A stretch of DNA of 64,000 bases from Ilyomonas limi (lineage in GTDB: Bacteria > Bacteroidota > Bacteroidia > Chitinophagales > Chitinophagaceae), in assembly GCF_005233845.1 (NCBI RefSeq), contig NZ_SZQL01000001.1:124001-188000 (forward strand). The letters are read 5' to 3'. How positions within the stretch are numbered: position 1 is the first letter of the stretch; the number at the start of each line of letters is the position of its first letter. The notes beneath the pieces were generated by a model. That model saw only the letters and a program-made list of their open reading frames with translations. It did no database searches and was not told the DNA's origin. Position numbers and translations under genes: made by a program. Positions 1 through 64,000 of the stretch are shown here, in pieces.

Positions 1-382
1 ACTGAATGTAGGAAGCCTTGGCGGTATATTTGTAGTACCCAAAAAAGGCGTATATGGCGCTACTAAATCGTTCATCCGGCATTTTACTAAAAGCCTGCAA
101 ATAGAGCTGCGTAACACCAATATTTCTATCAGCCTGCTCAGTCCCGGTGGTATTAATACCAAGCCAGAACTGCTGGTGCTGCACGATTCTTTGAAAGGCA
201 TTTCCCGGGTAACGGTATTGGAGCCGGAAGTGGTAGCTAAGAAAGCAATTGATGGCATGTTTAAAGGTAAAAAGGAAATTATTCCAGGCATATTTAACCG
301 GATATTCGTTTGGCTGAAAGGACTACTTCCCAACATCATTCAGGAAATGATTATTCATAGAAATATGAAAAATGTACTTTAA
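1..382 (+). CDS. Short-chain dehydrogenase/reductase, C-terminal part (5' end outside window)
   Basis: The gene enters from the left edge in frame 2, so only about 126 residues are visible. They carry the SDR active-site element YGATK (the YxxxK Tyr and Lys), preceded by an NVGS segment that matches the catalytic-Ser strand of the family. After it comes the usual LLSPGGINT substrate-loop region. The family uses NAD(P)H to reduce or oxidise carbonyl/hydroxyl groups in the cytoplasm. The C-terminal tail is basic and partly hydrophobic, as in DltE/YqjQ-like SDRs. The substrate cannot be told from this fragment. The first ATG within the fragment (176) lies downstream of the active site and is not the real start. 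Confidence 0.85.
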   Translation, partial: LNVGSLGGIFVVPKKGVYGATKSFIRHFTKSLQIELRNTNISISLLSPGGINTKPELLVLHDSLKGISRVTVLEPEVVAKKAIDGMFKGKKEIIPGIFNRIFVWLKGLLPNIIQEMIIHRNMKNVL

Positions 383-621
383 ACGCATCGGACTTTTTCG
401 CCGATTACCAATAAGATTGAAAGTTGAAGAAATGAATCAGGAAGGCCTTTGATGTTTTTCTTTATTTGAATTAAGAATGAAATGCGGGAGCTGGTTTCTG
501 TGGCGTTTGCCTGCCTACAGACTGGTGCATCACTTCGCCTCTGCGCAGTAAAAGATGAACCATCACATTATTAGAAACACACCAAAAACGGCTAACAATA
601 TAACATACCTATAAAACAAGA

Positions 622-655
622 AAGCCTGTAATTGCTTACAGGCTTAATTTTTTCA
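622..655. terminator. Probable bidirectional intrinsic terminator
   Basis: A perfect 10-bp stem (622-631 with 636-645) and a 4-base loop is followed by a T-rich run on the plus strand and also has a T-rich flank on the minus strand. It lies between the converging SDR gene and the PQQ dehydrogenase gene and could end both transcripts. The rest of 383-827 holds no convincing ORF. It contains fragments of dispersed repeats at about 768-790 and 791-819. Confidence 0.7.
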
Positions 656-827
656 CAGGATAATGGCCCAAAATTTTTGGAACACAAAGGTAACAGATTA
701 TTTTCCTGAACCGCAAAACAATTTGTCAGATTTTAAATGTAATGCCATTTTCAATTAAATAGCATGATATATGCTTCCTTCGAAGTCACCGGCTTTTTGC
801 TTGTGGCTTGTAGCTTTCCCAATTCAC

Positions 828-3023
828 TTATTTAGCATCAGGCAATGCAAATGCTACATACGAATCGCCGGAAGTAGTACCTAATTTTCCGCCACCGCAG
901 GCGAGCACTATATATTGCTTGCCATTCAGTTCGTATGTAGCGGGCGTTGCAAAATTGGCGTTAGGCAATTTTATTTCCCACAGCAATTGTCCGGTGCGTT
1001 TGTTATACGCACGGAACATCCCATCGCGCGATGCACCAATAAATAATACGCCGCCTTTAGTTACTACTGCGCCGCCATAGTTTTCGGTACCGGTAGGCTG
1101 TGTAGTTTTGCCTGCAAAACGTTCATCATTGCCAAATGGAATACTCCATACATGCTCGCCGGTATTCATATTAATAGCGGTAAGTGTGCCCCACGGTGGC
1201 GCAATACCAGGCAAACCACTTTTGCTCAAGAACTTGTTATAGCCCGAGATATTATAAGGCAATGCGCGAAATTCATCTTCCGGTGAAGTTTTTTGTACAT
1301 ACGGTTTTTGTTGGTCGGGTTTATAATCCAGCACAAAAGAACGGATGGCTTCTTTATCTGCCTCGCCTAAGTGCTGAAATGAAGGCATCATGCGCCTGCC
1401 GGCATTGATAAAATCAATAAACTGTTCCGGATTGTATTTTGCCTTTACATTAATCAGAGATGGATTATTGCCGCTGCCTTTCCGGTCGGCACCGTGGCAG
1501 GCCATACAGTTGAGCTTAAAAAGACGCTGTCCTGCCTGCAGGTAGTTTTCTTTAGCTACCACTTTTTGCGGCACATCCCACATCTGCAGTATCCACGCCA
1601 TTTCATTGGCATTTACATATAGTATATTGGTTTCGGGATCAACTGCCGGACCACCCCACTCTGCACCACCATCAAAACCCGGAAAAATAATCGTTCCTTC
1701 TTTGGACTGCGGCGTAAACATTTTACCTGTATGATAGGTAGCCAGCCGCTTTTTTACCTCTTCATATTCTTCTTTGGATAAATAAGGGTTGAGGTCTTTT
1801 TCGGTAAGGGATTGGCGCACAAAAGGTGCTGGTTTCTGCGGAATAGGCTGCGTGGGCGACAGCTTCTCGCCCACCAATTCTGTTGCAGTATCTACCGGCG
1901 TTTCCACTACCGGGAAGAGGGGCTGTCCTGTAGCACGATTGAAAAGGAATACAAAGCCGGTTTTAGTAGTTTGCGCCACGGCATCTATGTCTTTGCCATC
2001 GTGTTTTACCGTAAGCAATACCGGTGCAGAAGAAGGGTCCCAATCCCATGTATCGTGGTGGATATATTGAAAATGCCATTTGTATGCACCGGTGGCTGCA
2101 TCGAGCGCGAGCATACAATCGCTAAACAAATCATTACCAGGGCGCTTGCCGCCATAAAAATCCATAGCTATCGAGCCAAGTGGTATATATGCAATACCGG
2201 TATTCTGGTCTATGGTCATGCCCATCCAGTTGTTGGCGCCGCCGCTTAGCTTCCACGCATCTTTGTTTTCCCAGGTTTCGTAGCCCCGTTCGCCCGGGTG
2301 TGGTATCGTACGAAACATCCACCTCAGCCTGCCGGTCCGCACATCATACGCACGAATGTGCCCGGGAGCTGCATCCATTGCTTCAGATACACGCGTGCCG
2401 GTAATAAGCAGGTCTTTGTAAATAGCAGGTGGCGATGTAGCTGTAATAAATAAATCCTTGAAAGCTTCGCCCAAGCTATCGTGCAGGTCTATTTTGCCGC
2501 CGGTTCCAAAAGAATCAATCAGCTTGCCGGTTTTCGCATTAACGGCGTGCATATAAGGGCCAGCGGCATAAAAAATGCGTTCATCGCCATTACCATCTGT
2601 CCAGTAGGCAACACCACGATTGTTGTTGAGGTTAAAATGCCCTGCTTTTGCAGCAGCACCGCCTTCTACTTGTTCAAAAGGTTTGAATGCCCAGATTTCT
2701 TTGCCGGAAGCAGCATCTACCGCACACAGCTTTAAAGATGGCGAAGTGCAATACATGACCCCATTTACAATAATAGGATTGCATTGTATCTGCGAATGTG
2801 CTGCCGTATCCGCATCGCCGGTGTGACACGTCCAGGCAATTTGCAGTTGCTGCACGTTGTTGGTATCAATTTGTGCAAGTGTAGAATACTTGTTAGCAGT
2901 AAAGTTTCCATTGAACATTTCCCAGCCTTTATATTCAGGCTCAACATGTTGATTGTTTTTACAAGAAAAGAAAACAGCAAATAAAATAATAAAAGCAGTG
3001 GCGCGAAGCAATACGTTTGTCAT
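828..3023 (-). CDS. PQQ-dependent dehydrogenase (quinoprotein glucose-dehydrogenase type) with embedded cytochrome c domain, lipoprotein
   Basis: The 731-residue protein starts with a lipoprotein signal (hydrophobic stretch ending FFSC, Cys21), so it should be anchored in the periplasm. It contains repeated PQQ beta-propeller blades with typical Trp-ending strands, for example KEIWAFKPF, GRLRWMF, GAYKWHFQ, GEHVWSIPFG and GQLLWEIKL. A c-type haem motif CMACH sits near residue 505, between early and late blades. The family oxidises sugars or alcohols in the periplasm and passes electrons through the haem to the respiratory chain. The substrate is not decidable here; glucose or another aldose is the usual guess. 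It stands alone on the minus strand, and no pqq biosynthesis genes lie in the window, so PQQ may be taken up or made elsewhere. Confidence 0.9.
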   Translation of the reverse strand: MTNVLLRATAFIILFAVFFSCKNNQHVEPEYKGWEMFNGNFTANKYSTLAQIDTNNVQQLQIAWTCHTGDADTAAHSQIQCNPIIVNGVMYCTSPSLKLCAVDAASGKEIWAFKPFEQVEGGAAAKAGHFNLNNNRGVAYWTDGNGDERIFYAAGPYMHAVNAKTGKLIDSFGTGGKIDLHDSLGEAFKDLFITATSPPAIYKDLLITGTRVSEAMDAAPGHIRAYDVRTGRLRWMFRTIPHPGERGYETWENKDAWKLSGGANNWMGMTIDQNTGIAYIPLGSIAMDFYGGKRPGNDLFSDCMLALDAATGAYKWHFQYIHHDTWDWDPSSAPVLLTVKHDGKDIDAVAQTTKTGFVFLFNRATGQPLFPVVETPVDTATELVGEKLSPTQPIPQKPAPFVRQSLTEKDLNPYLSKEEYEEVKKRLATYHTGKMFTPQSKEGTIIFPGFDGGAEWGGPAVDPETNILYVNANEMAWILQMWDVPQKVVAKENYLQAGQRLFKLNCMACHGADRKGSGNNPSLINVKAKYNPEQFIDFINAGRRMMPSFQHLGEADKEAIRSFVLDYKPDQQKPYVQKTSPEDEFRALPYNISGYNKFLSKSGLPGIAPPWGTLTAINMNTGEHVWSIPFGNDERFAGKTTQPTGTENYGGAVVTKGGVLFIGASRDGMFRAYNKRTGQLLWEIKLPNANFATPATYELNGKQYIVLACGGGKLGTTSGDSYVAFALPDAK

Positions 3024-3151
3024 GGCTTGATACTTAGAAAAAAGAAGGCTGAAAATAGCTATTTTATTGTAAAAAAATAATGTTTTCAGTTTATTTACTT
3101 AAGTCAATAAAACAGAAGTAGACCTTTATCTCTCCCAGAAAGTGCTCTAAA

Positions 3152-3203
3152 ATAACAAAAGGCTGCTGCCCCCGGTTAACCGGGGGCAGCAGCCTTTTGT
3201 TAT
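3152..3203 (-). terminator. Perfect 52-bp palindrome, terminator of the carB-like gene
   Basis: Positions 3152-3177 are exactly complementary to 3178-3203 with no mismatch. The GC-rich core is at 3161-3194 and the outer arms are A/T-rich. It begins 13 bases beyond the stop codon of the leftward carB-like gene and is followed on that strand by a T-rich stretch. This fits a very strong intrinsic terminator, in RNA a hairpin of up to 24 bp with a 4-base loop. Confidence 0.8.
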
Positions 3204-3216
3204 AAAAAATGAAGGT

Positions 3217-4410
3217 CTATTTACTCAGGTGCATACTACGCTCCTTATACAGCGTACGGAAATAAGGATCGCGCAAGTCTTTAATAAAACGAATCGCTTC
3301 GCCGGTACTTTTCATTTCAGGCCCTAATTCTTTATTCACATTCGGGAATTTATTAAAGCTGAAAACAGGTTCTTTTATTGCAAAGCCGTTCAGCTTTTTC
3401 TCTATTGTAAAATCCTTCAGTTTGGCAGCGCCGAGCATTACCTTGGTAGCAATGTTCAAATAAGGAATCTGGTATGCTTTAGCAATAAACGGCGTAGTAC
3501 GACTGGCACGCGGATTGGCCTCTATCACATACACTTTACCATCTTTTATAGCAAACTGAATGTTGATTAACCCACAGATATTCAACGCGCGGGCAATCTT
3601 TTCGGCGTAATACTCCATAGTAGTAATAACCAGTGGCGTAAGGTTGAATGCCGGTAGTACTGCATTGCTATCGCCACTGTGAATACCTGCCGGCTCTATG
3701 TGTTCCATTACGCCCATCACATGAAAATCTTCACCATCAAAAATAGCGTCTATTTCTGCTTCCTGGCAGCGGTCGAGGAAATGGTCAATGAGAATTTTAT
3801 TGTTGGGAATGTGCTTCAATAAACTCACCACTGCTTTTTCAAGCTCATCATCATTAATCACAATGCGCATGCGCTGACCGCCCAATACGTAGCTGGGGCG
3901 CACCAATACCGGATAACCCACCTGGTTAGCCACTTCAATTGCTTCATCAGCAGTAAAGGCAGTTCCATATTCCGGATAAGGAATATTCAATTCCTTCAGC
4001 AAATCGCTAAAGCGGCCGCGGTCTTCGGCGATGTCCATACTGTCGAACGACGTACCGATAATTTTGATGCCGCGCTCGTGCAGGCGCTTTGCAAGCTTCA
4101 GTGCGGTTTGCCCGCCAAGCTGTACAATTACGCCTTCAGGCTTTTCCAGCTCAATAATTTCCCAAAGGTGTTCCCAATATACCGGCTCGAAATACAGCTT
4201 GTCTGCCATATCAAAGTCGGTAGAAACCGTTTCGGGATTGCAGTTGATCATAATGGCTTCGTAGCCACATTCTTTAATTGCCAGCAGGCCGTGCACGCAG
4301 CAATAATCAAACTCAATACCCTGGCCAATGCGGTTGGGACCGCTACCCAATACAATAATTTTTTTCTTTTGCGATGGAATAGATTCGTTGGAAGAAAGTG
4401 TGTTGCTCAT
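3217..4410 (-). CDS. carB: Carbamoyl-phosphate synthase large subunit, C-terminal synthetase half only
   Basis: The 397 residues match the second ATP-grasp half of CarB, the half that phosphorylates carbamate for pyrimidine and arginine synthesis. Visible landmarks are the GSGPNRIGQGIEFDY segment (about 22-36), the LGGQTAL segment (about 98), the ATP-grasp region with RPSYVLGGQRM (about 170), EAEIDAIFDG and VIEANPRASRT (about 310). A normal large subunit has about 1,050-1,080 residues with two such halves and a C-terminal MGS regulatory domain. Here the first half and the MGS domain are absent. The gene has its own ATG, and the 157 bases upstream show no decayed N-terminal half. A separately encoded partner elsewhere would be needed. 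Split carB is known from some archaea and Aquifex. Confidence 0.88.
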   Translation of the reverse strand: MSNTLSSNESIPSQKKKIIVLGSGPNRIGQGIEFDYCCVHGLLAIKECGYEAIMINCNPETVSTDFDMADKLYFEPVYWEHLWEIIELEKPEGVIVQLGGQTALKLAKRLHERGIKIIGTSFDSMDIAEDRGRFSDLLKELNIPYPEYGTAFTADEAIEVANQVGYPVLVRPSYVLGGQRMRIVINDDELEKAVVSLLKHIPNNKILIDHFLDRCQEAEIDAIFDGEDFHVMGVMEHIEPAGIHSGDSNAVLPAFNLTPLVITTMEYYAEKIARALNICGLINIQFAIKDGKVYVIEANPRASRTTPFIAKAYQIPYLNIATKVMLGAAKLKDFTIEKKLNGFAIKEPVFSFNKFPNVNKELGPEMKSTGEAIRFIKDLRDPYFRTLYKERSMHLSK

Positions 4411-4567
4411 TTAATGCGCAAAAATAATGTTTGAAGCAACATGCACCATTAAAACGATTGTTATAGCTTGTGGAGCCGGAAATTTTTAGGAGGCTGTTAT
4501 CAATGTGTTTCAGAAATTAAACGCTTTATATATTAAAACATTTTATAACTAAAAAAATATTACCTGA

Positions 4568-5578
4568 TTGCCTTATCATCATTTTACTTCTTTTTTATTA
4601 CTATTATTGTCAAACTGCTGTTTTGCACAGTTACAGCGTTTCCATTTTTCGCAGCCTAAAATGGGCTCACCGTTCAATATTATTTTTTATGCAAATGACT
4701 CTGCACACGCCAATACACTTGCTGAACAATGCTTTCAATTAGTGGATTCATGCAATGCTATTTTTAGTGATTATTTACCCAGCAGCGAGTTAAATCAACT
4801 TTCTGCAACTGCCGGCAATTCAACACCTGTAGCCGTCTCGCCGGCTATGCTGGATATTTTATTGCGCAGCAAAGAAGCCTATCAAAAAAGCGGTGGTACT
4901 TTTGATATTACCATTGGACCATTAGTTAAACTTTGGCGGCAGGCAAGAAAGAACAACACTTTTCCGGAAGATTCAGCCATACAAAAAACATTGCTGCTGA
5001 CCGGCTTCAACAAGGTTCGTATTGATACAACTATTAAAGCTGTGCTGCTTGCCCAGCGAGGAATGCAGTTGGATTTGGGTGGCATTGCCAAAGGCTATAC
5101 CGCGCAGCAGGTGATTGATCTTCTTAAAGAAAATGGCATTACACAAGCACTCGTAGATGCCGGTGGAGACATTGCCACCAGCGGCGCACCGCCGTTTGCC
5201 AGAGGCTGGACGATTGGCATCAATGTGCCCGAAACAAAGGAGGATTTATTATCCAGGAATATCATACTGCACAATATGGCAGTTGTTACGTCCGGCGATG
5301 TGTACCAATATATGGAACACAATGGCAAAAAATACTCACACATTACCGATCCGCGTACCGGCTATGGTGTTATCTCGCAGCGCAATGTAACCGTAATTGC
5401 ACCGGATGGCGCAACCGCCGACTGGCTAGCAACGGCGTGCAGCATTTTGCCGGTTAGCGAAGCAAAAAAATTAGCTACTACCATGCACGCCCAACTTCTG
5501 ATTGCTACAATAGAAAAAGGCAAAATCTTATTGTATTTTACCAAAGGTTTCCTGAATTATCTCCATACCGCAAACTAA
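4568..5578 (+). CDS. apbE: FAD:protein FMN transferase (ApbE), exported
   Basis: The 336-residue protein has an N-terminal signal peptide (hydrophobic core, cleavage near CCFA-Q, residue 21) and the ApbE signature elements: LDLGGIAKGYTAQ near 167-179, DAGGD near 196, and HITDPRTG near 257 (His and Asp of the metal/FAD site). ApbE takes FMN from FAD and attaches it covalently to a Thr/Ser of partner proteins in the periplasm. Translation probably starts at TTG 4568, because an in-frame TGA lies immediately upstream. The stop codon directly abuts the ATG of the next gene, so the two are very likely co-translated. No FMN-bind or RnfG/NqrC-like acceptor is encoded nearby. Confidence 0.92.
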   Translation: MPYHHFTSFLLLLLSNCCFAQLQRFHFSQPKMGSPFNIIFYANDSAHANTLAEQCFQLVDSCNAIFSDYLPSSELNQLSATAGNSTPVAVSPAMLDILLRSKEAYQKSGGTFDITIGPLVKLWRQARKNNTFPEDSAIQKTLLLTGFNKVRIDTTIKAVLLAQRGMQLDLGGIAKGYTAQQVIDLLKENGITQALVDAGGDIATSGAPPFARGWTIGINVPETKEDLLSRNIILHNMAVVTSGDVYQYMEHNGKKYSHITDPRTGYGVISQRNVTVIAPDGATADWLATACSILPVSEAKKLATTMHAQLLIATIEKGKILLYFTKGFLNYLHTAN

Positions 5579-6592
5579 ATGGCAGCATACCTATATTTAG
5601 TACGTTTGTTTTATAAAAAAGATCCGTTGGTGAGAAATTGTTTATTGATTGTTTTTGCAAGCCTGTGTTTTTGGAAGGTATCGGCACAAGCCACTTCCGA
5701 TACTTTTAAAGTGTATAATCAAAGCATACCAGGGAGTACGCTGGAATGCAAGATGGTTCCAATACAAGGCGGTACCTTTGAGATGGGCAGCAGTGAAAAA
5801 GATAAAAGCAAAAAGCCTGATGAAACACCGCAGCGTACAATAACCATCTCGCCTTTTTGGATGAGCGCTTACGAAACTACCCGCGATGCATTTGATGTAT
5901 TTTTCAAGGATGAAACCACCAGTCAAAATTCAACCGTAGATGCAGTTACGCGTCCCAGCCCGCAATACATTGATTTCAGTTTGGGTATGGGCAAGGAAGG
6001 TGGATTTCCGGTAAACAGTTTATCGCAATATGCAGCGTTGATGTACTGCCGCTGGCTATATGATAAAACCGGCATTTTCTATCGCCTGCCCACCGAAGCC
6101 GAGTGGGAATATGCCTGCCGCGCGGGCAGCACTTCCACTTATTTTTTTGGAAATGATTCTGCCGCTTTAGATAAGTACGCGTGGTACAGTAAGAACAGCG
6201 GTAATAAATATCAAAAAGTAGGGCAAAAAGAGCCAAATGCCTGGGGTTTATACGATATGTTGGGTAATGTAAGCGAATGGACACTGGACCATTACGATGA
6301 AAACTATCTGAAAAATATAGCGGATAATTCCACCAATCCGATGGCTCCTGCCAATAAGGCAAAATACCCAAAAACATTGCGAGGTGGCAGCTACAGCGAT
6401 AATGCTACAGCTTTGCGCGTGGCAGCACGCCTGCCGTCGGACCCGATGTGGAACCGGCGCGACCCACAAATACCACGCAGCAGATGGTGGATTACCGATG
6501 CACCGTTTACCGGCTTCCGTATTATCCGCCCACTGCAGCAGCCAACAGCAGAAGAGGCAAATGACTTTTATAAACAGTATCTTGGCAAATAA
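5579..6592 (+). CDS. SUMF1/FGE-fold protein, secreted, lacking the FGE catalytic cysteines
   Basis: The 337 residues comprise an N-terminal signal (cleavage near SAQA, about 37) and one formylglycine-generating-enzyme-like domain: MVPIQGGTFEMGS (about 60), RLPTEAEWEYACRAGS (about 170), GLYDMLGNVSEWT (about 222) and LRGGSYSDNA (about 267). True FGE has two cysteines shortly after the RGGSY element to oxidise sulfatase Cys. This protein has none there, so it is probably a member of the broad SUMF1-like group used as a binding or structural domain, not a sulfatase activator. The gene starts right after the apbE stop (zero spacing) and is followed 26 bases later by the Gfo/Idh gene, so all three should form one operon. 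No sulfatase gene is present in the window. Confidence 0.88.
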   Translation: MAAYLYLVRLFYKKDPLVRNCLLIVFASLCFWKVSAQATSDTFKVYNQSIPGSTLECKMVPIQGGTFEMGSSEKDKSKKPDETPQRTITISPFWMSAYETTRDAFDVFFKDETTSQNSTVDAVTRPSPQYIDFSLGMGKEGGFPVNSLSQYAALMYCRWLYDKTGIFYRLPTEAEWEYACRAGSTSTYFFGNDSAALDKYAWYSKNSGNKYQKVGQKEPNAWGLYDMLGNVSEWTLDHYDENYLKNIADNSTNPMAPANKAKYPKTLRGGSYSDNATALRVAARLPSDPMWNRRDPQIPRSRWWITDAPFTGFRIIRPLQQPTAEEANDFYKQYLGK

Positions 6593-6618
6593 AATTCTCC
6601 ACTTATAAAATCTATATT

Positions 6619-7968
6619 ATGAACAACGATGCTTTCCACAAAACAGGCCCCTCTCGCAGGGAGTTTGTAAAACAAGCAGGGCTGGTAGCCGGTGGGTTGA
6701 TGGCTGCTCCGCTCCTTTCAAAAGCCAATTATTTTTCCGGCAGTGATGATGTTATTAAAATAGTGCTTATTGGTTGCGGCGGGCGCGGCACCGGCGCTGC
6801 TACGCAGGCTTTGCTTACCAAACAAAATATAAAACTGGTAGCCCTGGCAGATGCCTTTAGAGATAACCTTGATAAATGCCTTGATAATCTTACATCTGAT
6901 GAGATTACCGATCCTTCGGGCAAGCCGGTTAGCCTCAAAAGCAAGATAGACGTACCTGAGGACAGAAAATTTGTAGGCTTTGATGCATATAAAAAAGCCA
7001 TCGCACTGGCCGATGTGGTATTGCTCGCAACGCCGCCGGGCTTCCGTCCTATCCATTTTGAAGAAGCCATTAACCAAAATAAGCATGTGTTTATGGAAAA
7101 GCCGGTGGCTACCGATCCGGCAGGCATTCAAAAAGTACTGGCAACAGCCGCCATTGCTAAGCAAAAGAAACTAAATGTTGTTGTGGGTTTGCAACGCCGT
7201 TATCAAAACTCATATAAAGAGTTATACAAGCGCAAGGATATGATTGGCGATATTACTTCGATGCAGGCGTGGTGGAACAATGATGGCGTGTGGGTGCGCC
7301 CGCGCAAACCAGGCCAAACTGAAATGGAATACCAGATGCGCAACTGGTACTACTTTGTATGGCTGTGCGGCGACCACATTACCGAGCAGCATGTACACAA
7401 TTTAGATGCAGTATGCTGGTTTAAAGATGCATATCCTGTACGTGCACAAGGTATGGGCGGCAGGCAGGTGCGCAAAGGCAAAGACAATGGTGAAATTTTT
7501 GACCATCACTTTGTTGAATTTGAATTTTCAGATGGCTCAAAACTGAATAGCCAGTGCCGCCATATTCCGGGCACCATGAGCAAAGTAGATGAACTGATTG
7601 TGGGCACCAAAGGAAGAATACAATGCGATGCGGCTACTATTGTAGATGGTAAAGGCAAAGTAATATATCAGTTTGATAAAAAAGGTGAAAATAATCCCTA
7701 TCAGACAGAGCATGATGAGCTGTTTGAAGCAATAGCTAAGGGCGAATACAAATTTGCCAATGCCGAGTATGGTGCAAGAAGTACCATGACTTCTATCTTA
7801 GGCAGGCTGGCTACTTACAGCGGTCAGTTGATTGAATGGGATAAAGCTATTAATTCTGGTCTCGACCTGCATCCAAAAGTATATGCGTGGGATGCAACAC
7901 CGCCGGTAGTGCCGGATGCGAATGGTTATTATGCAGTAGCAATTCCAGGTGTTTCAAAATACGTGTAG
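6619..7968 (+). CDS. Tat-exported Gfo/Idh/MocA family oxidoreductase
   Basis: The 449 residues start with a twin-arginine signal (SRREFVKQAGL then a small-residue hydrophobic stretch, about 12-35). The protein should therefore cross the inner membrane folded and with its nicotinamide cofactor bound. The Rossmann motif is IGCGGRGTGA (about 51-60) and the family EKPVA element lies near 161, followed by GDHITEQHVHNLD near 251. Such enzymes act on sugars or cyclitols, and several exported members work as cofactor-cycling glycosidases, but no substrate can be assigned here. It is the third gene of the apbE-SUMF1-like operon. A strong terminator follows at 7999. Confidence 0.9.
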   Translation: MNNDAFHKTGPSRREFVKQAGLVAGGLMAAPLLSKANYFSGSDDVIKIVLIGCGGRGTGAATQALLTKQNIKLVALADAFRDNLDKCLDNLTSDEITDPSGKPVSLKSKIDVPEDRKFVGFDAYKKAIALADVVLLATPPGFRPIHFEEAINQNKHVFMEKPVATDPAGIQKVLATAAIAKQKKLNVVVGLQRRYQNSYKELYKRKDMIGDITSMQAWWNNDGVWVRPRKPGQTEMEYQMRNWYYFVWLCGDHITEQHVHNLDAVCWFKDAYPVRAQGMGGRQVRKGKDNGEIFDHHFVEFEFSDGSKLNSQCRHIPGTMSKVDELIVGTKGRIQCDAATIVDGKGKVIYQFDKKGENNPYQTEHDELFEAIAKGEYKFANAEYGARSTMTSILGRLATYSGQLIEWDKAINSGLDLHPKVYAWDATPPVVPDANGYYAVAIPGVSKYV

Positions 7969-7998
7969 CTTTTTCTCAGCGATGAGAGAAATAAAAAA

Positions 7999-8036
7999 CA
8001 AACCCCGCAATTGTATAACTGCGGGGTTTGTTTTTA
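7999..8036. terminator. Bidirectional intrinsic terminator
   Basis: An 11-bp perfect stem (7999-8009 with 8020-8030) is followed by TTTTTAT on the plus strand and has an A-rich left flank that reads as a T-tract on the minus strand. It sits between the converging Gfo/Idh gene and the split-barrel gene at 8084. Confidence 0.88.
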
Positions 8037-8083
8037 TGTATGCAAAAACAACAATTTTTATGTACAACAACGATCCTGCACTG

Positions 8084-8548
8084 TTAAGAAAATAAATACT
8101 TTTTTACAGGCGAAGAACCAGCCAGCAGCTCTGTAAAGGTGGTCTTAATTTTATCAACCCATGTTTGTTGCTTTTCTACATCATTTCCCGAATATTCTGC
8201 CTGCATAATTTTCATCTTCAGTAATATGAGGTTGGCGCTTTCTGTCTTGTCTGCATCCGAACCACAGCCCTCAATAATGCATGCTCTTCCACTAACCCGT
8301 AAACGCGAATCTCTTCCTTTCTGATAATAGTCGAGGTATGCAAAAAACTCCTTGTCAACCTGTGTTGCATAGTTGCCATTGCACGATGTATAAAACCAGA
8401 TAAAACCATCAGCATCTACTTTTAAAGTGCTTATGATATTATTAGGCAGTTGCAATACCGAATTGATTTCTGCTTTAAATAATGCTACCCTGATGTCTTC
8501 AATTTTCTCCTTTAAAAAAGCAAGTGTAGTATCGTTGTTGTTATGCAT
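8084..8548 (-). CDS. Pyridoxamine-phosphate-oxidase-like FMN-binding split-barrel protein
   Basis: This 154-residue cytoplasmic protein has the pattern of small split-barrel flavoproteins and general-stress-protein-26-like proteins. A helix opens it, followed by strands including ALFKAEIN, ISTLKVDADGFIWFYTS (about 42-57), a charged DKEFFAYLDYY stretch and LRVSGRACII (about 83). A helical C-terminus follows. Members bind FMN, F420 or haem, and many have no known reaction. The family assignment rests on overall pattern and not on a catalytic residue. No neighbour is co-directional within 300 bases, so it is probably a single-gene unit. Confidence 0.65.
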   Translation of the reverse strand: MHNNNDTTLAFLKEKIEDIRVALFKAEINSVLQLPNNIISTLKVDADGFIWFYTSCNGNYATQVDKEFFAYLDYYQKGRDSRLRVSGRACIIEGCGSDADKTESANLILLKMKIMQAEYSGNDVEKQQTWVDKIKTTFTELLAGSSPVKKYLFS

Positions 8549-8883
8549 AAAAAATGTTTTATATTATATAAAATCCAAATGGTGTACCACTTTTTCAGAA
8601 CGCTCTAATCACATTTTTCTAAAAGCCCTTGTTTTGCTGAGTTTTGTGGAACTTTTTCCTCAAGAAAAAGAGACTATTATATTGAAATACGCTGCTTACA
8701 ATGATAAATTTTAATAATAAGATAGTATTAGAATGAACTTCATGAGACTAATACTGTTTTATTTTTACCAAAATGGTACATTTTGTTCCCATTCATATAC
8801 TATTAAATATAAATAATATGTGTTTTTGCCTGCCGGTCTTTATGGGATAAACAGATGGAATAAAAAGTGCATTACAACCGTAT
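8549..8883. other. Intergenic region between divergent genes, nothing coding seen
   Basis: These 335 bases separate the divergent split-barrel and topoisomerase genes and must hold both promoters. The stretch is AT-rich. I saw no ORF with coding character and no convincing inverted repeat. No confident -7/-33 pair could be placed. Confidence 0.5.
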
Positions 8884-9975
8884 ATGGAAGTAACTACAGA
8901 GGAAATTATCCGGTTGCCAGAGCGAAAAATAAAAACGATATTACACGATGCGGAGAAGGCAGCACAAGCTGTAAACCTGATATATGTAAGCGACACTGCT
9001 CCCGGTATTACCCGCATCAAAAAAGGCAAATCTTTCTCTTACTTATTAAATGGCCAGCCTGTAAAAGACAAAGAAGAATTACAGCGGATTAAAAGTCTGG
9101 TTATTCCGCCGGCATGGGAAAATGTATGGATATGCCCTTTGCCCAATGGGCATTTGCAGGCAACCGGACTGGACAAACTAAAACGCAAGCAATACCGTTA
9201 TCATCCGCTTTGGAATGCGTTGCGCAACCATACTAAATTTTACCGGCTGCACGAGTTTGGAAAAGTGTTGCCAACCATCAGGCTGCAACTGGAAAAAGAT
9301 GTAGCCTTGCCCGGCTTGCCCGTAGAAAAAGTACTTGCAACTGTAGTGAGCCTTATGGAGCGCACGCATATACGCATCGGCAATAATCTGTACGAAAAAC
9401 TGTATGGCTCTTTTGGATTAACTACCCTTAAAGATAAGCATGTACATGTGGATGGAGCCCATCTGCGATTTACTTTTAAAGGTAAAAAGGGGGTAGAGCA
9501 TAATATTGATTTAAAAAGTAAAAAACTGGCGTATATTGTAAAGCAATGCCGCGATATTCCGGGCAAAGAACTGTTTCAGTATTATGATGAAGAAGGGAAT
9601 AGAAAAAGCATCGATTCGGGCATGGTAAACAACTATATCAAACAGATTAGCGGCGGCGATTTTACGGCAAAAGATTTTCGCACCTGGGCAGGCACCGTAC
9701 AGGCGCTCCTTACTTTTAAAGAGCTTGGCTTTTTTGATACAGAAACGGAAACAAAGAAGAAAATAGTAGAAGCCTTGGATATTGTATCCAGGCACTTAGG
9801 CAATACCAGAACCGTTTGCAAAAAGTATTATGTGCATCCGTTAATCATTACTTTATACGAAAGCAAAGAATTGAAAAAATACATAGACAGTCTCGACAGC
9901 ATTGAACAAAATGATAATAAAACCGACCTTACACCAGAAGAAAAATTGCTGATGAAAATATTGGAAGCTGCTTAA
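8884..9975 (+). CDS. DNA topoisomerase IB (poxvirus/eukaryotic type)
   Basis: The 363-residue protein relaxes supercoils by transient single-strand cleavage through a 3'-phosphotyrosine. All active-site elements of bacterial TopIB are visible: Arg in THIRIGN (about 163), Lys in TTLKDKHVHV (about 182), Arg in DFRTWAGT (about 264), and the nucleophile Tyr in CKKYYVHP (about 313-319), after the LGNTRTVCKK segment. The N-terminal part (about 25-120) contains PPAWENVWICPLPNGHLQATG, typical of the DNA-clamping domain. The family is common as an accessory topoisomerase in Bacteroidota and is not essential where studied. The start at ATG 8884 gives the normal length. Confidence 0.93.
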   Translation: MEVTTEEIIRLPERKIKTILHDAEKAAQAVNLIYVSDTAPGITRIKKGKSFSYLLNGQPVKDKEELQRIKSLVIPPAWENVWICPLPNGHLQATGLDKLKRKQYRYHPLWNALRNHTKFYRLHEFGKVLPTIRLQLEKDVALPGLPVEKVLATVVSLMERTHIRIGNNLYEKLYGSFGLTTLKDKHVHVDGAHLRFTFKGKKGVEHNIDLKSKKLAYIVKQCRDIPGKELFQYYDEEGNRKSIDSGMVNNYIKQISGGDFTAKDFRTWAGTVQALLTFKELGFFDTETETKKKIVEALDIVSRHLGNTRTVCKKYYVHPLIITLYESKELKKYIDSLDSIEQNDNKTDLTPEEKLLMKILEAA

Positions 9976-10378
9976 TGTTTTTTAGAACCACGAAGACACA
10001 AAGTAACACAGAAATGCACACACCTTGCCTGCTGGTAGGGAAGAATATAAAATATACTTTGTGTATCCTGTTTTTATTGAGCTTTTATATGGCTTTATTT
10101 TAAACCCTGATCTTATACAACAACATTCTTACAAACTGTAATGCTTCTGATTTCAATAGCTTGTGTAAGTTATTCCTCATTGCTCATACAAAACCTGTTT
10201 GCTATTTACAATATATCATAGCTACAATGCAGCAGCAACAGGCATTTGCGCGCAGTACATAATGATGGCACACCTTTTACAAGTATGCTATATGTTTAAT
10301 GGTATGTCTATGTATGTAAACAAATGTTCACGGCTTTATTTACCCTCAACACTTAATAAATAATAATAAAAACAATCC
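9976..10378. other. Intergenic region with a dispersed short repeat
   Basis: No ORF with coding character was seen in these 403 bases. At 9986-10003 there is a short motif (ccacgaagacacaaag) that recurs in inverted orientation at 28996-29021, and a related stretch follows to 10020. The right half (10200-10378) is AT-rich and should carry the promoter of the alpha-amylase gene. Confidence 0.55.
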
Positions 10379-11881
10379 ATGGTAAACGGAACTTTACTAC
10401 AATTTTTTCACTGGTATATACCTGCCGACGGCAGCTTATGGAACAAACTAAAAGAGCAGGCAGACTATTTAACTTCCTTAGGCATTACTGCCGTATGGCT
10501 GCCGCCTGCACACAAAGGTGTTGACGGAGCTAATGCAAGTGGCTACGATTCGTATGATATATATGATCTTGGCGAGTTTATGCAGCAAGGCTCGATCCGA
10601 ACTAAATATGGAACAAGAGCAGAGTTGGTAAATGCCGTAAAAGTAGCAAAAGAAAAAGGCTTACAGATATATGTAGATATTGTAGTAAACCACATGGGCG
10701 GTGCTACAAAAAAAGAAAGAATAAAAGTAAGAAGGGTGAATCCTGAAAACAGAAATGAATTTATAAGCGATGTATTTGAAATAGATGCTTATACCAAATT
10801 TGTTTTTCCGGGGCGTAAAGGAAAATACTCCCGGTTTATATGGGATCACCGTTGTTTTACCGGCGTTGACTATGCTGCCGACCTCGACGAGACTGGCATC
10901 TTCAGCATACAAAACGAATATGGCTCAGGCTGGGAACAGGTGATAGATGACGAAAAAGGCAACTTCGATTATCTGATGTTTTGCGACATAGAATTTCGCA
11001 ATCCTGCTGTGCGCGAAGAACTGAAGCGGTGGATAAAATGGTTTCATGATGTTGTACCCTTTGATGGGATGCGCCTCGATGCAGTGAAGCATGTAGCGCC
11101 ACAGTTTTACAACGAATGGCTCGATTTTGTGCGGGCAGAGATAGACCCCAACATGTTTGTCGTAGGCGAATACTGGGCACCCGGCAACCTGCCGCTGCTC
11201 GAAAAATACCTGGATGCAGTAAACAACAGAATGAGCTTGTTTGATGCCTCGCTGCACCACAATTTATACGAGGCTTCAAGAGCTGGCAATACTTACGATC
11301 TCACTACAATTTTTGATAATACCCTTGTACAGGTACGGCCACTGCAAACCGTTACGGTAGTGGATAACCATGATACACAACCATTACAGGCACTCGAAGC
11401 GCCGGTAAAGGCCTGGTTTAAAGGCATTGCGTATGCTTTGATATTATTGCGCGAAAACGGTTATCCCTGCGTGTTTTATCCCGATTTGTATGGCGCGCAT
11501 TACAAAGACATAGGGGGCGATGGCAATGAGCATGAAGTATGGCTGGAGAAATGTGCCGAACTGGAAGGTTTGCTGCTTGCCCGCAAATTATTTGCCTATG
11601 GCAAGCAACGCGATTATTTTGATTTTCCCAACTGCATTGGATGGACGAGAGAAGGAGCAAAAGAACATAAAAATTCGGGTTGTGCGGTGCTCATCACCAA
11701 CAGCAAAGAGGGATTTAAAAAGATGGAGATGGGGCAACAATTTGCCGGGAAAGTGTTTGTTGACTGGCTTAAAAAATATGATACAGAAGTAGTGATTGAT
11801 GAAAATGGCTGGGGCGAATTTATGGTAAAGCCAGGTTCGGTATGCGTTTGGGTATTAAAAGAAAATATTACTAACCAATAA
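10379..11881 (+). CDS. Cytoplasmic alpha-amylase, glycoside hydrolase family 13
   Basis: The 500 residues form a GH13 (beta/alpha)8 enzyme that cleaves internal alpha-1,4 bonds of starch or glycogen. The four conserved regions are present: DIVVNH (about 100-105), GMRLDAVKH with the nucleophile Asp (about 234), VGEYW with the acid/base Glu (about 263), and VDNHDT (about 327). There is no signal peptide, so it acts on internal glycogen or imported maltodextrins. Length and the opening LLQFFHWYIPADGSLW match the GH13_5-like cytoplasmic amylases (E. coli AmyA type). A 55-codon lipoprotein gene follows 11 bases downstream and is probably co-transcribed. Confidence 0.93.
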   Translation: MVNGTLLQFFHWYIPADGSLWNKLKEQADYLTSLGITAVWLPPAHKGVDGANASGYDSYDIYDLGEFMQQGSIRTKYGTRAELVNAVKVAKEKGLQIYVDIVVNHMGGATKKERIKVRRVNPENRNEFISDVFEIDAYTKFVFPGRKGKYSRFIWDHRCFTGVDYAADLDETGIFSIQNEYGSGWEQVIDDEKGNFDYLMFCDIEFRNPAVREELKRWIKWFHDVVPFDGMRLDAVKHVAPQFYNEWLDFVRAEIDPNMFVVGEYWAPGNLPLLEKYLDAVNNRMSLFDASLHHNLYEASRAGNTYDLTTIFDNTLVQVRPLQTVTVVDNHDTQPLQALEAPVKAWFKGIAYALILLRENGYPCVFYPDLYGAHYKDIGGDGNEHEVWLEKCAELEGLLLARKLFAYGKQRDYFDFPNCIGWTREGAKEHKNSGCAVLITNSKEGFKKMEMGQQFAGKVFVDWLKKYDTEVVIDENGWGEFMVKPGSVCVWVLKENITNQ

Positions 11882-11892
11882 AAATACATCGT

Positions 11893-12060
11893 ATGAAAAA
11901 GCATGCTTTATTATCCCTGTTTGTACTTATTGCTGTAGTGTTCAGCAGTTGCGAAGCTATTGGCGGCATTTTTAAAGCCGGCATGTGGTCGGGTATTATC
12001 ATCGTAGTTATTATTATTGCATTAATTCTCTGGCTATTCAGTAGGGGGCGCAAATCGTAA
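11893..12060 (+). CDS. Small lipoprotein-like membrane peptide, 55 residues
   Basis: A complete ATG-to-TAA reading frame of 55 codons starts 11 bases after the amylase gene. It has a lysine-containing N-terminus, a hydrophobic stretch ending FSSC (Cys20, lipobox), a short glycine-rich turn (IGGIFKAG), and a second strong hydrophobic segment (about 33-47) ending in a basic tail (SRGRKS). Small proteins of this design are frequent in Bacteroidota and are often wrongly named phosphatidate cytidylyltransferase because of a short similarity. No enzyme function is plausible at this size. It probably sits in the inner membrane; its role is unknown. Confidence 0.8.
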   Translation: MKKHALLSLFVLIAVVFSSCEAIGGIFKAGMWSGIIIVVIIIALILWLFSRGRKS

Positions 12061-12363
12061 ATGACGAATAGGGTAAGGGCTATTTGCTTTTAGCATTAAA
12101 TTATAGCAACAGCAGGTGTTTTGTAAGTTATAAAAACAATCTTCGTTTGTAAATGTATGATAACAACAGCAATATTGCAGGCCTGGAGTGAGCAGGCCTT
12201 GTAACGGATATATCATTAAGATGAGCCAGTAAAGGTTTGTATTGCACTTGCCCTGCCTGTAAAGGTTTAATGTTTAAATTGTAAAAGTTGCAAGGCAAGG
12301 AGCAGTGGGCAATCTCAAATCATCATTCATTTAATAACAAGAAAAACAACAAGCAGATAGCCC
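12061..12363. other. Intergenic region before the histidine kinase
   Basis: No gene is seen. A weak inverted repeat (12247-12256 with 12290-12299, one mismatch, 33-base loop) lies here, together with a short direct repeat (gtaaaggttt at 12228 and 12259). Neither resembles a known regulatory element. The promoter of the kinase gene should lie in the right part. Confidence 0.4.
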
Positions 12364-13782
12364 ATGAAAGCCAATTCAGATAAAAGAATACTCAACGGTT
12401 ATATGACCGCTTTTCTTCTCTTATTCTTTTCTTATATTCTCACTTTTTATACCGCCGAAAAGCTGCGCGAACAGTCACTGCTGGTTAGTTACACCAATAG
12501 TCTCATCAACAACTTTGATTATTTGCTGTCGGGCATAAAAGATGCACAGCGTGGCTCAAGGGGATACTTTATTGTGGGTGATAGTATTTTTCTTAGTCCG
12601 CACCGCAATAGCTATAAAACAGTTGATTCGGCTTATGACAACTTAAAAATTTTATTGAATGATGAGCAATATGCTACCGCCATCAACCAGCAGCAATACA
12701 AAAGATTGATACGGTTGCAGAATGAAATAAAAAATGAATACGCAATAATAGAAGGCGCCCTTAACAGCTTCAGGCAAAACAATTTTAAAGTATCCGATAG
12801 TATTGTTCAGTTTGAATATCGAAACAAAAGCCTGATGGATCATATTGATAACGAAATACGCGATATTCAAAGGATTGAAAATAATACCATGCGCGCCCGC
12901 ATTGAGCAGTTGGAACATTACATCACTACTTTACAAATCATCAATATCACCTCGCTTATTATTGCAGTATTGCTTTCGGGATATTCTATTTTTGTTTTTA
13001 ATAAAGAAAGTACAGCTAAGCATCAGGCCGATGAGCAAGCTGCTGCATACCGCAACGAGTTGGAAGACCGTGTAAAAGAGCTGCACTATAAGAATGAAGA
13101 AATAAACCGCCTGCGCAGTATAGAAAAGTTTGCAGCTACCGGCCGCATTGCCCGCACCATTGCACACGAAGTGCGCAACCCGCTTACCAACATCAATCTT
13201 GCTACCGAGCAGTTGCAGGAAGAAGTGCCACGCAACGATGAAACCGAGTTACTTATGCGTATGATCGACCGCAATACCGCACGCATCAACCAGTTAATAA
13301 CCGATTTATTAAATTCTACCAAGTTCGCCCAGCTTATTTTTACTAAAGCTTCTTTACACTATGTTTTGGATGAGGCGCTTAATATGGCTAAAGATCGCAT
13401 TGAACTCAAAAACGTCAATGTAAATAAGCAGTATGGAGATAGCCTGCCGGATGTAAATGTAGATGTGGAGAAAATGAAAATTGCTTTTCTTAACTTAATT
13501 ATGAATGCAATAGAAGCTATGGAAGAAGGCAAAGGCATACTGACCATTGCTACCGAAAAAAATAAAGATAAATGTATTATCCGTATTCAGGACAATGGTG
13601 CGGGTATCGACGAAGAGCACATGTTGCGCATTTTTGAACCTTATTTCACTAGTAAGGCAAAAGGCTCGGGTTTAGGACTTACTAATACACAAAACATTAT
13701 CCTTAATCACAAAGGAATTATTTATGCTAAAAGTGAGCCGGGCGAAGGCAGCACTTTTATTGTAGAGTTGGATTGTGCATAG
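12364..13782 (+). CDS. Membrane sensor histidine kinase with CHASE3-type sensor domain
   Basis: The 472-residue kinase has TM1 at about 12-30 and a periplasmic helical sensor region (about 31-185) with the CHASE3-like GIKDAQRGSRGYFIVGD segment near 58. TM2 follows at about 187-210, then a coiled-coil linker. The phosphoacceptor box is HEVRNPL (His about 268), and the ATPase boxes are NLIMNAIEAM (about 378), DNGAGI (about 411) and GSGLGL (about 436). The ligand is unknown. No response regulator is encoded next to it, so it is an orphan kinase here. Its stop is six bases from the convergent stop of the yceI-like gene. Confidence 0.92.
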   Translation: MKANSDKRILNGYMTAFLLLFFSYILTFYTAEKLREQSLLVSYTNSLINNFDYLLSGIKDAQRGSRGYFIVGDSIFLSPHRNSYKTVDSAYDNLKILLNDEQYATAINQQQYKRLIRLQNEIKNEYAIIEGALNSFRQNNFKVSDSIVQFEYRNKSLMDHIDNEIRDIQRIENNTMRARIEQLEHYITTLQIINITSLIIAVLLSGYSIFVFNKESTAKHQADEQAAAYRNELEDRVKELHYKNEEINRLRSIEKFAATGRIARTIAHEVRNPLTNINLATEQLQEEVPRNDETELLMRMIDRNTARINQLITDLLNSTKFAQLIFTKASLHYVLDEALNMAKDRIELKNVNVNKQYGDSLPDVNVDVEKMKIAFLNLIMNAIEAMEEGKGILTIATEKNKDKCIIRIQDNGAGIDEEHMLRIFEPYFTSKAKGSGLGLTNTQNIILNHKGIIYAKSEPGEGSTFIVELDCA

Positions 13783-13788
13783 TGTATT

Positions 13789-14337
13789 TTACTGCACCGC
13801 CTGCACCTTTAGCGTTACATCCACATCATCATTTAATACCATGCTGTTTTTGCCTATACCATAATCGAGGCGGTTAATGGTAAAGCTGCCGCTAAAGAGA
13901 TAACCATTAGCCGTTTTGGTGGCAGTAAAAGGAAAAGTAATGGTTTTGGTAACGCCTTTCATAGTGAGATTGCCGGTAACTTTGTGCGTATTGCTGCCAG
14001 GTGTAATGGTAGTGCTTACAAAGGAGATAACCGGGTATTTATCGGTATTAAAATATTCTTCTTTTTTCAAATCCTTGTCTCTTGCATCTATGCCGGTATT
14101 GATCGTGCTGGCTTCAACAGAAACATTGATGGTGCTGGCAGCCATATTTTCCTCATTCCATTGGATATTACCTTTCAGTCCTTTCAGTTCGCCCTTGGTA
14201 TTAATACCAAAGTTTTTAATAACAAAAGTTACCGCATTATCACTATCAACAGGGCGCAGGGCAAGCAGGGCAAAACTGCTGAATGCTACAAAACAACACA
14301 AGACAATAGCCGATAGTATACATTTATTTTTCATCAT
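13789..14337 (-). CDS. YceI family periplasmic lipid-binding protein
   Basis: The 182 residues consist of a signal peptide (about 1-26) and a YceI lipocalin-like beta barrel. Marks of the family are VTFVIKNFG, the INVSVEASTINTGIDARDKDLKKEEYFN segment (read in parts, about 70-98), YPVISFVSTTI, and the VTGNLTMKGVTK strand (about 120). YceI proteins bind polyisoprenoid or related amphiphilic molecules. The gene lies 16 bases downstream of the lycopene cyclase gene and on the same strand, so a joint role in isoprenoid handling is possible but only inferred. It may also have its own promoter, because a TATTTTTG motif (14342-14349, minus strand) lies four bases before its ATG. Confidence 0.9.
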   Translation of the reverse strand: MMKNKCILSAIVLCCFVAFSSFALLALRPVDSDNAVTFVIKNFGINTKGELKGLKGNIQWNEENMAASTINVSVEASTINTGIDARDKDLKKEEYFNTDKYPVISFVSTTITPGSNTHKVTGNLTMKGVTKTITFPFTATKTANGYLFSGSFTINRLDYGIGKNSMVLNDDVDVTLKVQAVQ

Positions 14338-14353
14338 GCTTCAAAAATATTTC

Positions 14354-15499
14354 TTAACCGAATAACTGCCGCAATGCAGCAGGTAAAAAAAGTATCTTCG
14401 GCAGTGTAATCATTATTTTTAATTCTTCCGTAACAGTTGTTTCGTTGTCTAAAAACTTTAACACCTGCTGCGGTTTATTTTTCTTGAACAAATCGGAAAA
14501 GATGGTTGACGCATACGACTTTTGATAATATAAAATGTTTAAGAGCGTATCGTCGTACAGGCGAAACCGCTTATCAAATAAGCTTTCATTAACATGTGGC
14601 GTTTGCGCCTGCATCAATGCCTGCACAATAGCCGCCGCATGTTTTTGTATAAATTGAAAAGTAAAGCCGCTACTGCTTTTAGTTTGTCCGCCTGCAGTGC
14701 CTATGTTTACAATGCTGCCTTCGCCTTTGCTGAAAGAGTAAGTGCTCATTGGTATCACACCAAATTCTTCATCCAGAATTTTATAAGAAGATAAATTTAG
14801 AAATTGCTGAATGTATTGTTGTAAGCCCACATCATAATCTTCTTTATTCAATAAAGCCGGCGAGAAAACAGTGTATTCTACCAGTGCTTTATTATTACTC
14901 ACCGGCAATACATACACGAAAGTGTTGGAAGGCTTTTCTTTTATTCTAAAGTCCATGAATGTTGCAACACGATCGTTAAAAGTTGGCATTGGTGTTTCAA
15001 CGATCCAGCCTTTAAAATGTTGCAGCAAACTGCCGGGTGTCTGCAATAATGTAGGTTGAAAAATAATGCTGTTAAAAACATAATCAGCAGTATATGTATG
15101 ATTGATGGTATTTACAGTTGCAATCTCACTTTCATTACGACTATTTATTACCTCTTCTTGTACAAAAGAAACGTTGGTAAAATGATTTGCACGCTGCAAA
15201 ACATAGTTGTAAAAGTCTATGCCACGGATCATTTTGTATGTGTATGGATCAATATCAAAACGTGCAGAAAAAGTGTTGCTGTAAAAGTCCAGTTGCTGCC
15301 AGCGATGATGAACGATGTCTTCAAACAAGCCAGGCGAAGTTTCCCAAAAGCACCAGGTTCTGTCATTGCTTTGCTTTACATCTTTATCTATCAGCAATAT
15401 TTGTTTGTCTGTAAAAAAATGGTGCTGCATCATGTGCATCAAAAGACTTAAGCCTGCACAGCCCGCACCGGTAATGATATAATCGTAATGTGCTTGCAA
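14354..15499 (-). CDS. crtY: Lycopene cyclase (CrtY family, FAD-dependent)
   Basis: This 381-residue flavoprotein-like enzyme belongs to the lycopene cyclase family, which closes beta rings at the ends of lycopene to give beta-carotene and related pigments. It opens with an FAD-binding dinucleotide motif (YIITGAGCAGLSLL, about 7-20), followed by DRTWCFWE (about 46), MIRGIDFYNYV (about 90), and the C-terminal GTAGGQTKSSSGFTFQF segment (about 267) typical of CrtY. Translation starts at TTG 15499; the next Met lies inside or beyond the nucleotide-binding fold. No other carotenoid gene is in the window. A TATTTTTG -7-like motif lies 16 bases upstream. Confidence 0.87.
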   Translation of the reverse strand: MQAHYDYIITGAGCAGLSLLMHMMQHHFFTDKQILLIDKDVKQSNDRTWCFWETSPGLFEDIVHHRWQQLDFYSNTFSARFDIDPYTYKMIRGIDFYNYVLQRANHFTNVSFVQEEVINSRNESEIATVNTINHTYTADYVFNSIIFQPTLLQTPGSLLQHFKGWIVETPMPTFNDRVATFMDFRIKEKPSNTFVYVLPVSNNKALVEYTVFSPALLNKEDYDVGLQQYIQQFLNLSSYKILDEEFGVIPMSTYSFSKGEGSIVNIGTAGGQTKSSSGFTFQFIQKHAAAIVQALMQAQTPHVNESLFDKRFRLYDDTLLNILYYQKSYASTIFSDLFKKNKPQQVLKFLDNETTVTEELKIMITLPKILFLPAALRQLFG

Positions 15500-15515
15500 A
15501 AGTGTAAATAGTAAA

Positions 15516-15523
15516 CAAAAATA
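15516..15523 (-). promoter_or_regulatory. Bacteroidota-type -7 element upstream of crtY
   Basis: On the minus strand the bases read TATTTTTG, a full match to the TAnnTTTG -7 consensus of the Bacteroidota primary sigma factor, 16 bases before the TTG start. The -33 element is not clear. Confidence 0.45.
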
Positions 15524-15603
15524 GCTTGATAAGGTAAATGGACAGGTTTCTTTTTATAAGATCCAATAAGGTGCTTTAATTTCAATAATCAAACCTTACC
15601 GTT

Positions 15604-15705
15604 GTTATGCTGAGGTACGTAGCATATGAAGATAGCAGATGAATCAAAGTGTGCTTAAAAGTGATTATTTATATAATTCACAGATGCTTCCTTCGTCAGC
15701 ATGAC
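15604..15705. repeat. Intergenic hairpin repeat, copy A
   Basis: The left arm (15604-15629) and right arm (15678-15705) are imperfect inverted repeats with the core gctgag..acgaagcat / atgcttccttcgtcagc. A second copy with the same arms and a similar right flank lies at 59645-59745. This looks like a small non-coding hairpin element of the kind scattered between Bacteroidota genes. Confidence 0.7.
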
Positions 15706-15778
15706 AAAACCAGGGGTTGATTAATGAGCAAAACTCACAGGCTGTTGAATCTCACAGGTTAAGTTGGTTATTGTAGTT

Positions 15779-17128
15779 CTAATGAGCTACTTTGGTTAAT
15801 ACTTCTTTCATCGGCTTCACGCCGGCTTCTGCCAGTCTTACCACCACAAACTCGCCTATTTTTTTACCTTCTTCCTGTCCTTTTTCTATCGAATCTCTAA
15901 AATGAATGCCGCCGTACATCCGCGAGATAGCAGCCTCGGCAGCCGCCTGATTGAAAGAAGTAAAACTACGATCGGGCAGCTCAAATATAGCTTCGCTATT
16001 GTCGGTAAAATGAAAATTATCGCCTAATAAATACGTTAGCACCTCTGCGGCAGCCGTGGAAATAACAGAGTGCCCGCTGGTATATTCGGGAAAAGGGGGT
16101 GTTTGCAAAAGGGGTTGCCATTTGGCATCGATATACCGGTTGATATACGTTTCAGGTCGAATGCGGTTGCTGCGATACTTTTCGTCCCAGCAACTGATAA
16201 ATGCATCCATCATGGTAGCAGCCAAGTACGTTTCTACTGCAATGGTTTGGTCGAAGCTGAGCTTTGCATCCTGTGCGGCAATGCATCCTATAGTCATCCA
16301 ATGGCCGCCCGGACTAATTTTCTTAAAACCAATAGCCATGTGCCCGGCTGTTTCTACGGCAAACGGATTGCAATCCCAAAAAGCTGCAACCGCCACTTCC
16401 TCACCTTTAGGATGGTTGCTAACATCATATACTTCGTAAGCCTGCTTGTAAAAAGCACTATTGCTGTCTTTGCTAAAATCAACCGGCTTTGATGGCATAA
16501 ACTGATTGCACGAATCTATCAGCATTGGACGGATGGTTTTCCAGTTGGGCTCTACCGCTTCTATGTAAGCCGGCGGCGTGGGATACCAATAACCATCGCC
16601 TTTCATAGGTGTATATCTTACAAGTGCGCTCAGCCGGTTATAACGATCGTCTTTGGAGAAATTAATAATTTGTGCAGTTACACTTTTGGCAACAGCAATA
16701 GAACTATCCAACACCGTTTTTGGTACTTTTTGCGATTGCATCTTCTTTACAAAATCAGTCTCATCTTCATTAATCATGTAGCCTGAAGGCAGCATAAGGC
16801 GACCAGTTTCTAAAATACAATAGAGTGCTGCAATGCGGTAGTCGTAAGCATTGCTATTGGTACTAATGGTAACGCTTTTGAAGTCGCGGATAAATGTCTC
16901 CGGTTTTGCGATAGATGAATTGTGCTGTGCAACAATAGCATACGCGCCAAGCATGCCATACGCATAATAGCGGCAGGCAGCAGGAGGATTTACCACATCG
17001 TGCATCATTACTTTAGAATGTGCGAAAATGGCTGGCTGTACAAGTAAAGCATAATCATTTTTTCCTTTTTGTGCTAAGGAAAAAAAGGAAGTAATAAGGA
17101 GTATCAAAATAAAAACTGCACGATTCAT
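15779..17128 (-). CDS. Vanadium-dependent haloperoxidase / PAP2-superfamily protein, exported
   Basis: The 449 residues start with a signal peptide (cleavage near SLAQ, about 20) and contain the vanadate/phosphate pocket of the haloperoxidase-PAP2 superfamily. The elements are PEYTSGHS (about 340-347) and RMYGGIHFRD (about 400-409), with an upstream Lys/Arg-containing RPETYINRY helix (about 322). Such proteins either oxidise halides with peroxide or hydrolyse phosphoesters, and sequence alone does not separate the two. The gene lies 15 bases after the VCBS/ASPIC gene, so it should be the last gene of the susCD operon. It would act in the periplasm. Confidence 0.85.
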   Translation of the reverse strand: MNRAVFILILLITSFFSLAQKGKNDYALLVQPAIFAHSKVMMHDVVNPPAACRYYAYGMLGAYAIVAQHNSSIAKPETFIRDFKSVTISTNSNAYDYRIAALYCILETGRLMLPSGYMINEDETDFVKKMQSQKVPKTVLDSSIAVAKSVTAQIINFSKDDRYNRLSALVRYTPMKGDGYWYPTPPAYIEAVEPNWKTIRPMLIDSCNQFMPSKPVDFSKDSNSAFYKQAYEVYDVSNHPKGEEVAVAAFWDCNPFAVETAGHMAIGFKKISPGGHWMTIGCIAAQDAKLSFDQTIAVETYLAATMMDAFISCWDEKYRSNRIRPETYINRYIDAKWQPLLQTPPFPEYTSGHSVISTAAAEVLTYLLGDNFHFTDNSEAIFELPDRSFTSFNQAAAEAAISRMYGGIHFRDSIEKGQEEGKKIGEFVVVRLAEAGVKPMKEVLTKVAH

Positions 17129-17143
17129 ATTACCACTCGTAGT

Positions 17144-20100
17144 TTATGGTTCGCTGTAAAATTGTAAGCCTTGATTGTTTACACCAATCACCAGATATTT
17201 TTTGCCGCTGATGGTCATTTCGCCGGTGCTCTTTACATCGCCCATCACACACAAGCCAGCAACTGGTTGCGGCATGTATGTAAAGTTGCCTTTGCCATCG
17301 CCGGTAAGTACGCAGCCATAATTCGCATCTATGCTTCCCAGTTTTAGCCGGTTATCTGAATGATTGCCAAAAAGTATCAAATCGGTATTGCCATCGCCAT
17401 TTACATCTTTTGCAACGATTTGCGATATTACCGAAAACTGTGCTTCCGTTGGCAACGGCATAGCACTCATCTTTCCACCTTCATTAATAAAACATATCGA
17501 GCGTGTTTCGCTGGCTGTAAGCTTTTGTGCTTTGGCTAATTCTTCGGACGAAAAAATATCTTTCATCATGGCATCGGCATACGCTTTATAAGAAGTAAAT
17601 TTCTTGCGCATCGGGTATATCTGGTCGTTCAATTCGTCGCGGCTTACAAAAGGGTAACTGGAGTCTTTAATGTAAAAATTGAAGAACGGATCAATAGAAC
17701 CGTTGTTATCAAAGTCGGCATAATACAGCGTTGCAGGCTGTTGTTGGCTGGCTCTTATCTGCGAGTTTAAACCAAGATTGCCGGCAATAATATCCGGTTT
17801 GCCATCTTTATTTACATCCGCCACCTGCAAGCCAAACCAGAATCCACTTTGAGGTTGCGAAAAATAACTGCCTGTTTTATCAGTAAAGCCATTAGTAGTA
17901 TTTTCAAAAATCATTACCGGCATCATTTCGCCGCACAACACCAGGTCTTTACGGCCATCGCCATTCATGTCTGCCCATTGTGCAGTGGTAATCATACCTG
18001 CATTTGCAAAAGGTGTTTGCGTAATAGTGAATTTGCCATGACCATCATTCGTTAATAAATAACTCGTAGGTGCCACCGGATATTTACCCGGGATCACTCT
18101 TCCGCCAACAAACACATCCATATCGCCATCGCCATCGTAATCGCAAGGCACTACACAGCTTTTACTGCTGGCACTTACATCGGGCAAGGCATCCATTTTG
18201 GCTGTAAAATTTCCTTTGCCATCGTTGATGTATAAAGAATCCTGTAACGCAGGTGTGTTGGGTTCAAACAGTGAGTAACCGCCTTTGGCAACATACAAAT
18301 CGGGGAAACCATCACCATTCGCATCAAAGAAAGTAGCTGCGGAAACAGCGGAAGTATTTTCATCGCCTATATCACCAACACTGGTACTGAAACCACCGTT
18401 GGGCTGTTGTATAAAAACAGCGCCGGGCTTGTCTTTATCACCGCTTACAAATATATCATCTCTGCCATCTTTATTCACATCGGCTACTGCTGTTACCGGA
18501 CCTGTTTTGGAATACATAAACAGCATTAATAATTGCCGCTTAAAATCATTCTCCGTAAAGTCCTGATGTGCGTAAGGGATGAAGAGGCGCGTAGCTTTAT
18601 GAAAGAGCCCAGTTGAATTGTTTTGGGCAAATGAATTAGTATTTTGTTGTGCCTTGTAAGTAACCGTAAGCCGTTGATTAGCGGCAACATTTTGTACAGT
18701 TTGAATTGTGCTATCCGGAAAAAACACTTTCACTGAATCTACTTTTTGCGCATTGCCCAAACCAAAATTTAATACGGTGGACATACACGATAAATAACCT
18801 CGGTTGGGATTTACTTCTTCGTACTGCACATTGGTATTGGCATATACATACACTTTGCTGCCGATGGCTTTTGTATTGGCGCCAGCGCCTTTTACCTCCA
18901 CACTTATATAAGCCGTATTATTTTGTTCACGGCTGTTATTTTTATACACCGAGGCTTCGGCATTTAAATTATTCACCACCAAATCAACATCGCCATCGTT
19001 ATCCAAGTCGGCATACACGGCACCATTGCTCATGTTGGCCTGTGTAAGACCCCAGGCCTTTTGCTGATTGGAGAAAGTAAGATTTTGCTCGTTTTTAAAT
19101 ATGTAATTATGAAAAGCATTTACGGGCATCGCTTTTACTAAATCCATTAGTAAAGCCGGCTCGCGATCCATTGCTTTTTTTATTTTATAATCACCCCAAT
19201 AGCGCAAAAAATCTTTGTTGGTGTAATCGCGGAGATAGCCGGTAGAAACAAATACATCTTTATAACCATCGTTGTCAAAGTCTGCAAAAAGGGGACACCA
19301 GCTCCAATCGGTGTTGGAGATGCCGGCCAACTGACCTATTTCGCTAAACGTGCCGTCGCCGTTGTTTAACTGCAGCATGTTCCGCATGTATTGCTTATGC
19401 AAGTCCTGCGTTTGCATCAGTGCAAAAGATTCATAATTTTCCTGCAATTGCAACGACTTCTGGCGGCGATTGTCTTCGGGCAGCATATCCAGCGTTAGTA
19501 CATCGGGCAACGCATCGTTATTAAAGTCGGCAATATCCACACCCATCGAAAACTCGGAGATATGCCGGAAACACATTTTGCTGTCGTCTTCAAAAGTGCC
19601 GTTGCCTTTATTGAGGTAGATATAATCGGGTTCGTTGTAATCGTTGGTTACATAAATATCCTGCCAGCCATCTTTGTTGATGTCGGCTACTGCAACGCCC
19701 AAACCAAATGTGAGTGGGTATTGGTGAATGCCTGCTTCTTTGGATACTTCGGTAAAATGATCGCCATCATTCCTGTATAGCTTATTACCAGCGTACGGGT
19801 CCACATCTACGCGGTATTTCTGCAACTCCATGTTATCCATTTTCTTCACATTATGGTCGAGCAGGAACATGTCTAAATCGCCATCATTATCATAATCGAA
19901 AAAGGCAGCCTGTGTGCTATAGCTGGGGTCGTCTAAACCGTATTGTTTTGCTTCGTCTTCAAACTTCAAGTTGCCTTTATTGATGAAGAGCTGGTTGCGC
20001 CGCGCATTATCAGCCATTTTGCCGGAGTAGCAAAAGTAAATATCAGGCAAATTATCGCCATTTACATCGGCTATCGTTACGCCGGTTTTCCAGCTACCTT

Positions 20101-20437
20101 TTCTGCCTTCGAGGCCGGCTGCTTTGGTGATGTCTTTAAATTTCATTCCGCCCAAATTAAGATACACTTTGTTGGGCTTCATGTTGGCAGTAAATACCAA
20201 GTCCTGCAAGCCATCGCTATTTAAATCGCCCACTGCTACGCCACCGCCATTGTAGAAATATTCATAAGCCAACACATTGAGGTTTTCATCTTCACTAATA
20301 TCATTACGAAAAGCAACACCTGTTTGTTTGGAAGATAATAACTGAAAAAGTGGTTGTTGAGCTGCAGCTTTATTTATTATACACAACAGTATTACTACAC
20401 AGCCTACGGTATTTAGTTTGTTGATAAATAAAGGCAT
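17144..20437 (-). CDS. Large secreted FG-GAP/VCBS-repeat protein with ASPIC/UnbV domain
   Basis: I take ATG 20437 as the start because it gives a clean signal peptide (cleavage near AAAQ). A TTG 42 bases upstream would add 14 residues. The mature part of about 1,070 residues consists of two sets of VCBS/FG-GAP repeats, each with a Ca-binding DxNxDGxxD-type loop (for example DLNSDGLQD, DVNGDNLPD, DYDNDGDLD, DFDNDGYKD, DVNKDGRDD, DMNGDGRKD). Between them lies an ASPIC/UnbV domain (about 505-605, with NRGYLSCMS and FGLG). The fold is a beta-propeller like integrin alpha chains. It is probably a cell-surface or periplasmic binding protein of the SusCD system; enzymatic activity is not indicated. 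Confidence 0.9.
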   Translation of the reverse strand: MPLFINKLNTVGCVVILLCIINKAAAQQPLFQLLSSKQTGVAFRNDISEDENLNVLAYEYFYNGGGVAVGDLNSDGLQDLVFTANMKPNKVYLNLGGMKFKDITKAAGLEGRKGSWKTGVTIADVNGDNLPDIYFCYSGKMADNARRNQLFINKGNLKFEDEAKQYGLDDPSYSTQAAFFDYDNDGDLDMFLLDHNVKKMDNMELQKYRVDVDPYAGNKLYRNDGDHFTEVSKEAGIHQYPLTFGLGVAVADINKDGWQDIYVTNDYNEPDYIYLNKGNGTFEDDSKMCFRHISEFSMGVDIADFNNDALPDVLTLDMLPEDNRRQKSLQLQENYESFALMQTQDLHKQYMRNMLQLNNGDGTFSEIGQLAGISNTDWSWCPLFADFDNDGYKDVFVSTGYLRDYTNKDFLRYWGDYKIKKAMDREPALLMDLVKAMPVNAFHNYIFKNEQNLTFSNQQKAWGLTQANMSNGAVYADLDNDGDVDLVVNNLNAEASVYKNNSREQNNTAYISVEVKGAGANTKAIGSKVYVYANTNVQYEEVNPNRGYLSCMSTVLNFGLGNAQKVDSVKVFFPDSTIQTVQNVAANQRLTVTYKAQQNTNSFAQNNSTGLFHKATRLFIPYAHQDFTENDFKRQLLMLFMYSKTGPVTAVADVNKDGRDDIFVSGDKDKPGAVFIQQPNGGFSTSVGDIGDENTSAVSAATFFDANGDGFPDLYVAKGGYSLFEPNTPALQDSLYINDGKGNFTAKMDALPDVSASSKSCVVPCDYDGDGDMDVFVGGRVIPGKYPVAPTSYLLTNDGHGKFTITQTPFANAGMITTAQWADMNGDGRKDLVLCGEMMPVMIFENTTNGFTDKTGSYFSQPQSGFWFGLQVADVNKDGKPDIIAGNLGLNSQIRASQQQPATLYYADFDNNGSIDPFFNFYIKDSSYPFVSRDELNDQIYPMRKKFTSYKAYADAMMKDIFSSEELAKAQKLTASETRSICFINEGGKMSAMPLPTEAQFSVISQIVAKDVNGDGNTDLILFGNHSDNRLKLGSIDANYGCVLTGDGKGNFTYMPQPVAGLCVMGDVKSTGEMTISGKKYLVIGVNNQGLQFYSEP

Positions 20438-20607
20438 ACTTATAAAATATGGGTAATGGAAAAGCAGTATAAGCAGCAAGTTAGAAAAAGCAGCAGGAAG
20501 AATAGTGAAATAGTAGTTAATCTTACCAATACTGGTTTGCTATAAAGCGAAACAGGTTGCCGAATAGCAACCTGTTTTCAGCATTTCTTGTGAGAAAATG
20601 TAAGCTT

Positions 20608-22200
20608 TTATTGAATATCCCACCAAACTCTGGTAGCCCAATCGTCTGGTCCCTGCCTGCTCACTGCTTCGTTGTAGTTTACAGGGTTATTAGCTGGTTC
20701 ATTAGATTCGTACGGAATTCTTCTGGGGATAGTACTATTTGTAAACTGACCTGGATAATTCACAGGATCCAAAACCGGGTAGCCCGACCTTCTCCAGTTA
20801 ATCCAGTTTTCAACAAACTCAAAAAAACTGCCTGTTGCCACCCAATACTGGGTGTTGATTTGTGCAATAGCAGCATCTGTTGAAGATTCATCCAGTGGGT
20901 GAGCGGTTACATATGCACTGATTGTGCTTGCGCTGATAGCCGCAGCACTGTTGAATTGCTGAAGCGATGCCATAGCACCGGCTAATCCATTAGCATAATG
21001 CTGTGCCGCTGAGGTAGCACCTACGTTCCAGCCTCTTTCTTTAGCTTCTGCCAGCAAATATTCAATTTCCGGATAAGTTAAAATCATATTAATACCACTT
21101 CTATCTAAGTACACTGCTGTACGCGGACGGGAATATTTGCCTACAGGCGCTACATCATCACCTGTGCCGGAAGGTCCAGGGTATTTAGAATAGCTGCGTA
21201 TATCGGTAGCCCCGCCGTTCAAGTCGTATCCATTGGGCATACCAATCTGCACGGCAGGATCGTTATTGCCTGCCAGCGCCTGATTGGCATTGTTGGCTAA
21301 GCCAGACTGCGAGACTTCAGCAATAGCACTCAATCTCGGATCATCAGTTGCCTTTAGATAGTCAATAAAAGGCTCAGACCAACGTACTTCACGGTAATCA
21401 TCCGCAACCGTTAAGGCATTGGTGTTAGCATTACTAAAGCCGGTTGCATTATCACCTTTTACCTTAGCATTATCTTCAATGCTGGTGAATGTACCGCCTG
21501 CTGCAGCTTTTTCTGCCCAGGTTTGTGCAGTAGCAGGATCCACCTTTGTTAAGCGCATAGCTAAACGAAGCATCAGAGAGTAGCCAAACCTTTTCCATTT
21601 AGCTATGTCACCTCCATAAATTACATCATTAGTGGGTGTAGTTTTAGAAGCATCCAAAGCATTTACTGCAGTTTCTACTTCGGTCAGCATTGAATTGTAA
21701 ATATCCTGCTGACTATCATATTTCGGTTGTGTAATACCAGCCTTTGCTTGCAATGCTTCTGAATAAGGAATATCGCCGTACACATCAGTTATGCGTTGCA
21801 TAATGATTACTTTCATCAGTGTACCAACGTTATACAGGTTAGACATGTCCGGATTGTCCTTTACCAGGTTCTGCATTTCATATATCAGGCTGGCAGCCCG
21901 GTAATCGGCATTCCATAAGGCATTCCTGTAAGCGGTAAAGCTGCCGGAGAATATATATTTATCGCCATTGCCATAATAGCCATAGGTAGAGGCTAATACC
22001 TGCGACCACATGCTTTCAAAAAGTAACTGATTGTAACCGGTATTAGAATACTCCCATTCCCCTTCTGCCAGCAAATAATTGGCATTAAACAGGTCTGCTG
22101 TAGTTTGACTTGGATTGGTATTAATCTCATCAAACTTTTTCGTACAGCTCGTTTGTATCAGTAATACAAGACAAGCACTATATATAATGACTTTTTTCAT
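20608..22200 (-). CDS. SusD/RagB-family outer-membrane nutrient-binding lipoprotein
   Basis: The 530-residue protein starts with a lipoprotein signal (MKKVII..QTSC, Cys19). The mature part shows the helical TPR-like design of SusD proteins: FDEINTNPSQTT after the Cys, MKVIIMQRITDVYGDIPYSEAL (about 130-151), WKRFGYSLMLRLAMRL near 203, and a C-terminal WINWRRSGYPVL with PRRIPYESNEPANNP. This is the SusD-like group that pairs with RagA-type transporters. It caps the SusC channel on the cell surface and captures substrate. It follows the susC stop by nine bases. The bound nutrient cannot be predicted. Confidence 0.94.
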   Translation of the reverse strand: MKKVIIYSACLVLLIQTSCTKKFDEINTNPSQTTADLFNANYLLAEGEWEYSNTGYNQLLFESMWSQVLASTYGYYGNGDKYIFSGSFTAYRNALWNADYRAASLIYEMQNLVKDNPDMSNLYNVGTLMKVIIMQRITDVYGDIPYSEALQAKAGITQPKYDSQQDIYNSMLTEVETAVNALDASKTTPTNDVIYGGDIAKWKRFGYSLMLRLAMRLTKVDPATAQTWAEKAAAGGTFTSIEDNAKVKGDNATGFSNANTNALTVADDYREVRWSEPFIDYLKATDDPRLSAIAEVSQSGLANNANQALAGNNDPAVQIGMPNGYDLNGGATDIRSYSKYPGPSGTGDDVAPVGKYSRPRTAVYLDRSGINMILTYPEIEYLLAEAKERGWNVGATSAAQHYANGLAGAMASLQQFNSAAAISASTISAYVTAHPLDESSTDAAIAQINTQYWVATGSFFEFVENWINWRRSGYPVLDPVNYPGQFTNSTIPRRIPYESNEPANNPVNYNEAVSRQGPDDWATRVWWDIQ

Positions 22201-22209
22201 GAGGGTGCC

Positions 22210-25200
22210 TTATTTTTTAAGTTTAATGTTTACATTGATACCGTAGGTTCTGGTAAACGGCAGGCTGGTGCCTTCTATACCTGCATACCGGATATCTGTA
22301 GAAAATCCAGATTCCGGATCGATGTTATCAGTATGCTTCAATAAGGTAGCTAAGTTGCGGGCTACAAGCGATACCGTAATAGATTGGAAAGGCAACTTGC
22401 CAAACATGTTTTCGGTGAAGGTATAACCTAGCGTAACTTGTCTGAGTTTGATAAAGCTACCATCCAGTACTTCGTATTTAGAAACGGAGGCAAGCTTTTG
22501 ATAGTAAGTCTGGGCATCAATGGTTTTCGTATTTTTTGTTCCGTCTTCCGTAACACCATCTACAGTTATGCCGTTTTCGCGGCCTTCCAAAGTCATCTTA
22601 TCTAAACCACGATAAATAGCATAGTATTCGGTAGCCGACAACACTTTATTGCCAAACTTGTAGTCAACCAGGAATGCCAGGTTGATACCTTTAAAAGTAA
22701 ACTCATTATTCCAGCCACCATAAAATTTAGGCAAGGTAGTTCCCATTGGTGTAAGATTATCAGCACGCTGAGGCACACCATTTTCATCTACTATTATTTG
22801 TCCGGCAGCGTTACGCTTCCAGTCATACGCCATTATCTGGGGGCCGGGTAAGCCGCTATTAAAGAGCCCTTTGATGCCGTTGGTGTCCTTTACCAGAGCA
22901 AGATTTGCATTTAATGGGCGATACGTACCAAAGTTGAGTGTTGTATTAGTACTTGATGGACCATAAATATCCAGAATCTTATTATTAATATACGTAAGAT
23001 TGAACGAGGAATTCCAAATGAAACTTTTGGTTTGAGCAATTGTTCCGTTTACCATTACTTCTATTCCTTGGTTTTGGGTAGAGCCGGTTGCAATGTAGGA
23101 ACTGGTATAGCCGGTTGAAGCAGAAAGACTACCATTCAAAATCTCATGCTTTGTTTGACGATGGAAGTAAGTTAGATCCAGGCCTAAGCGGTTATTTAAG
23201 AATTTCAATTCTGTACCTATTTCAAACTCATTCAGCGTATAAGGCTTCAAAAACAGATTGGGCAGGCTACTGGAGAAGCTGCCGGTACTAACGCCATTGA
23301 TCGTATTGCCAACGCTGTAATACTGCTGTGTAATATATGGCTGGCCTGGCTCTGCACTGGTTTGAGAAACAGAAGCGCGGAGTTTACCATAGGTTAATGC
23401 AGTAGAATGCAATAGCTCTGAGAATACAAAGCTGCCCGAAACAGATGGTGTAAAGATATCGCGGTTAGTGCTTGGTAAAGTTGAGTACGTATCATACCTG
23501 CCTGTAGTAGTTAAAGTAAGTACGTTCTTATACGATAAATCTAAACTGTAATAAGCAGAATGTGATACATACTTAGAAAAGTCATAAGACCGGCCAAATG
23601 AAACTACATTATACGGAGAATACAGGAATGGAATAACAAATGGTCCACCATTCACCCCAAAATTTTCAAACTGGCGCTTTCTTAAAGCTGCACCTAATGT
23701 TAAGTTGAAGCTGATATCTTTAGTAATTGCATGGGTTATATTAGCCAGCACGTCCGGGTTCAACTCGATAGTTTGATTGCTTGACAGGTTGCCTAAGCTG
23801 CCTTTTAAATCCTGTGAGTAAGCAAGACCTGTTGGGTTTACCTGGAAATAATGGTCGTTCAATACGTCCCAACCTAAGCGACCCTGCAGGTAAATCCAAT
23901 CTGTGAAATTATATCTTGCACTAATAGCAGCAATCAAGCGTTTTCTGGCTACATCATTAACACCCCTGTTGATGACAAAATAGGGATTGGTAACATAAAT
24001 ATCGTCAGTCCACAGTTTTTCAGCACCCACCGGGCTGGTTGGATCCCAACCTGGGGCCAGTATTGATTGGTTAATGTTGGTAGCCAAAAACTGAAGGTTG
24101 TTTGGATTAAGCGGTCCATCACTTAAATAAGAGCGGTTGTGCGATGCCTCATCAATATAATTTGCTGATAATGAAACATTCAATTTATTCCAGATAGTGT
24201 GATTAAGACTCAGATTTACTGTACGGCGAACCAGATTACTGTTCCTTACAACCGATAACGCATCGAGATTTGATAAGGAAAGGCGGAAGTTGCCGTTTTC
24301 ATTGCCACTACCTACAGATACAGTATTTGTAGAATTGAAAGCCGTGCGATAAAAGTCTTCTATATTATTCGTTTGAGCACTATATGGATAAGAGTTGCCA
24401 TCAAACTGTACAGTAGATTGACCATCCAGCTTTTCGCCCCAGCTTAGTCTTGTAGTGTTCAGCGCATCTATTGCATTAGCAGGTCGTACACCATGTTGGC
24501 CTTGTCCATATTCATATTGGAAATCTGTTGCATCAATTGGCTTATCAATTACGTTATTCGAATTCAGTTCCACCGTCATCGTGCCCTTTTTCGCACTCTT
24601 GGTAGTAATTAATATTACACCATTAGAAGCTCTCAGCCCATATAAAGCAGAGGCGGAAGAGCCTTTCAACACCGTCATGCTTTCAATATCATCGGGGTTA
24701 AGGTTAGAGATGCCATCACCCTGGTCTGAGCCACCCCACTCACCGGCATTACCCCTTTGAGAATTATCCATGGGTACGCCATTGATTACAAATAATGGAC
24801 CTCCGGCAGTAAAGCTCGACATGCCTCTCAACAGTATTTTTGCAGAGGCGCCAGGGCCACCTGCGTTGGGAGTGATATTTAACCCTGCCACTCTGCCTTC
24901 CAGTGAGTATGCCACGTTGGTTTCTCTTGCCTGATTTAGCTGGCTGCCATCCACCTTAGTAACTGCATAACCTACTTTTCTGGCATCTTTTGAAATACCT
25001 AACGCGGTTACCACCACTTCGCTTAGTGCACCCGAGGAGCGGCCGAGCGATATAATCAGGTTGGTTTGATCTTGGTCAACCAAAACTTCTTGTGTGGCAT
25101 ATCCTACAAAAGAAACTTGCAGTACCGTGCTGGTTGATGGAACGTTAATGGAAAATGTTCCATCAGAGCCGGTAGTAGCTGCAATGTTCTGACCTTTGAC

Positions 25201-25332
25201 TTTTATGGTCACATCTGGCAAAGGGGTATTGGTTGCTGAGTCTCTCACCGTTCCGGTAAGCACACGTGTTTGTGCCCATAGTGTACCGGAACTAAACAAC
25301 AGCAGCAGAAGAAGCAGTTGAAGTTTTTTCAT
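22210..25332 (-). CDS. SusC/RagA-family TonB-linked outer-membrane transporter
   Basis: The 1,040-residue protein has a signal peptide (cleavage near WAQ, about 21) and a carboxypeptidase-regulatory-like beta-sandwich (about 25-95, GTVRDSATNTPLPDVTIKV). A plug domain follows (about 115-235, with RGMSSFTAGGPLFVINGVPMD and SASALYGLRASNGVILITTK, given in parts). The rest is a large beta-barrel ending in the aromatic YGINVNIKLKK. It imports oligomeric nutrients across the outer membrane using TonB energy. It is first in a leftward operon with SusD, the VCBS protein and the haloperoxidase. No anti-sigma FecR-like extension is present, so control probably lies with the upstream ROK protein or another regulator. 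Confidence 0.95.
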   Translation of the reverse strand: MKKLQLLLLLLLFSSGTLWAQTRVLTGTVRDSATNTPLPDVTIKVKGQNIAATTGSDGTFSINVPSTSTVLQVSFVGYATQEVLVDQDQTNLIISLGRSSGALSEVVVTALGISKDARKVGYAVTKVDGSQLNQARETNVAYSLEGRVAGLNITPNAGGPGASAKILLRGMSSFTAGGPLFVINGVPMDNSQRGNAGEWGGSDQGDGISNLNPDDIESMTVLKGSSASALYGLRASNGVILITTKSAKKGTMTVELNSNNVIDKPIDATDFQYEYGQGQHGVRPANAIDALNTTRLSWGEKLDGQSTVQFDGNSYPYSAQTNNIEDFYRTAFNSTNTVSVGSGNENGNFRLSLSNLDALSVVRNSNLVRRTVNLSLNHTIWNKLNVSLSANYIDEASHNRSYLSDGPLNPNNLQFLATNINQSILAPGWDPTSPVGAEKLWTDDIYVTNPYFVINRGVNDVARKRLIAAISARYNFTDWIYLQGRLGWDVLNDHYFQVNPTGLAYSQDLKGSLGNLSSNQTIELNPDVLANITHAITKDISFNLTLGAALRKRQFENFGVNGGPFVIPFLYSPYNVVSFGRSYDFSKYVSHSAYYSLDLSYKNVLTLTTTGRYDTYSTLPSTNRDIFTPSVSGSFVFSELLHSTALTYGKLRASVSQTSAEPGQPYITQQYYSVGNTINGVSTGSFSSSLPNLFLKPYTLNEFEIGTELKFLNNRLGLDLTYFHRQTKHEILNGSLSASTGYTSSYIATGSTQNQGIEVMVNGTIAQTKSFIWNSSFNLTYINNKILDIYGPSSTNTTLNFGTYRPLNANLALVKDTNGIKGLFNSGLPGPQIMAYDWKRNAAGQIIVDENGVPQRADNLTPMGTTLPKFYGGWNNEFTFKGINLAFLVDYKFGNKVLSATEYYAIYRGLDKMTLEGRENGITVDGVTEDGTKNTKTIDAQTYYQKLASVSKYEVLDGSFIKLRQVTLGYTFTENMFGKLPFQSITVSLVARNLATLLKHTDNIDPESGFSTDIRYAGIEGTSLPFTRTYGINVNIKLKK

Positions 25333-25642
25333 GTTTAGTTTAGTTTAATTGAAGGAAAGAGGTGTTAGTTTCTTGTTTTGCAGACAAAGCATATCAATGA
25401 TTAGCTGCTTATAATTATTTTATTGATGGATGTTCGAGTTGGGTTAGTATATTGTTTTAACTACAGGCGGTTGGGGTGCCCGCCCGTAGCCATCTGTCAG
25501 GTAGTATCTCACCATCCGCAACGGCTGATTGTTCTTAACTCATTCAGGTAGCAGTGTAGTTCGGCATATAATTTTTAAATGTTGCAAAAACCGCTTCTGT
25601 TTTTGCAAAAATCTTTACTTCGGCTATTTATTATTAATTTTT
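25333..25642. other. Leader/promoter region of the susCD operon
   Basis: No coding sequence is seen in these 310 bases between the ROK gene stop and the susC start. The susC promoter and any operator must lie here. I could not pick out a convincing -7/-33 pair or a palindromic operator. Confidence 0.45.
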
Positions 25643-26854
25643 TTATCCCGCTACAGCAATTACTTCTTTTTTGCTGCTTAGTTTATCATAGTTTTCCATT
25701 ACCAAAGCCGCAGCGCCAATTAGCTCTGCCTCATAGCCCAGCTTTGATATTTCGATAGCCGTATCCGATGCCAGCCGTGGTATGCAGTATTCATGCAATG
25801 CCTGTTGTATAGGCGTTTGCCAGATTTTTCCGGCTGCAGAGCCACGCCCGCCAATCACTATCAACTCGGGGTTTAAAATGTGTATCAGGGTTGCCACGCC
25901 GCGTCCTACCGCATAACCCGACTCCAACAGCAACTCTACCGAAAACTTATCCCCCTGTTTAGCAGCTTTAATAATACTGTCCAGTATCTGCTCCAGTGGT
26001 GTCTTTTTATTTATACCTTTCAGCAGCGTTGGCCTCCCTGCCGCTACTCCCTGCCATGCTTTATTTATCATTGCCAGCAGCGATGCTTCAGTCTCTAAAC
26101 AGCCCACCTTTCCACATACACATAAGTCAGTTTTGGTTATAGATAATGGGGTATGACTAAATTCGCCTGCAAAGCCGTTGTTGCCCCGGTACAACTCACC
26201 ATTAAGCACCAGCCCCATACCAATACCCCAGCTAATATTAATAATCAGTGCATTCTTCTTGCTGCGTGCTGCTCCAAAGCGCAGTTCTGCCAAAGCTATC
26301 AGCGTTGAATCATTATCTATAAGCACCGGCAACCGCACTATTCCGCTGATATAATGTGCTATGTTTTTACCATCGTTATATAAATGAGAGTAATTAATGC
26401 CTTTTTTTACATCTATAAAACCCGGCATTCCTATACCCACGCCGGCAAACTTACCATGATCTATGCCGGAGCGCTCTATTAGCCGGTTAATAAGCTGCGC
26501 CAACAGGTTTAAGGCAGTATCATCTTTTGTCAGTGGCAATTCTATATGCTCCTCAGTTATTATCCTGTTGTGCAAATCCATAATGGCTATGCGTGTAATA
26601 AACTGGTCCATAGCCACTGCCACTACATACAGCACCTCGGGTCGTAACGAATACATTAACGGCCGGCGCCCCCCGGTGGACTGTGCAAAGCCGGTTTCAG
26701 TCACTACGCCTTTCCTTATCAGGTCAGTCAGCATTTTGGTTGTCAGCGGTATGCTCTTGCCTACGAGCAAACTAATTTCGAGGCAGGAAAGTACTGATCC
26801 GAAGTATAACTGTTTTAGTATCTTCTTTTGGTATTGCGCGTTCCTGTCAGCCAT
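25643..26854 (-). CDS. ROK-family transcriptional regulator (NagC/XylR type)
   Basis: The 403 residues comprise an N-terminal winged-helix region (about 5-65, ending TGGRRPLMYSL) and a sugar-kinase-like ROK domain. The ROK marks are VGIGMPGFID (about 138), IDNDSTLIALAE (about 177, the Asp of the kinase site), NISWGIGMGLVLNGELYRG and GEFSHTPL (about 228). The zinc-binding cluster CVCGKVGCLE lies near 245. Proteins with both parts are usually sugar-responsive repressors. Its place directly upstream of susC and on the same strand suggests it senses a sugar or derivative and controls this locus; this is inference. The effector is unknown. Confidence 0.9.
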   Translation of the reverse strand: MADRNAQYQKKILKQLYFGSVLSCLEISLLVGKSIPLTTKMLTDLIRKGVVTETGFAQSTGGRRPLMYSLRPEVLYVVAVAMDQFITRIAIMDLHNRIITEEHIELPLTKDDTALNLLAQLINRLIERSGIDHGKFAGVGIGMPGFIDVKKGINYSHLYNDGKNIAHYISGIVRLPVLIDNDSTLIALAELRFGAARSKKNALIINISWGIGMGLVLNGELYRGNNGFAGEFSHTPLSITKTDLCVCGKVGCLETEASLLAMINKAWQGVAAGRPTLLKGINKKTPLEQILDSIIKAAKQGDKFSVELLLESGYAVGRGVATLIHILNPELIVIGGRGSAAGKIWQTPIQQALHEYCIPRLASDTAIEISKLGYEAELIGAAALVMENYDKLSSKKEVIAVAG

Positions 26855-27119
26855 TCATAAATTTTAAACTAATTTTAAGTTAAGGTAATACATCTTTTTT
26901 ATTTTTTTAAGAAGTGCCATACTATTTCTGAAAAATTTACCGCTTTTAAGCACTTTTTAATATTCCAGGGCTCAAACAGCCTTTTTATGGATAGTGATAC
27001 CGGAAAGCCGGGCAAAAGATAGATTATTTACCCTAAATGCTTAGCCTCACATAGTGTCATTCAATTGTCAACTATCCTGCTGTCCGGTTGCAAGTGTGCC
27101 ACTTTCGCTTTTCTTCCTA

Positions 27120-27127
27120 TATTTTTG
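27120..27127 (+). promoter_or_regulatory. -7 element of the AraC-type gene, decides the start
   Basis: The bases TATTTTTG match the TAnnTTTG consensus eight bases before ATG 27136. If this promoter is used, an upstream in-frame start at 27088 would lie outside the transcript, which favours 27136. No good -33 element is seen. Confidence 0.45.
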
Positions 27128-27135
27128 CAGCCGCT

Positions 27136-28029
27136 ATGACGCAGGTAACAGACATATTGAAGGTGGCTTATAAAAGCGCAACACAGCCGCTGCTGGATGC
27201 CTTTTACGAAAAAGAACAGCACATCCCCGGTTCTATTCATTACACTATTACCCGCTTTTATACACAGCAACCCTGGATGGCAGATAATATGGGAATGCTG
27301 GTGTATCACATTAATAAACAGCAACCCGAAGAGAACCACCTGGAATTGTGCTATTGTATTGGCAATAACCGTTTTGCTACTGAGCAAAATAGCACATCGG
27401 GAGAACCCGATATTGTAGATGTGTTTTCTTTCCACTTTACCGCTGCTTTCTTAAAGCAGTTTGTACACAATATAAAGCTTACCAACCGCAAAGACGAAGT
27501 GCTGGCTTTCCAGCATCCGCAAGCATTTACAAAATTATTTCCACTATGCAGCCGCAAGCAAACGGTGCTGGAAGCCTTGCTTACACATGGTTATGCCGGT
27601 GCTTTGGAAAATGTGTTTGTCAATGCCAAAATACACGAGTTACTGCTCTACAGTATAGAGTGCCTGATAGATGAAAAAGAAGATGGTTTTACGTGCCGTT
27701 TTCTGGCAGATGAAAGTGGGCGCGAACGCATTTATCTTGCCCGCGAAATACTATTGCAGCGCATTGGCGAGCCGATTACCATCAAAGAATTAAGCCGTAA
27801 AGTAGCCATTAATGAGTGTTATTTAAAAAAAGGCTTTAAAGAAGTATTTGGCACTACGATATTCGACTTTTATCAGCAGCAACGCATGGAACACGCTAAA
27901 TACCTGTTGTATGAAAAGGGATTGAGCGTTACCGATGTATCGGTGTTGCTGGGCTATTCCTCTATCTCCCATTTTTCTGCCGCTTTTAAAAAACATACCG
28001 GTTTAAAACCTTGCGATTTATTGCATTAG
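27136..28029 (+). CDS. AraC-family transcriptional regulator
   Basis: About 297 residues from ATG 27136; an in-frame start at 27088 would add 16 residues. The N-terminal part (about 1-190) is an unrecognised sensor-like region. The C-terminal 100 residues form the double helix-turn-helix: ITIKELSRKVAINECYLKKGFKEVFG, then SVTDVSVLLGYSSISHFSAAFKKHTGLKP (quoted in parts), both well conserved. It binds DNA as an activator or repressor; targets are unknown. It is transcribed divergently from the ROK gene, and the following gene on its strand is ksgA, which has its own promoter, so it is probably monocistronic. Confidence 0.9.
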   Translation: MTQVTDILKVAYKSATQPLLDAFYEKEQHIPGSIHYTITRFYTQQPWMADNMGMLVYHINKQQPEENHLELCYCIGNNRFATEQNSTSGEPDIVDVFSFHFTAAFLKQFVHNIKLTNRKDEVLAFQHPQAFTKLFPLCSRKQTVLEALLTHGYAGALENVFVNAKIHELLLYSIECLIDEKEDGFTCRFLADESGRERIYLAREILLQRIGEPITIKELSRKVAINECYLKKGFKEVFGTTIFDFYQQQRMEHAKYLLYEKGLSVTDVSVLLGYSSISHFSAAFKKHTGLKPCDLLH

Positions 28030-28154
28030 TGTTGATTGGCTACAAGCTTTAAGTCGCAAGCTACAAGTGCTAAAACCAAAATACGACGAGCTATACGTTT
28101 GTATCTTTCTTCTGCTTACTTATTTCCTAAACTGTTGAACTTACAGCCTGTACC
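27993..28154. repeat. Dispersed repeat fragment (tacaagct type) after the AraC gene
   Basis: At 28038-28070 the bases ggctacaagctttaagtcgc and caagctacaagtgc form a short partly duplicated motif. The same motif, more worn, is seen at 795-820 and 46628-46655. It lies past the AraC stop and before the ksgA promoter. Confidence 0.4.
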
Positions 28155-28185
28155 TTGCCATTTGTAACTTCAAATACTATTTTTG
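28155..28185 (+). promoter_or_regulatory. Bacteroidota-type promoter of ksgA
   Basis: A TTG at 28155-28157 (-33 element), a 20-base spacer, and TATTTTTG at 28178-28185 (-7 element) match the Bacteroidota consensus closely. The ATG of ksgA follows nine bases later, so the transcript would have a very short leader. Confidence 0.65.
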
Positions 28186-28194
28186 TAGTCACAC

Positions 28195-28953
28195 ATGCAG
28201 CAATACACGCTTAAAAAATCGCTCGGTCAGCACTTCCTTAAGGATGAAGCTATTTGCAAAAAGATTATTGCTGCTTTGCAGCAAACTACTTTTTCGCAGT
28301 TGGCGGAAGTTGGCCCTGGTGCGGGCGCCATCACCAAATATTTACTGCAAATTCCTGATATTGATTTTAAAGCTATAGAAATTGATAGTGAAAAGGCTGC
28401 TTATTTGCGGGCTACTTATCCGGCTATCGAAGGCAAAATCATTCAGGAAGATTTCCTGAAAATTACTGCGCCATTTGAAGGTAGTTTTACGGTCATCGGC
28501 AATTTTCCATACAATATTTCGTCACAGATTTTATTTAAAATACTGGGGTGGAAAGAGCAGGTGCCGGTTATTATTGGTATGTTTCAAAAAGAAGTGGCAC
28601 AGCGCGTTGCGGCTGCACCGGGCAGTAAAGTATATGGTGTAATCAGCGTGTTGATACAGGCTTATTACAGTGTAGAATATTTATTTGATGTACCGCCCGT
28701 TGCATTCAATCCGCCGCCAAAAGTAATGAGTGGTGTAATAAAGCTTACCAGAAAAAAAGAAGCATTACCCGTAAAAAGTGAAAAAACATTCACCACCTTA
28801 GTTAAAGCTGCTTTCAATCAACGCCGCAAAACGCTCCGCAATGCTACCCGCGCATTGTTTGATGAAACGGCTTTGCAGCAGGATATTTTTAATAAGCGCG
28901 CAGAACAATTAAGTATTCACGATTTTGCGCAGCTAACTTTAAATATGAAATAA
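28195..28953 (+). CDS. ksgA: 16S rRNA (adenine-N6,N6)-dimethyltransferase
   Basis: The 252-residue enzyme dimethylates two adjacent adenines in the 3' end of 16S rRNA during small-subunit assembly. Family marks are KKSLGQHFLKD (about 7-17), the SAM motif EVGPGAGAITKYL (about 40), AIEIDSE (about 62), the catalytic NFPYNISS (about 101-108) and FNPPPKVMSGVI (about 178). A C-terminal helical domain follows with AAFNQRRKTLRN. Length is normal for the family. A good promoter sits directly upstream, and the next gene begins 83 bases downstream after a dispersed repeat. Confidence 0.96.
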   Translation: MQQYTLKKSLGQHFLKDEAICKKIIAALQQTTFSQLAEVGPGAGAITKYLLQIPDIDFKAIEIDSEKAAYLRATYPAIEGKIIQEDFLKITAPFEGSFTVIGNFPYNISSQILFKILGWKEQVPVIIGMFQKEVAQRVAAAPGSKVYGVISVLIQAYYSVEYLFDVPPVAFNPPPKVMSGVIKLTRKKEALPVKSEKTFTTLVKAAFNQRRKTLRNATRALFDETALQQDIFNKRAEQLSIHDFAQLTLNMK

Positions 28954-28995
28954 TGCCACTTATTCACAAAGACGAGAATGAATAATTACAACCAT

Positions 28996-29021
28996 CTTTT
29001 GTGTCTTCGTGCTTTCGTGGC
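28996..29021. repeat. Dispersed short repeat, inverted copy of 9986-10003
   Basis: On the minus strand the bases read ccacgaaagcacgaagacacaaaag, the same motif as at 9986-10003 on the plus strand. It lies in the 83-base gap between ksgA and the hydroxyacid dehydrogenase gene. Confidence 0.6.
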
Positions 29022-29036
29022 AAAAATTCTTTATAA

Positions 29037-29963
29037 ATGAAAAAAGCATTAGTTACCGCCAAAGTGCACGACTATCTCATCGGCAGATTACAGGAAAATG
29101 GATATGAAGTAATATATGAGCCTGCTATCACTTACGATGAAGTGCTGCAAAATATTCGTGATATAGATGGATTAATCATTACTACCAGAATAAAAGTAGA
29201 TAAAGCAATCTTGAATAATGCAACACAGTTAAAATGGATTGGCCGCCTGGGCAGCGGTATGGAGTTGATAGATGTACCGTATGCCGAGAGCAAAGGCATT
29301 ACCTGCGTGAGCAGCCCCGAAGGCAACCGCAACGCCGTAGCCGAGCACAACCTGGGTTTGTTATTAAACCTGATGAATAAAATATGTAGCAGCTACGACG
29401 AAGTAAAGCGGGGCGAATGGATACGCGATGCCAACCGTGGCACCGAACTAAGCAGCAGAACAGTGGGTATTATTGGCTTTGGCAATACCGGCGCTGCCTT
29501 TGCCAAACTGCTGGAGCCTTTTGGCGTAACCGTTTTAGCACACGATAAATACAAGCACAGTTTTGCGCGGGGCTTTATACGTGAGTCCGGTGTTGAACAA
29601 ATTGCCCGTTATGCCGATGTAGTGAGCCTGCACCTGCCGCTCACAGATGAAACTTTTCATTACGCCAATGACGCTTTTTTTGATGCCTTGCAGAAAAAAC
29701 CATATTTTCTTACTGCCTGCCGTGGCAAAGTAACCGATACTGCAGCGCTCATTCGTGCCTTGCAAAACAGTAAAGTTGCCGGTGCGGGATTGGATGTATT
29801 GGAGAATGAGAAACTAAACACTTATACTACCGTGGAAACAGAGCAATTGCAATGGCTTACCTCGCAAACTAACGTTATCGTTACGCCGCATATTGCCGGC
29901 TATAGCCACGAGGCATTTTATAAGATGGGTAAGATAGTGTTGGACAAATTGGGTATGAAATAA
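29037..29963 (+). CDS. NAD-dependent D-2-hydroxyacid dehydrogenase
   Basis: The 308 residues form the two-domain D-isomer-specific 2-hydroxyacid dehydrogenase fold. The nucleotide-binding motif is [14 protein letters not shown] (about 143-156). The catalytic triad is visible as Arg in [11 protein letters not shown] (about 64) or CRGKVTD (about 232), Glu in LDVLENEKL (about 257) and His in [10 protein letters not shown] (about 284). The family includes phosphoglycerate dehydrogenase, glyoxylate reductase and D-lactate dehydrogenase. The short length and lack of an ACT domain argue against a full SerA. The substrate is not decidable from the sequence. Confidence 0.9.
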
Positions 29964-30230
29964 GGACTCATAGCTTTTTATGTACAGTGTGTGACGTTTA
30001 ATGTATAATATTATAAAACAGGCAGGACTTGAATAACGATATGATTTTGTATTGCTGCGCCGTTTAGCAACATAAAACCTTAAATGTTGACTCACTAAAC
30101 TTTAAACATCTAAATATTAACACAATAGCTTTTCTTGCTCTGCATGATGTTTGATAAGTAAGCTATCTGTGTGCATGATACCCACTACTGCCGGTAAACC
30201 ACTATTTATTATTCATTATTTATCATTGTT

Positions 30231-32069
30231 ATGGAAGTATTACATACCAATCTTAGCCTCACCAAAAGCAGGGAAGAAACAGCAGAAGATACCGAACATT
30301 TTATTAATCCTTTACCACGTGCTGTGTTGCGGCACAACACACCTATCTTATTGGATGGCGAATGGAATTTTGCGCTGGATCCCGAAGATGTAGGTATAAG
30401 GGACGGCTGGTTTCTCGGGCACGATTATGAGCAAAAAGCAAGTTGGCCGGGCAGTGTGGAAGAACACATGTCGCAGGGCAAAGAACAGCAGCAGGCGGAG
30501 TTTTGGAAAGATAAAGTAGTAGCCTGGTACGAGCGTGATTTTCCGTTGCCCGACCAGAATGGCAATAAGCAAAAAACAATGATGCAGTTGACATTTGGTG
30601 CTTCGGGCTACGAAACGCGGGTATGGCTTAATGGTTATCCGTTAAAAACTATAGAAGGCGAAGAAGTGCACACCGGCGAATACACTTCGTTTTCTTATGA
30701 GTTAAATGAAAGGTTATTACGCCCTGTCAATCGCCTCACGGTACGCATCGCCAGCAGTATGGATGCCGATATTCCGCGCGGCAAGCAGGAGTCGCATGTG
30801 TATAAGCGTGGTGGCATTTGGTACCAAACCTATACGGGCGCGGTGCGTAGCATTTGGCTGGAAGTAGTAGAGCGCAACCGGCTGCGGTCGCGGGTTGGAG
30901 TGCTTAGCATTGTAGAAGATCAGTTTGTGCGCTTTAATGTAACTACCCGCATACAAGACCCCGGTTATTATACCCTAAAGCTAAAAATTTTTGAAAGAAG
31001 TGATAAAGAGAAAATGCAGCCGCTGGCGCAAAGTGATTTTCCCCTTCGTCTCGAGGTGGGGCAAAAGCAACAGCGTGTAGTAGTAGAACTGCCAGGCGCA
31101 CAATTGTGGTCGCCGGTTAACCCGCACCTGTACCGGCTGATAGCGCAGTTGATTGATCCGGAAGGTTATATATCTGAAATTGAAGCACATTTTGGATTGC
31201 GAAAAGTAGAAGCACGCGGCTGCTGCGTGTATCTTAATAATAAGCAGGTTTATCTCGATGGAATCCTATACCAGCCTGGTACTTCGAGCTACGAAGAAAT
31301 AAAAAAGCACATGCTGGCTATGAAAAAACTGGGTTGTAACCTGGTGCGCATACATATAGCTGGTGTGGACCCGCGTATTTACAATCTTGCCGATAAACTG
31401 GGTATGTTGCTGTGGGTAGAAGTGCCCAGCCCGCACCGCTCCAGCAAAACGAGCCGCGAAAATCATAAAGCCCAACTGCTGCGTATGTTAGCGTTGATTG
31501 AAACGCACCCATCGGTAATAATCTGGAGCTTATATAATGAAGACTGGGGCGCGCAGGATATTGCCACCAGCGAAGAAACGCGCAAATACATTATAGAAAT
31601 GTATCATTTTATGCAGATTAATCACCCGCAATTTCTGGTGGTGGACAACGATGGCTGGCAGCATGTATCGTGTGAAGGCAGGCTGAAAAGTGATTTGCTG
31701 ACGGCGCATTTATACACACCCGACATTAACCACTGGCGCGAACTACTGGATAAATTAGTTAATGGCGAGCTGGATAATGTAGCAGCTTTTCCGCTGGTAG
31801 TAGGCGACCCGTTTTTTTACCGCCACCAGATACCCATTGTAGTGAGCGAATGGGGGGGCTTTGGCTTTGCCGATTATGGCGGGCCAAAAGATGATGAAGC
31901 GCGTGCTACGCAAATAAAATTGTACAAGGAAGAATTGCGCAAGCGCAAAATAGCCGGCGATGTATATACCCAAGCCACCAATATTGAAGAGGAAAAGAAT
32001 GGTTTAATTGATGCCCAAACCGGTGAGCTACGAGTGCCGGAGGGATTGTTGAATTCGGGAAAAAGGTAA
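30231..32069 (+). CDS. Glycoside hydrolase family 2 enzyme, cytoplasmic
   Basis: The 612 residues have the GH2 layout: N-terminal sugar-binding domain (about 40-215, with LLDGEWNFALDPED and VWLNGYPL), an immunoglobulin-like middle (about 220-325) and a TIM barrel. The catalytic acid/base is Glu in WSLYNEDW (about 435) and the nucleophile is Glu in VVSEWGGFG (about 539). Family activities include beta-galactosidase, beta-glucuronidase and beta-mannosidase. There is no signal peptide, which is uncommon for GH2 enzymes of polysaccharide loci and suggests it acts on imported oligosaccharides. It converges with the DUF2231-Rieske gene, the stops lying six bases apart. Confidence 0.9.
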   Translation: MEVLHTNLSLTKSREETAEDTEHFINPLPRAVLRHNTPILLDGEWNFALDPEDVGIRDGWFLGHDYEQKASWPGSVEEHMSQGKEQQQAEFWKDKVVAWYERDFPLPDQNGNKQKTMMQLTFGASGYETRVWLNGYPLKTIEGEEVHTGEYTSFSYELNERLLRPVNRLTVRIASSMDADIPRGKQESHVYKRGGIWYQTYTGAVRSIWLEVVERNRLRSRVGVLSIVEDQFVRFNVTTRIQDPGYYTLKLKIFERSDKEKMQPLAQSDFPLRLEVGQKQQRVVVELPGAQLWSPVNPHLYRLIAQLIDPEGYISEIEAHFGLRKVEARGCCVYLNNKQVYLDGILYQPGTSSYEEIKKHMLAMKKLGCNLVRIHIAGVDPRIYNLADKLGMLLWVEVPSPHRSSKTSRENHKAQLLRMLALIETHPSVIIWSLYNEDWGAQDIATSEETRKYIIEMYHFMQINHPQFLVVDNDGWQHVSCEGRLKSDLLTAHLYTPDINHWRELLDKLVNGELDNVAAFPLVVGDPFFYRHQIPIVVSEWGGFGFADYGGPKDDEARATQIKLYKEELRKRKIAGDVYTQATNIEEEKNGLIDAQTGELRVPEGLLNSGKR

Positions 32070-32075
32070 TCTTTT

Positions 32076-32873
32076 TTATAAAACAATATACACTTTACCG
32101 CCTCGCTCATTAACCGGGTAAGTGGCAATGTTCTCTTTTGCCGGACCGGCTTTTACTGCTCCGGTTGTTACATCAAAATGAGAACCATGCCACGGACATT
32201 GCACCGTGCCGCAAATCATGGCGCCACCGGCAAGGGAGCCACCCCGATGCGTGCAACGGTCATCGAAAGCCACATAGTTATTTTCTGTTTTGGCCAAAAC
32301 AATGCGTTTTCCGTTGATGTGCAGCAACTTCATCTGGTTCAGCTTAAGTTCATCAGTATTAGCCACTTCAATTTCCTTATCTGAGGTATGTATCCGTTCT
32401 TCTTTCCATTTGCCGGCATTGGCATAGCGCGGGTCAACGCCTATCTGGTTACGATATACCAATGTTCCGCCCAGCCAGCCCGCAAAAAGCATGATTACAA
32501 AACCAACCAGTTCCAGACCAGTGATAAGATAGTAGGAATTGTGTTCCCCGCGCTTTAAGAGCCAGGCAATAAAAAACAGGATTAAAGTAGTGGTATTCAG
32601 CAATCCGTGTTTGGTAGCCCGCGTTTTGGCAGAGCTTTCGGGAGGTACGGTGTACAAATAATCTATAAAACCTGCAATCGCCGCTAAGACCGCTCCAATC
32701 ATGCCGGCAATACTCATATAATAGGCAGTTACACTAAAACCGTCTCTAAAATTCGGTTTATCGCTCAACATTGCCAGCACATCAAACAATAAAGTACCTG
32801 TGAAAAATGCGATAGGAAAGGCAACAAGGATGGGATGGATAGGATGCGATTTTATTTGTGCAGTGCTTCTCAT
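32076..32873 (-). CDS. DUF2231 membrane domain fused to a Rieske [2Fe-2S] domain
   Basis: The N-terminal half of this 265-residue protein is a DUF2231-type four-helix membrane domain (HPIHPILVAFPIAFFTGTLLFD, about 10-31, and further TM segments near 50-70, 92-108 and 117-138). The C-terminal half (about 165-265) is a Rieske ferredoxin fold with both cluster ligand pairs, CTHRGG (about 209) and CPWHGSH (about 227). This makes a membrane-tethered electron carrier. DUF2231 proteins with redox domains occur in several phyla, but the partner is unknown, and no quinone or oxygenase partner is adjacent. Confidence 0.9.
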   Translation of the reverse strand: MRSTAQIKSHPIHPILVAFPIAFFTGTLLFDVLAMLSDKPNFRDGFSVTAYYMSIAGMIGAVLAAIAGFIDYLYTVPPESSAKTRATKHGLLNTTTLILFFIAWLLKRGEHNSYYLITGLELVGFVIMLFAGWLGGTLVYRNQIGVDPRYANAGKWKEERIHTSDKEIEVANTDELKLNQMKLLHINGKRIVLAKTENNYVAFDDRCTHRGGSLAGGAMICGTVQCPWHGSHFDVTTGAVKAGPAKENIATYPVNERGGKVYIVL

Positions 32874-33143
32874 TGGTGTATGATTTTGTTTTATAAAAGA
32901 TCTTAATATCTTTTTGGCTCAAAAGCTGTGCCTTTTGATAAAAAGAATATCAGGCAAATTAATTTGCATAGCATTTTCAATCTGGGGGCAACTACATTGC
33001 GCTTGATACCTTATCTCCTTATCTTTTGTACAACAGGTGAGCAATAAGATAAAAGCTATAAAACTTAGCAGCAATAGATTTAAAAAATAAAGATCTCTTG
33101 TAATTTTACTGTGACCAGCAATATAAGTATAACAATATGCTTA
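32874..33143. other. AT-rich intergenic stretch before the decayed cassette
   Basis: No ORF with coding character is seen. The region lies between the start of the Rieske gene (minus strand) and the broken cassette (plus strand) and should hold the promoter of the former. Together with the two pseudogenes it makes nearly 1 kb without an intact gene. Confidence 0.4.
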
Positions 33144-33385
33144 ATGAACACTAACCAACGTGCAAAAAATGAAAAAGCATTTGAAACATGGATAGAAAAA
33201 AGAAGATGGGGGAAGAATTTATTCGTTTGAAGTAGCCGGTAAATTGGGGTGGAAGGCTAAATATTTGAAAGAGGTAAACAGCAAAGAAGAAACTATACGA
33301 TTCTGGCAGGAGATTTATGATGAACATAATATTTTGAGAGATACATGAAAAATATCCTGTAGATAAAGGACATAAAAAGCTTTAA
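33144..33385 (+). pseudogene. Decayed small gene, two frameshifts (about 80-codon protein of unknown function)
   Basis: Reading from ATG 33144 gives 24 residues up to TWIEKRR before the frame fails. The +1 frame then continues with DGGRIYSFEVAGKLGWKAKY and on to FWQEIYDEHNILR. A second shift then gives EIHEKYPVDKGHKKL and a stop at 33383-33385. The first lesion lies in the A/G homopolymers at about 33196-33212, the second in the GAGAGA run at about 33336-33341. The three pieces join into one coherent charged protein of about 80 residues. I do not recognise a function. It is followed two bases later by a second broken small gene. Confidence 0.7.
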
Positions 33386-33387
33386 AA

Positions 33388-33648
33388 ATGATTACAAAAG
33401 CTATAATAGCAGAAGAGTTGCTTGCTTATCTGCAGCATCGTTTATCAATAAACGGGTTAGTAGATTAGGCAGAGCAAAAATTGATGGAAGGAGCTTATGA
33501 AGATGACCAATTCCACACTGTTAGAAACATTTTAGCGCGGCTTGGTTTGGCTGATGTAAAAACCTTCGGGCTTGAATACCAAGATTGTGAGGCTATTATG
33601 CAACAACTTGGCTATACATTGGAAGTAAAGGCTTTATCGGTTGCATAA
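33388..33648 (+). pseudogene. Decayed small gene with in-frame amber stop (86-codon protein of unknown function)
   Basis: From ATG 33388 the frame runs 86 codons to TAA 33646-33648 but carries one TAG at 33466-33468 (codon 27). The residues on both sides of this stop read smoothly: AEELLAYLQHRLSINGLVD before it, and then a helix-rich tail with FHTVRNILARLGLADVKTFG and an LGYTLEVKAL end. A single base change from TGG would explain the lesion. The pairing with the preceding broken gene (two-base gap) suggests the two once formed one small operon. Downstream in-frame ATGs exist, so a shortened product of about 55 residues cannot be excluded. Function not recognised. Confidence 0.7.
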
Positions 33649-33839
33649 AATCTGGCGCAAGCATCTGCTTGTGCCGGGGGTAAATTTTCTTTTTTATTGA
33701 TCTACACCAATCCTCAAATAGTACCCAAACTCAAAAACAATTCTTAAATAACATCTCCCTTCACCCAATCTTCCGGATTTCGCAATACGGTACACTTGTT
33801 TACGGTTATTTTTGCCGATTAATATAAAGAAGTACTGGC

Positions 33840-35957
33840 TTGGCAGCAAAACATTTGAATATAGCCCTCGTAGGCAACCCCAATTCCGGCAAATCATCTC
33901 TCTTTAACGCATTGACAGGCCTTAACCAAAAGGTGGGCAATTTTCCTGGCGTAACGGTAGATAAAAAAACCGGCTACAGCCAGTTGGATGATACAACAAC
34001 TGCCAACATTATTGACCTGCCCGGCACGTACAGCCTCTATCCCCGCCGTGCCGACGAGTGGGTGGCTTATAAAGTACTAATGCACGCAGATGCTGAAATT
34101 AAACCCGATGTGATTTTGCTCATTGCCGATGCGAGTAATCTCAAGCGTAATCTCCTTTTTTGCAGTCAGATTATTGATTTGAAATATCCTGTAGTAATAG
34201 CCTTAACCATGATGGATATTGCCCGCAAAAAAGGTTACGAAATTGACATCAATGAACTGGAAAGAGAGTTGGGCGTGCCCGTTATTCCTATAAATCCACG
34301 AAAAAATAAAGGTATTTCTCAGGTAAAAAAAGCTTTGTTACAAACGGCGAAGCAAAAGTATCTGGCTCCCAAGTTCGACTTTATTGCCAATAAAGAACTG
34401 GCTTCTTTTGCAGTAGATGGTGTTAAGAAATTAGTACCTCACCTCAGCGATTATGCAGCCGTTCATTACCTCATCAACCACGAGAATTTTCCGCTGGACG
34501 ATTTGACTCAAAAGGCAATTGAACACGTAGAAGTTACCAACGGCTTCAATCCTGTAAAAACGCAGGCAGACGAAATTGTGCAGCGTTATACACGCATCCG
34601 GCAAATCATGCAGCAGAGCGTGGTAGAGCCCGATCCGCTGCAGAAGAAATTATTTACCGAACAATTAGACAATATTTTACTCCATCGCGTTTGGGGCTAC
34701 ACTATTTTGTTAGCAGTTTTATTTTTATTGTTCCAAAGTATTTTTTGGCTGGCGCAATACCCAATGGAGTTTATTGACTGGAGTTTTACTAAACTCAACA
34801 GCGCACTCAGTGATGTATTGCCGCAAGCCTGGTGGAGCGATTTGCTCACTAATGGCGTACTCGCCGGCTTAAGCGGCATATTGGTATTTGTGCCGCAAAT
34901 AATGATATTGTTTGGGCTGATAACCATTCTGGAAGATACCGGCTACATGGCGCGCATTTCTTTTCTTAGTGACAGGGTGATGCGGAAAGTAGGCTTAAAC
35001 GGCAAAAGTGTGATGCCTATGATTAGCGGTTTTGCTTGTGCTGTACCGGCAATCATGAGCGCCCGTAATATTGAAAACAGAAAAGAGCGCCTGCTGACCA
35101 TTATGGTTACGCCGCTCATGAGTTGCAGTGCACGATTACCGGTTTATACCATATTGATTGCCCTTGCTATCCCCAACCGTTACTACTTTGGTTTTTTAAG
35201 CCAGCAGGGTTTGGTAATGATGGGCTTGTATTTATTGGGTTTTGTAATGGCGCTTATCGTAAGCTATGTAATGAAATGGATGATAAAGCTACAGGAAAAG
35301 AGTTTTTTCATTCTGGAATTGCCGGTGTACCGCGCTCCGCGTTGGAAAAATGTAGGCATTACAATGGTTGAAAAAGCCAAAATATTTGTTACCGATGCCG
35401 GCCGCGTGATTATTGTTATCAGCCTGTTGCTGTGGTTTTTAAGCAGTTATGGGCCTACCCGCAGGATGAACGCAATAGATACTAAATATGCGCAACTGGA
35501 GCAGCAGGTTTCTACGCCTAATGCTAAAGCTGCAATAGAAAAAGAATATAAAACCGAAAAGCTGCAAAACTCTTTTGCAGGTATTGCCGGCAGAGCCATC
35601 GAGCCGGTGATTGCGCCTTTGGGCTTCGATTGGAAAATTGGTATTGCGCTCATTACTTCTTTTGCCGCACGCGAAGTGTTTGTCGGCACCATGGCTACGC
35701 TGTACAGTGTGGACGAAAGCGACGATGTCACGCTCAAACAAAAGATGCAAAATGCTACGCGTACCGATGGCAGCAAAGTATATACGCTGCCCACAGCGCT
35801 GTCGCTCATGGTGTTTTATGTACTTGCCATGCAGTGCATGAGCACGCTTGCCATTACCAAGCGCGAAACCCGCTCGTGGAAGTGGCCGGCAATACAGTTT
35901 ACCTACATGACCGGGCTTGCATACCTAATGAGTTTTATTGTGTATCATATTTTTTAA
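33840..35957 (+). CDS. feoB: Ferrous iron transporter FeoB
   Basis: The 705 residues comprise an N-terminal GTPase domain with G1 GNPNSGKSS (about 12-20), the NFPGVTVDKKTG switch I region (about 36), G3 DLPGTYS (about 60) and a G4 position that reads TMMD instead of the usual NxxD (about 124). A helical regulatory part follows. Two Gate domains then bring eight or so membrane helices (from about 285), with the conserved SGFACAVPAIMSAR (about 396) and FAAREVFVGTMA (about 607) elements. It imports Fe2+ across the inner membrane. The start is TTG 33840; no upstream ATG fits. No feoA lies beside it. A possible G-U-rich hairpin terminator follows at 35963-35995. Confidence 0.94.
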   Translation: MAAKHLNIALVGNPNSGKSSLFNALTGLNQKVGNFPGVTVDKKTGYSQLDDTTTANIIDLPGTYSLYPRRADEWVAYKVLMHADAEIKPDVILLIADASNLKRNLLFCSQIIDLKYPVVIALTMMDIARKKGYEIDINELERELGVPVIPINPRKNKGISQVKKALLQTAKQKYLAPKFDFIANKELASFAVDGVKKLVPHLSDYAAVHYLINHENFPLDDLTQKAIEHVEVTNGFNPVKTQADEIVQRYTRIRQIMQQSVVEPDPLQKKLFTEQLDNILLHRVWGYTILLAVLFLLFQSIFWLAQYPMEFIDWSFTKLNSALSDVLPQAWWSDLLTNGVLAGLSGILVFVPQIMILFGLITILEDTGYMARISFLSDRVMRKVGLNGKSVMPMISGFACAVPAIMSARNIENRKERLLTIMVTPLMSCSARLPVYTILIALAIPNRYYFGFLSQQGLVMMGLYLLGFVMALIVSYVMKWMIKLQEKSFFILELPVYRAPRWKNVGITMVEKAKIFVTDAGRVIIVISLLLWFLSSYGPTRRMNAIDTKYAQLEQQVSTPNAKAAIEKEYKTEKLQNSFAGIAGRAIEPVIAPLGFDWKIGIALITSFAAREVFVGTMATLYSVDESDDVTLKQKMQNATRTDGSKVYTLPTALSLMVFYVLAMQCMSTLAITKRETRSWKWPAIQFTYMTGLAYLMSFIVYHIF

Positions 35958-35962
35958 AAATA

Positions 35963-35995
35963 AATGCCGGCAGGATTCAAAACCCTGTTGGCGTT
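35963..35995 (+). terminator. Possible hairpin terminator after feoB
   Basis: Twelve base pairs including G-U pairs can form between 35963-35974 and 35984-35995, six bases past the feoB stop. The following bases are only moderately T-rich, so the call is tentative. Confidence 0.45.
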
Positions 35996-36039
35996 TATAT
36001 ACTTACAACATATAACCTTATTCTTTTAGCAAAAAAACG

Positions 36040-36447
36040 CTAGTCTTTATTCCCATTCTTTTTGTTTAGCTCCTCCTGCTTTAAGTTGACATCTATCTTA
36101 TCCTTTTTCAAATCCGTTCTTATCAGTCCAAACAAACTCATATAGATATTGGCTATCCATACCAAAGAAAAACCACTAATTATATAGCCACGCCAGTCCT
36201 CAAACAGTAACTGATAACCTGTAATAATTAAAATGAAAATAGTTACATAATGGCTGAAGCAATACTCACAGGTAAATAAATAAAAAAACTTTCTTTTCAA
36301 TAACGTCTTGCCTTCTTTACTTCTTTTTACACAATACTCCCGCGGCTCTCTAAACACTTCTTCGTGCGTTACCGTCCATGCAATGCAGGCAATAGGTATG
36401 GCTAATAAAAACAGGTGAATGATTTGCTGCGGTAAGGAGGTGGACAT
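36040..36447 (-). CDS. Small membrane protein of unknown function with CxxC motif
   Basis: This 135-residue protein has a hydrophobic N-terminal helix (about 8-25), a charged stretch (EEVFREPREYC), then two more hydrophobic helices (about 68-85 and 92-112). Its tail is very charged (DLKKDKIDVNLKQEELNKKN). Between the first and second helices lies FTCEYCFSHYV, a CxxC that resembles DUF1360-like membrane proteins. The match is only a motif resemblance, so the function stays open. It converges with feoB and is a single-gene unit. Confidence 0.65.
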   Translation of the reverse strand: MSTSLPQQIIHLFLLAIPIACIAWTVTHEEVFREPREYCVKRSKEGKTLLKRKFFYLFTCEYCFSHYVTIFILIITGYQLLFEDWRGYIISGFSLVWIANIYMSLFGLIRTDLKKDKIDVNLKQEELNKKNGNKD

Positions 36448-36671
36448 TAAAAGTTAAGTATTTGTTTGTTATAAAGCTTTTCTTCTGGCATTTCTTCCCG
36501 GTTCAAAACTCCTGCCATTTTGTTGACTGATTGAATCAGAGGTTAAGCTGATGAAAATGCTAATGAAATTAATCTGGTTGTATAACTGATTGGACAGATA
36601 TTAAACGTAAAACATTTATGCAAACGCTATAGGGGCAAAACCCTGCCAATGTTGAAATATAATAAAAAACT

Positions 36672-36701
36672 AAAAGGCGGATAAATGTTTATCCGCCTTT
36701 T
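36672..36701 (-). terminator. Intrinsic terminator of the ELWxxDGT/T9SS gene
   Basis: A 12-bp perfect stem (36672-36683 with 36690-36701) with a 6-base loop lies 22 bases past the stop of the leftward gene. On that strand it is followed by TTTTAGTTTTTTATT. Confidence 0.88.
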
Positions 36702-36722
36702 CAGTAAAAAATAGAAATACTG

Positions 36723-38870
36723 TTATTGCTTAATAAAGCTGGCTGTTTTTGTATCCTTTTCAGTAATCAGTTGCACAAAATAAGCACCGGCAGCAAAGCG
36801 CGATACATTGATGTATTGCTGCATAGCTGTAACGCCGTTTGTCTGCAACTGTTGCTGGTACACCTGTTTACCATTAGCATCCGTTACCCGCAATGTAATG
36901 CTCTTTGCATTGTTGGTAGAGAAGGCAACGGTCAATTGATCGTGTACAGGGTTGGGTGATAGTGTAATTTTAAACATACCACCTTGCAACTCTACGGATA
37001 AGATGGCAGTATATGAATATTTGCCATCGTTATCAATAATACGCAGGCGATAATACAAGGTAGAAGCGCCGGCCTGCAGTGCACTCGCATCGTTGTATTG
37101 ATACTGATGTGCCGTATTGCTGTTGCCTGCCGCAGCCAATGTACCTACCGCACTAAAATGAACCGCATCGGTGCTGCGCTCTACTACAAAGTTCTTAGTG
37201 TTTGCTTCACTTGCAGTGGCCCAGTTAACTGCTACACCACCATCGCGCAGTGCCACATTAAAGTTCAGCAATTTAACAGGCAGTACAACTGTCTGGTTGA
37301 TTTTGTACAAATCGGTATTGCCATTTGCATTATCCCCATTATCAGCATTCAGATAGATCTGGCTGTTGAACAGGAACATATAGGTAGGATCTGAACCATT
37401 ACCGTTATGTGTATTAATGTCAGCAACTAGCTCCGTACCATCGGCGGTACCGTCGGTTATAAAAGGCTCGGAACCGGAGTCACCGTTATCGCCAATAAAG
37501 TAAATACCGGTAGTAGTGTAAAAAGCAAGATTGTTGTATTCAACACCATCATTATTACCTGGATTAATATCTTTTACCATCTGTGTGCCGCCCGATGTGC
37601 CATCGGTTGCCCACAACTCTATCCCGTGTGCACCATCATCGGCTATGAAATACCATTTGCCATTGTATTGGGTAGAATAAATTTGCTGAAAATTGAAGTT
37701 GTTGATGTTATTTTCAGTTTGAAATGAATTGACATAAGCACCATAGTTGGCTAAGAACGTTGGACTGGCATCACCTTTTCCATTGCTAGTAGTATTAATA
37801 TCTTTAAAAAGCGTAGTGCCGTTTGGAGTTCCATCGGTCACCCATAGTTCATTGCCGTTGGCACTTGTAGTGGCGCCAAAATACATTTTGCCGTTAATAA
37901 GTGCAGAACCAATTAAAGTAGGATAAGAAGAATTGCCAGGTGAAGGGTCTAAATCTTTAAATAATTTGGTACCGCCGGGCGTGCCATCCGTTGTCCACAA
38001 TTCTATGCCGCTTCCCGTCAGGTCGTATCCATCAAAGAACAATACGCCGTTGTAAGCCGTAAGTTGCGGGAACATAGTACCTGAGCCAAAACCAAAGTCT
38101 TTAAGCATTTTTGTGCCGCTTTCAGTGCCATCGGTTACCCAAAGCTGGGCAGTACCAGTAAGAAAATCGCCCGTTCTCACTGTAAACACCGTTTTATTGC
38201 CTAAGGCAGCACTATATAGAATAGAAAGTTCAATTTCGCCTTCAATATTTTTTACCAGTGTGGGGGTACCCGAAAGGTCTATTTTATAAAGACCGCTATT
38301 TGCTCCTGATGTGGCGCCAAAATAAATGTTGTTGCCATTCTGGAAAAAAGAGGCATCATCAGCAACACCGTCAGCATTGCCGCTATTGATATCGGCAACC
38401 AGTGTGGCATTGCCAACCGCACCATTACTCTTCCACAATTCTCTTCCATGCGAACCATCATCGGCAGTAAAATATAAAGTGTTATTGAACACGAAAAAGT
38501 TTTCTGGTACCGACGACCCGCTGGAAGAAATGTTTTTAATAAGCTTTGTGCCGCCTGCAGTGCCATCGGTTACCCACAATTCTACGTCTTTTGTGGTAGC
38601 ATCGGCACCAGCAAAATACAACAGGTTGTTGTATAATGCGGCAGAGGATGTGTCGGAGTACAATACAGCAGTAGTTATTTTGGTAGCAGTAGTACCATTG
38701 GTGGTCCACATACCGCCATCGTCATCCAATAGCACGGGCCGGTTACCCGGTAGTACCAAACCCGACGTGATGTTGGTGTTGTTGGAAATTAAAGTGACTT
38801 GCGCATTTGATTGCTGCTGGAACATTAAGACTGAAAAAGCTGCCAGCAAAATGTGTAAAGGTTTTTTCAT
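36723..38870 (-). CDS. Secreted ELWxxDGT-repeat protein with T9SS type A sorting domain
   Basis: The 715-residue protein has a signal peptide (cleavage near SNAQ, about 23) and then at least nine tandem repeats built on the pattern ELWVTDGTxGGTxLxKDI, about 45-50 residues each (about 90-520). A fibronectin-like segment follows (about 530-625, LNFNVALRDGGVAVNWATASEANTKN, quoted in part). The C-terminal 75 residues form a sorting domain (SPNPVHDQLTV, then GAYFVQLIT and a basic end) used by the type IX secretion system. The repeats probably fold as a propeller. It should be exported to the cell surface or medium; no enzymatic domain is seen. Its leader contains a perfect inverted repeat (38926-38947). 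Confidence 0.92.
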   Translation of the reverse strand: MKKPLHILLAAFSVLMFQQQSNAQVTLISNNTNITSGLVLPGNRPVLLDDDGGMWTTNGTTATKITTAVLYSDTSSAALYNNLLYFAGADATTKDVELWVTDGTAGGTKLIKNISSSGSSVPENFFVFNNTLYFTADDGSHGRELWKSNGAVGNATLVADINSGNADGVADDASFFQNGNNIYFGATSGANSGLYKIDLSGTPTLVKNIEGEIELSILYSAALGNKTVFTVRTGDFLTGTAQLWVTDGTESGTKMLKDFGFGSGTMFPQLTAYNGVLFFDGYDLTGSGIELWTTDGTPGGTKLFKDLDPSPGNSSYPTLIGSALINGKMYFGATTSANGNELWVTDGTPNGTTLFKDINTTSNGKGDASPTFLANYGAYVNSFQTENNINNFNFQQIYSTQYNGKWYFIADDGAHGIELWATDGTSGGTQMVKDINPGNNDGVEYNNLAFYTTTGIYFIGDNGDSGSEPFITDGTADGTELVADINTHNGNGSDPTYMFLFNSQIYLNADNGDNANGNTDLYKINQTVVLPVKLLNFNVALRDGGVAVNWATASEANTKNFVVERSTDAVHFSAVGTLAAAGNSNTAHQYQYNDASALQAGASTLYYRLRIIDNDGKYSYTAILSVELQGGMFKITLSPNPVHDQLTVAFSTNNAKSITLRVTDANGKQVYQQQLQTNGVTAMQQYINVSRFAAGAYFVQLITEKDTKTASFIKQ

Positions 38871-38925
38871 AAACGAAATATTGAATGGTATAAGGAATGC
38901 AAATTATACTGTGGCAATTACCTCA

Positions 38926-38947
38926 AAACCGCATATTTATGCGGTTT
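38926..38947. promoter_or_regulatory. Inverted repeat upstream of the T9SS-protein gene, candidate operator or leader hairpin
   Basis: Ten bases (38926-38935) are exactly complementary to 38938-38947 with two bases between. The element lies 55 bases upstream of the start codon, where an operator or a leader hairpin could act. No regulator is identified. Confidence 0.4.
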
Positions 38948-39349
38948 AAGACTGGAAAGAAAAAAGTAACAATCAGGCTCAGCAGAGGTATTTAGGAAGG
39001 CTTTTCATGCGGTTGACTTTTGGAAAGTGAAATTACAAATAAGAAAATTACATAAAAAAGAATTTATTGGTGTTTTAAAAAATAGTTGGCCGGCCTTTTT
39101 AATCGCTGGCTTTATGTGTATTTTTTTAGTGTTTTAATGTATGATGGGGGAAGTTGTCCTTAAAATTGGTCAACTACTATAGGGTATATAACCAAGGCTT
39201 CAGCCAGGGCGAATGCTTGAGTTAAAGCCCTGTAGCCTTTCCTGTCAACTTCCCAAAGCTGAGGCCCGGGATTATATGAAATTATCATTCACATTTTTAT
39301 CCTTATATATTTAAAAACACTACCTTCTTTAACTGTAACACACTACATA
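38948..39349. repeat. Intergenic region with a bulged stem-loop
   Basis: No gene is seen in these 400 bases. At about 39194-39239 two nested arm pairs (aaggct/agcctt outside, cagggc/gccctg inside) form a bulged stem-loop, and GC-rich patches around it differ from the AT-rich flanks. This may be a worn intergenic repeat or a small structured RNA. There is no evidence for transcription. Confidence 0.35.
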
Positions 39350-39379
39350 ATAAAAAAGCAGCTACAAAAGTGTAACTGC
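39350..39379 (-). terminator. Intrinsic terminator of the hddA-gmhA operon
   Basis: An 8-bp stem with one G-U pair (39358-39365 with 39372-39379) is followed on the minus strand by TTTTTTATT. It lies 29 bases past the gmhA stop. Confidence 0.75.
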
Positions 39380-39408
39380 CCTGCATATGAAGTTTTACAG
39401 ATAAACTG

Positions 39409-39984
39409 TTATTGAAAATACGCCTGCTCTACCCACTCGCAAATGATATGGCCAACCATAATATGCGACTCTTGTATGCGGGGTGTATTAATGGATGGAA
39501 TATTTATCAGATAATCAGCAACAGCTTTCATGGCACCGCCGCTGTTGCCGGTGAAAGCAATGGTAACCATACCGGCAGTCCTGGCGGTTTTAAATGCTTC
39601 CACAATATTCTTTGAATTGCCTGAGGTGGATAACCCTATCAATACATCCCCTTTATTGCCAATGCCTTCTATGATGCGTGAATAAATGACATCAAAACTA
39701 TAGTCATTGGCAACTGCTGTAAGGTAAGACGTGTTGCAATGCAGCGCCTCTGCCGGCAATGCTTTGCGGTTCATATAAAACCTGCCGCTAAACTCAGCCG
39801 CTAAGTGTTGCGCATCGGCTGCACTGCCGCCATTGCCGCAAAAGAGTACTTTATTGCCATTTTTCAACGCCTGTAATATAGCTGCACTTGCCCGTTCAAT
39901 TGTTTGCAGCAATTGCTCATCGGCAAGCAATTTATTTTTTGTTTCAACCGACTCTTCAATGCGCTGCTGTATAAATGATTTCAT
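39409..39984 (-). CDS. gmhA: Sedoheptulose-7-phosphate isomerase (phosphoheptose isomerase)
   Basis: The 191-residue SIS-domain enzyme converts D-sedoheptulose 7-phosphate into D-glycero-D-manno-heptose 7-phosphate, the first step toward activated heptose for surface polysaccharides. Marks are LFCGNGGSAADAQHLAAEFSG (about 47-67, read in parts), GLSTSGNSKNIVEA (about 117) and the C-terminal QESHIMVGHIICEWVE (about 171) with the metal-site His/Glu residues. It follows hddA by 35 bases on the same strand, and the two catalyse consecutive steps. A terminator lies directly downstream, so the operon has just these two genes. Confidence 0.93.
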   Translation of the reverse strand: MKSFIQQRIEESVETKNKLLADEQLLQTIERASAAILQALKNGNKVLFCGNGGSAADAQHLAAEFSGRFYMNRKALPAEALHCNTSYLTAVANDYSFDVIYSRIIEGIGNKGDVLIGLSTSGNSKNIVEAFKTARTAGMVTIAFTGNSGGAMKAVADYLINIPSINTPRIQESHIMVGHIICEWVEQAYFQ

Positions 39985-40019
39985 GCTGATATTCTTTTTA
40001 TTAAGGTCTGCTTCTCCTT

Positions 40020-41045
40020 TTACTTAATGGTCCAGCTTATTTGTCCATGCTTGGTGAATGAGAATTTAAATACTTGCCCGCCGTATTGGGCCAATGCTTT
40101 TTCTACTGCATATCTGTTATTACCAGGGCAATAAAAAAACATAAATCCACCGCCACCGGCACCGGATATTTTTCCGCCCGAAGCACCGGCTGCCTTAGCA
40201 GCATCATATATCTCATCCAGCGCAGCATTGCTGATGTTGGCAGCCATTTTTCTTTTTTCCTGAAAGCCATAATCCAGTATTGCACCTATTTCATTCAATT
40301 TTCCTTTCAGCAAGGCTTCCTTCATCAGTATTGCCTGCTCTTTCAGCCGGTGCATCGCTTCTATCGATTTTTCGTTTTTCTCGTTTACATTCTTTTGCTG
40401 CTCGGCAATAATTTTTGCCGATTCGCGACTGGTAGAAGTATAATATAAAACAAGGTTGTTCTCCAACTCATTCAGATACTCCGTGCGGATGCGCAATGGA
40501 TTTACAATTACATTATCATCGCACAAAAACTCCATAAAATTAACGCCGCCAAAAGTAGCCGCATACTGATCTTGCTTGCCACCAGCCAATCCCAAATCTT
40601 CACGCTCAATTTCGTAAGCATAACGCGCCATATCATATTCGCCCAATGGCAGTTTCAAATACTCTACAAAAGCACCAAGCATAGAAACCATCAGTGTAGA
40701 GGAGGTGCCTAAGCCCGAACCCGCCGCCGCATCTACATAAGTGGACAAGCGAAAGCCTTGCTGTAGCAACTGATAATCCTGGCTAATACGGTTGATAATG
40801 CCTTTCGCCAGATCCAGATGACCATCAATGGGCAGTGGCGTTTGCAGATCGTAGGTTGCCGTTTCGCCACGATCGAGCGCCTGAAGTACTATTTTTTTTT
40901 CTGCTATAATCTCAATGCTGCTGTGCGCATACAACGAAATAGTAGCATTGAGAATAGCGCCGCCATACGTATCGCTGTACGGACTTACATCGGTGCCGCC
41001 GCCAGCCAAGCCAATGCGCAAGGGTGCTTTGGAACGGTATAACAT
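40020..41045 (-). CDS. hddA: D-glycero-alpha-D-manno-heptose-7-phosphate kinase (GHMP kinase)
   Basis: From ATG 41045 the protein has 341 residues; an upstream in-frame non-ATG start at 41105 would only add a poorly conserved tail. It opens with RSKAPLRIGLAGGGTDVSPY (about 4-23), the substrate-binding start of heptose and fucose kinases. The ATP loop is GSGLGTSSTLMV (about 110), and the third GHMP motif is SGGKISGAGGGGFMFFY (about 290). It phosphorylates the 1-position of heptose 7-phosphate on the GDP-heptose route. The nucleotidyltransferase (HddC) and phosphatase (GmhB) are not in the window. Fucokinase-like activity is the main alternative, but adjacency to gmhA favours heptose. Confidence 0.9.
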   Translation of the reverse strand: MLYRSKAPLRIGLAGGGTDVSPYSDTYGGAILNATISLYAHSSIEIIAEKKIVLQALDRGETATYDLQTPLPIDGHLDLAKGIINRISQDYQLLQQGFRLSTYVDAAAGSGLGTSSTLMVSMLGAFVEYLKLPLGEYDMARYAYEIEREDLGLAGGKQDQYAATFGGVNFMEFLCDDNVIVNPLRIRTEYLNELENNLVLYYTSTSRESAKIIAEQQKNVNEKNEKSIEAMHRLKEQAILMKEALLKGKLNEIGAILDYGFQEKRKMAANISNAALDEIYDAAKAAGASGGKISGAGGGGFMFFYCPGNNRYAVEKALAQYGGQVFKFSFTKHGQISWTIK

Positions 41046-41105
41046 ACTAAACCCGGTTTTATGATGTGGCGGCAAAATAACGAATATGTATCTGCACCTA
41101 TACAT

Positions 41106-41425
41106 AATTTGCTTAGAGCGTTCTCATCTTACCACGCATTTAACAGCAGCTATTATTGAAAGAAATTCAAAATTTACCTGCTTATTTCCTTTATTCTTCC
41201 AATGCTAAAAACACTTCTTTGATTAACAATAAATAATACATATTGGGTAATGTATCTGTTTCAGGCTTTGATTAAAAATACAAGCTTTCAAAATGGCAGT
41301 CCGACGCATTTTCTAATTCAGAAAGTATCTTATCGCTACATCGTACATAATCAAATTCGTTTCATCCATGCTCCTGATATTCCCTACATCTCCCTATCAT
41401 CCACTACTTTTGCTGCTTACAATTA
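41106..41425. other. Divergent promoter region
   Basis: These 320 bases separate the divergent hddA and aminotransferase genes. No coding sequence is seen. A TACTTTTG at 41409-41416 matches the -7 consensus about nine bases before the aminotransferase ATG. No -33 element was obvious. Confidence 0.4.
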
Positions 41426-42694
41426 ATGCAACTTATGACTAAGCTAAGCAACATGGCAGACAGCATGACGGGTTCGGAGATTGTTCGTCTTGGCAACGAA
41501 ATCAGCGCACGTATCCGCAATGGCGAGACTATTTACAACTACACCATCGGCGATTTTAATTCGCATATTTTTCCTATTCCGGCATTGCTGGAGCAACTGA
41601 TAATAGAGGCTTATAAAGAACATTACACCAATTATCCCGCCGCCGAAGGCATTCTGGAACTGCGGCAGGCTGTTGCCGCTTTTATAAAAGAAAGGCAGGG
41701 ACTGGAGTATGGTGTAAATGAAATTCAGGTAGCCAGTGGCGGACGTCCCTTAATTTATACCTTATTCAGAACCGTAGCAGATGCAGGTGATAAAATCATT
41801 TATGCAGTGCCTTCGTGGAATAACAACCACTACACGCACCTCAATGATGCACGGCACATAGCCATAGAAACTACGCCTGAAAATAATTTTATGCCCACGG
41901 CGGCTGACATTGCGCCACACTTGAATGGCGTAACGCTTCTTTGCCTGTGCACACCGCAAAACCCAACCGGCACTACACTGGGCAAAGAGGAGCTGGAAAA
42001 GATTTGCCACCTGGTGATAGAAGAAAATAACCGCCGTAGTGAGGGAGCAAAGAAGCTGTATGTAATGTTTGATCAGATGTACGGTGCGCTTACATTTGGC
42101 GATACACAGCATTACAATCCCGTATCACTTGTGCCTGCTATGCGCAATTACACCATTTTTATAGATGGCATTTCTAAAGTATTTGCTGCTACCGGCGTAC
42201 GAGTGGGCTGGGCTTTTGGTCCGGCGCCTGTAATTGCTAAAATGAAAGCTTTTCTCTCTCACATAGGTGCATGGGCGCCTACGGCAGAGCAACATGCCAC
42301 TGCCCGATTTCTTCCCAATGCCAAAGCAGTAAATGAATTTTTAGTTCCGTTTAAAAAAGCTATTGAAACGAGATTGCGCAATATTTACAAGGGTTTTATG
42401 CAACTAAAAGGGCTGGGTTTTCCGGTGGATGCCATTGCGCCGCAGGCAGCCATTTACTTAACTATACAATTAAACCTGGCAGGTAAAAAAACAAAGGCAG
42501 GAAAATTACTGGCTACACAGGCAGACGTAACCGATTATATATTAAGTGAAGCCAAACTGGCCGTGGTGCCCTTTTATGCGTTCGGCGCCGGCATACAATC
42601 GCCATGGTACCGGCTGAGTGTAGGTACCTGTAAGGAAGCGGAATTGACAGACATGCTGGGCAAATTGCAACAAGCATTGGAGCAGTTACAGTAA
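41426..42694 (+). CDS. PLP-dependent aminotransferase, class I/II
   Basis: This 422-residue fold-type I aminotransferase has YTIGDFNSHIFPIP near 40, the YPAAEGILELRQAVA segment (about 71), CTPQNPTGTTLG (about 175), FDQMYGALTFG (about 213), and the PLP-binding Lys in IDGISKVFAATGVRVGWAFG (about 250). The class transfers amino groups between amino acids and 2-oxo acids; aspartate-type activity is common for this arrangement but is not proven. A second in-frame ATG lies three codons in (41435). A 9-bp inverted repeat after the stop lacks a T-tract. Confidence 0.9.
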   Translation: MQLMTKLSNMADSMTGSEIVRLGNEISARIRNGETIYNYTIGDFNSHIFPIPALLEQLIIEAYKEHYTNYPAAEGILELRQAVAAFIKERQGLEYGVNEIQVASGGRPLIYTLFRTVADAGDKIIYAVPSWNNNHYTHLNDARHIAIETTPENNFMPTAADIAPHLNGVTLLCLCTPQNPTGTTLGKEELEKICHLVIEENNRRSEGAKKLYVMFDQMYGALTFGDTQHYNPVSLVPAMRNYTIFIDGISKVFAATGVRVGWAFGPAPVIAKMKAFLSHIGAWAPTAEQHATARFLPNAKAVNEFLVPFKKAIETRLRNIYKGFMQLKGLGFPVDAIAPQAAIYLTIQLNLAGKKTKAGKLLATQADVTDYILSEAKLAVVPFYAFGAGIQSPWYRLSVGTCKEAELTDMLGKLQQALEQLQ

Positions 42695-42783
42695 AAAGCA
42701 AAACGCTCCATCATGTTTTTGCAGCAGGTGGAGCGTTGCACAGGTATTGTAAGCACTATATGAATACTGCTTAAACAACAGAG

Positions 42784-43035
42784 TTAATTTTTACAATTGA
42801 TAAATACAAAAGGAGGCAATACATCACTATTGATGATTTGCTGTACGAGATGCGGCTTTTGAACAATTCTGCATTTGTTCACATCTAAAATTTCATTGGC
42901 AGTGCAGAAAGCGTTCGTTTTTTCTACTACATTGTAAAGCAAATCGTTGAGAAACCGGACCTGTATTTCCAGTTCTTGCTCATTCATCGTCTTCTCCCCT
43001 GTAAGTACCAATAAGTCGTGATGTGGCGTTCTCAT
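42784..43035 (-). CDS. Small protein of unknown function
   Basis: An 83-residue frame; an internal ATG at 42987 (MNEQELEIQVRFLNDLLY) gives 67 residues and looks a more natural start. The residues from there on are acidic and helix-prone (QVRFLNDLLYNVVEKTNAF), ending IINSDVLPPFVFINCKN. There is no signal peptide and no known motif. It lies between converging and diverging genes with no partner. Coding is probable but not certain. Confidence 0.45.
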   Translation of the reverse strand: MRTPHHDLLVLTGEKTMNEQELEIQVRFLNDLLYNVVEKTNAFCTANEILDVNKCRIVQKPHLVQQIINSDVLPPFVFINCKN

Positions 43036-43075
43036 TACCTACCAGAAGTTTACAGTGATATAAATAATTTTAAAA

Positions 43076-43219
43076 TCATCCTACAATACCGCGGTGCGTG
43101 GGACAGCCACAGTTCTTACTTTTTTTTCCGTTAAAGGTGTATCTGCCCGAACTGCATGAACTTAGCATGGTACCAACTATCAGCAATAATACAACACTTC
43201 CGGTAATTTTTCTTTTCAT
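43076..43219 (-). CDS. Small lipoprotein, 47 residues, with CGCP motif
   Basis: A complete ATG-to-TGA frame of 47 codons. It starts MKRKITG, has a hydrophobic core (SVVLLLIVGTML) ending LSSC (Cys22, a good lipobox), then a short polar mature part with GRYTFNGKKSKNCGCPTHRG. A basic signal, a lipobox and a conserved-looking Cys-Gly-Cys-Pro in so short a frame make chance unlikely. It would be a periplasmic lipid-anchored peptide. The CGC could bind metal or form a disulfide; its role is unknown. Confidence 0.65.
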   Translation of the reverse strand: MKRKITGSVVLLLIVGTMLSSCSSGRYTFNGKKSKNCGCPTHRGIVG

Positions 43220-43272
43220 AATCAAATATATACTTCTATTTTTAGAAAATCGCTAAAACCAAACCATCATTC

Positions 43273-44358
43273 TTGTTTCAAAAGCAACAATTGCCACTTA
43301 AAGTATTGGTAGCGCCGCTTGATTGGGGACTTGGCCATGCAACCCGCTGTGTGCCGCTGATACAGTCCTTAAAACAAGCACAATGCCACGTTTATGTAGC
43401 CGGTAACCCAACAGCCTTGAAACTGCTGCAGCAGGAAGTAAGCGGCGTGGAATACCTGCCATTGGATGGCTATAATATCCAGTATTCTTCTAAACGACAA
43501 TTAGCATGGAAAATTTTGAAACAAACTCCTAAAATACTCCTTGCTATATATAAAGAACATCGCTGGCTAAAAAACGTTGTTACCACTCATCAAATAAAGA
43601 TTGTTTTTGCTGATAACCGTTATGGTTTATATCATAAAGATGCAATGAGCATCTTTATTACACATCAATTACGTATAAAAGCACCGTTTAGTTGGCTGGA
43701 GGGTGCAATACAAAAAGTTAATTATCGTTTTATCAACCGGTTCGATGCCTGCTGGGTACCCGACTATGCAGGCAAACTCAATATTGCCGGAAGGTTGTCG
43801 CATCCTGCGCAATTGCCGGCCGTGCCTGTGCAATATGTCGGACCGTTATCAAGATTGAAAGCACCTGATACACTGGTAAGCATACAATATAAATGGCTGA
43901 TATTATTATCCGGCCCGGAACCGCAACGCAGCATATTGGAAAATTTATTACTACAGGCAATCGAAGCTGTACAGCACCCGGTTTTGCTGGTGCGCGGGCT
44001 GCCATTAGCAACAATAGTGCTTACCGTTCCGCCGCATTGCACAGTGATAAATCATGTACCTGCAAAGGAATTACAGCTTCTTTTTGCACAAAGCGAATAT
44101 ATCATCAGCCGCTCGGGTTATACAACCGTAATGGAACTTTTGGCTTTGGGAAAGAAAAGCATTTTAATACCCACTCCCGGGCAAACGGAGCAGGAATATT
44201 TAGCTAAACACTTGATGCAGCAGCAATGGTGCTATAGTTGTGAACAGCACGAGGACATTGCACAACATTTACAGCGGGCAGAAAAATTTTCGTATCAACT
44301 GCCCGAATTGCCGGGCAATTCGCTGCACGCTGCGGTGGAGTTACTTTTACAGCCTTAA
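43273..44358 (+). CDS. MurG-like glycosyltransferase
   Basis: The 361-residue cytoplasmic protein has the two-Rossmann (GT-B) layout of glycosyltransferase family 28 relatives. It begins with VLVAPLDWGLGHATRCVPL (about 11-29), where the glycine-rich loop binds acceptor or donor phosphate. The middle has LILLSGPEPQRS (about 210). The C-terminal donor-binding region has SEYIISRSGYTTVMELLALGKKSILIPTP and QTEQEYLA (about 275-320, quoted in parts). The start codon is TTG 43273. Sugar donor and acceptor are unknown. It is co-directional with citrate synthase, but the gap and that gene's own start region suggest a separate unit. Confidence 0.85.
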   Translation: MFQKQQLPLKVLVAPLDWGLGHATRCVPLIQSLKQAQCHVYVAGNPTALKLLQQEVSGVEYLPLDGYNIQYSSKRQLAWKILKQTPKILLAIYKEHRWLKNVVTTHQIKIVFADNRYGLYHKDAMSIFITHQLRIKAPFSWLEGAIQKVNYRFINRFDACWVPDYAGKLNIAGRLSHPAQLPAVPVQYVGPLSRLKAPDTLVSIQYKWLILLSGPEPQRSILENLLLQAIEAVQHPVLLVRGLPLATIVLTVPPHCTVINHVPAKELQLLFAQSEYIISRSGYTTVMELLALGKKSILIPTPGQTEQEYLAKHLMQQQWCYSCEQHEDIAQHLQRAEKFSYQLPELPGNSLHAAVELLLQP

Positions 44359-44516
44359 TTACATGGCTTTCTATAGTTATTATTAATGCGTGCTTGCCAA
44401 TATCCTATATTTATTCCTTTTTACTCATTCTTTTCCATTCACTATTCTTACTTATCTTTACCCGCATACCTGCTAAATACTCTTTGCTTCAATTATATAA
44501 GCTAAAAATACTTGTC

Positions 44517-45842
44517 ATGGGAATACTTAAGGAGAGATTTAAAGCGAAAGCGGATGCTGATAATGCAACCATTAAAGAACTGCTGAAAAATCACGGAACT
44601 AAAAAAATTGGAGAAGTGACGCTGTCGCAAATATACCAGGGCATGCGTGGCATTACCGGGCTGGTAAGCGAAACAAGCCTGCTGGATGCACAGGATGGCA
44701 TTCGCTTTCGCGGCTATTCTATACCGGAGCTGCAAGCTAAGCTGCCTAAAGCACCCAACGGCACCGAGCCATTGCCCGAAGGCATTTTTTACCTGATGCT
44801 GGTGGGCGAATTGCCTACTGAAGAAGATGTGCAGTATATAACATCGGTATTGCAGCGCCGCAGCCATGTGCCTAATCATGTTTTTTCGGTAATTGATGCG
44901 CTGCCCCTCAGCACGCACCCCATGACCATGTTTGTAACCGGCGTGATGGCACTGCAAACGGAAAGTAATTTTGCAAAGGCGTATGCCAAAGGCATCAGTA
45001 AAAAGGATTATTGGGAGCCCATAATGGATGATGCCATGGATTTGATAGCCCGGCTGCCGCGCATTGCCGCTTACATCTACCGCCGTAAGTATAAAAATAA
45101 TGAACATATAGAACCTAACGGACTGCTCGACTGGGCAGGCAATCTGGCTTATATGATGGGTTATGAGCAGCCTGGTTTTATGGCACTCATGCGCCTGTAT
45201 ATGACCATCCATGCCGATCATGAAGGGGGTAATGTATCGGCACACGCTACTCATCTTGTAGGTTCGGCACTGAGCGATCCTTACCTTAGCTATGCTGCCG
45301 GTATGAATGGACTTGCCGGCCCACTGCACGGACTTGCCAACCAGGAGGTGATAAAATGGATATTTGAAATGCGTAAAGAGTTGGGTACAGATTTACCTAC
45401 TAAAGAACAGATTGGCGAATATGTAAAGAAAACGCTGTCTGAAGGTAAAGTGGTGCCCGGCTACGGTCATGCAGTGCTGCGCAGGACCGACCCGCGCTTT
45501 GAGGCACAGATGGAATTTGGCAAGAAACACATGCCCGACGATCCGCTGGTGCAAACGGTATGGAATATTTATGAAGTGGTGCCACCTATTCTTAAATCGC
45601 TGGGTAAAATAAAAAATCCCTGGCCCAATGTAGATGCACACAGTGGCGCGCTGCTGGTGCATTATGGCCTGGTAGAATACGAGTTTTATACCGTATTGTT
45701 TGCTGTTAGCCGTGCCCTGGGTGTATTAGCCAATCTTTGCTGGGACAGGGCTTTGGGCTTTCCGCTGGAGCGCCCGAAATCGGTAACTACAAGAGCGGTA
45801 AAGCTTTGGCTGGAGGGTAAGGAAGAGATCTGGGGAGACTAA
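44517..45842 (+). CDS. gltA: Citrate synthase
   Basis: From ATG 44517 the protein has 441 residues; the open frame extends upstream but that part reads as non-coding. It condenses oxaloacetate and acetyl-CoA at the entry of the citric acid cycle. The catalytic residues are visible: His in GPLHGLANQEV (about 270), His in VPGYGHAVLRRTDPR (about 318) and Asp in PNVDAHSGALLVHYG (about 371). The closeness to the eukaryotic/mitochondrial-type sequence (GMRGITGLVSETSLLD opening) is typical for Bacteroidota. It is followed by a DUF502 gene 82 bases downstream. Confidence 0.95.
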   Translation: MGILKERFKAKADADNATIKELLKNHGTKKIGEVTLSQIYQGMRGITGLVSETSLLDAQDGIRFRGYSIPELQAKLPKAPNGTEPLPEGIFYLMLVGELPTEEDVQYITSVLQRRSHVPNHVFSVIDALPLSTHPMTMFVTGVMALQTESNFAKAYAKGISKKDYWEPIMDDAMDLIARLPRIAAYIYRRKYKNNEHIEPNGLLDWAGNLAYMMGYEQPGFMALMRLYMTIHADHEGGNVSAHATHLVGSALSDPYLSYAAGMNGLAGPLHGLANQEVIKWIFEMRKELGTDLPTKEQIGEYVKKTLSEGKVVPGYGHAVLRRTDPRFEAQMEFGKKHMPDDPLVQTVWNIYEVVPPILKSLGKIKNPWPNVDAHSGALLVHYGLVEYEFYTVLFAVSRALGVLANLCWDRALGFPLERPKSVTTRAVKLWLEGKEEIWGD

Positions 45843-45924
45843 AATGCCGTGAACCCGGCTGCGGGCGGCAAGTAGCAGGTAATGGTTAATTGTCAGTTAC
45901 CTTTGGCAATTAACAAGTGTTGTT

Positions 45925-46560
45925 ATGAAGCTGAAACCAAGAAGAACATTTTCTTATATAGCTAACAAGGCCTTGCAGCTTTTTTTGCAAGGCCTTATTG
46001 TTATTGTGCCTATTGCCGTTACGGTATATGCAGCCGTATGGCTCTTTACGGCAATTGATAGTATTTTGCCCAATATAGTTCGAACGCTATTTCCGGACCA
46101 TGCACGCTTTCAGGAGAAGATTATTACGATCCCCGGCCTCAATTTCATCATCCTCATTCTGCTGATTATTTTTATTGGCTGGATTTCTTCCCTTTTTTTT
46201 ATAAGCCGCCTTGTTGCCTTTTTCGATAGGATACTGGAACATACGCCCGGCATAAAATTTATCTACACCTCGGTAAAGGATTTCCTGGAAGCTTTTGCAG
46301 GCAATAAAAAGAAATTTGACAAGCCGGTATTGGTGAATGTAGATGGCGCCGATGTGTGGCGCGTAGGCTTTATTACACACGAAGATGCAGCCAGCTTTGG
46401 TTTAAACGACCATGCAGTTGTATATGTGCCGCATGCCTATGCCGTTTCGGGTATTACGTATATCGTGCCTAAGGAAAGAATAAAACTACTTACTCATACC
46501 AGTTCTGCCGATGCGATGAAATTTACTATTTCGGGCGGGGTGACAGAAGTGGAAGGATGA
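45925..46560 (+). CDS. DUF502 family membrane protein
   Basis: This 211-residue integral membrane protein has two strong hydrophobic segments (about 18-44 and 70-97) followed by a soluble part. DUF502 landmarks are LQGLIVIVPIAVTVYAAVW (about 22), the TPGIKFIYTSVKDFLEAF segment (about 110-127), and VGFITHEDA with VVYVPHAYAVSGITYIV (about 150-185). The family is conserved in many bacteria and plant plastids (COV-like) with no settled biochemical role. A bidirectional terminator at 46699 ends the gene. Confidence 0.92.
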   Translation: MKLKPRRTFSYIANKALQLFLQGLIVIVPIAVTVYAAVWLFTAIDSILPNIVRTLFPDHARFQEKIITIPGLNFIILILLIIFIGWISSLFFISRLVAFFDRILEHTPGIKFIYTSVKDFLEAFAGNKKKFDKPVLVNVDGADVWRVGFITHEDAASFGLNDHAVVYVPHAYAVSGITYIVPKERIKLLTHTSSADAMKFTISGGVTEVEG

Positions 46561-46698
46561 GATTTACTGCGGAGATGCTAAGACGCCGGGGTAACTAAAT
46601 AATACCACTTTCATTAGATTGCTATACATAAGCTACATGCCGTGAGTTACGTGCTTTAATCAAAATACATCATGTGCCATGCTATTGAAAATAGTGCA

Positions 46699-46733
46699 AA
46701 AAGGTTCGGAACTTTAAGAATTCCGAACCTTTT
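46699..46733. terminator. Bidirectional intrinsic terminator
   Basis: A 13-bp perfect stem (46699-46711 with 46721-46733) with a 9-base loop stands between the converging DUF502 and fRMsr genes. It has an A-rich left flank and a T-rich right flank. Short inverted copies of one repeat (46571-46587 and 46740-46756) lie on either side. Confidence 0.85.
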
Positions 46734-46764
46734 CTCTATGCCTTAGCGTCTCCGGGGTTATCAA

Positions 46765-47238
46765 TTAAAAATTAATCCATTTTACAATTTCTTCCAGGTA
46801 TTGTTTATCCACCTCATCATAGTGCGCCAGATGCTCGCTGTCGGCATCCAGTACTGCTACCACTTCTTCATTTTTAAATACCGGCACCACTATTTCGCTG
46901 CGCGATAAACTGCTGCAGGCAATATGCCCCAAAAACTGGTTTACATCGGGTACTATAACTGTGTGTGCCAGTTGCCAGGCGGTACCGCATACGCCGCGGC
47001 CTTTCTTTATTCTTGTACAAGCTACCGGTCCCTGGAAAGGGCCTAACACCAATTCATCTTTTTTTACCAGATAAAAACCAACCCACCACCAGTTGAACTG
47101 CTCTTTTAGCGCACCGCAAATATTGGCTAAATTGGCAATGAGGTCTTCTTCGCCTTCTATCAATGCTTTTATTTGCGGCAGCAAAGCCTGGTATTGCTCT
47201 TCTTTGGTGCCTTGTTGTATATAGAGATCTTCTGCCAT
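46765..47238 (-). CDS. Free methionine-(R)-sulfoxide reductase (GAF domain)
   Basis: The 157 residues make a single GAF domain of the fRMsr (MsrC/YebR) type, which reduces free methionine-R-sulfoxide in the cytoplasm. The aromatic WWWVGFYL segment (about 50) and three cysteines at the expected places are seen: VACTRI (about 75), GRGVCGTAW (about 84) and HIACSSLSRSEIVVPV (about 108). An acidic VLDADSE loop follows (about 130). It starts ten bases after the FKBP gene stop on the same strand, so the two may be co-transcribed as a protein-repair pair; this last point is inference. Confidence 0.9.
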   Translation of the reverse strand: MAEDLYIQQGTKEEQYQALLPQIKALIEGEEDLIANLANICGALKEQFNWWWVGFYLVKKDELVLGPFQGPVACTRIKKGRGVCGTAWQLAHTVIVPDVNQFLGHIACSSLSRSEIVVPVFKNEEVVAVLDADSEHLAHYDEVDKQYLEEIVKWINF

Positions 47239-47248
47239 CAGAAATAAA

Positions 47249-47728
47249 TTAATAGGTAGAGGTAAGTGTAATATTAAACACTAATATGGAGTTGGGCGGT
47301 ACCGCTCCTGCTCCTGCGGCGCCATAGCCCAGCGAAGGCGGCAAATATAGAATAATAGAGCCACTTTTAGCAATCAGCGGAATACCCTCCTGCCAGCCGA
47401 TGATGAGCGCGTAAAGATCCCAGGCTGCGTCGGTGCCGCTATCTACTTCGGTACCGTTGGTAAGCTTTGCAGTGTAAGTAACTATTACTCCCGAACATAC
47501 GTTGGGATGATTGCCTGTACCTGCAGCGGTTATTTTATAGTAAAAACCACGCGGATCTGCCACCGCATCAATATGGTTGCTGTCAATATAGGCTTTCAAT
47601 GCTGCCGTTTCATTAGCTGGTGCTACTACATTTACTGCAGAACAGTTTCGGTCATTATCCTTTTTTGAGCAACTGCTCAATAGCAGCATTACACACAAAG
47701 TACTCACCAAAACCCGTATTTTGTTCAT
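47249..47728 (-). CDS. FKBP-type peptidyl-prolyl isomerase, lipoprotein
   Basis: I use ATG 47728, which gives a proper lipoprotein signal (MNKIRVLV..LLLSSC, Cys20). In-frame starts at 47737 and 47764 only add residues before it. The mature part of about 140 residues is one FKBP domain: GFYYKITAAGTGNHP (about 62), VIVTYTAKLTNGTEVDSG (about 83), LIIGWQEGIPLIAKSG (about 110) and LPPSLGYGAAGAGAVPPNS with FNITL (about 130-155). FKBPs speed up proline isomerisation, here in the periplasm or outer membrane. Confidence 0.9.
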   Translation of the reverse strand: MNKIRVLVSTLCVMLLLSSCSKKDNDRNCSAVNVVAPANETAALKAYIDSNHIDAVADPRGFYYKITAAGTGNHPNVCSGVIVTYTAKLTNGTEVDSGTDAAWDLYALIIGWQEGIPLIAKSGSIILYLPPSLGYGAAGAGAVPPNSILVFNITLTSTY

Positions 47729-47764
47729 AGTCCTCATTGTCGTTGGGGCGGCAATATAACGCAT

Positions 47765-48716
47765 CTGCAGGTAATTTTGTACTTAAGCAATGCAGTCTGT
47801 TACATTATCAGTTTGTACATAGTGCAGCCATTAACAATGCCGTGCCTACCAAATGCATGGCTGTTATTTCAGCTATCTTTTTCTGTATTATAGCATTTCT
47901 TTTCCGCTCCTTTTTACTAGTTGAAGCTATGCACGTTGCAAGCTTATAGGAATGACTAACAGCATTACCGTAAAAAGCATTAGTAAAGTGTTGGGCCTGG
48001 CATGCTGAAAAGCAAATACCGGTACCAGAAATATAGATATTAAATGCATAGCTTTTGAAAACAGCATCACAGTTATAGCATAGACCACAGAGATGGCTGC
48101 CGAAATATAGCCTGCGCCAATAACTAAGATAAGTGAGATAATCAATGAGCGACGCCGAAAGTTGTGCTATAAGCAAGGTTAGAACAGCATTGGCTGGATG
48201 TTTAGGAACGGTGTAAATGCGAAAGGCGTTGGATGCTAATGCTGAAAACAGTATCTCCTGCCTGCTAAAATTATTCAATAATATAAATAAAATTATTCAA
48301 TAATATAAAACGGTTATGGTGATGGCAGCGGGCATTATGGCTAATAAAATATCGGTTTATAAATCGTATCGGCAAAACAGGATTGTATAACTAAATAACA
48401 GCTATGACTTTGCAATACGGGACTACATTTTCGGAGATAACAATAATTAATGTTCTAACCATAGAGAGGAGTGATATAAATAATTAGCTTATCATATTTA
48501 TGCAGCTTTATTCCGTGTTATCATACAGCATTAAGCGGAGCACTACTTACACTTATTGATGCAACAAATTCCCTCAATAATACCAATTACTGATTTTTTC
48601 ATTAGCCTGCGAGGCATAGCTTTTGTAAACACTTTCGTATTCTATAATAAGGCTCAACTTCATTTGCCGTATCCTTGTCTGCTATCAGCATGTGTTGAGT
48701 ATAAAATTCGTTTACT
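47765..48716. other. 950-bp region without an intact gene; possible remains of a membrane-protein gene and a 22-bp tandem repeat
   Basis: On the minus strand, 48145-47927 encodes 72 strongly hydrophobic residues (LVIGAGYISAAISVVYAITV and more). The adjoining frame from 48278 supplies an N-terminal piece (FSRQEILFSALASNAFRIY) and, past the stop, a charged tail. The three pieces overlap in different frames, which suggests either a frameshifted membrane-protein gene or chance. At 48267-48310 a 22-bp unit occurs twice in tandem (two mismatches). The stretch 48311-48716 shows nothing recognisable and must contain the AI-2E gene promoter. Confidence 0.35.
48267..48310. repeat. 22-bp tandem direct repeat, two copies
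   Basis: Unit 48267-48288 is repeated at 48289-48310 with two mismatches at its end. Each unit contains the small palindrome attattcaataat. Both copies are purely intergenic and AT-rich. Confidence 0.7.
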
Positions 48717-49784
48717 ATGGCTGAAGCAAATGATAATGAACAACAGGGATTAACGTATTCAAAGAAAGTGTGGATAGCAGCCGGCATACTCGCTCTGGTA
48801 GTAGTTGTTTTGCTCCTTTTTAAAACGCTGCTCAGTCTTTTCTTACTGGTTTTTGCAGGTATATTAATAGCTATTTTTTTTCATGCTTTTGCGGGGCTGC
48901 TCCGGCGCTACCTGCATTTGCCACATACCGCAAGTGTAGTAGTTTCCGTTTTGTTTAATATACTGCTGCTGGTAGCATTTTTCTGGTTTGTAGGTAACCG
49001 GCTTTCGCAACAGATAACGCAGTTGTCTGATACATTGCCCGCCACCATTGAAAATGCAAAAGACAAACTGAATCAAAGCACCATAGGCAGGAAAGTATTG
49101 GATTACCTGAATGCATCGGGCAGCAACGAAAAAACAAGGCAGGTTGTAAAAAGCTTTTTTTCTTCCTCCTTTGGTGTTGTCAGCGATTTGTATATTGTTT
49201 TGCTGCTCGCCATGTTTTTTACCGCTGGTCCATCAACATATAAAAGAGGCATTGTGCACCTGCTGCCACCCAAAGCAAAGGACAAAGGAGATGAACTGCT
49301 GAAAAAGTTAGGAACTATACTGAAGAAGTGGCTGAAAGGGCAGATTATAGGTATTGTTTTTATTGCTGTGCTTACGGCCATTGGTTTGCTAATTGTGGGT
49401 ATGCCTTTGGTACTTACATTAGCTTTGCTGGCAGGCCTGCTCAACTTTATACCCAATTTCGGACCTATTATCGCATTGGTACCTGCTGTGCTTATTGCAT
49501 TCCTGCAAGGGCCCAATACTGCTATTATCATTATTTGTATGTACACCGGCATTCAAATTATTCAGAGTGCAGTGGAGCAGCCGCTTATACAAAAAAAGAT
49601 GGTCAATATACCACCTGCACTAACCATTATGGGACAGGTGGCTATGGGCGCTTTAGGCGGTTTTTGGGGCGTGCTGCTGGCAACCCCTATTGTTGCTGTT
49701 ATCATGACTATCGTAAATGATTTGTATGTTAAGCCACAGCCATATCATAAATATGAGATGCAGGATAAAAAGGACAAAAAATAA
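48717..49784 (+). CDS. AI-2E family transporter
   Basis: This 355-residue polytopic inner-membrane protein has about eight hydrophobic segments and a large loop (about 85-145, ITQLSDTLPATIENAKDKL) typical of the AI-2E/PerM family. Conserved elements are LLPPKAKDKGDELLKKLGTILKKWLKGQ (about 180-207, quoted in parts), the NFIPNFGPIIALVPAVLIAF segment (about 241-260), and IQSAVEQPLIQKKMVNIPPAL (about 283). The family includes exporters of autoinducer-2 and Na+/H+ antiporters; which applies here is unknown. Confidence 0.92.
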   Translation: MAEANDNEQQGLTYSKKVWIAAGILALVVVVLLLFKTLLSLFLLVFAGILIAIFFHAFAGLLRRYLHLPHTASVVVSVLFNILLLVAFFWFVGNRLSQQITQLSDTLPATIENAKDKLNQSTIGRKVLDYLNASGSNEKTRQVVKSFFSSSFGVVSDLYIVLLLAMFFTAGPSTYKRGIVHLLPPKAKDKGDELLKKLGTILKKWLKGQIIGIVFIAVLTAIGLLIVGMPLVLTLALLAGLLNFIPNFGPIIALVPAVLIAFLQGPNTAIIIICMYTGIQIIQSAVEQPLIQKKMVNIPPALTIMGQVAMGALGGFWGVLLATPIVAVIMTIVNDLYVKPQPYHKYEMQDKKDKK

Positions 49785-49912
49785 TGTGGAATGTGATGCT
49801 GTGTACGATGTGATTTATCAACCAATAAGAATGCTGTAGAAACAGCTTCACTAAACTTATGGCATTTACTGAAATGATGTAATTTTCGGTTTTCTATTTT
49901 TATCTTAATAAT

Positions 49913-50512
49913 ATGTCTTTACTACTCAATCGCAACCAGTTTGGGAATGCCGCTAACAATGGAAAAACATTACCCCGAAACGAAGCAGAACAATTATTTA
50001 ATGATTGGGTATTAAATCTGCGATTACAACTGCACATGAAGCAGGTTGCCGCGCTGATGCGTAGTTGGGCAAAGGAAAAGGAAGGCTTGGACGAAGAAGG
50101 GCAATGGCGCTGGGAAATGGCAGGGTTGCTGCACGATGCCGACTGGGATCAATGGCCGGAACAGCATTGTAAAAAGATAATTGAAGAACTGGAAAACAGA
50201 AATGTAGATCCGGAAATTTTACATGCCATTGCTTCGCATGGACCATTGCATTTTGGTGTGGAGCCCGAAACACCAATGGATAAAATGCTGTATGCTTTTG
50301 ATGAATTAAGCGGTTTAATACATGCTTATTCGCTTATGCGCCCCGGTGGTTATGAAGGTATGGATGTAAAGGGTGTAAAGAAGCGGTTGAAAGAAAAATC
50401 GTTTGCTGCCAATGTATCGAGAGAAGATATTAATGATGCCTGCAACCGCGCCGGCATTGCTTTGGATGAATTGATTGCTTTTATTATTCCAAGGCAGGCA
50501 ATAGTTATTTGA
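49913..50512 (+). CDS. HD-domain hydrolase
   Basis: This 199-residue protein has a metal-dependent phosphohydrolase (HD) core: MKQVAALMRSWAKE (about 42, the first His or Met region), MAGLLHDADWDQWP (about 69-82, the HD pair), HAIASHGPLHFG (about 105) and LYAFDELSGLIHAYSLMRP (about 124, the final Asp). This arrangement matches the HDIG-type proteins of unknown substrate that occur singly in Bacteroidota. The substrate is probably a nucleotide or phosphoester. It converges with the DUF5995 gene. Confidence 0.85.
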   Translation: MSLLLNRNQFGNAANNGKTLPRNEAEQLFNDWVLNLRLQLHMKQVAALMRSWAKEKEGLDEEGQWRWEMAGLLHDADWDQWPEQHCKKIIEELENRNVDPEILHAIASHGPLHFGVEPETPMDKMLYAFDELSGLIHAYSLMRPGGYEGMDVKGVKKRLKEKSFAANVSREDINDACNRAGIALDELIAFIIPRQAIVI

Positions 50513-50558
50513 TAAAGCAATAAATAAAGTAAGGGTTAAGAAAGCGCTCTCTGAAAAT

Positions 50559-51338
50559 TTAATCCACTACCGTTGTATCAATCAATTTAATAGTTCTCCT
50601 TACATCATCATACTCGGCAGCACGGATAGCTTTAAGCAACAGTGAGATGAGCCAGCCTGGCGATTGTATTTTATGTGCTAATAGCCTCACCATGGTATCC
50701 ATTTGATGAATGTAATGTTGTTGCGCTGTTTCGCTTGATTGTGCCAGATAAACGGCATTGCTCCAGGCGGCTTTTCTGGCAACACTAATACTAAAATTAA
50801 GCACAGCCTGCTCGCCTCTGTTAGCCAAACGGTTTATTATACGCATAGGAAACCACACCTGCTCCAGGCAGCTTTGTATATCATCTACCAGCGTGGCAAT
50901 GATGTTGTTGATATTGTTGAAATCCTTTTCCAATGCGTGTATTGCATTACCCGGACAAACAGCTGCGGCTGCTATGGCAAGATCGAGGTTAATGTGTGTA
51001 TTAATGCCTAAAATGAGATGTTGTAAAACGATGAGATGATTATTGTTTGTTGCATCAAAAGCGCATTGCCACGATGCAGAACAAGGCTGTTGCTGCCGGT
51101 AACATTGCCACGCACTTAAATATCTTTCTGCGAAACAAATGTCTAGTTTTTCCATGCGTGCGCCGTCTTCAAAAGCTCCGTTGCTAATGCCTTCGCTTAC
51201 AGCTATCGTCATGCGTTTATACAAGGCAGCAAAATATCCTTCTGTATTTTGAGTTGCAATGCAGTCCTGCACAACAGCATCAATGGTTGTAATCACATCG
51301 CCGATGGTGTTTAACTTCATAAAGCAATTTTTCTGCAT
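50559..51338 (-). CDS. DUF5995 family protein
   Basis: The 259 residues are mostly helical, with the DUF5995 hallmark LQHLILGINTHINLDLAIAAA (about 105-125, quoted in part) containing the paired His residues. FAALYKRMTIAVSEGI (about 36) and RMEKLDICFAERYL (about 60) precede it, and MRIINRLANRGEQAVL (about 166) follows. The conserved His/Asp residues suggest a metal-dependent activity, but no reaction is known to me. There is no signal peptide. A second possible ATG lies at 51320. Confidence 0.8.
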   Translation of the reverse strand: MQKNCFMKLNTIGDVITTIDAVVQDCIATQNTEGYFAALYKRMTIAVSEGISNGAFEDGARMEKLDICFAERYLSAWQCYRQQQPCSASWQCAFDATNNNHLIVLQHLILGINTHINLDLAIAAAAVCPGNAIHALEKDFNNINNIIATLVDDIQSCLEQVWFPMRIINRLANRGEQAVLNFSISVARKAAWSNAVYLAQSSETAQQHYIHQMDTMVRLLAHKIQSPGWLISLLLKAIRAAEYDDVRRTIKLIDTTVVD

Positions 51339-51417
51339 CTAATATACTGCTGTCATTTTATATCTTTAGAATTAATTGCTATGATAACTTGCTCTCCATT
51401 ATTCATTATAGAAAACA

Positions 51418-51448
51418 GCAAAGCCACAGATGATGTCTGTGGCTTTGC
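51418..51448 (-). terminator. Intrinsic terminator of the Asn-rich small gene
   Basis: A 13-bp perfect stem (51418-51430 with 51436-51448) and a 5-base loop is followed on the minus strand by TGTTTTCTATAA. It lies about 45 bases past the stop of the small gene at 51495. Confidence 0.8.
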
Positions 51449-51494
51449 CGGTAATCGTTAATACCTATAACGAAAATTTACGGTTAAACTCCGT

Positions 51495-51698
51495 TTATTT
51501 TTTATTTTGTTGTTCAGCAGTGCCGCTCAGGGTTCTGTTGCGGTAGTTCGACCAATCATTGCCATCTTGCGGGTTGTTATTTCCGTTTTCAGTATTGTTA
51601 TTTACTACATCACTTCTATGTTGCATTTTTTGTCCACTCATGTTTGAAGAGCTATTGCCTTTGTTGTTCTGACTACGGGCCTGATTATTCTGTTCCAT
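51495..51698 (-). CDS. Small Asn/Gln/Ser-rich hydrophilic protein
   Basis: From ATG 51698 the frame gives 67 residues, about a third of them Asn, with many Gln and Ser (MEQNNQARSQNNKGNSSSN, DVVNNNTENGNNNPQDGNDW, ending GTAEQQNKK). It has no hydrophobic segment and should be disordered. The longer open frame upstream to 51878 reads as Cys- and Tyr-rich non-coding sequence and is left out. A strong terminator behind it supports a real transcript. The function is unknown; small disordered stress-related proteins are a possible comparison. Confidence 0.6.
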   Translation of the reverse strand: MEQNNQARSQNNKGNSSSNMSGQKMQHRSDVVNNNTENGNNNPQDGNDWSNYRNRTLSGTAEQQNKK

Positions 51699-51867
51699 AA
51701 CTATACAATTTAAATGTTCAACAATATGCTCTTTGTAGTACAAACACTTTGCCTGTATGCCAATCTGCTGTTGTATATATGTTAATAGTTTTTTGTAGCA
51801 GCAACATACACTTAAGAAGGAAAGTAAGCACTTAAAGAGCAACCTGCTTTTACTATCTGTGTTCGTC

Positions 51868-51997
51868 ATTGCAAGCAAAGCGACCTGTGCTATACTGTAA
51901 ATCTATACCAATGGTTTATATAGATCATTGTTTAGCAAAATAATACTAATGGATTATGTTAATTGTACCACTACATACAGGTTGCTTTGCTTGCAAT
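51868..51997. repeat. 130-bp intergenic element bounded by 21-bp inverted repeats
   Basis: The left arm 51868-51888 and right arm 51977-51997 are complementary at 20 of 21 positions (core gcaagcaaagc..acctgt), with 88 AT-rich bases between. The arms resemble the attgcgaggagcgaagcgac-type repeats seen between genes in many Bacteroidota. The surrounding stretch 51699-52009 has no other feature. Confidence 0.7.
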
Positions 51998-52009
51998 AAC
52001 GGTGATTGT

Positions 52010-52747
52010 TTATTTACTATAAATAATAATTCTGTCCTGCCCTTTCAATTGTTGCGCAGCATTATTTTCCACGCCATGATCGGTATAACTTCCAGTCAAT
52101 AAATAAGCACCTTTTTTATTGGAGCGAATTTGAAAAGTACCGGTTGTGCCGACATAATAATCGGTGTTGTTATCAGTAGTAATTTGTAAAATCCATTGCA
52201 CAATATTTGCAGCTTGTTCCTTATTCAATTCCGGGTGCGAAGGCATACTTACATTACCCCAAACGCCGGTAGAACCTTCCAGAATGTGCTTTTGCAGTAA
52301 AGCCGTATTGGCGGCGTTTGAAGCATACTTTTTACCAATATCATTGAATGAAGGGCCAATTAGCTTACTATTAAAATTATGACAGTTAAAACAATTGGAA
52401 GTTCTGATAGCTGCAAGGCCAGCCATATCCTTTTGAACAGACTCGCTCATCATTTTTGTAAGTGCCGATGTATCGCTTACATATTGTACTTCCAATAAAA
52501 CTTCCTTTACATTAATTTCATCATATTTCGAATCACCATCTTCTTTATCCGACACCGTAATGGAATAATTGACCGGCGAAGCAGCATTTACAACAGCTTT
52601 ATTTTTCGGGTTAATAATTTTTACGACCGGCACTGTATTTTGTTGCTGAATAATAAAAGGTTTATTGAATTTTTTAGAATAAGCGGTTGCATATAAAAAA
52701 GAAATCAGCACCATTGACAAACAAACAAACACCTGCGTTTTCTTCAT
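52010..52747 (-). CDS. Periplasmic protein with c-type cytochrome domain
   Basis: From ATG 52747 the protein has 245 residues and a signal peptide (MKKTQVFVCL..). An in-frame start at 52780 would overlap the upstream gene. The N-terminal part (about 35-95, VPVVKIINPKNKAVVN and YSITVSDKEDGD) is an Ig-like domain, and the middle (about 110-185) is a class I cytochrome c domain. The haem motif is CFNCH (about 123-127) and the axial Met lies in VSMPSHPELNKEQ (about 172). The C-terminal tail (about 195-245) is a beta-rich carbohydrate-binding-like piece. It directly follows the amine-oxidase-like gene, so it is a likely electron acceptor for it. Confidence 0.88.
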   Translation of the reverse strand: MKKTQVFVCLSMVLISFLYATAYSKKFNKPFIIQQQNTVPVVKIINPKNKAVVNAASPVNYSITVSDKEDGDSKYDEINVKEVLLEVQYVSDTSALTKMMSESVQKDMAGLAAIRTSNCFNCHNFNSKLIGPSFNDIGKKYASNAANTALLQKHILEGSTGVWGNVSMPSHPELNKEQAANIVQWILQITTDNNTDYYVGTTGTFQIRSNKKGAYLLTGSYTDHGVENNAAQQLKGQDRIIIYSK

Positions 52748-52766
52748 ACGTTTCTTTCTATTTTTA

Positions 52767-54260
52767 CTATGCTTTATCAATTTCTACAGCCACACGTTGT
52801 GCCGAACGGATACACGATTCCATGCCGCGACTCATGTTATCGGCGTATGTGCCGGCAAAATAAATTCTGCCTTCGGGCATCATAATCTGTGGCCAAAACT
52901 TATGCATTTCACCAATTGGAAAAGGCTCCATTTCGCATACCGGTGCATACTTGTCTTTCGACCAGTCTTTAGTTAAAGCCTGTTCAATAGTATCTTTTTT
53001 CCCCGGGTATACTTCTCTGAAAGCAGCCAGCACGCGCTGTGCCGAAAGTCCGCTGGGTCCATATGCTTTTAAAATAATGCGGGTGGAAGCTACCTCATTT
53101 GTTTCCTGCCAAATAGAAGAAATATCCGGATGTTCAAACTCCATATTGATACTTTTAAAACCATCATCAAGCCAGAATTTAGTAGCCGCTTCAAACACAT
53201 AAAACGGGTGTGACGAATAGCGCAGGTTGTCCACCACATATTGTTTTCCGGAAGAAAGCGCAGGTGTAACAGGAATGTTTTTAAACACCGGCAGCGTAAT
53301 ACAATTCACCAGATAATCAGCCGTTAGTTGCGCTTCTGTATCGCGGTAGGGTTTGCAGGTAACCGTTACTCCATTTGCATCGTGCTGTATAGCAATTACC
53401 GGATTATTTAATTTCAACCGATCTCCTAAACTTTTTGCAAAAGCAATCGGTAATTGTTCGTTGCCATCTTTCAAATGATAGGTGTCACCTTCCGAAAGCG
53501 GAATGTCTCTGTCTTTCATCATATACAACCGCCACACAGCATAAAGCGCAGATTCCCCTTTGCCGCCTAAGAAGCGCAATGCCGTATCGGATGCTCCCTC
53601 TTTTCTATACAAATCATACACAGCAATATTATCCAGCTCATCATAGCCCACACCAAACGGTTGGTAAGCATCTTTAAAATTAGCAGTGTATTTATCTATG
53701 TACAACGAGCGTAACGCATACCAGGGATTGTGTGCAAGAAACTGTATTTCCTTTTCATTAAAACCGAAGCGCTTCAGCACGCTTGTATCTGCCAGCATTT
53801 CCGGTGTATAAAACTTACCATCAATCATCCGGAGTGTGTGGCTATTGGGCGCTGCTTCAGAACCTTCTGCATGTGGGTAAGGAATAGCCGTAAGATTAAA
53901 TTCTTTTATATACTCAAAGAAGCGTTCATAACCGGGTTTGGTGATATGATCGGCGCCATAATCGGCATACAACCCATCCGATAAACCATCTCTGCCGGTA
54001 AACACATGTCCGCCGTAACGGCCACTTGCTTCCAATACGGTTACATCATGTCCTTTTTTCATTAATTCATAGCCGCAGCACAAGCCGGTAATACCGGCAC
54101 CAGCTACAATTATTTTCTTTTTGGCAGATGAAAAATATGTATTATTTATAATTGACTTTTCAATACTACTATTAGCTTGTAATAGTTGTGGCGTAAGCGT
54201 TGCACTTACTCCGGCGAGCAATGTGTTTTTGATAAACGTTCTTCTTTTCAGTTCGTTCAT
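52767..54260 (-). CDS. FAD-dependent amine oxidase-like protein, Tat-exported
   Basis: The 497-residue protein starts with a twin-arginine-type signal (LKRRTFIKNTLLAGVSATL, about 4-22). The FAD motif is VAGAGITGLCCGYEL (about 52) with VLEASGRYGGHVF (about 74), the signature of the flavin monoamine oxidase/phytoene-desaturase superfamily. The C-terminal FAD contact is EGRIYFAGTYADNMSRGMESCIRSA (about 463-487, quoted in part). Members oxidise amines or act as dehydrogenases. Export and the cytochrome c gene 19 bases downstream suggest a dehydrogenase that passes electrons to the cytochrome rather than to oxygen; this is inference. Confidence 0.87.
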   Translation of the reverse strand: MNELKRRTFIKNTLLAGVSATLTPQLLQANSSIEKSIINNTYFSSAKKKIIVAGAGITGLCCGYELMKKGHDVTVLEASGRYGGHVFTGRDGLSDGLYADYGADHITKPGYERFFEYIKEFNLTAIPYPHAEGSEAAPNSHTLRMIDGKFYTPEMLADTSVLKRFGFNEKEIQFLAHNPWYALRSLYIDKYTANFKDAYQPFGVGYDELDNIAVYDLYRKEGASDTALRFLGGKGESALYAVWRLYMMKDRDIPLSEGDTYHLKDGNEQLPIAFAKSLGDRLKLNNPVIAIQHDANGVTVTCKPYRDTEAQLTADYLVNCITLPVFKNIPVTPALSSGKQYVVDNLRYSSHPFYVFEAATKFWLDDGFKSINMEFEHPDISSIWQETNEVASTRIILKAYGPSGLSAQRVLAAFREVYPGKKDTIEQALTKDWSKDKYAPVCEMEPFPIGEMHKFWPQIMMPEGRIYFAGTYADNMSRGMESCIRSAQRVAVEIDKA

Positions 54261-54487
54261 TATGATTAATTAATCAGATGGCAATTTGAAAAATAGGCAA
54301 TCGTTACAAATATAATTTTCTGTGGAAATAATTTATATCCTTTTTGAATCACCTTTAAACCACAAACCTGTCTGTTAGCAGACAGGAATACATATAACAC
54401 AGAGATATACGAAGTATTTATTCTTTATTACTTCTTTGTAAACTTTTTTACTCTTAGGGCCTTAATGGTTCAAAAGCAAAGCCGCTA

Positions 54488-55684
54488 TTACAAATAAGTA
54501 AGCCATGTATATTGAGGATGATTGCGCCTGTAATTGCCATACCATTTGCAGGGGAAATATAAAATAACTACCGCACTTATCCATACTACATACACTACCC
54601 ACAGCGGATAACCCGCATTGGGATGCACCTGGAAACCGGGGAGCAAAGCTTCGCCCGAACCCCGGCCGGAAATAAGCATAAAAATACGGGCAAGCGAATG
54701 TAGAACCAATATATGCAACATGTAATATACAAAAGGCACTCTGCCAAACACTACCACTATCCTTGTAAAAGCATTGACAATATTCTCAGTTACAGCCAAT
54801 ACAATCAATGCCGGCCCAATCGTCATCAGCATGTACAGTAAAGAGGGCGGATATTTGGTAGTATTTACAAAATCAAGCACTGTAAACAGCGGTGTTTGCT
54901 GTATTGACCAGTGTTGCCTGTCGCCATACACATTGATTAATCTTATAATGATAAACAGTGCAATGATGATAATGCCGGTAGTTAATAAAAATAGCTTTCT
55001 GTAAGCGGGATTGATGTTTTTAGCATATAATTTACCCAAGCAATATCCGCAAATCATCAACCCCAGCCAGGGCAGAAAAGGATAAGCTATGAGTATGGAA
55101 TAGTTAGGAAAAGGTTGGTACAAATTGGGTGCATGCACCAGCGACCATGCCACCGATGCGGCAACAGGTTGCGTAACCTGAATGTTGTCTAATGCGTTAT
55201 GCCCAACTACAATCAGTAATCCTATACCCAACAACAAGCGATAAGGTAAAAACTGCAAAAAGGACAAGCAAACCATAGACATACCGATTGCCCAAAACAC
55301 TTCCAGCATGAGGAAACGGGTATACCCAAATTGCCATAAACCATTAACGATAATTATTTCCGCAATAATGAGCCAGATACCTCTTGTAAATAAAAAGAAG
55401 GCTACTTGTTTTTTTGTTTTGTTTCGTTGTGCATACAAAAAAACAGAAGTGCCTGACAAGAAAACAAATATGGGCGCGCAATAGTGCGTTATCCATCGTG
55501 TAAAAAACAGGAATGCAGAAGTTGTTTTAAAATTGAGCGGGTCATTGCCAATGAGCGCGTCATGATGAAAAAACTCACGGGTATGGTCAAGAGCCATTAT
55601 GATCATTACAATACCGCGAAGTATGTCAATAGAGGCGATGCGGTGGGTGGTCTTTGGTGTTGGTGTTAATGCAATCGTATTCAT
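54488..55684 (-). CDS. DUF1624 / heparan-alpha-glucosaminide N-acetyltransferase-like membrane protein
   Basis: This 398-residue protein has about ten membrane helices. It opens with RIASIDILRGIVMIIMALDH (about 15-34), the conserved start of the DUF1624/YeiB acyltransferase group (DxLRG..M..DH). Further along are PIFVFLSGTSVFLY (about 72) and a PFVYYMLHILVLHSLAR segment (about 318) with conserved His. Such proteins move acetyl or acyl groups across the membrane onto glycans; the acceptor is unknown. It stands alone on the minus strand. Confidence 0.88.
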   Translation of the reverse strand: MNTIALTPTPKTTHRIASIDILRGIVMIIMALDHTREFFHHDALIGNDPLNFKTTSAFLFFTRWITHYCAPIFVFLSGTSVFLYAQRNKTKKQVAFFLFTRGIWLIIAEIIIVNGLWQFGYTRFLMLEVFWAIGMSMVCLSFLQFLPYRLLLGIGLLIVVGHNALDNIQVTQPVAASVAWSLVHAPNLYQPFPNYSILIAYPFLPWLGLMICGYCLGKLYAKNINPAYRKLFLLTTGIIIIALFIIIRLINVYGDRQHWSIQQTPLFTVLDFVNTTKYPPSLLYMLMTIGPALIVLAVTENIVNAFTRIVVVFGRVPFVYYMLHILVLHSLARIFMLISGRGSGEALLPGFQVHPNAGYPLWVVYVVWISAVVILYFPCKWYGNYRRNHPQYTWLTYL

Positions 55685-55909
55685 AAACAGTTACGGGAAT
55701 AGTAATAGTTAAAAGTACAATTTTAGCGTTGGCAGTTTTATTTATTCTTTATGCGGCATTACGCTTACATAGAAGGCTTACCGGCTGCACTTACATTGGC
55801 TAATACAACCTGTATATTGCTGGCGTAAATATTTGGCTTATTGGGCGAAAGTGTTGGGCTTTAACAATTATCTGCATACCATTTGCGCCAAAAAGCAAAA
55901 ATTACAATC

Positions 55910-56290
55910 ATGAAAAAAATCATTTTGTGTTTACTGATTATGTTATCATTAAATGCAACTGCAAAATTGTTTGCCCAGCAAAACGGTGGTGGGCAGCAAC
56001 GAATGCAGGCCATGCGTGCCTATCTGAAAGATTCAGTTAACCTGTCTGATGCAATGGCAGATTCGGTAATGGCTATCCGTATGCAATACCAGCCGCAGAT
56101 GCGCGACATTTATAGGGATCAGTCCGCCACCGATGCCGACAAGCAAACCAAAATGCAAAGTTTGCGAACTGAAATGGAAGCAAGGTATAAAGCAGCCGGC
56201 TTAACCGATGCACAGATACAACAAATGCGCGAGCATGACAACCGGATGCGGGCACAAATGCGTAGCCGGATGAATGGCGGCGGGCGGTAA
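55910..56290 (+). CDS. Small periplasmic Met/Gln/Arg-rich protein (Spy/LTxxQ-like pattern)
   Basis: From ATG 55910 the protein has 126 residues; an upstream in-frame start at 55883 would place nine charged residues before the signal. A signal peptide (cleavage near LFAQ) is followed by an all-helical, Met- and Gln-rich part: RMQAMRAYLKDSVNLSDAMA, RMQYQPQMRDIYRDQ, LTDAQIQQMREHDNRMRAQM. The LTDAQIQQM repeat-like phrase recalls the LTxxQ motif of Spy/CpxP chaperones, but the similarity is only by pattern. A double hairpin terminator follows. Confidence 0.65.
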   Translation: MKKIILCLLIMLSLNATAKLFAQQNGGGQQRMQAMRAYLKDSVNLSDAMADSVMAIRMQYQPQMRDIYRDQSATDADKQTKMQSLRTEMEARYKAAGLTDAQIQQMREHDNRMRAQMRSRMNGGGR

Positions 56291-56300
56291 AGTTTGATAA

Positions 56301-56345
56301 ACGCACTTATGCGTAAAAGACTGCTCTTCCAGCAGTCTTTTTTGT
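56301..56345 (+). terminator. Hairpin and intrinsic terminator
   Basis: A short hairpin (56301-56305 with 56310-56314) is followed at once by an 11-bp stem (56315-56325 with 56331-56341) and a T run. It lies 11 bases past the stop of the small periplasmic protein gene. Confidence 0.88.
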
Positions 56346-56549
56346 GTGGATGATTTAAGGTGGAAGAATAGAAATCTTTTTATAAAGACAATCTTATAAC
56401 TGCATAAACAATGCAGTATTTGGCTTGATGTTCACTAGCTTTCCTTTATAAAAGTATTTTCTATTACCATCTTATCAACCTCCCCGCTCACAACACTTTC
56501 TTATACTTTACCTTTACGCTTCATTCACAAGCATAAACACCTTTTCTCC

Positions 56550-57188
56550 ATGTCCACATTATCCTATATACTCCAGCATAAGATTGTAGCCATCATGCGT
56601 GGCATGCCGCCGAAAGACTCCATTAGCCTTGCTAACGCATTGTATAAAGGCGGCATCAACATGTTAGAAATCACACTTAATTCTCCTGATGCATTAAGTG
56701 TGATAGAAGAGTTGTCGCAACAGTTTAAAGATAAAATGCTCATCGGGGCAGGCACGGTACTCACTGCACAGGAAGCAACTGATGCCATCAATGCCGGTGC
56801 ACAGTTTATTATTTCACCGGCGTTAGATATTGATGTAATAAAAACTACTAAAAATGCAGGTAAAGTAAGCATTCCCGGGGCTTATACGCCCACCGAAATT
56901 GTACAGGCACAGCGCAGCGGTGCCGATATTATCAAAGTCTTTCCCGCGCCGAATGCGGCTTACATTAAAAACGTTTTGGCACCGTTGAATCAATTCAAAT
57001 TAATGCCCACAGGCGGCATTAAGGTTGATAATATTAAAGATTTTGCAGCCGCAGGTGCTGTGGCATTTGGTATTGGCAGCGCATTGGTTAATAGTAAAGA
57101 AGAAGTGAACGAATTGTACCTGCAAAACTTAGAAGACAAAGCACGCCGTTTTACCGGCGCTATTCATGCAACGGAAGTACAGCCATGA
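56550..57188 (+). CDS. dgoA: 2-dehydro-3-deoxy-6-phosphogalactonate (KDPGal) aldolase, KDPG-aldolase family
   Basis: The 212 residues form a class I aldolase barrel: [14 protein letters not shown] (about 11, Glu-like position), [10 protein letters not shown] (about 39), [12 protein letters not shown] (about 66), the Schiff-base Lys in [13 protein letters not shown] (about 132) and [12 protein letters not shown] (about 151). The enzyme cleaves the 6-phospho sugar acid to pyruvate and glyceraldehyde 3-phosphate. By family alone it could be Eda for KDPG. The overlap with dgoD (four bases, ATGA) and the nearby dgoK identify it as the galactonate aldolase. Confidence 0.9.
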
Positions 57189-58336
57189 TGAAAATAACAA
57201 ACTATACTTTATATCAGGTGCCACCGCGCTGGTTGTTCTTAAAAATAGAAACAAGCGAAGGCATTACCGGCTGGGGTGAGCCGGTGATTGAAGGCAAAGC
57301 TGCTACCGTTAAAACAGCAGTGGAAGAACTGATGACCTATTTGGTAGGCAAAGACCCGATGAACATAGAAGACCATTGGAACGTGCTATACCGTAGTGGT
57401 TTTTATCGCGGCGGACCTATTTTGATGAGCGCCATTGCAGGCATAGACCAGGCATTGTGGGATATAAAAGGGAAGTATTTCAATGCACCCGTTCACCAAC
57501 TCATGGGTGGCAAAGCAAGAGATACGATCAAGGTGTATTCGTGGATAGGCGGCGACCGCCCGGCAGACGTGGCGAATGCTGCCAGAACCGCCGTGGCCGC
57601 GGGCTTCAGGGCAATTAAGATGAACGCTTCGGAAGAGCTGCAATACATAGATTCGTACGAAAAAGTAGATGCGGTATTGCAGCGCGTGGCAATGGTGCGC
57701 GAAGCTGGTGGCAGCGCATTGGGTATTGGTGTTGACTTTCACGGACGCGTACACAAGCCAATGGCTAAAGTGCTGGCAAAAGAACTGGAACCTTTTCATC
57801 CTATGTTTATTGAAGAGCCGGTGTTGCCCGAAAACAATGAAGCTTTGCGGGATATTGCACAGCACACCAGCATACCGATCGCTACCGGCGAAAGAATGTT
57901 TAGCCGTTGGCAGTTTAAAAATCTGTTGAAAGATGGTTATGCCGATATTATTCAGCCCGATTTGTCTCATGCAGGTGGCATTACGGAGTGCAAAAAAATC
58001 ATTTCGATGGCAGAAGCTTTTGATGTTGCTGCTGCACCACATTGCCCGCTCGGCCCCATTGCGCTGGCAGCCTGCCTGCAGGTAGATGCCACTTGCCACA
58101 ACGTGTTTATACAAGAGCAAAGCCTGGGTATCCACTACAATACCGGCAGCGATTTGCTCGATTATCTTACCGATAAAACTGTATTTAAATACGACAATGG
58201 TTTTGTAAAAATTCCATCGGGCGCGGGCTTAGGTATTGAAATAAATGAAGAGCAGGTAAGGAAAATGGCAGCTATAGGACACGACTGGCGTAACCCGCAA
58301 TGGCGGCACGAAGATGGTAGTGTGGCGGAATGGTAA
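57185..58336 (+). CDS. dgoD: D-galactonate dehydratase
   Basis: This 383-residue enolase-superfamily enzyme removes water from D-galactonate to give 2-dehydro-3-deoxygalactonate. Metal ligands are Asp in GVDFHGR (about 183), Glu in FIEEPVLP (about 209) and Glu in [10 protein letters not shown] (about 235). The catalytic His lies in [14 protein letters not shown] (about 285), after the [10 protein letters not shown] strand (about 260). N-terminal capping-domain marks are [19 protein letters not shown] and [14 protein letters not shown] (about 77). The ATG overlaps the dgoA stop, so translation is coupled. Confidence 0.93.
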
Positions 58337-58517
58337 GGAGTTGATTTCTCACAAATGGCACAGATGAACACGCAGATAAAAAGCAAAATAATCTTTCATC
58401 TTATAAGGCCTTTTATTTGACTATTAGGATACGCTTTACCCGCTACTTAAACTCGATGCTATTATATATGATAATAATAAACAGCATCGGCGCCATTTGT
58501 GAGGCAAAACACAACAC

Positions 58518-59483
58518 ATGAATACATTTATTAGTTGCGATTGGGGCACTTCGGCTTTTCGTTTACGATTGATAGATGCAAATACAAAGGAAGTATTGGC
58601 TACCATCAAAACAGATTGGGGTATTGCTGCTGTGTATAATGATTGGAACAATAACCATCCTGCAACAGACCGGCTCCAATTTTACAGCAACATATTAGCT
58701 GATGGTGTACGAGCATTAGCGCAGGAGTGTAAGCATGCTTTAGAAGATATAACTATTGTTATCTCCGGCATGGCATCTTCGAGCATTGGTATGATGGACC
58801 TGCCTTACAAAGCATTGCCTTTTCATTTAGATGGTGCTGATGTATTGACCGAAGTTGTTTCCTCTTTACCCAACTTTCATCATCAACTATTATTCATTTC
58901 CGGTGCTAAAACAAGGGAAGATGTAATGCGCGGTGAAGAAACAAAGCTGCTGGGCTGTGACGTAAGTAATCAACAGGAAAAACAATTACTCATTTTACCT
59001 GGTACGCACACCAAGCATGTAGTGGTTGAAGATAAGGTGGCCGTTGATTTTAAAACTTACATGACCGGCGAATTGTTTAGCCTCCTATCCACAAAGAGTG
59101 TGTTAGCAGCTTCTGTAGAAAAAGGAGAAAAAGGGCAGGAAAATGATAATAAAGCTTTCTTTTTAAAAGGTGTTACCGAAGCAGCCAATAATAATTTCCT
59201 CAATAGTATTTTTCATGTAAGAACATACCACTTGTTTAATTATCATTCACCGCATCAAAGCTATCAATACCTTAGTGGGCTATTAATCGGGAATGAATTG
59301 AAGGAACTTTTAAATAAAAAATACAGCAGCATCACGCTGGTGGCTACCGGTGTATTAGCACCGCTTTACCGGCAGGCTTTGCAAGCATTAGGCATTCAAA
59401 TAAATAAAGAAACAGATGCTGATGAAGCATTGATAGCAGGACAATGCAAAATGTATTTGCAGATGAAAAAGCAACAGTTTTGA
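58518..59483 (+). CDS. dgoK: 2-dehydro-3-deoxygalactonokinase
   Basis: This 321-residue sugar-acid kinase phosphorylates 2-dehydro-3-deoxygalactonate, linking dgoD to the dgoA aldolase. It starts FISCDWGTSAFRLRLID (about 4-20, phosphate-binding loop). It continues with VISGMASSSIGMMDLPY (about 82), GAKTREDVMRGEETKLLG (about 132-149, the family hallmark RGEE), LILPGTHTKHVVV (about 159) and a C-terminal YLSGLLIGNEL and VATGVLAPLYRQAL (about 275). It begins 181 bases after dgoD with no gene between, likely the same operon or its own promoter. No galactonate transporter gene is present. Confidence 0.92.
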   Translation: MNTFISCDWGTSAFRLRLIDANTKEVLATIKTDWGIAAVYNDWNNNHPATDRLQFYSNILADGVRALAQECKHALEDITIVISGMASSSIGMMDLPYKALPFHLDGADVLTEVVSSLPNFHHQLLFISGAKTREDVMRGEETKLLGCDVSNQQEKQLLILPGTHTKHVVVEDKVAVDFKTYMTGELFSLLSTKSVLAASVEKGEKGQENDNKAFFLKGVTEAANNNFLNSIFHVRTYHLFNYHSPHQSYQYLSGLLIGNELKELLNKKYSSITLVATGVLAPLYRQALQALGIQINKETDADEALIAGQCKMYLQMKKQQF

Positions 59484-59644
59484 TAAAAAGAAAGTAACGC
59501 GACTTTATTTGTAAGTGTGCTAATGCAATTAAATTAGAACACAATGCACTACCGGTAGCGGCTATCAACGTATGCTTTTATACCTTCTGCCTGGACATTG
59601 CTTTAATTTGTTGCATGTATCGTAAACAATTATTCTTTGCTTTT

Positions 59645-59745
59645 GTCATGCTGAGGCACGAAGCATCTGTGCTTTAGCATAGATTAAAGTTTATTTACAG
59701 AATGATTTATCTACCACTTACAGATGCTTCCTTCGCCGATATAAT
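59645..59745. repeat. Intergenic hairpin repeat, copy B
   Basis: The left arm (59645-59671) and right arm (about 59720-59745) match copy A at 15604-15705. The left arm (gtcatgctgaggcacgaagc) is the fuller version, while the last part of the right arm has diverged. The bases following the right arm (to about 59763) also resemble those after copy A. It lies between the converging dgoK and histidine kinase genes. Confidence 0.7.
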
Positions 59746-59767
59746 AAACCCGGCGTGTGATTCAATA

Positions 59768-61798
59768 CTACCGGCTTACTGGAATCTCAAACGTAAATGT
59801 AGAGCCAGCACCTGGTTTGCTGGAGACGGATAATTTGCCGCCATGCCGGTTGATAATTTCGTTGCAGATATACAGCCCGATGCCCAGGCCGGAGACGTGC
59901 GAAGCCACGTTTTTTACCCTGTAAAACCGTTCGAAAATAAATCGTTGCTCTTCTTCGGGAATACCAGCGCCAAAATCCTGTACCGATACGGTAGCATTGC
60001 CACCAGCGGCTAAACAACGGATGATAATATAGTTTGCGTTAGGCGAATATTTAATAGCATTGGAAACAAGATTGATAATTACCTGCTCTATTCGTTGCCT
60101 GTCGGCATACACCATCAGTTCGCTGGTGCTACATTCCAAAACAATACTGTGCAAGTTGCTCGTTTGCTGCATCATTTCCTTTACTTCATTCAGCAAATGC
60201 ACCAGATCGAACGAAGTAAAATTAAACGGCATTTTGCCGGTATTAATTTTAGAAACATCCAGCAGATCGGCAATCAGCGAAGACAGCTTGTTGATTTGCT
60301 GTACTGCCTTATTTACAAACAATTTATTTTGGTTATCGCCTTTGAGTGTTCTTTGTAATATTTGCAAATAGCCCAAAACGCTGGTAACAGGTGTTTTTAA
60401 CTCATGGCTGGCCAAACCAATAAACTCATCCTTTTTTATATTCAGTGCTTCTACCGTTTCAAACAACTTTGCGTTTTCGAGTGCCAGGGCTGCCTGTGGA
60501 GCAATGCCTGATACCAAATCTTCGTGCGCTTTGGTAAACTTTGCGGGTTGAGAATGTCCATAGAATAATCCGCCAATCACCAATCCCATTTTTGACAGTA
60601 CAGGAACTGCCAGATAACTTACTACCGGCAAATGTCCCTCGGGCATGCCATTGTACGGTGTATTCTTTCCATATCTCGGGTCTTTTGTTATATCATCCGA
60701 TCTTAAAATGCCTTCTCCTTTAAATGTAACCTTAAACACCTGCGTATTGCGTGGCATACCAAATTTATCAAAAGCCTCTTTGGATGCACCCGATAAAGTA
60801 TAAAGCATTAAGCTTTCACCTTTTTCGTTTACAGTGTTGTAAAAGAAAGCACCGAACTCGGCATCAATCAACTGCGTAGTGGCATCGGTTACTTTTTGCA
60901 AAATAGCCTGCGTATCTAAGTTTTCCGAAATTGATTTAGCCAATGAATTAATAATCTGCAGACTTTTTACATGCGAGTGCATTCTTTCTTTCAGCGCTTT
61001 CTGCTCCGTAATGTCGCGCGCTATTTTGGATGCACCAATAATGTTGCCTTTATCATCTTTAATAGGCGAAATGGTAAGTGAAATATCAACTTCTTTTCCA
61101 TCTTTAGTGAGGCGCACCGTTTCAAAATGATCTACTCTTTCGCCGCTTCTTATTTTACTAATAATTAAATCTTCTTCGCTCAATCTTTCGCGTGGAATAA
61201 TCAAACTGATATGCCTGCCAATTGCTTCGGCAGCAGTATAGCCAAACAGGTGTTCTGCTTCTTTATTCCAGGTTTTTATAATGCCATTGAGGTTTTTACT
61301 TACAATCGCATCGTGCGAAGACTCCACGATAGCGGCAAGCCTGGCTTTGCTTTCTTCGTCAGTTTTCTGGTCGGTTATATCTATCAGCGTGTTGACTGCA
61401 CCGGTTAATGCTCCATTTGCATCAAATAGAGGGTGAGGATTAGCAAGCACAAATCTCCTGTTGCCATCCGGGCGCTCTACAATAATCTCTTCGCCCTGAA
61501 AAGGCCTTTTCTCCTTTAGGGTTAGTGCCATCGGACAACTATCTAAGGGTAGCAGATTACCATCTACCTTAAAAATTTTCCATGCCCCACACCAAAGATC
61601 TCTGCCTAATACAGGTTCTCTGCCCCACAACTTTGCCGCAGCCCTGTTATAAGATTTTATATAACCGTCAGCATCACAGGTATATACAGCAATCGGTAAG
61701 TTTTGAAGTAAACTCTCCGAGAACTGTATATCACCAATTTCATTGTGTTTACTATTACCAGATATATGAATATAATCAAGAGAAGCAGAATCCAACAT
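59768..61798 (-). CDS. Hybrid-sensor-like histidine kinase with PAS, PAS and GAF domains (no receiver)
   Basis: The 676-residue kinase has no obvious membrane segment. Domains in order: PAS (about 30-150, SLLQNLPIAVYTCDADGYIKSYN, quoted in part), PAS (about 150-275, with NLNGIIKTWNKEAEHLFGY), GAF (about 285-440, FLVV..-type ligand pocket with NTVNEKGESLMLYTLSG), HisKA with ASHELKTPVTSVLGYL (His about 465), and HATPase with NLVSNAIKYSPNA (about 573), DFGAGIPEEEQRF (about 609) and GLGIGLYICNEIINRHGG (about 638). It should sense a cytoplasmic small molecule or redox state. No response regulator gene is adjacent. Confidence 0.92.
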   Translation of the reverse strand: MLDSASLDYIHISGNSKHNEIGDIQFSESLLQNLPIAVYTCDADGYIKSYNRAAAKLWGREPVLGRDLWCGAWKIFKVDGNLLPLDSCPMALTLKEKRPFQGEEIIVERPDGNRRFVLANPHPLFDANGALTGAVNTLIDITDQKTDEESKARLAAIVESSHDAIVSKNLNGIIKTWNKEAEHLFGYTAAEAIGRHISLIIPRERLSEEDLIISKIRSGERVDHFETVRLTKDGKEVDISLTISPIKDDKGNIIGASKIARDITEQKALKERMHSHVKSLQIINSLAKSISENLDTQAILQKVTDATTQLIDAEFGAFFYNTVNEKGESLMLYTLSGASKEAFDKFGMPRNTQVFKVTFKGEGILRSDDITKDPRYGKNTPYNGMPEGHLPVVSYLAVPVLSKMGLVIGGLFYGHSQPAKFTKAHEDLVSGIAPQAALALENAKLFETVEALNIKKDEFIGLASHELKTPVTSVLGYLQILQRTLKGDNQNKLFVNKAVQQINKLSSLIADLLDVSKINTGKMPFNFTSFDLVHLLNEVKEMMQQTSNLHSIVLECSTSELMVYADRQRIEQVIINLVSNAIKYSPNANYIIIRCLAAGGNATVSVQDFGAGIPEEEQRFIFERFYRVKNVASHVSGLGIGLYICNEIINRHGGKLSVSSKPGAGSTFTFEIPVSR

Positions 61799-62037
61799 AA
61801 TTTTTAATAAAAATTAAACTAGTGCTTTGTGCATACAAAACCTGTTAATAAATGAAAAATAAAGTTATACAAAACTATACTTATATATTTGAGTATTATG
61901 CAGTATGCAATGCTTTTGATTGATTTTAGTAAAAAGGATTGCAAAAATTATAGAATAGCATCGGCAAACTATAACACGTTTGTTAATACTGTTGTTATTG
62001 TAACACCATACGAATATAGCGCATGCAATTATTTATA
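61799..62037. other. Intergenic region, nothing recognised
   Basis: No ORF of coding character. An imperfect stem (about 61908-61943) is the only structure noticed and lacks a T-tract. Confidence 0.35.
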
Positions 62038-64000
62038 CTATTTCAAAATTGCTTTTATTACCCGTAATGGAATACGCACCCAATCGGGGCGGTTTACCAG
62101 TTCCTTGTTTACTTCAGCTACCGCTTTTTCCAGTAAATAGGTATGAATCATCAGCACCACTTCTTCCTTTTCTTTTGGTATCAGCGGGCTGCCGGCAACT
62201 GTATCCAAATACGCTTTCATGAAAAAGCTGGTCATGTAATGCACCCACAACAACAGCAGCGGCCGCAGGCTTTCCATTTCATTTTGGTGCAATTGTTTAT
62301 TTATCAAAAAGCCTTCGTACGCTACATTGTACAGCGAATGAATCATCGTAGCCACGTCACGCAACGGCGAGCGCTTCAACCTTTTCTCGCTATAGCTGCG
62401 GTACGGGTTGCCGCTAAAATCTTTAATGGCAATATCTTTACCCGAAATTAATACCTGGCGCGTATTGTAGTTGCCATGAATGCGTATTTTTTCAACATCC
62501 AGCTTTTTTGCGTAGATCTTTTTAAACTCATTCAAAATATCCTGCCGGCGCGTTAAAACGGTTTCGGCATCCTGCCGCACCTCTCCCTGCAGTTGGTCCA
62601 TGTATTTCTGCAGGTTGCCTGTAGCCTCGCGCACCAGCGCCTGCATAGATGAGAAGAGTGACCGCTGGTAGTGCAGCGAGAAGTCTTCCGGCTGAAAAGC
62701 TTTGGACATTTTATCGGCAGCCAGCGCCAGGTGCATTTGCCCGGTGCGTACACCCAGCAAGCTTATTTGCTCGGCAGCCGTTGGACTTAAAAACTCCTGC
62801 AAATCTTCGGGCAAGTCGCTAAAGCTCACCGGCCTGGTAAGTGAGCCGATGAACGGGTATTGCAACAGCTTTTCACGGTCGCGCGCCAGTATGCGTTCAA
62901 TAAAATTGTTCAGTCGTTCCAGCATAAAGCTGTGGTAATCGCCGTGATTTTCTATCATCACCTGCATCATGCCCAGCGTCATGGTATCTCTTCCCAACTG
63001 CCACTCAATAGCACCTACAAACGCAGGCACATACGGAAAGTGCGCCTCTTCGGTGAGGTGCCGGGTGAGTTCCACATCGGGGTTTTCTGTCCTATCTACC
63101 TTGCGGTACAGTTTAAGAAAGAAACTATTGTTGTAAGTGATAGCTGTATTAATCACTTCGGTAGGATGCACGCGCGGTCTTATTTCGGGCTGCGATGCAA
63201 CAAATTGCTGCAGGCTGTCATTTGCATAAAAACGAATAATGCCGTCTTTTACCTTTAACAGACTGCCGGAGGCTAATTTTTTAATTAATTCCTGCTGCAC
63301 TGGTTCGGTATAAAAAGCATCGCACAAAAAACCTTCCTGCCCGTCTACTTTTATGTTGGCTATCAGCGCTTCCGGGCAATTGGTGTTTAATTTACCAGCC
63401 ATTTTGTCTTTAGCAAATGCAACGGCTAACTGGTAAGTTTCGGGCAAGCCGCTGTCGTAATTCACTTCTACCAGCAACACCACAGCATTGCTTTCCTGTA
63501 GTGGAATGGTAGCGTAATTGGTGATAGCTAAGTGATGTATCTCGGCAACATTGCTGGTAAACCAGGTTGTTTTGGTAAGATAAGGCAGTAAAATATATTC
63601 TTCCAGCATACTCAACGCATCCCTGCTGGTAATGGCATCCCAGCTAACTAAGTTTAGCTCAGGCAGTTGGCTGCCCCCATCCGTTTCCACCTGCGATTTT
63701 TCCATTTCAAACCAATAAAAAGCATACGGACTTAAGGTGAGAATATACGGATGGTTATCTCTTATGGCAGGAAAGCGGTTTTTACTAAATAACTCTACCG
63801 GCACATAATTATTAAAAGCCGATAAATCTATCTCTGCTGCCTGCGCATATTTAGATAAATTAACTACAATCAGCAAGGTTTGATCCTGGTAGGTGCGGGT
63901 AAAAGCCAGTATTTTAGGATTACCTACATTCAAAAATTGCATATCGCCACGGCCAAATGCTTTGTGCTGCCGGCGCATGCTTAATATGCGCTTCATATAC
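62038..64000 (-). CDS. treS: Trehalose synthase-maltokinase fusion (TreS-Pep2 type), 3' part; rest beyond right edge
   Basis: At least 654 residues are visible and the frame runs past 64000, so the amylase-like catalytic barrel of TreS is outside the window. The visible N-terminal part (about 1-100) is the C-terminal beta domain of TreS (MRRQHKAFGRGDMQFLN, ILAFTRTY, LLIVVNLSKYAQ, PYILTLSPYAFYWFEM). From about 115 on comes a maltokinase: GREV..-like region, TAITYNNSFFLKLYRKV (about 290), IRIHGNYNTRQVL (about 500, catalytic loop), and DIAIKDFSGNP (about 516, metal-binding Asp). Such fusions convert trehalose to maltose and phosphorylate it to maltose 1-phosphate for alpha-glucan synthesis. The ATG at 63996 is internal. 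Confidence 0.9.
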   Translation of the reverse strand, partial: YMKRILSMRRQHKAFGRGDMQFLNVGNPKILAFTRTYQDQTLLIVVNLSKYAQAAEIDLSAFNNYVPVELFSKNRFPAIRDNHPYILTLSPYAFYWFEMEKSQVETDGGSQLPELNLVSWDAITSRDALSMLEEYILLPYLTKTTWFTSNVAEIHHLAITNYATIPLQESNAVVLLVEVNYDSGLPETYQLAVAFAKDKMAGKLNTNCPEALIANIKVDGQEGFLCDAFYTEPVQQELIKKLASGSLLKVKDGIIRFYANDSLQQFVASQPEIRPRVHPTEVINTAITYNNSFFLKLYRKVDRTENPDVELTRHLTEEAHFPYVPAFVGAIEWQLGRDTMTLGMMQVMIENHGDYHSFMLERLNNFIERILARDREKLLQYPFIGSLTRPVSFSDLPEDLQEFLSPTAAEQISLLGVRTGQMHLALAADKMSKAFQPEDFSLHYQRSLFSSMQALVREATGNLQKYMDQLQGEVRQDAETVLTRRQDILNEFKKIYAKKLDVEKIRIHGNYNTRQVLISGKDIAIKDFSGNPYRSYSEKRLKRSPLRDVATMIHSLYNVAYEGFLINKQLHQNEMESLRPLLLLWVHYMTSFFMKAYLDTVAGSPLIPKEKEEVVLMIHTYLLEKAVAEVNKELVNRPDWVRIPLRVIKAILK

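Follow-up and report, generated by a model that had tools for sequence, protein, structure and literature searches.

What are the two small broken genes that lie side by side in the genome of Ilyomonas limi, and what does their decay say about the function of their intact relatives? In the window, by which we mean the whole stretch of 64,000 nucleotides analysed, an initial annotation had described two adjoining genes of about 80 and 86 codons, two bases apart, the first with two frameshifts (one in a homopolymer, one in a GAGAGA run) and the second with a TAG at codon 27. The coordinates confirm the layout, and all three lesions could be located:

33144-33385, + strand: ORF1 pseudogene, about 80 codons, putative toxin, two frameshifts (reading frames; 33-member alignment)
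33196-33201, + strand: lesion 1, a run of A at which the ORF1 frame changes (post-lesion frame from 33202)
33336-33341, + strand: lesion 2, a GAGAGA run, second change of the ORF1 frame (reading frames)
33388-33648, + strand: ORF2 pseudogene, 86 codons, putative antitoxin, one in-frame TAG (reading frames; 38-row alignment)
33466-33468, + strand: TAG at ORF2 codon 27, the site of the family's invariant Trp (alignment)
33651-33678, + strand: strong GC hairpin and T-rich stretch just after ORF2, possible terminator (hairpin scan)

ORF1 extends from an ATG at 33144 to a TAA at 33383-33385, and ORF2 from an ATG at 33388 to a TAA at 33646-33648. With the lesions bridged, ORF1 is 81% and ORF2 82% identical to the intact genes of locus L007, from a Mucilaginibacter metagenome-assembled genome (MAG), and the identity of both proteins is 65-71% against L002, where a second genome of the host's family carries the two genes intact and adjacent; because of this identity to intact adjacent pairs, neither can be a chance frame. 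The Trp replaced by the TAG is invariant in all 38 aligned relatives. No second copy of the pair exists in the host genome, which measures 5.88 Mb in 70 contigs and is 100% complete. A search of genome contigs with ORF2 gave no match, probably because the peptide patterns used were too window-specific. At the pair's borders no convincing repeats were found in the window. The hairpin, a single copy within the window (1 found against 0.8 expected in shuffles), is not common to the pair's relatives, homology stopping before it. The upstream neighbour, on the minus strand at 32076-32873, is presumably a Rieske/DUF2231-type membrane gene, and the downstream one, at 33840-35957, we take to be a feoB-like ferrous-iron transporter gene, both having been named by eye. 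Elsewhere in the window, a 397-residue frame on the minus strand (3217-4410) corresponds, by eye, to only the C-terminal half of the large subunit of carbamoyl-phosphate synthase, with the N-terminal half not adjoining it.

Sequencing error is an unlikely source of the lesions, because three separate ones fall within 500 bases and one of them is a plain substitution. If all were errors, the pair would be intact in this strain, a reading that concerns the window copy and not the function of the family. Two of the lesions do sit in short repeats, which are error-prone on some platforms, and a comparison of the window copy of ORF2 with that of L007 (dN 0.10, dS saturated) indicates constraint until recently. 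Against this, the lesions are independent, the substitution has struck an invariant Trp, the large flanking genes have uninterrupted frames and the host assembly is complete and clean, and we regard an intact pair in the strain as very unlikely. The same low dN alongside saturated dS implies that for most of its history after the split the window copy was maintained by selection, and was lost only afterwards; judged from these distances, the loss of both genes is recent on the family's time scale.

Using ORF1 as the query, we scanned 84,980 species genomes and recovered 49 loci, almost all from MAGs. ORF2 lies directly after ORF1 on the same strand in 47 of them, always in the order ORF1 then ORF2, with gaps mostly of -4 to +12 bases and often a four-base overlap. 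The other two loci (L050 and L054) hold ORF1 fragments only; at L027 the contig end cuts ORF2, and at L053 both genes are broken. That intact homologues should always stand side by side if the pair were a module had been proposed as a check on the initial annotation, and it is borne out across at least 13 phyla (Bacteroidota, Chlorobiota, Verrucomicrobiota, Planctomycetota, Pseudomonadota, Myxococcota, Thermodesulfobacteriota, Chloroflexota, Nitrospirota, Bacillota, Acidobacteriota, Hydrogenedentota and Bipolaricaulota), a list in which single entries could reflect MAG binning errors. Small, adjacent, co-oriented genes kept across distant genomes are one mark of type II toxin-antitoxin systems. 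The inter-genome distances of ORF1 and ORF2 are correlated (Mantel r 0.71, with 0 of 5000 permutations as high). Among 396 genomes of the host's own family, the only other carrier is that of L002, where the pair is intact and adjacent.

Outside the pair, very little is shared. DNA similarity between the window and L007 is confined to 33144-33644 (78.5%), and L009 and L002 behave similarly. When genes in the stored flanks were clustered, the pair itself was recovered in 41-44 loci and everything else fell into sporadic groups of 3-4 loci, among them HicB-like genes, Uma2 and others; no further neighbour gene was shared across loci, and 139 neighbour genes were scattered over 132 Pfam families. 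Because homology stops at the pair's borders and no neighbour recurs more than sporadically, the pair is, as read from its sequence context, a self-contained, patchily spread and horizontally moved unit. Only 3 of 296 Bacteroidota genomes were positive (counting the window's own and one with only a remote fused relative), as were 3 of 145 Verrucomicrobiota genomes (the centre genome counted among the 3). On the concatenated tree, which is moderately supported, the phyla are mixed: 16 changes are required, where the minimum is 12 and shuffling gives a mean of 23.6. A patchy, horizontally acquired distribution is a second mark of type II systems and is also seen here.

Decay among the relatives is strikingly one-sided. 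We classified lesions per gene in all loci, leaving out L008, whose ORF1 has no clear start codon. ORF1 alone was broken in eight loci (L009, L031, L035, L043, L049, L051, L052 and L055), each with a full-length ORF2, and ORF2 alone in none (two-sided sign test, p ~0.008). A search based on ORF1 would miss broken copies of ORF1 and not of ORF2, a bias that opposes this result; the two genes are of nearly equal length, and MAG errors, from which some of the broken copies may stem, should strike both equally. Loss of ORF1 only, 8 to 0, is what would be expected if ORF1 were harmful and ORF2 protective, and it agrees, albeit in a small number of cases, with a third mark of type II systems, that decaying copies lose the toxin before the antitoxin. 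The asymmetry also bears on another explanation, in which the two genes encode the subunits of some accessory function, regulatory or metabolic, in an ordinary operon that is patchy because it is dispensable. Such an operon would suit a pair that has no known family and for which no mobile-element link emerged, the pair not being found in collections of phage, plasmid and viral contigs. However, it fails to predict the repeated loss of ORF1 with retention of ORF2, and no metabolic neighbourhood is common across phyla; we consider it unlikely.

In the predicted structure of ORF1 (pLDDT 90.8), a single helix accompanies six antiparallel strands. The protein is often basic (median pI 8.0), and 17 positions are invariant in the 33-row alignment (N9, E10, R24, Y26, G32, G35, A38, Y40, K42, E48, F53, Q55, E56, H68, K70, P72 and H77). 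Four pairs of these, R24/Y26, Y40/K42, F53/Q55 and H68/K70, occupy alternating positions on successive strands of the predicted sheet and so probably line one of its faces, which may be an active or RNA-binding face. These residues are all still encoded in the ORF1 pieces of the window. No ORF1 family was found in Pfam, NCBIfam, PADLOC or PHROGs, the PDB holds no sequence relative, and searches of PDB and viral folds with the model gave no significant match. ORF2 is acidic (median pI 4.6) and is predicted to be all-helical, with four helices (pLDDT 87.9); W27, E29, D56, F60, G61, L74 and G75 are invariant in 38 rows. It likewise has no family in Pfam, NCBIfam or PADLOC, no sequence relative in the PDB and no recognisable DNA-binding domain. 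Neither protein matched any known toxin or antitoxin family.

The initial annotation had likened the pair to a toxin-antitoxin module, and the 8-to-0 decay, the patchy horizontal spread and the contrast in charge between the two proteins strengthen this inference. Speaking against it are the missing match to known families, the unconvincing fold matches of ORF1, the apparent want of a DNA-binding domain in ORF2 and the failure to find the pair in the plasmids and phages searched. Toxin-first type II systems such as HigBA, HicAB and BrnTA have overlapping or closely spaced genes and a patchy horizontal spread. The pair shares their tight spacing and patchy spread and, on our assignment of roles, their gene order, but matches none of them as a sequence family; whereas most type II antitoxins bind DNA through a domain of their own, ORF2 has none that we recognise.

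Gene size and a C-terminal His motif had suggested that ORF1 might belong to TumE, and profile comparison rejected this: the TumE profile (PF20126) found no match among 33 ORF1 proteins, and in hhalign the probability of a relation between ORF1 and eight TumE proteins was 0.2%. The likeness is one of size and general design. TumE-TumA (DUF6516, PF20126) is also a small two-gene module with a patchy spread and no confident PDB match, and TumE also combines alpha with antiparallel beta structure and has conserved histidines near the C-terminus. TumE has been demonstrated to inhibit protein synthesis, and it mostly lies downstream of its partner, in clusters 1, 2, 4 and 6 (PMC10584680). In contrast, ORF1 is always upstream of its partner. 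The TumE fold sets two helices on an antiparallel sheet of seven strands; the ORF1 model has one helix and six strands.

Structure offers a hint in another direction. The BECR RNase fold is outlined as an N-terminal helix followed by an antiparallel beta meander (PMC3482391), and this order, found in RNase toxins such as RelE, barnase and colicin D/E5, in which the sheet bears the catalytic residues, agrees with the ORF1 model, although no recognised BECR RNase stands out among its structural matches. In the PDB search with the ORF2 model, the top row was the colicin D immunity protein ImmD (Z 6.4, 75 residues, rmsd 3.0), a score below the caution level for helical bundles, which reach such values by chance; both proteins are all-helical, of 86-88 residues. 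Together, these resemblances could be read as a toxin-immunity cassette, either a remnant of secreted polymorphic toxins or feeding them, in which ORF2 would be an immunity protein of the colicin D type. However, profile comparison does not bear out membership of ORF2 in colicin D immunity (PF09204), with no Colicin_immun match and an hhalign probability of 3% against three members of that family. The colicin D toxin is moreover a delivered one, whereas intact ORF1 is a standalone protein of about 80 residues that showed no domain for secretion or delivery. We hold this reading to be very improbable.

Single-chain relatives also bring the two domains together. G669 (L058, 874-1992) encodes a 372-residue protein in which membrane stretches can be made out by eye. 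Residues 210-268 of this protein make up a diverged ORF1 domain (E 3e-9 when one sequence alone was searched, 2e-5 when the genome was), and an ORF2 domain comes after it at residues 295-365 (E 2e-11 and 1e-7, respectively). The ORF1 half of this fusion lacks the H68/K70/P72/H77 block. G661 (L104, 922-2052) holds a relative of this protein, and G922 (L105, 657-1932) holds another that is partly broken and split over two frames; both are likewise membrane-anchored single chains in which the two domains are diverged and the ORF1 half has no conserved His/Lys block. The occurrence of both domains in one chain supports the view that the separate ORF1 and ORF2 proteins would touch.

Such a membrane-anchored fusion would also suit a phage-defence pair acting by abortive infection, in which ORF1 stops growth only once a phage inactivates ORF2, and that possibility accounts equally well for the scattered distribution, for the frequent loss and for a decay asymmetry of the kind expected of a toxin. 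Neither gene, however, has a PADLOC family, and neighbours of toxin-antitoxin or defence type (for example, Uma2) are merely scattered; we judge abortive infection to be quite unlikely. At several copies, genes of known toxin-antitoxin families (HicB, HepT, ParE, Phd/PIN and RelB) do occur no more than 1.2 kb away. We counted 12 small genes of such families in ~109 kb near the pair against ~14 in ~267 kb further out, the latter figure extrapolated from 9 such genes among 120 small frames sampled out of 190. They are thus about twice as dense beside the pair, a weak and at most suggestive element of context.

Individual loci vary in what adjoins the pair. At L009 (1700-1900), the frame that stops immediately 5' of the ORF1 start is of DUF433 type and antitoxin-like, and it is apparently truncated there. 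At L056 (442-1124), an intact pair adjoins a Phd/YefM-PIN (VapC-like) toxin-antitoxin pair, and at L053 (5400-5720), the doubly broken pair is directly upstream of a HicB-HicA-like pair.

We therefore consider it probable that the two genes of the window are the decayed remains of a toxin-antitoxin module of two genes that spreads horizontally and whose family is absent from current libraries. In such a module, the upstream ORF1 would be the toxin, its invariant polar residues on neighbouring strands being arranged as in RNA-cutting toxins, and it would probably halt growth by attacking RNA or translation, perhaps in the manner of an RNase. The downstream ORF2 would be the antitoxin, probably binding ORF1 directly and masking its invariant face. 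We infer the toxicity of ORF1, its neutralisation by ORF2 and RNA as the target from the features described above. The host genome would then have lost both genes through frameshifts and a stop. That the module had become dispensable here, as the initial annotation suggested, sits well with the loss in the window and the frequent, recurrent loss of ORF1 elsewhere, both of which fit a non-essential module.

Taken singly, the window copy is a decayed module of an ordinary kind; the family to which it belongs appears to be undescribed in the libraries compared. The chances seem to us about even that it constitutes a wholly undescribed toxin-antitoxin family, with a standalone toxin that is about 80 residues long and has no relatives among known toxins, a helical antitoxin that does not bind DNA, a range of at least 13 phyla and, in one Bacteroidota genus, a membrane-anchored single-chain derivative whose toxin half lacks the conserved His and Lys. 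If the proposal is correct, two families that are unnamed in Pfam, NCBIfam and PADLOC, and mostly known from environmental metagenomes, would gain the standing of a testable toxin-antitoxin system with a range of at least 13 bacterial phyla. Decay asymmetry itself offers a simple, cheap genomic cue as to which member of an unknown gene pair is the toxin and which the antitoxin.
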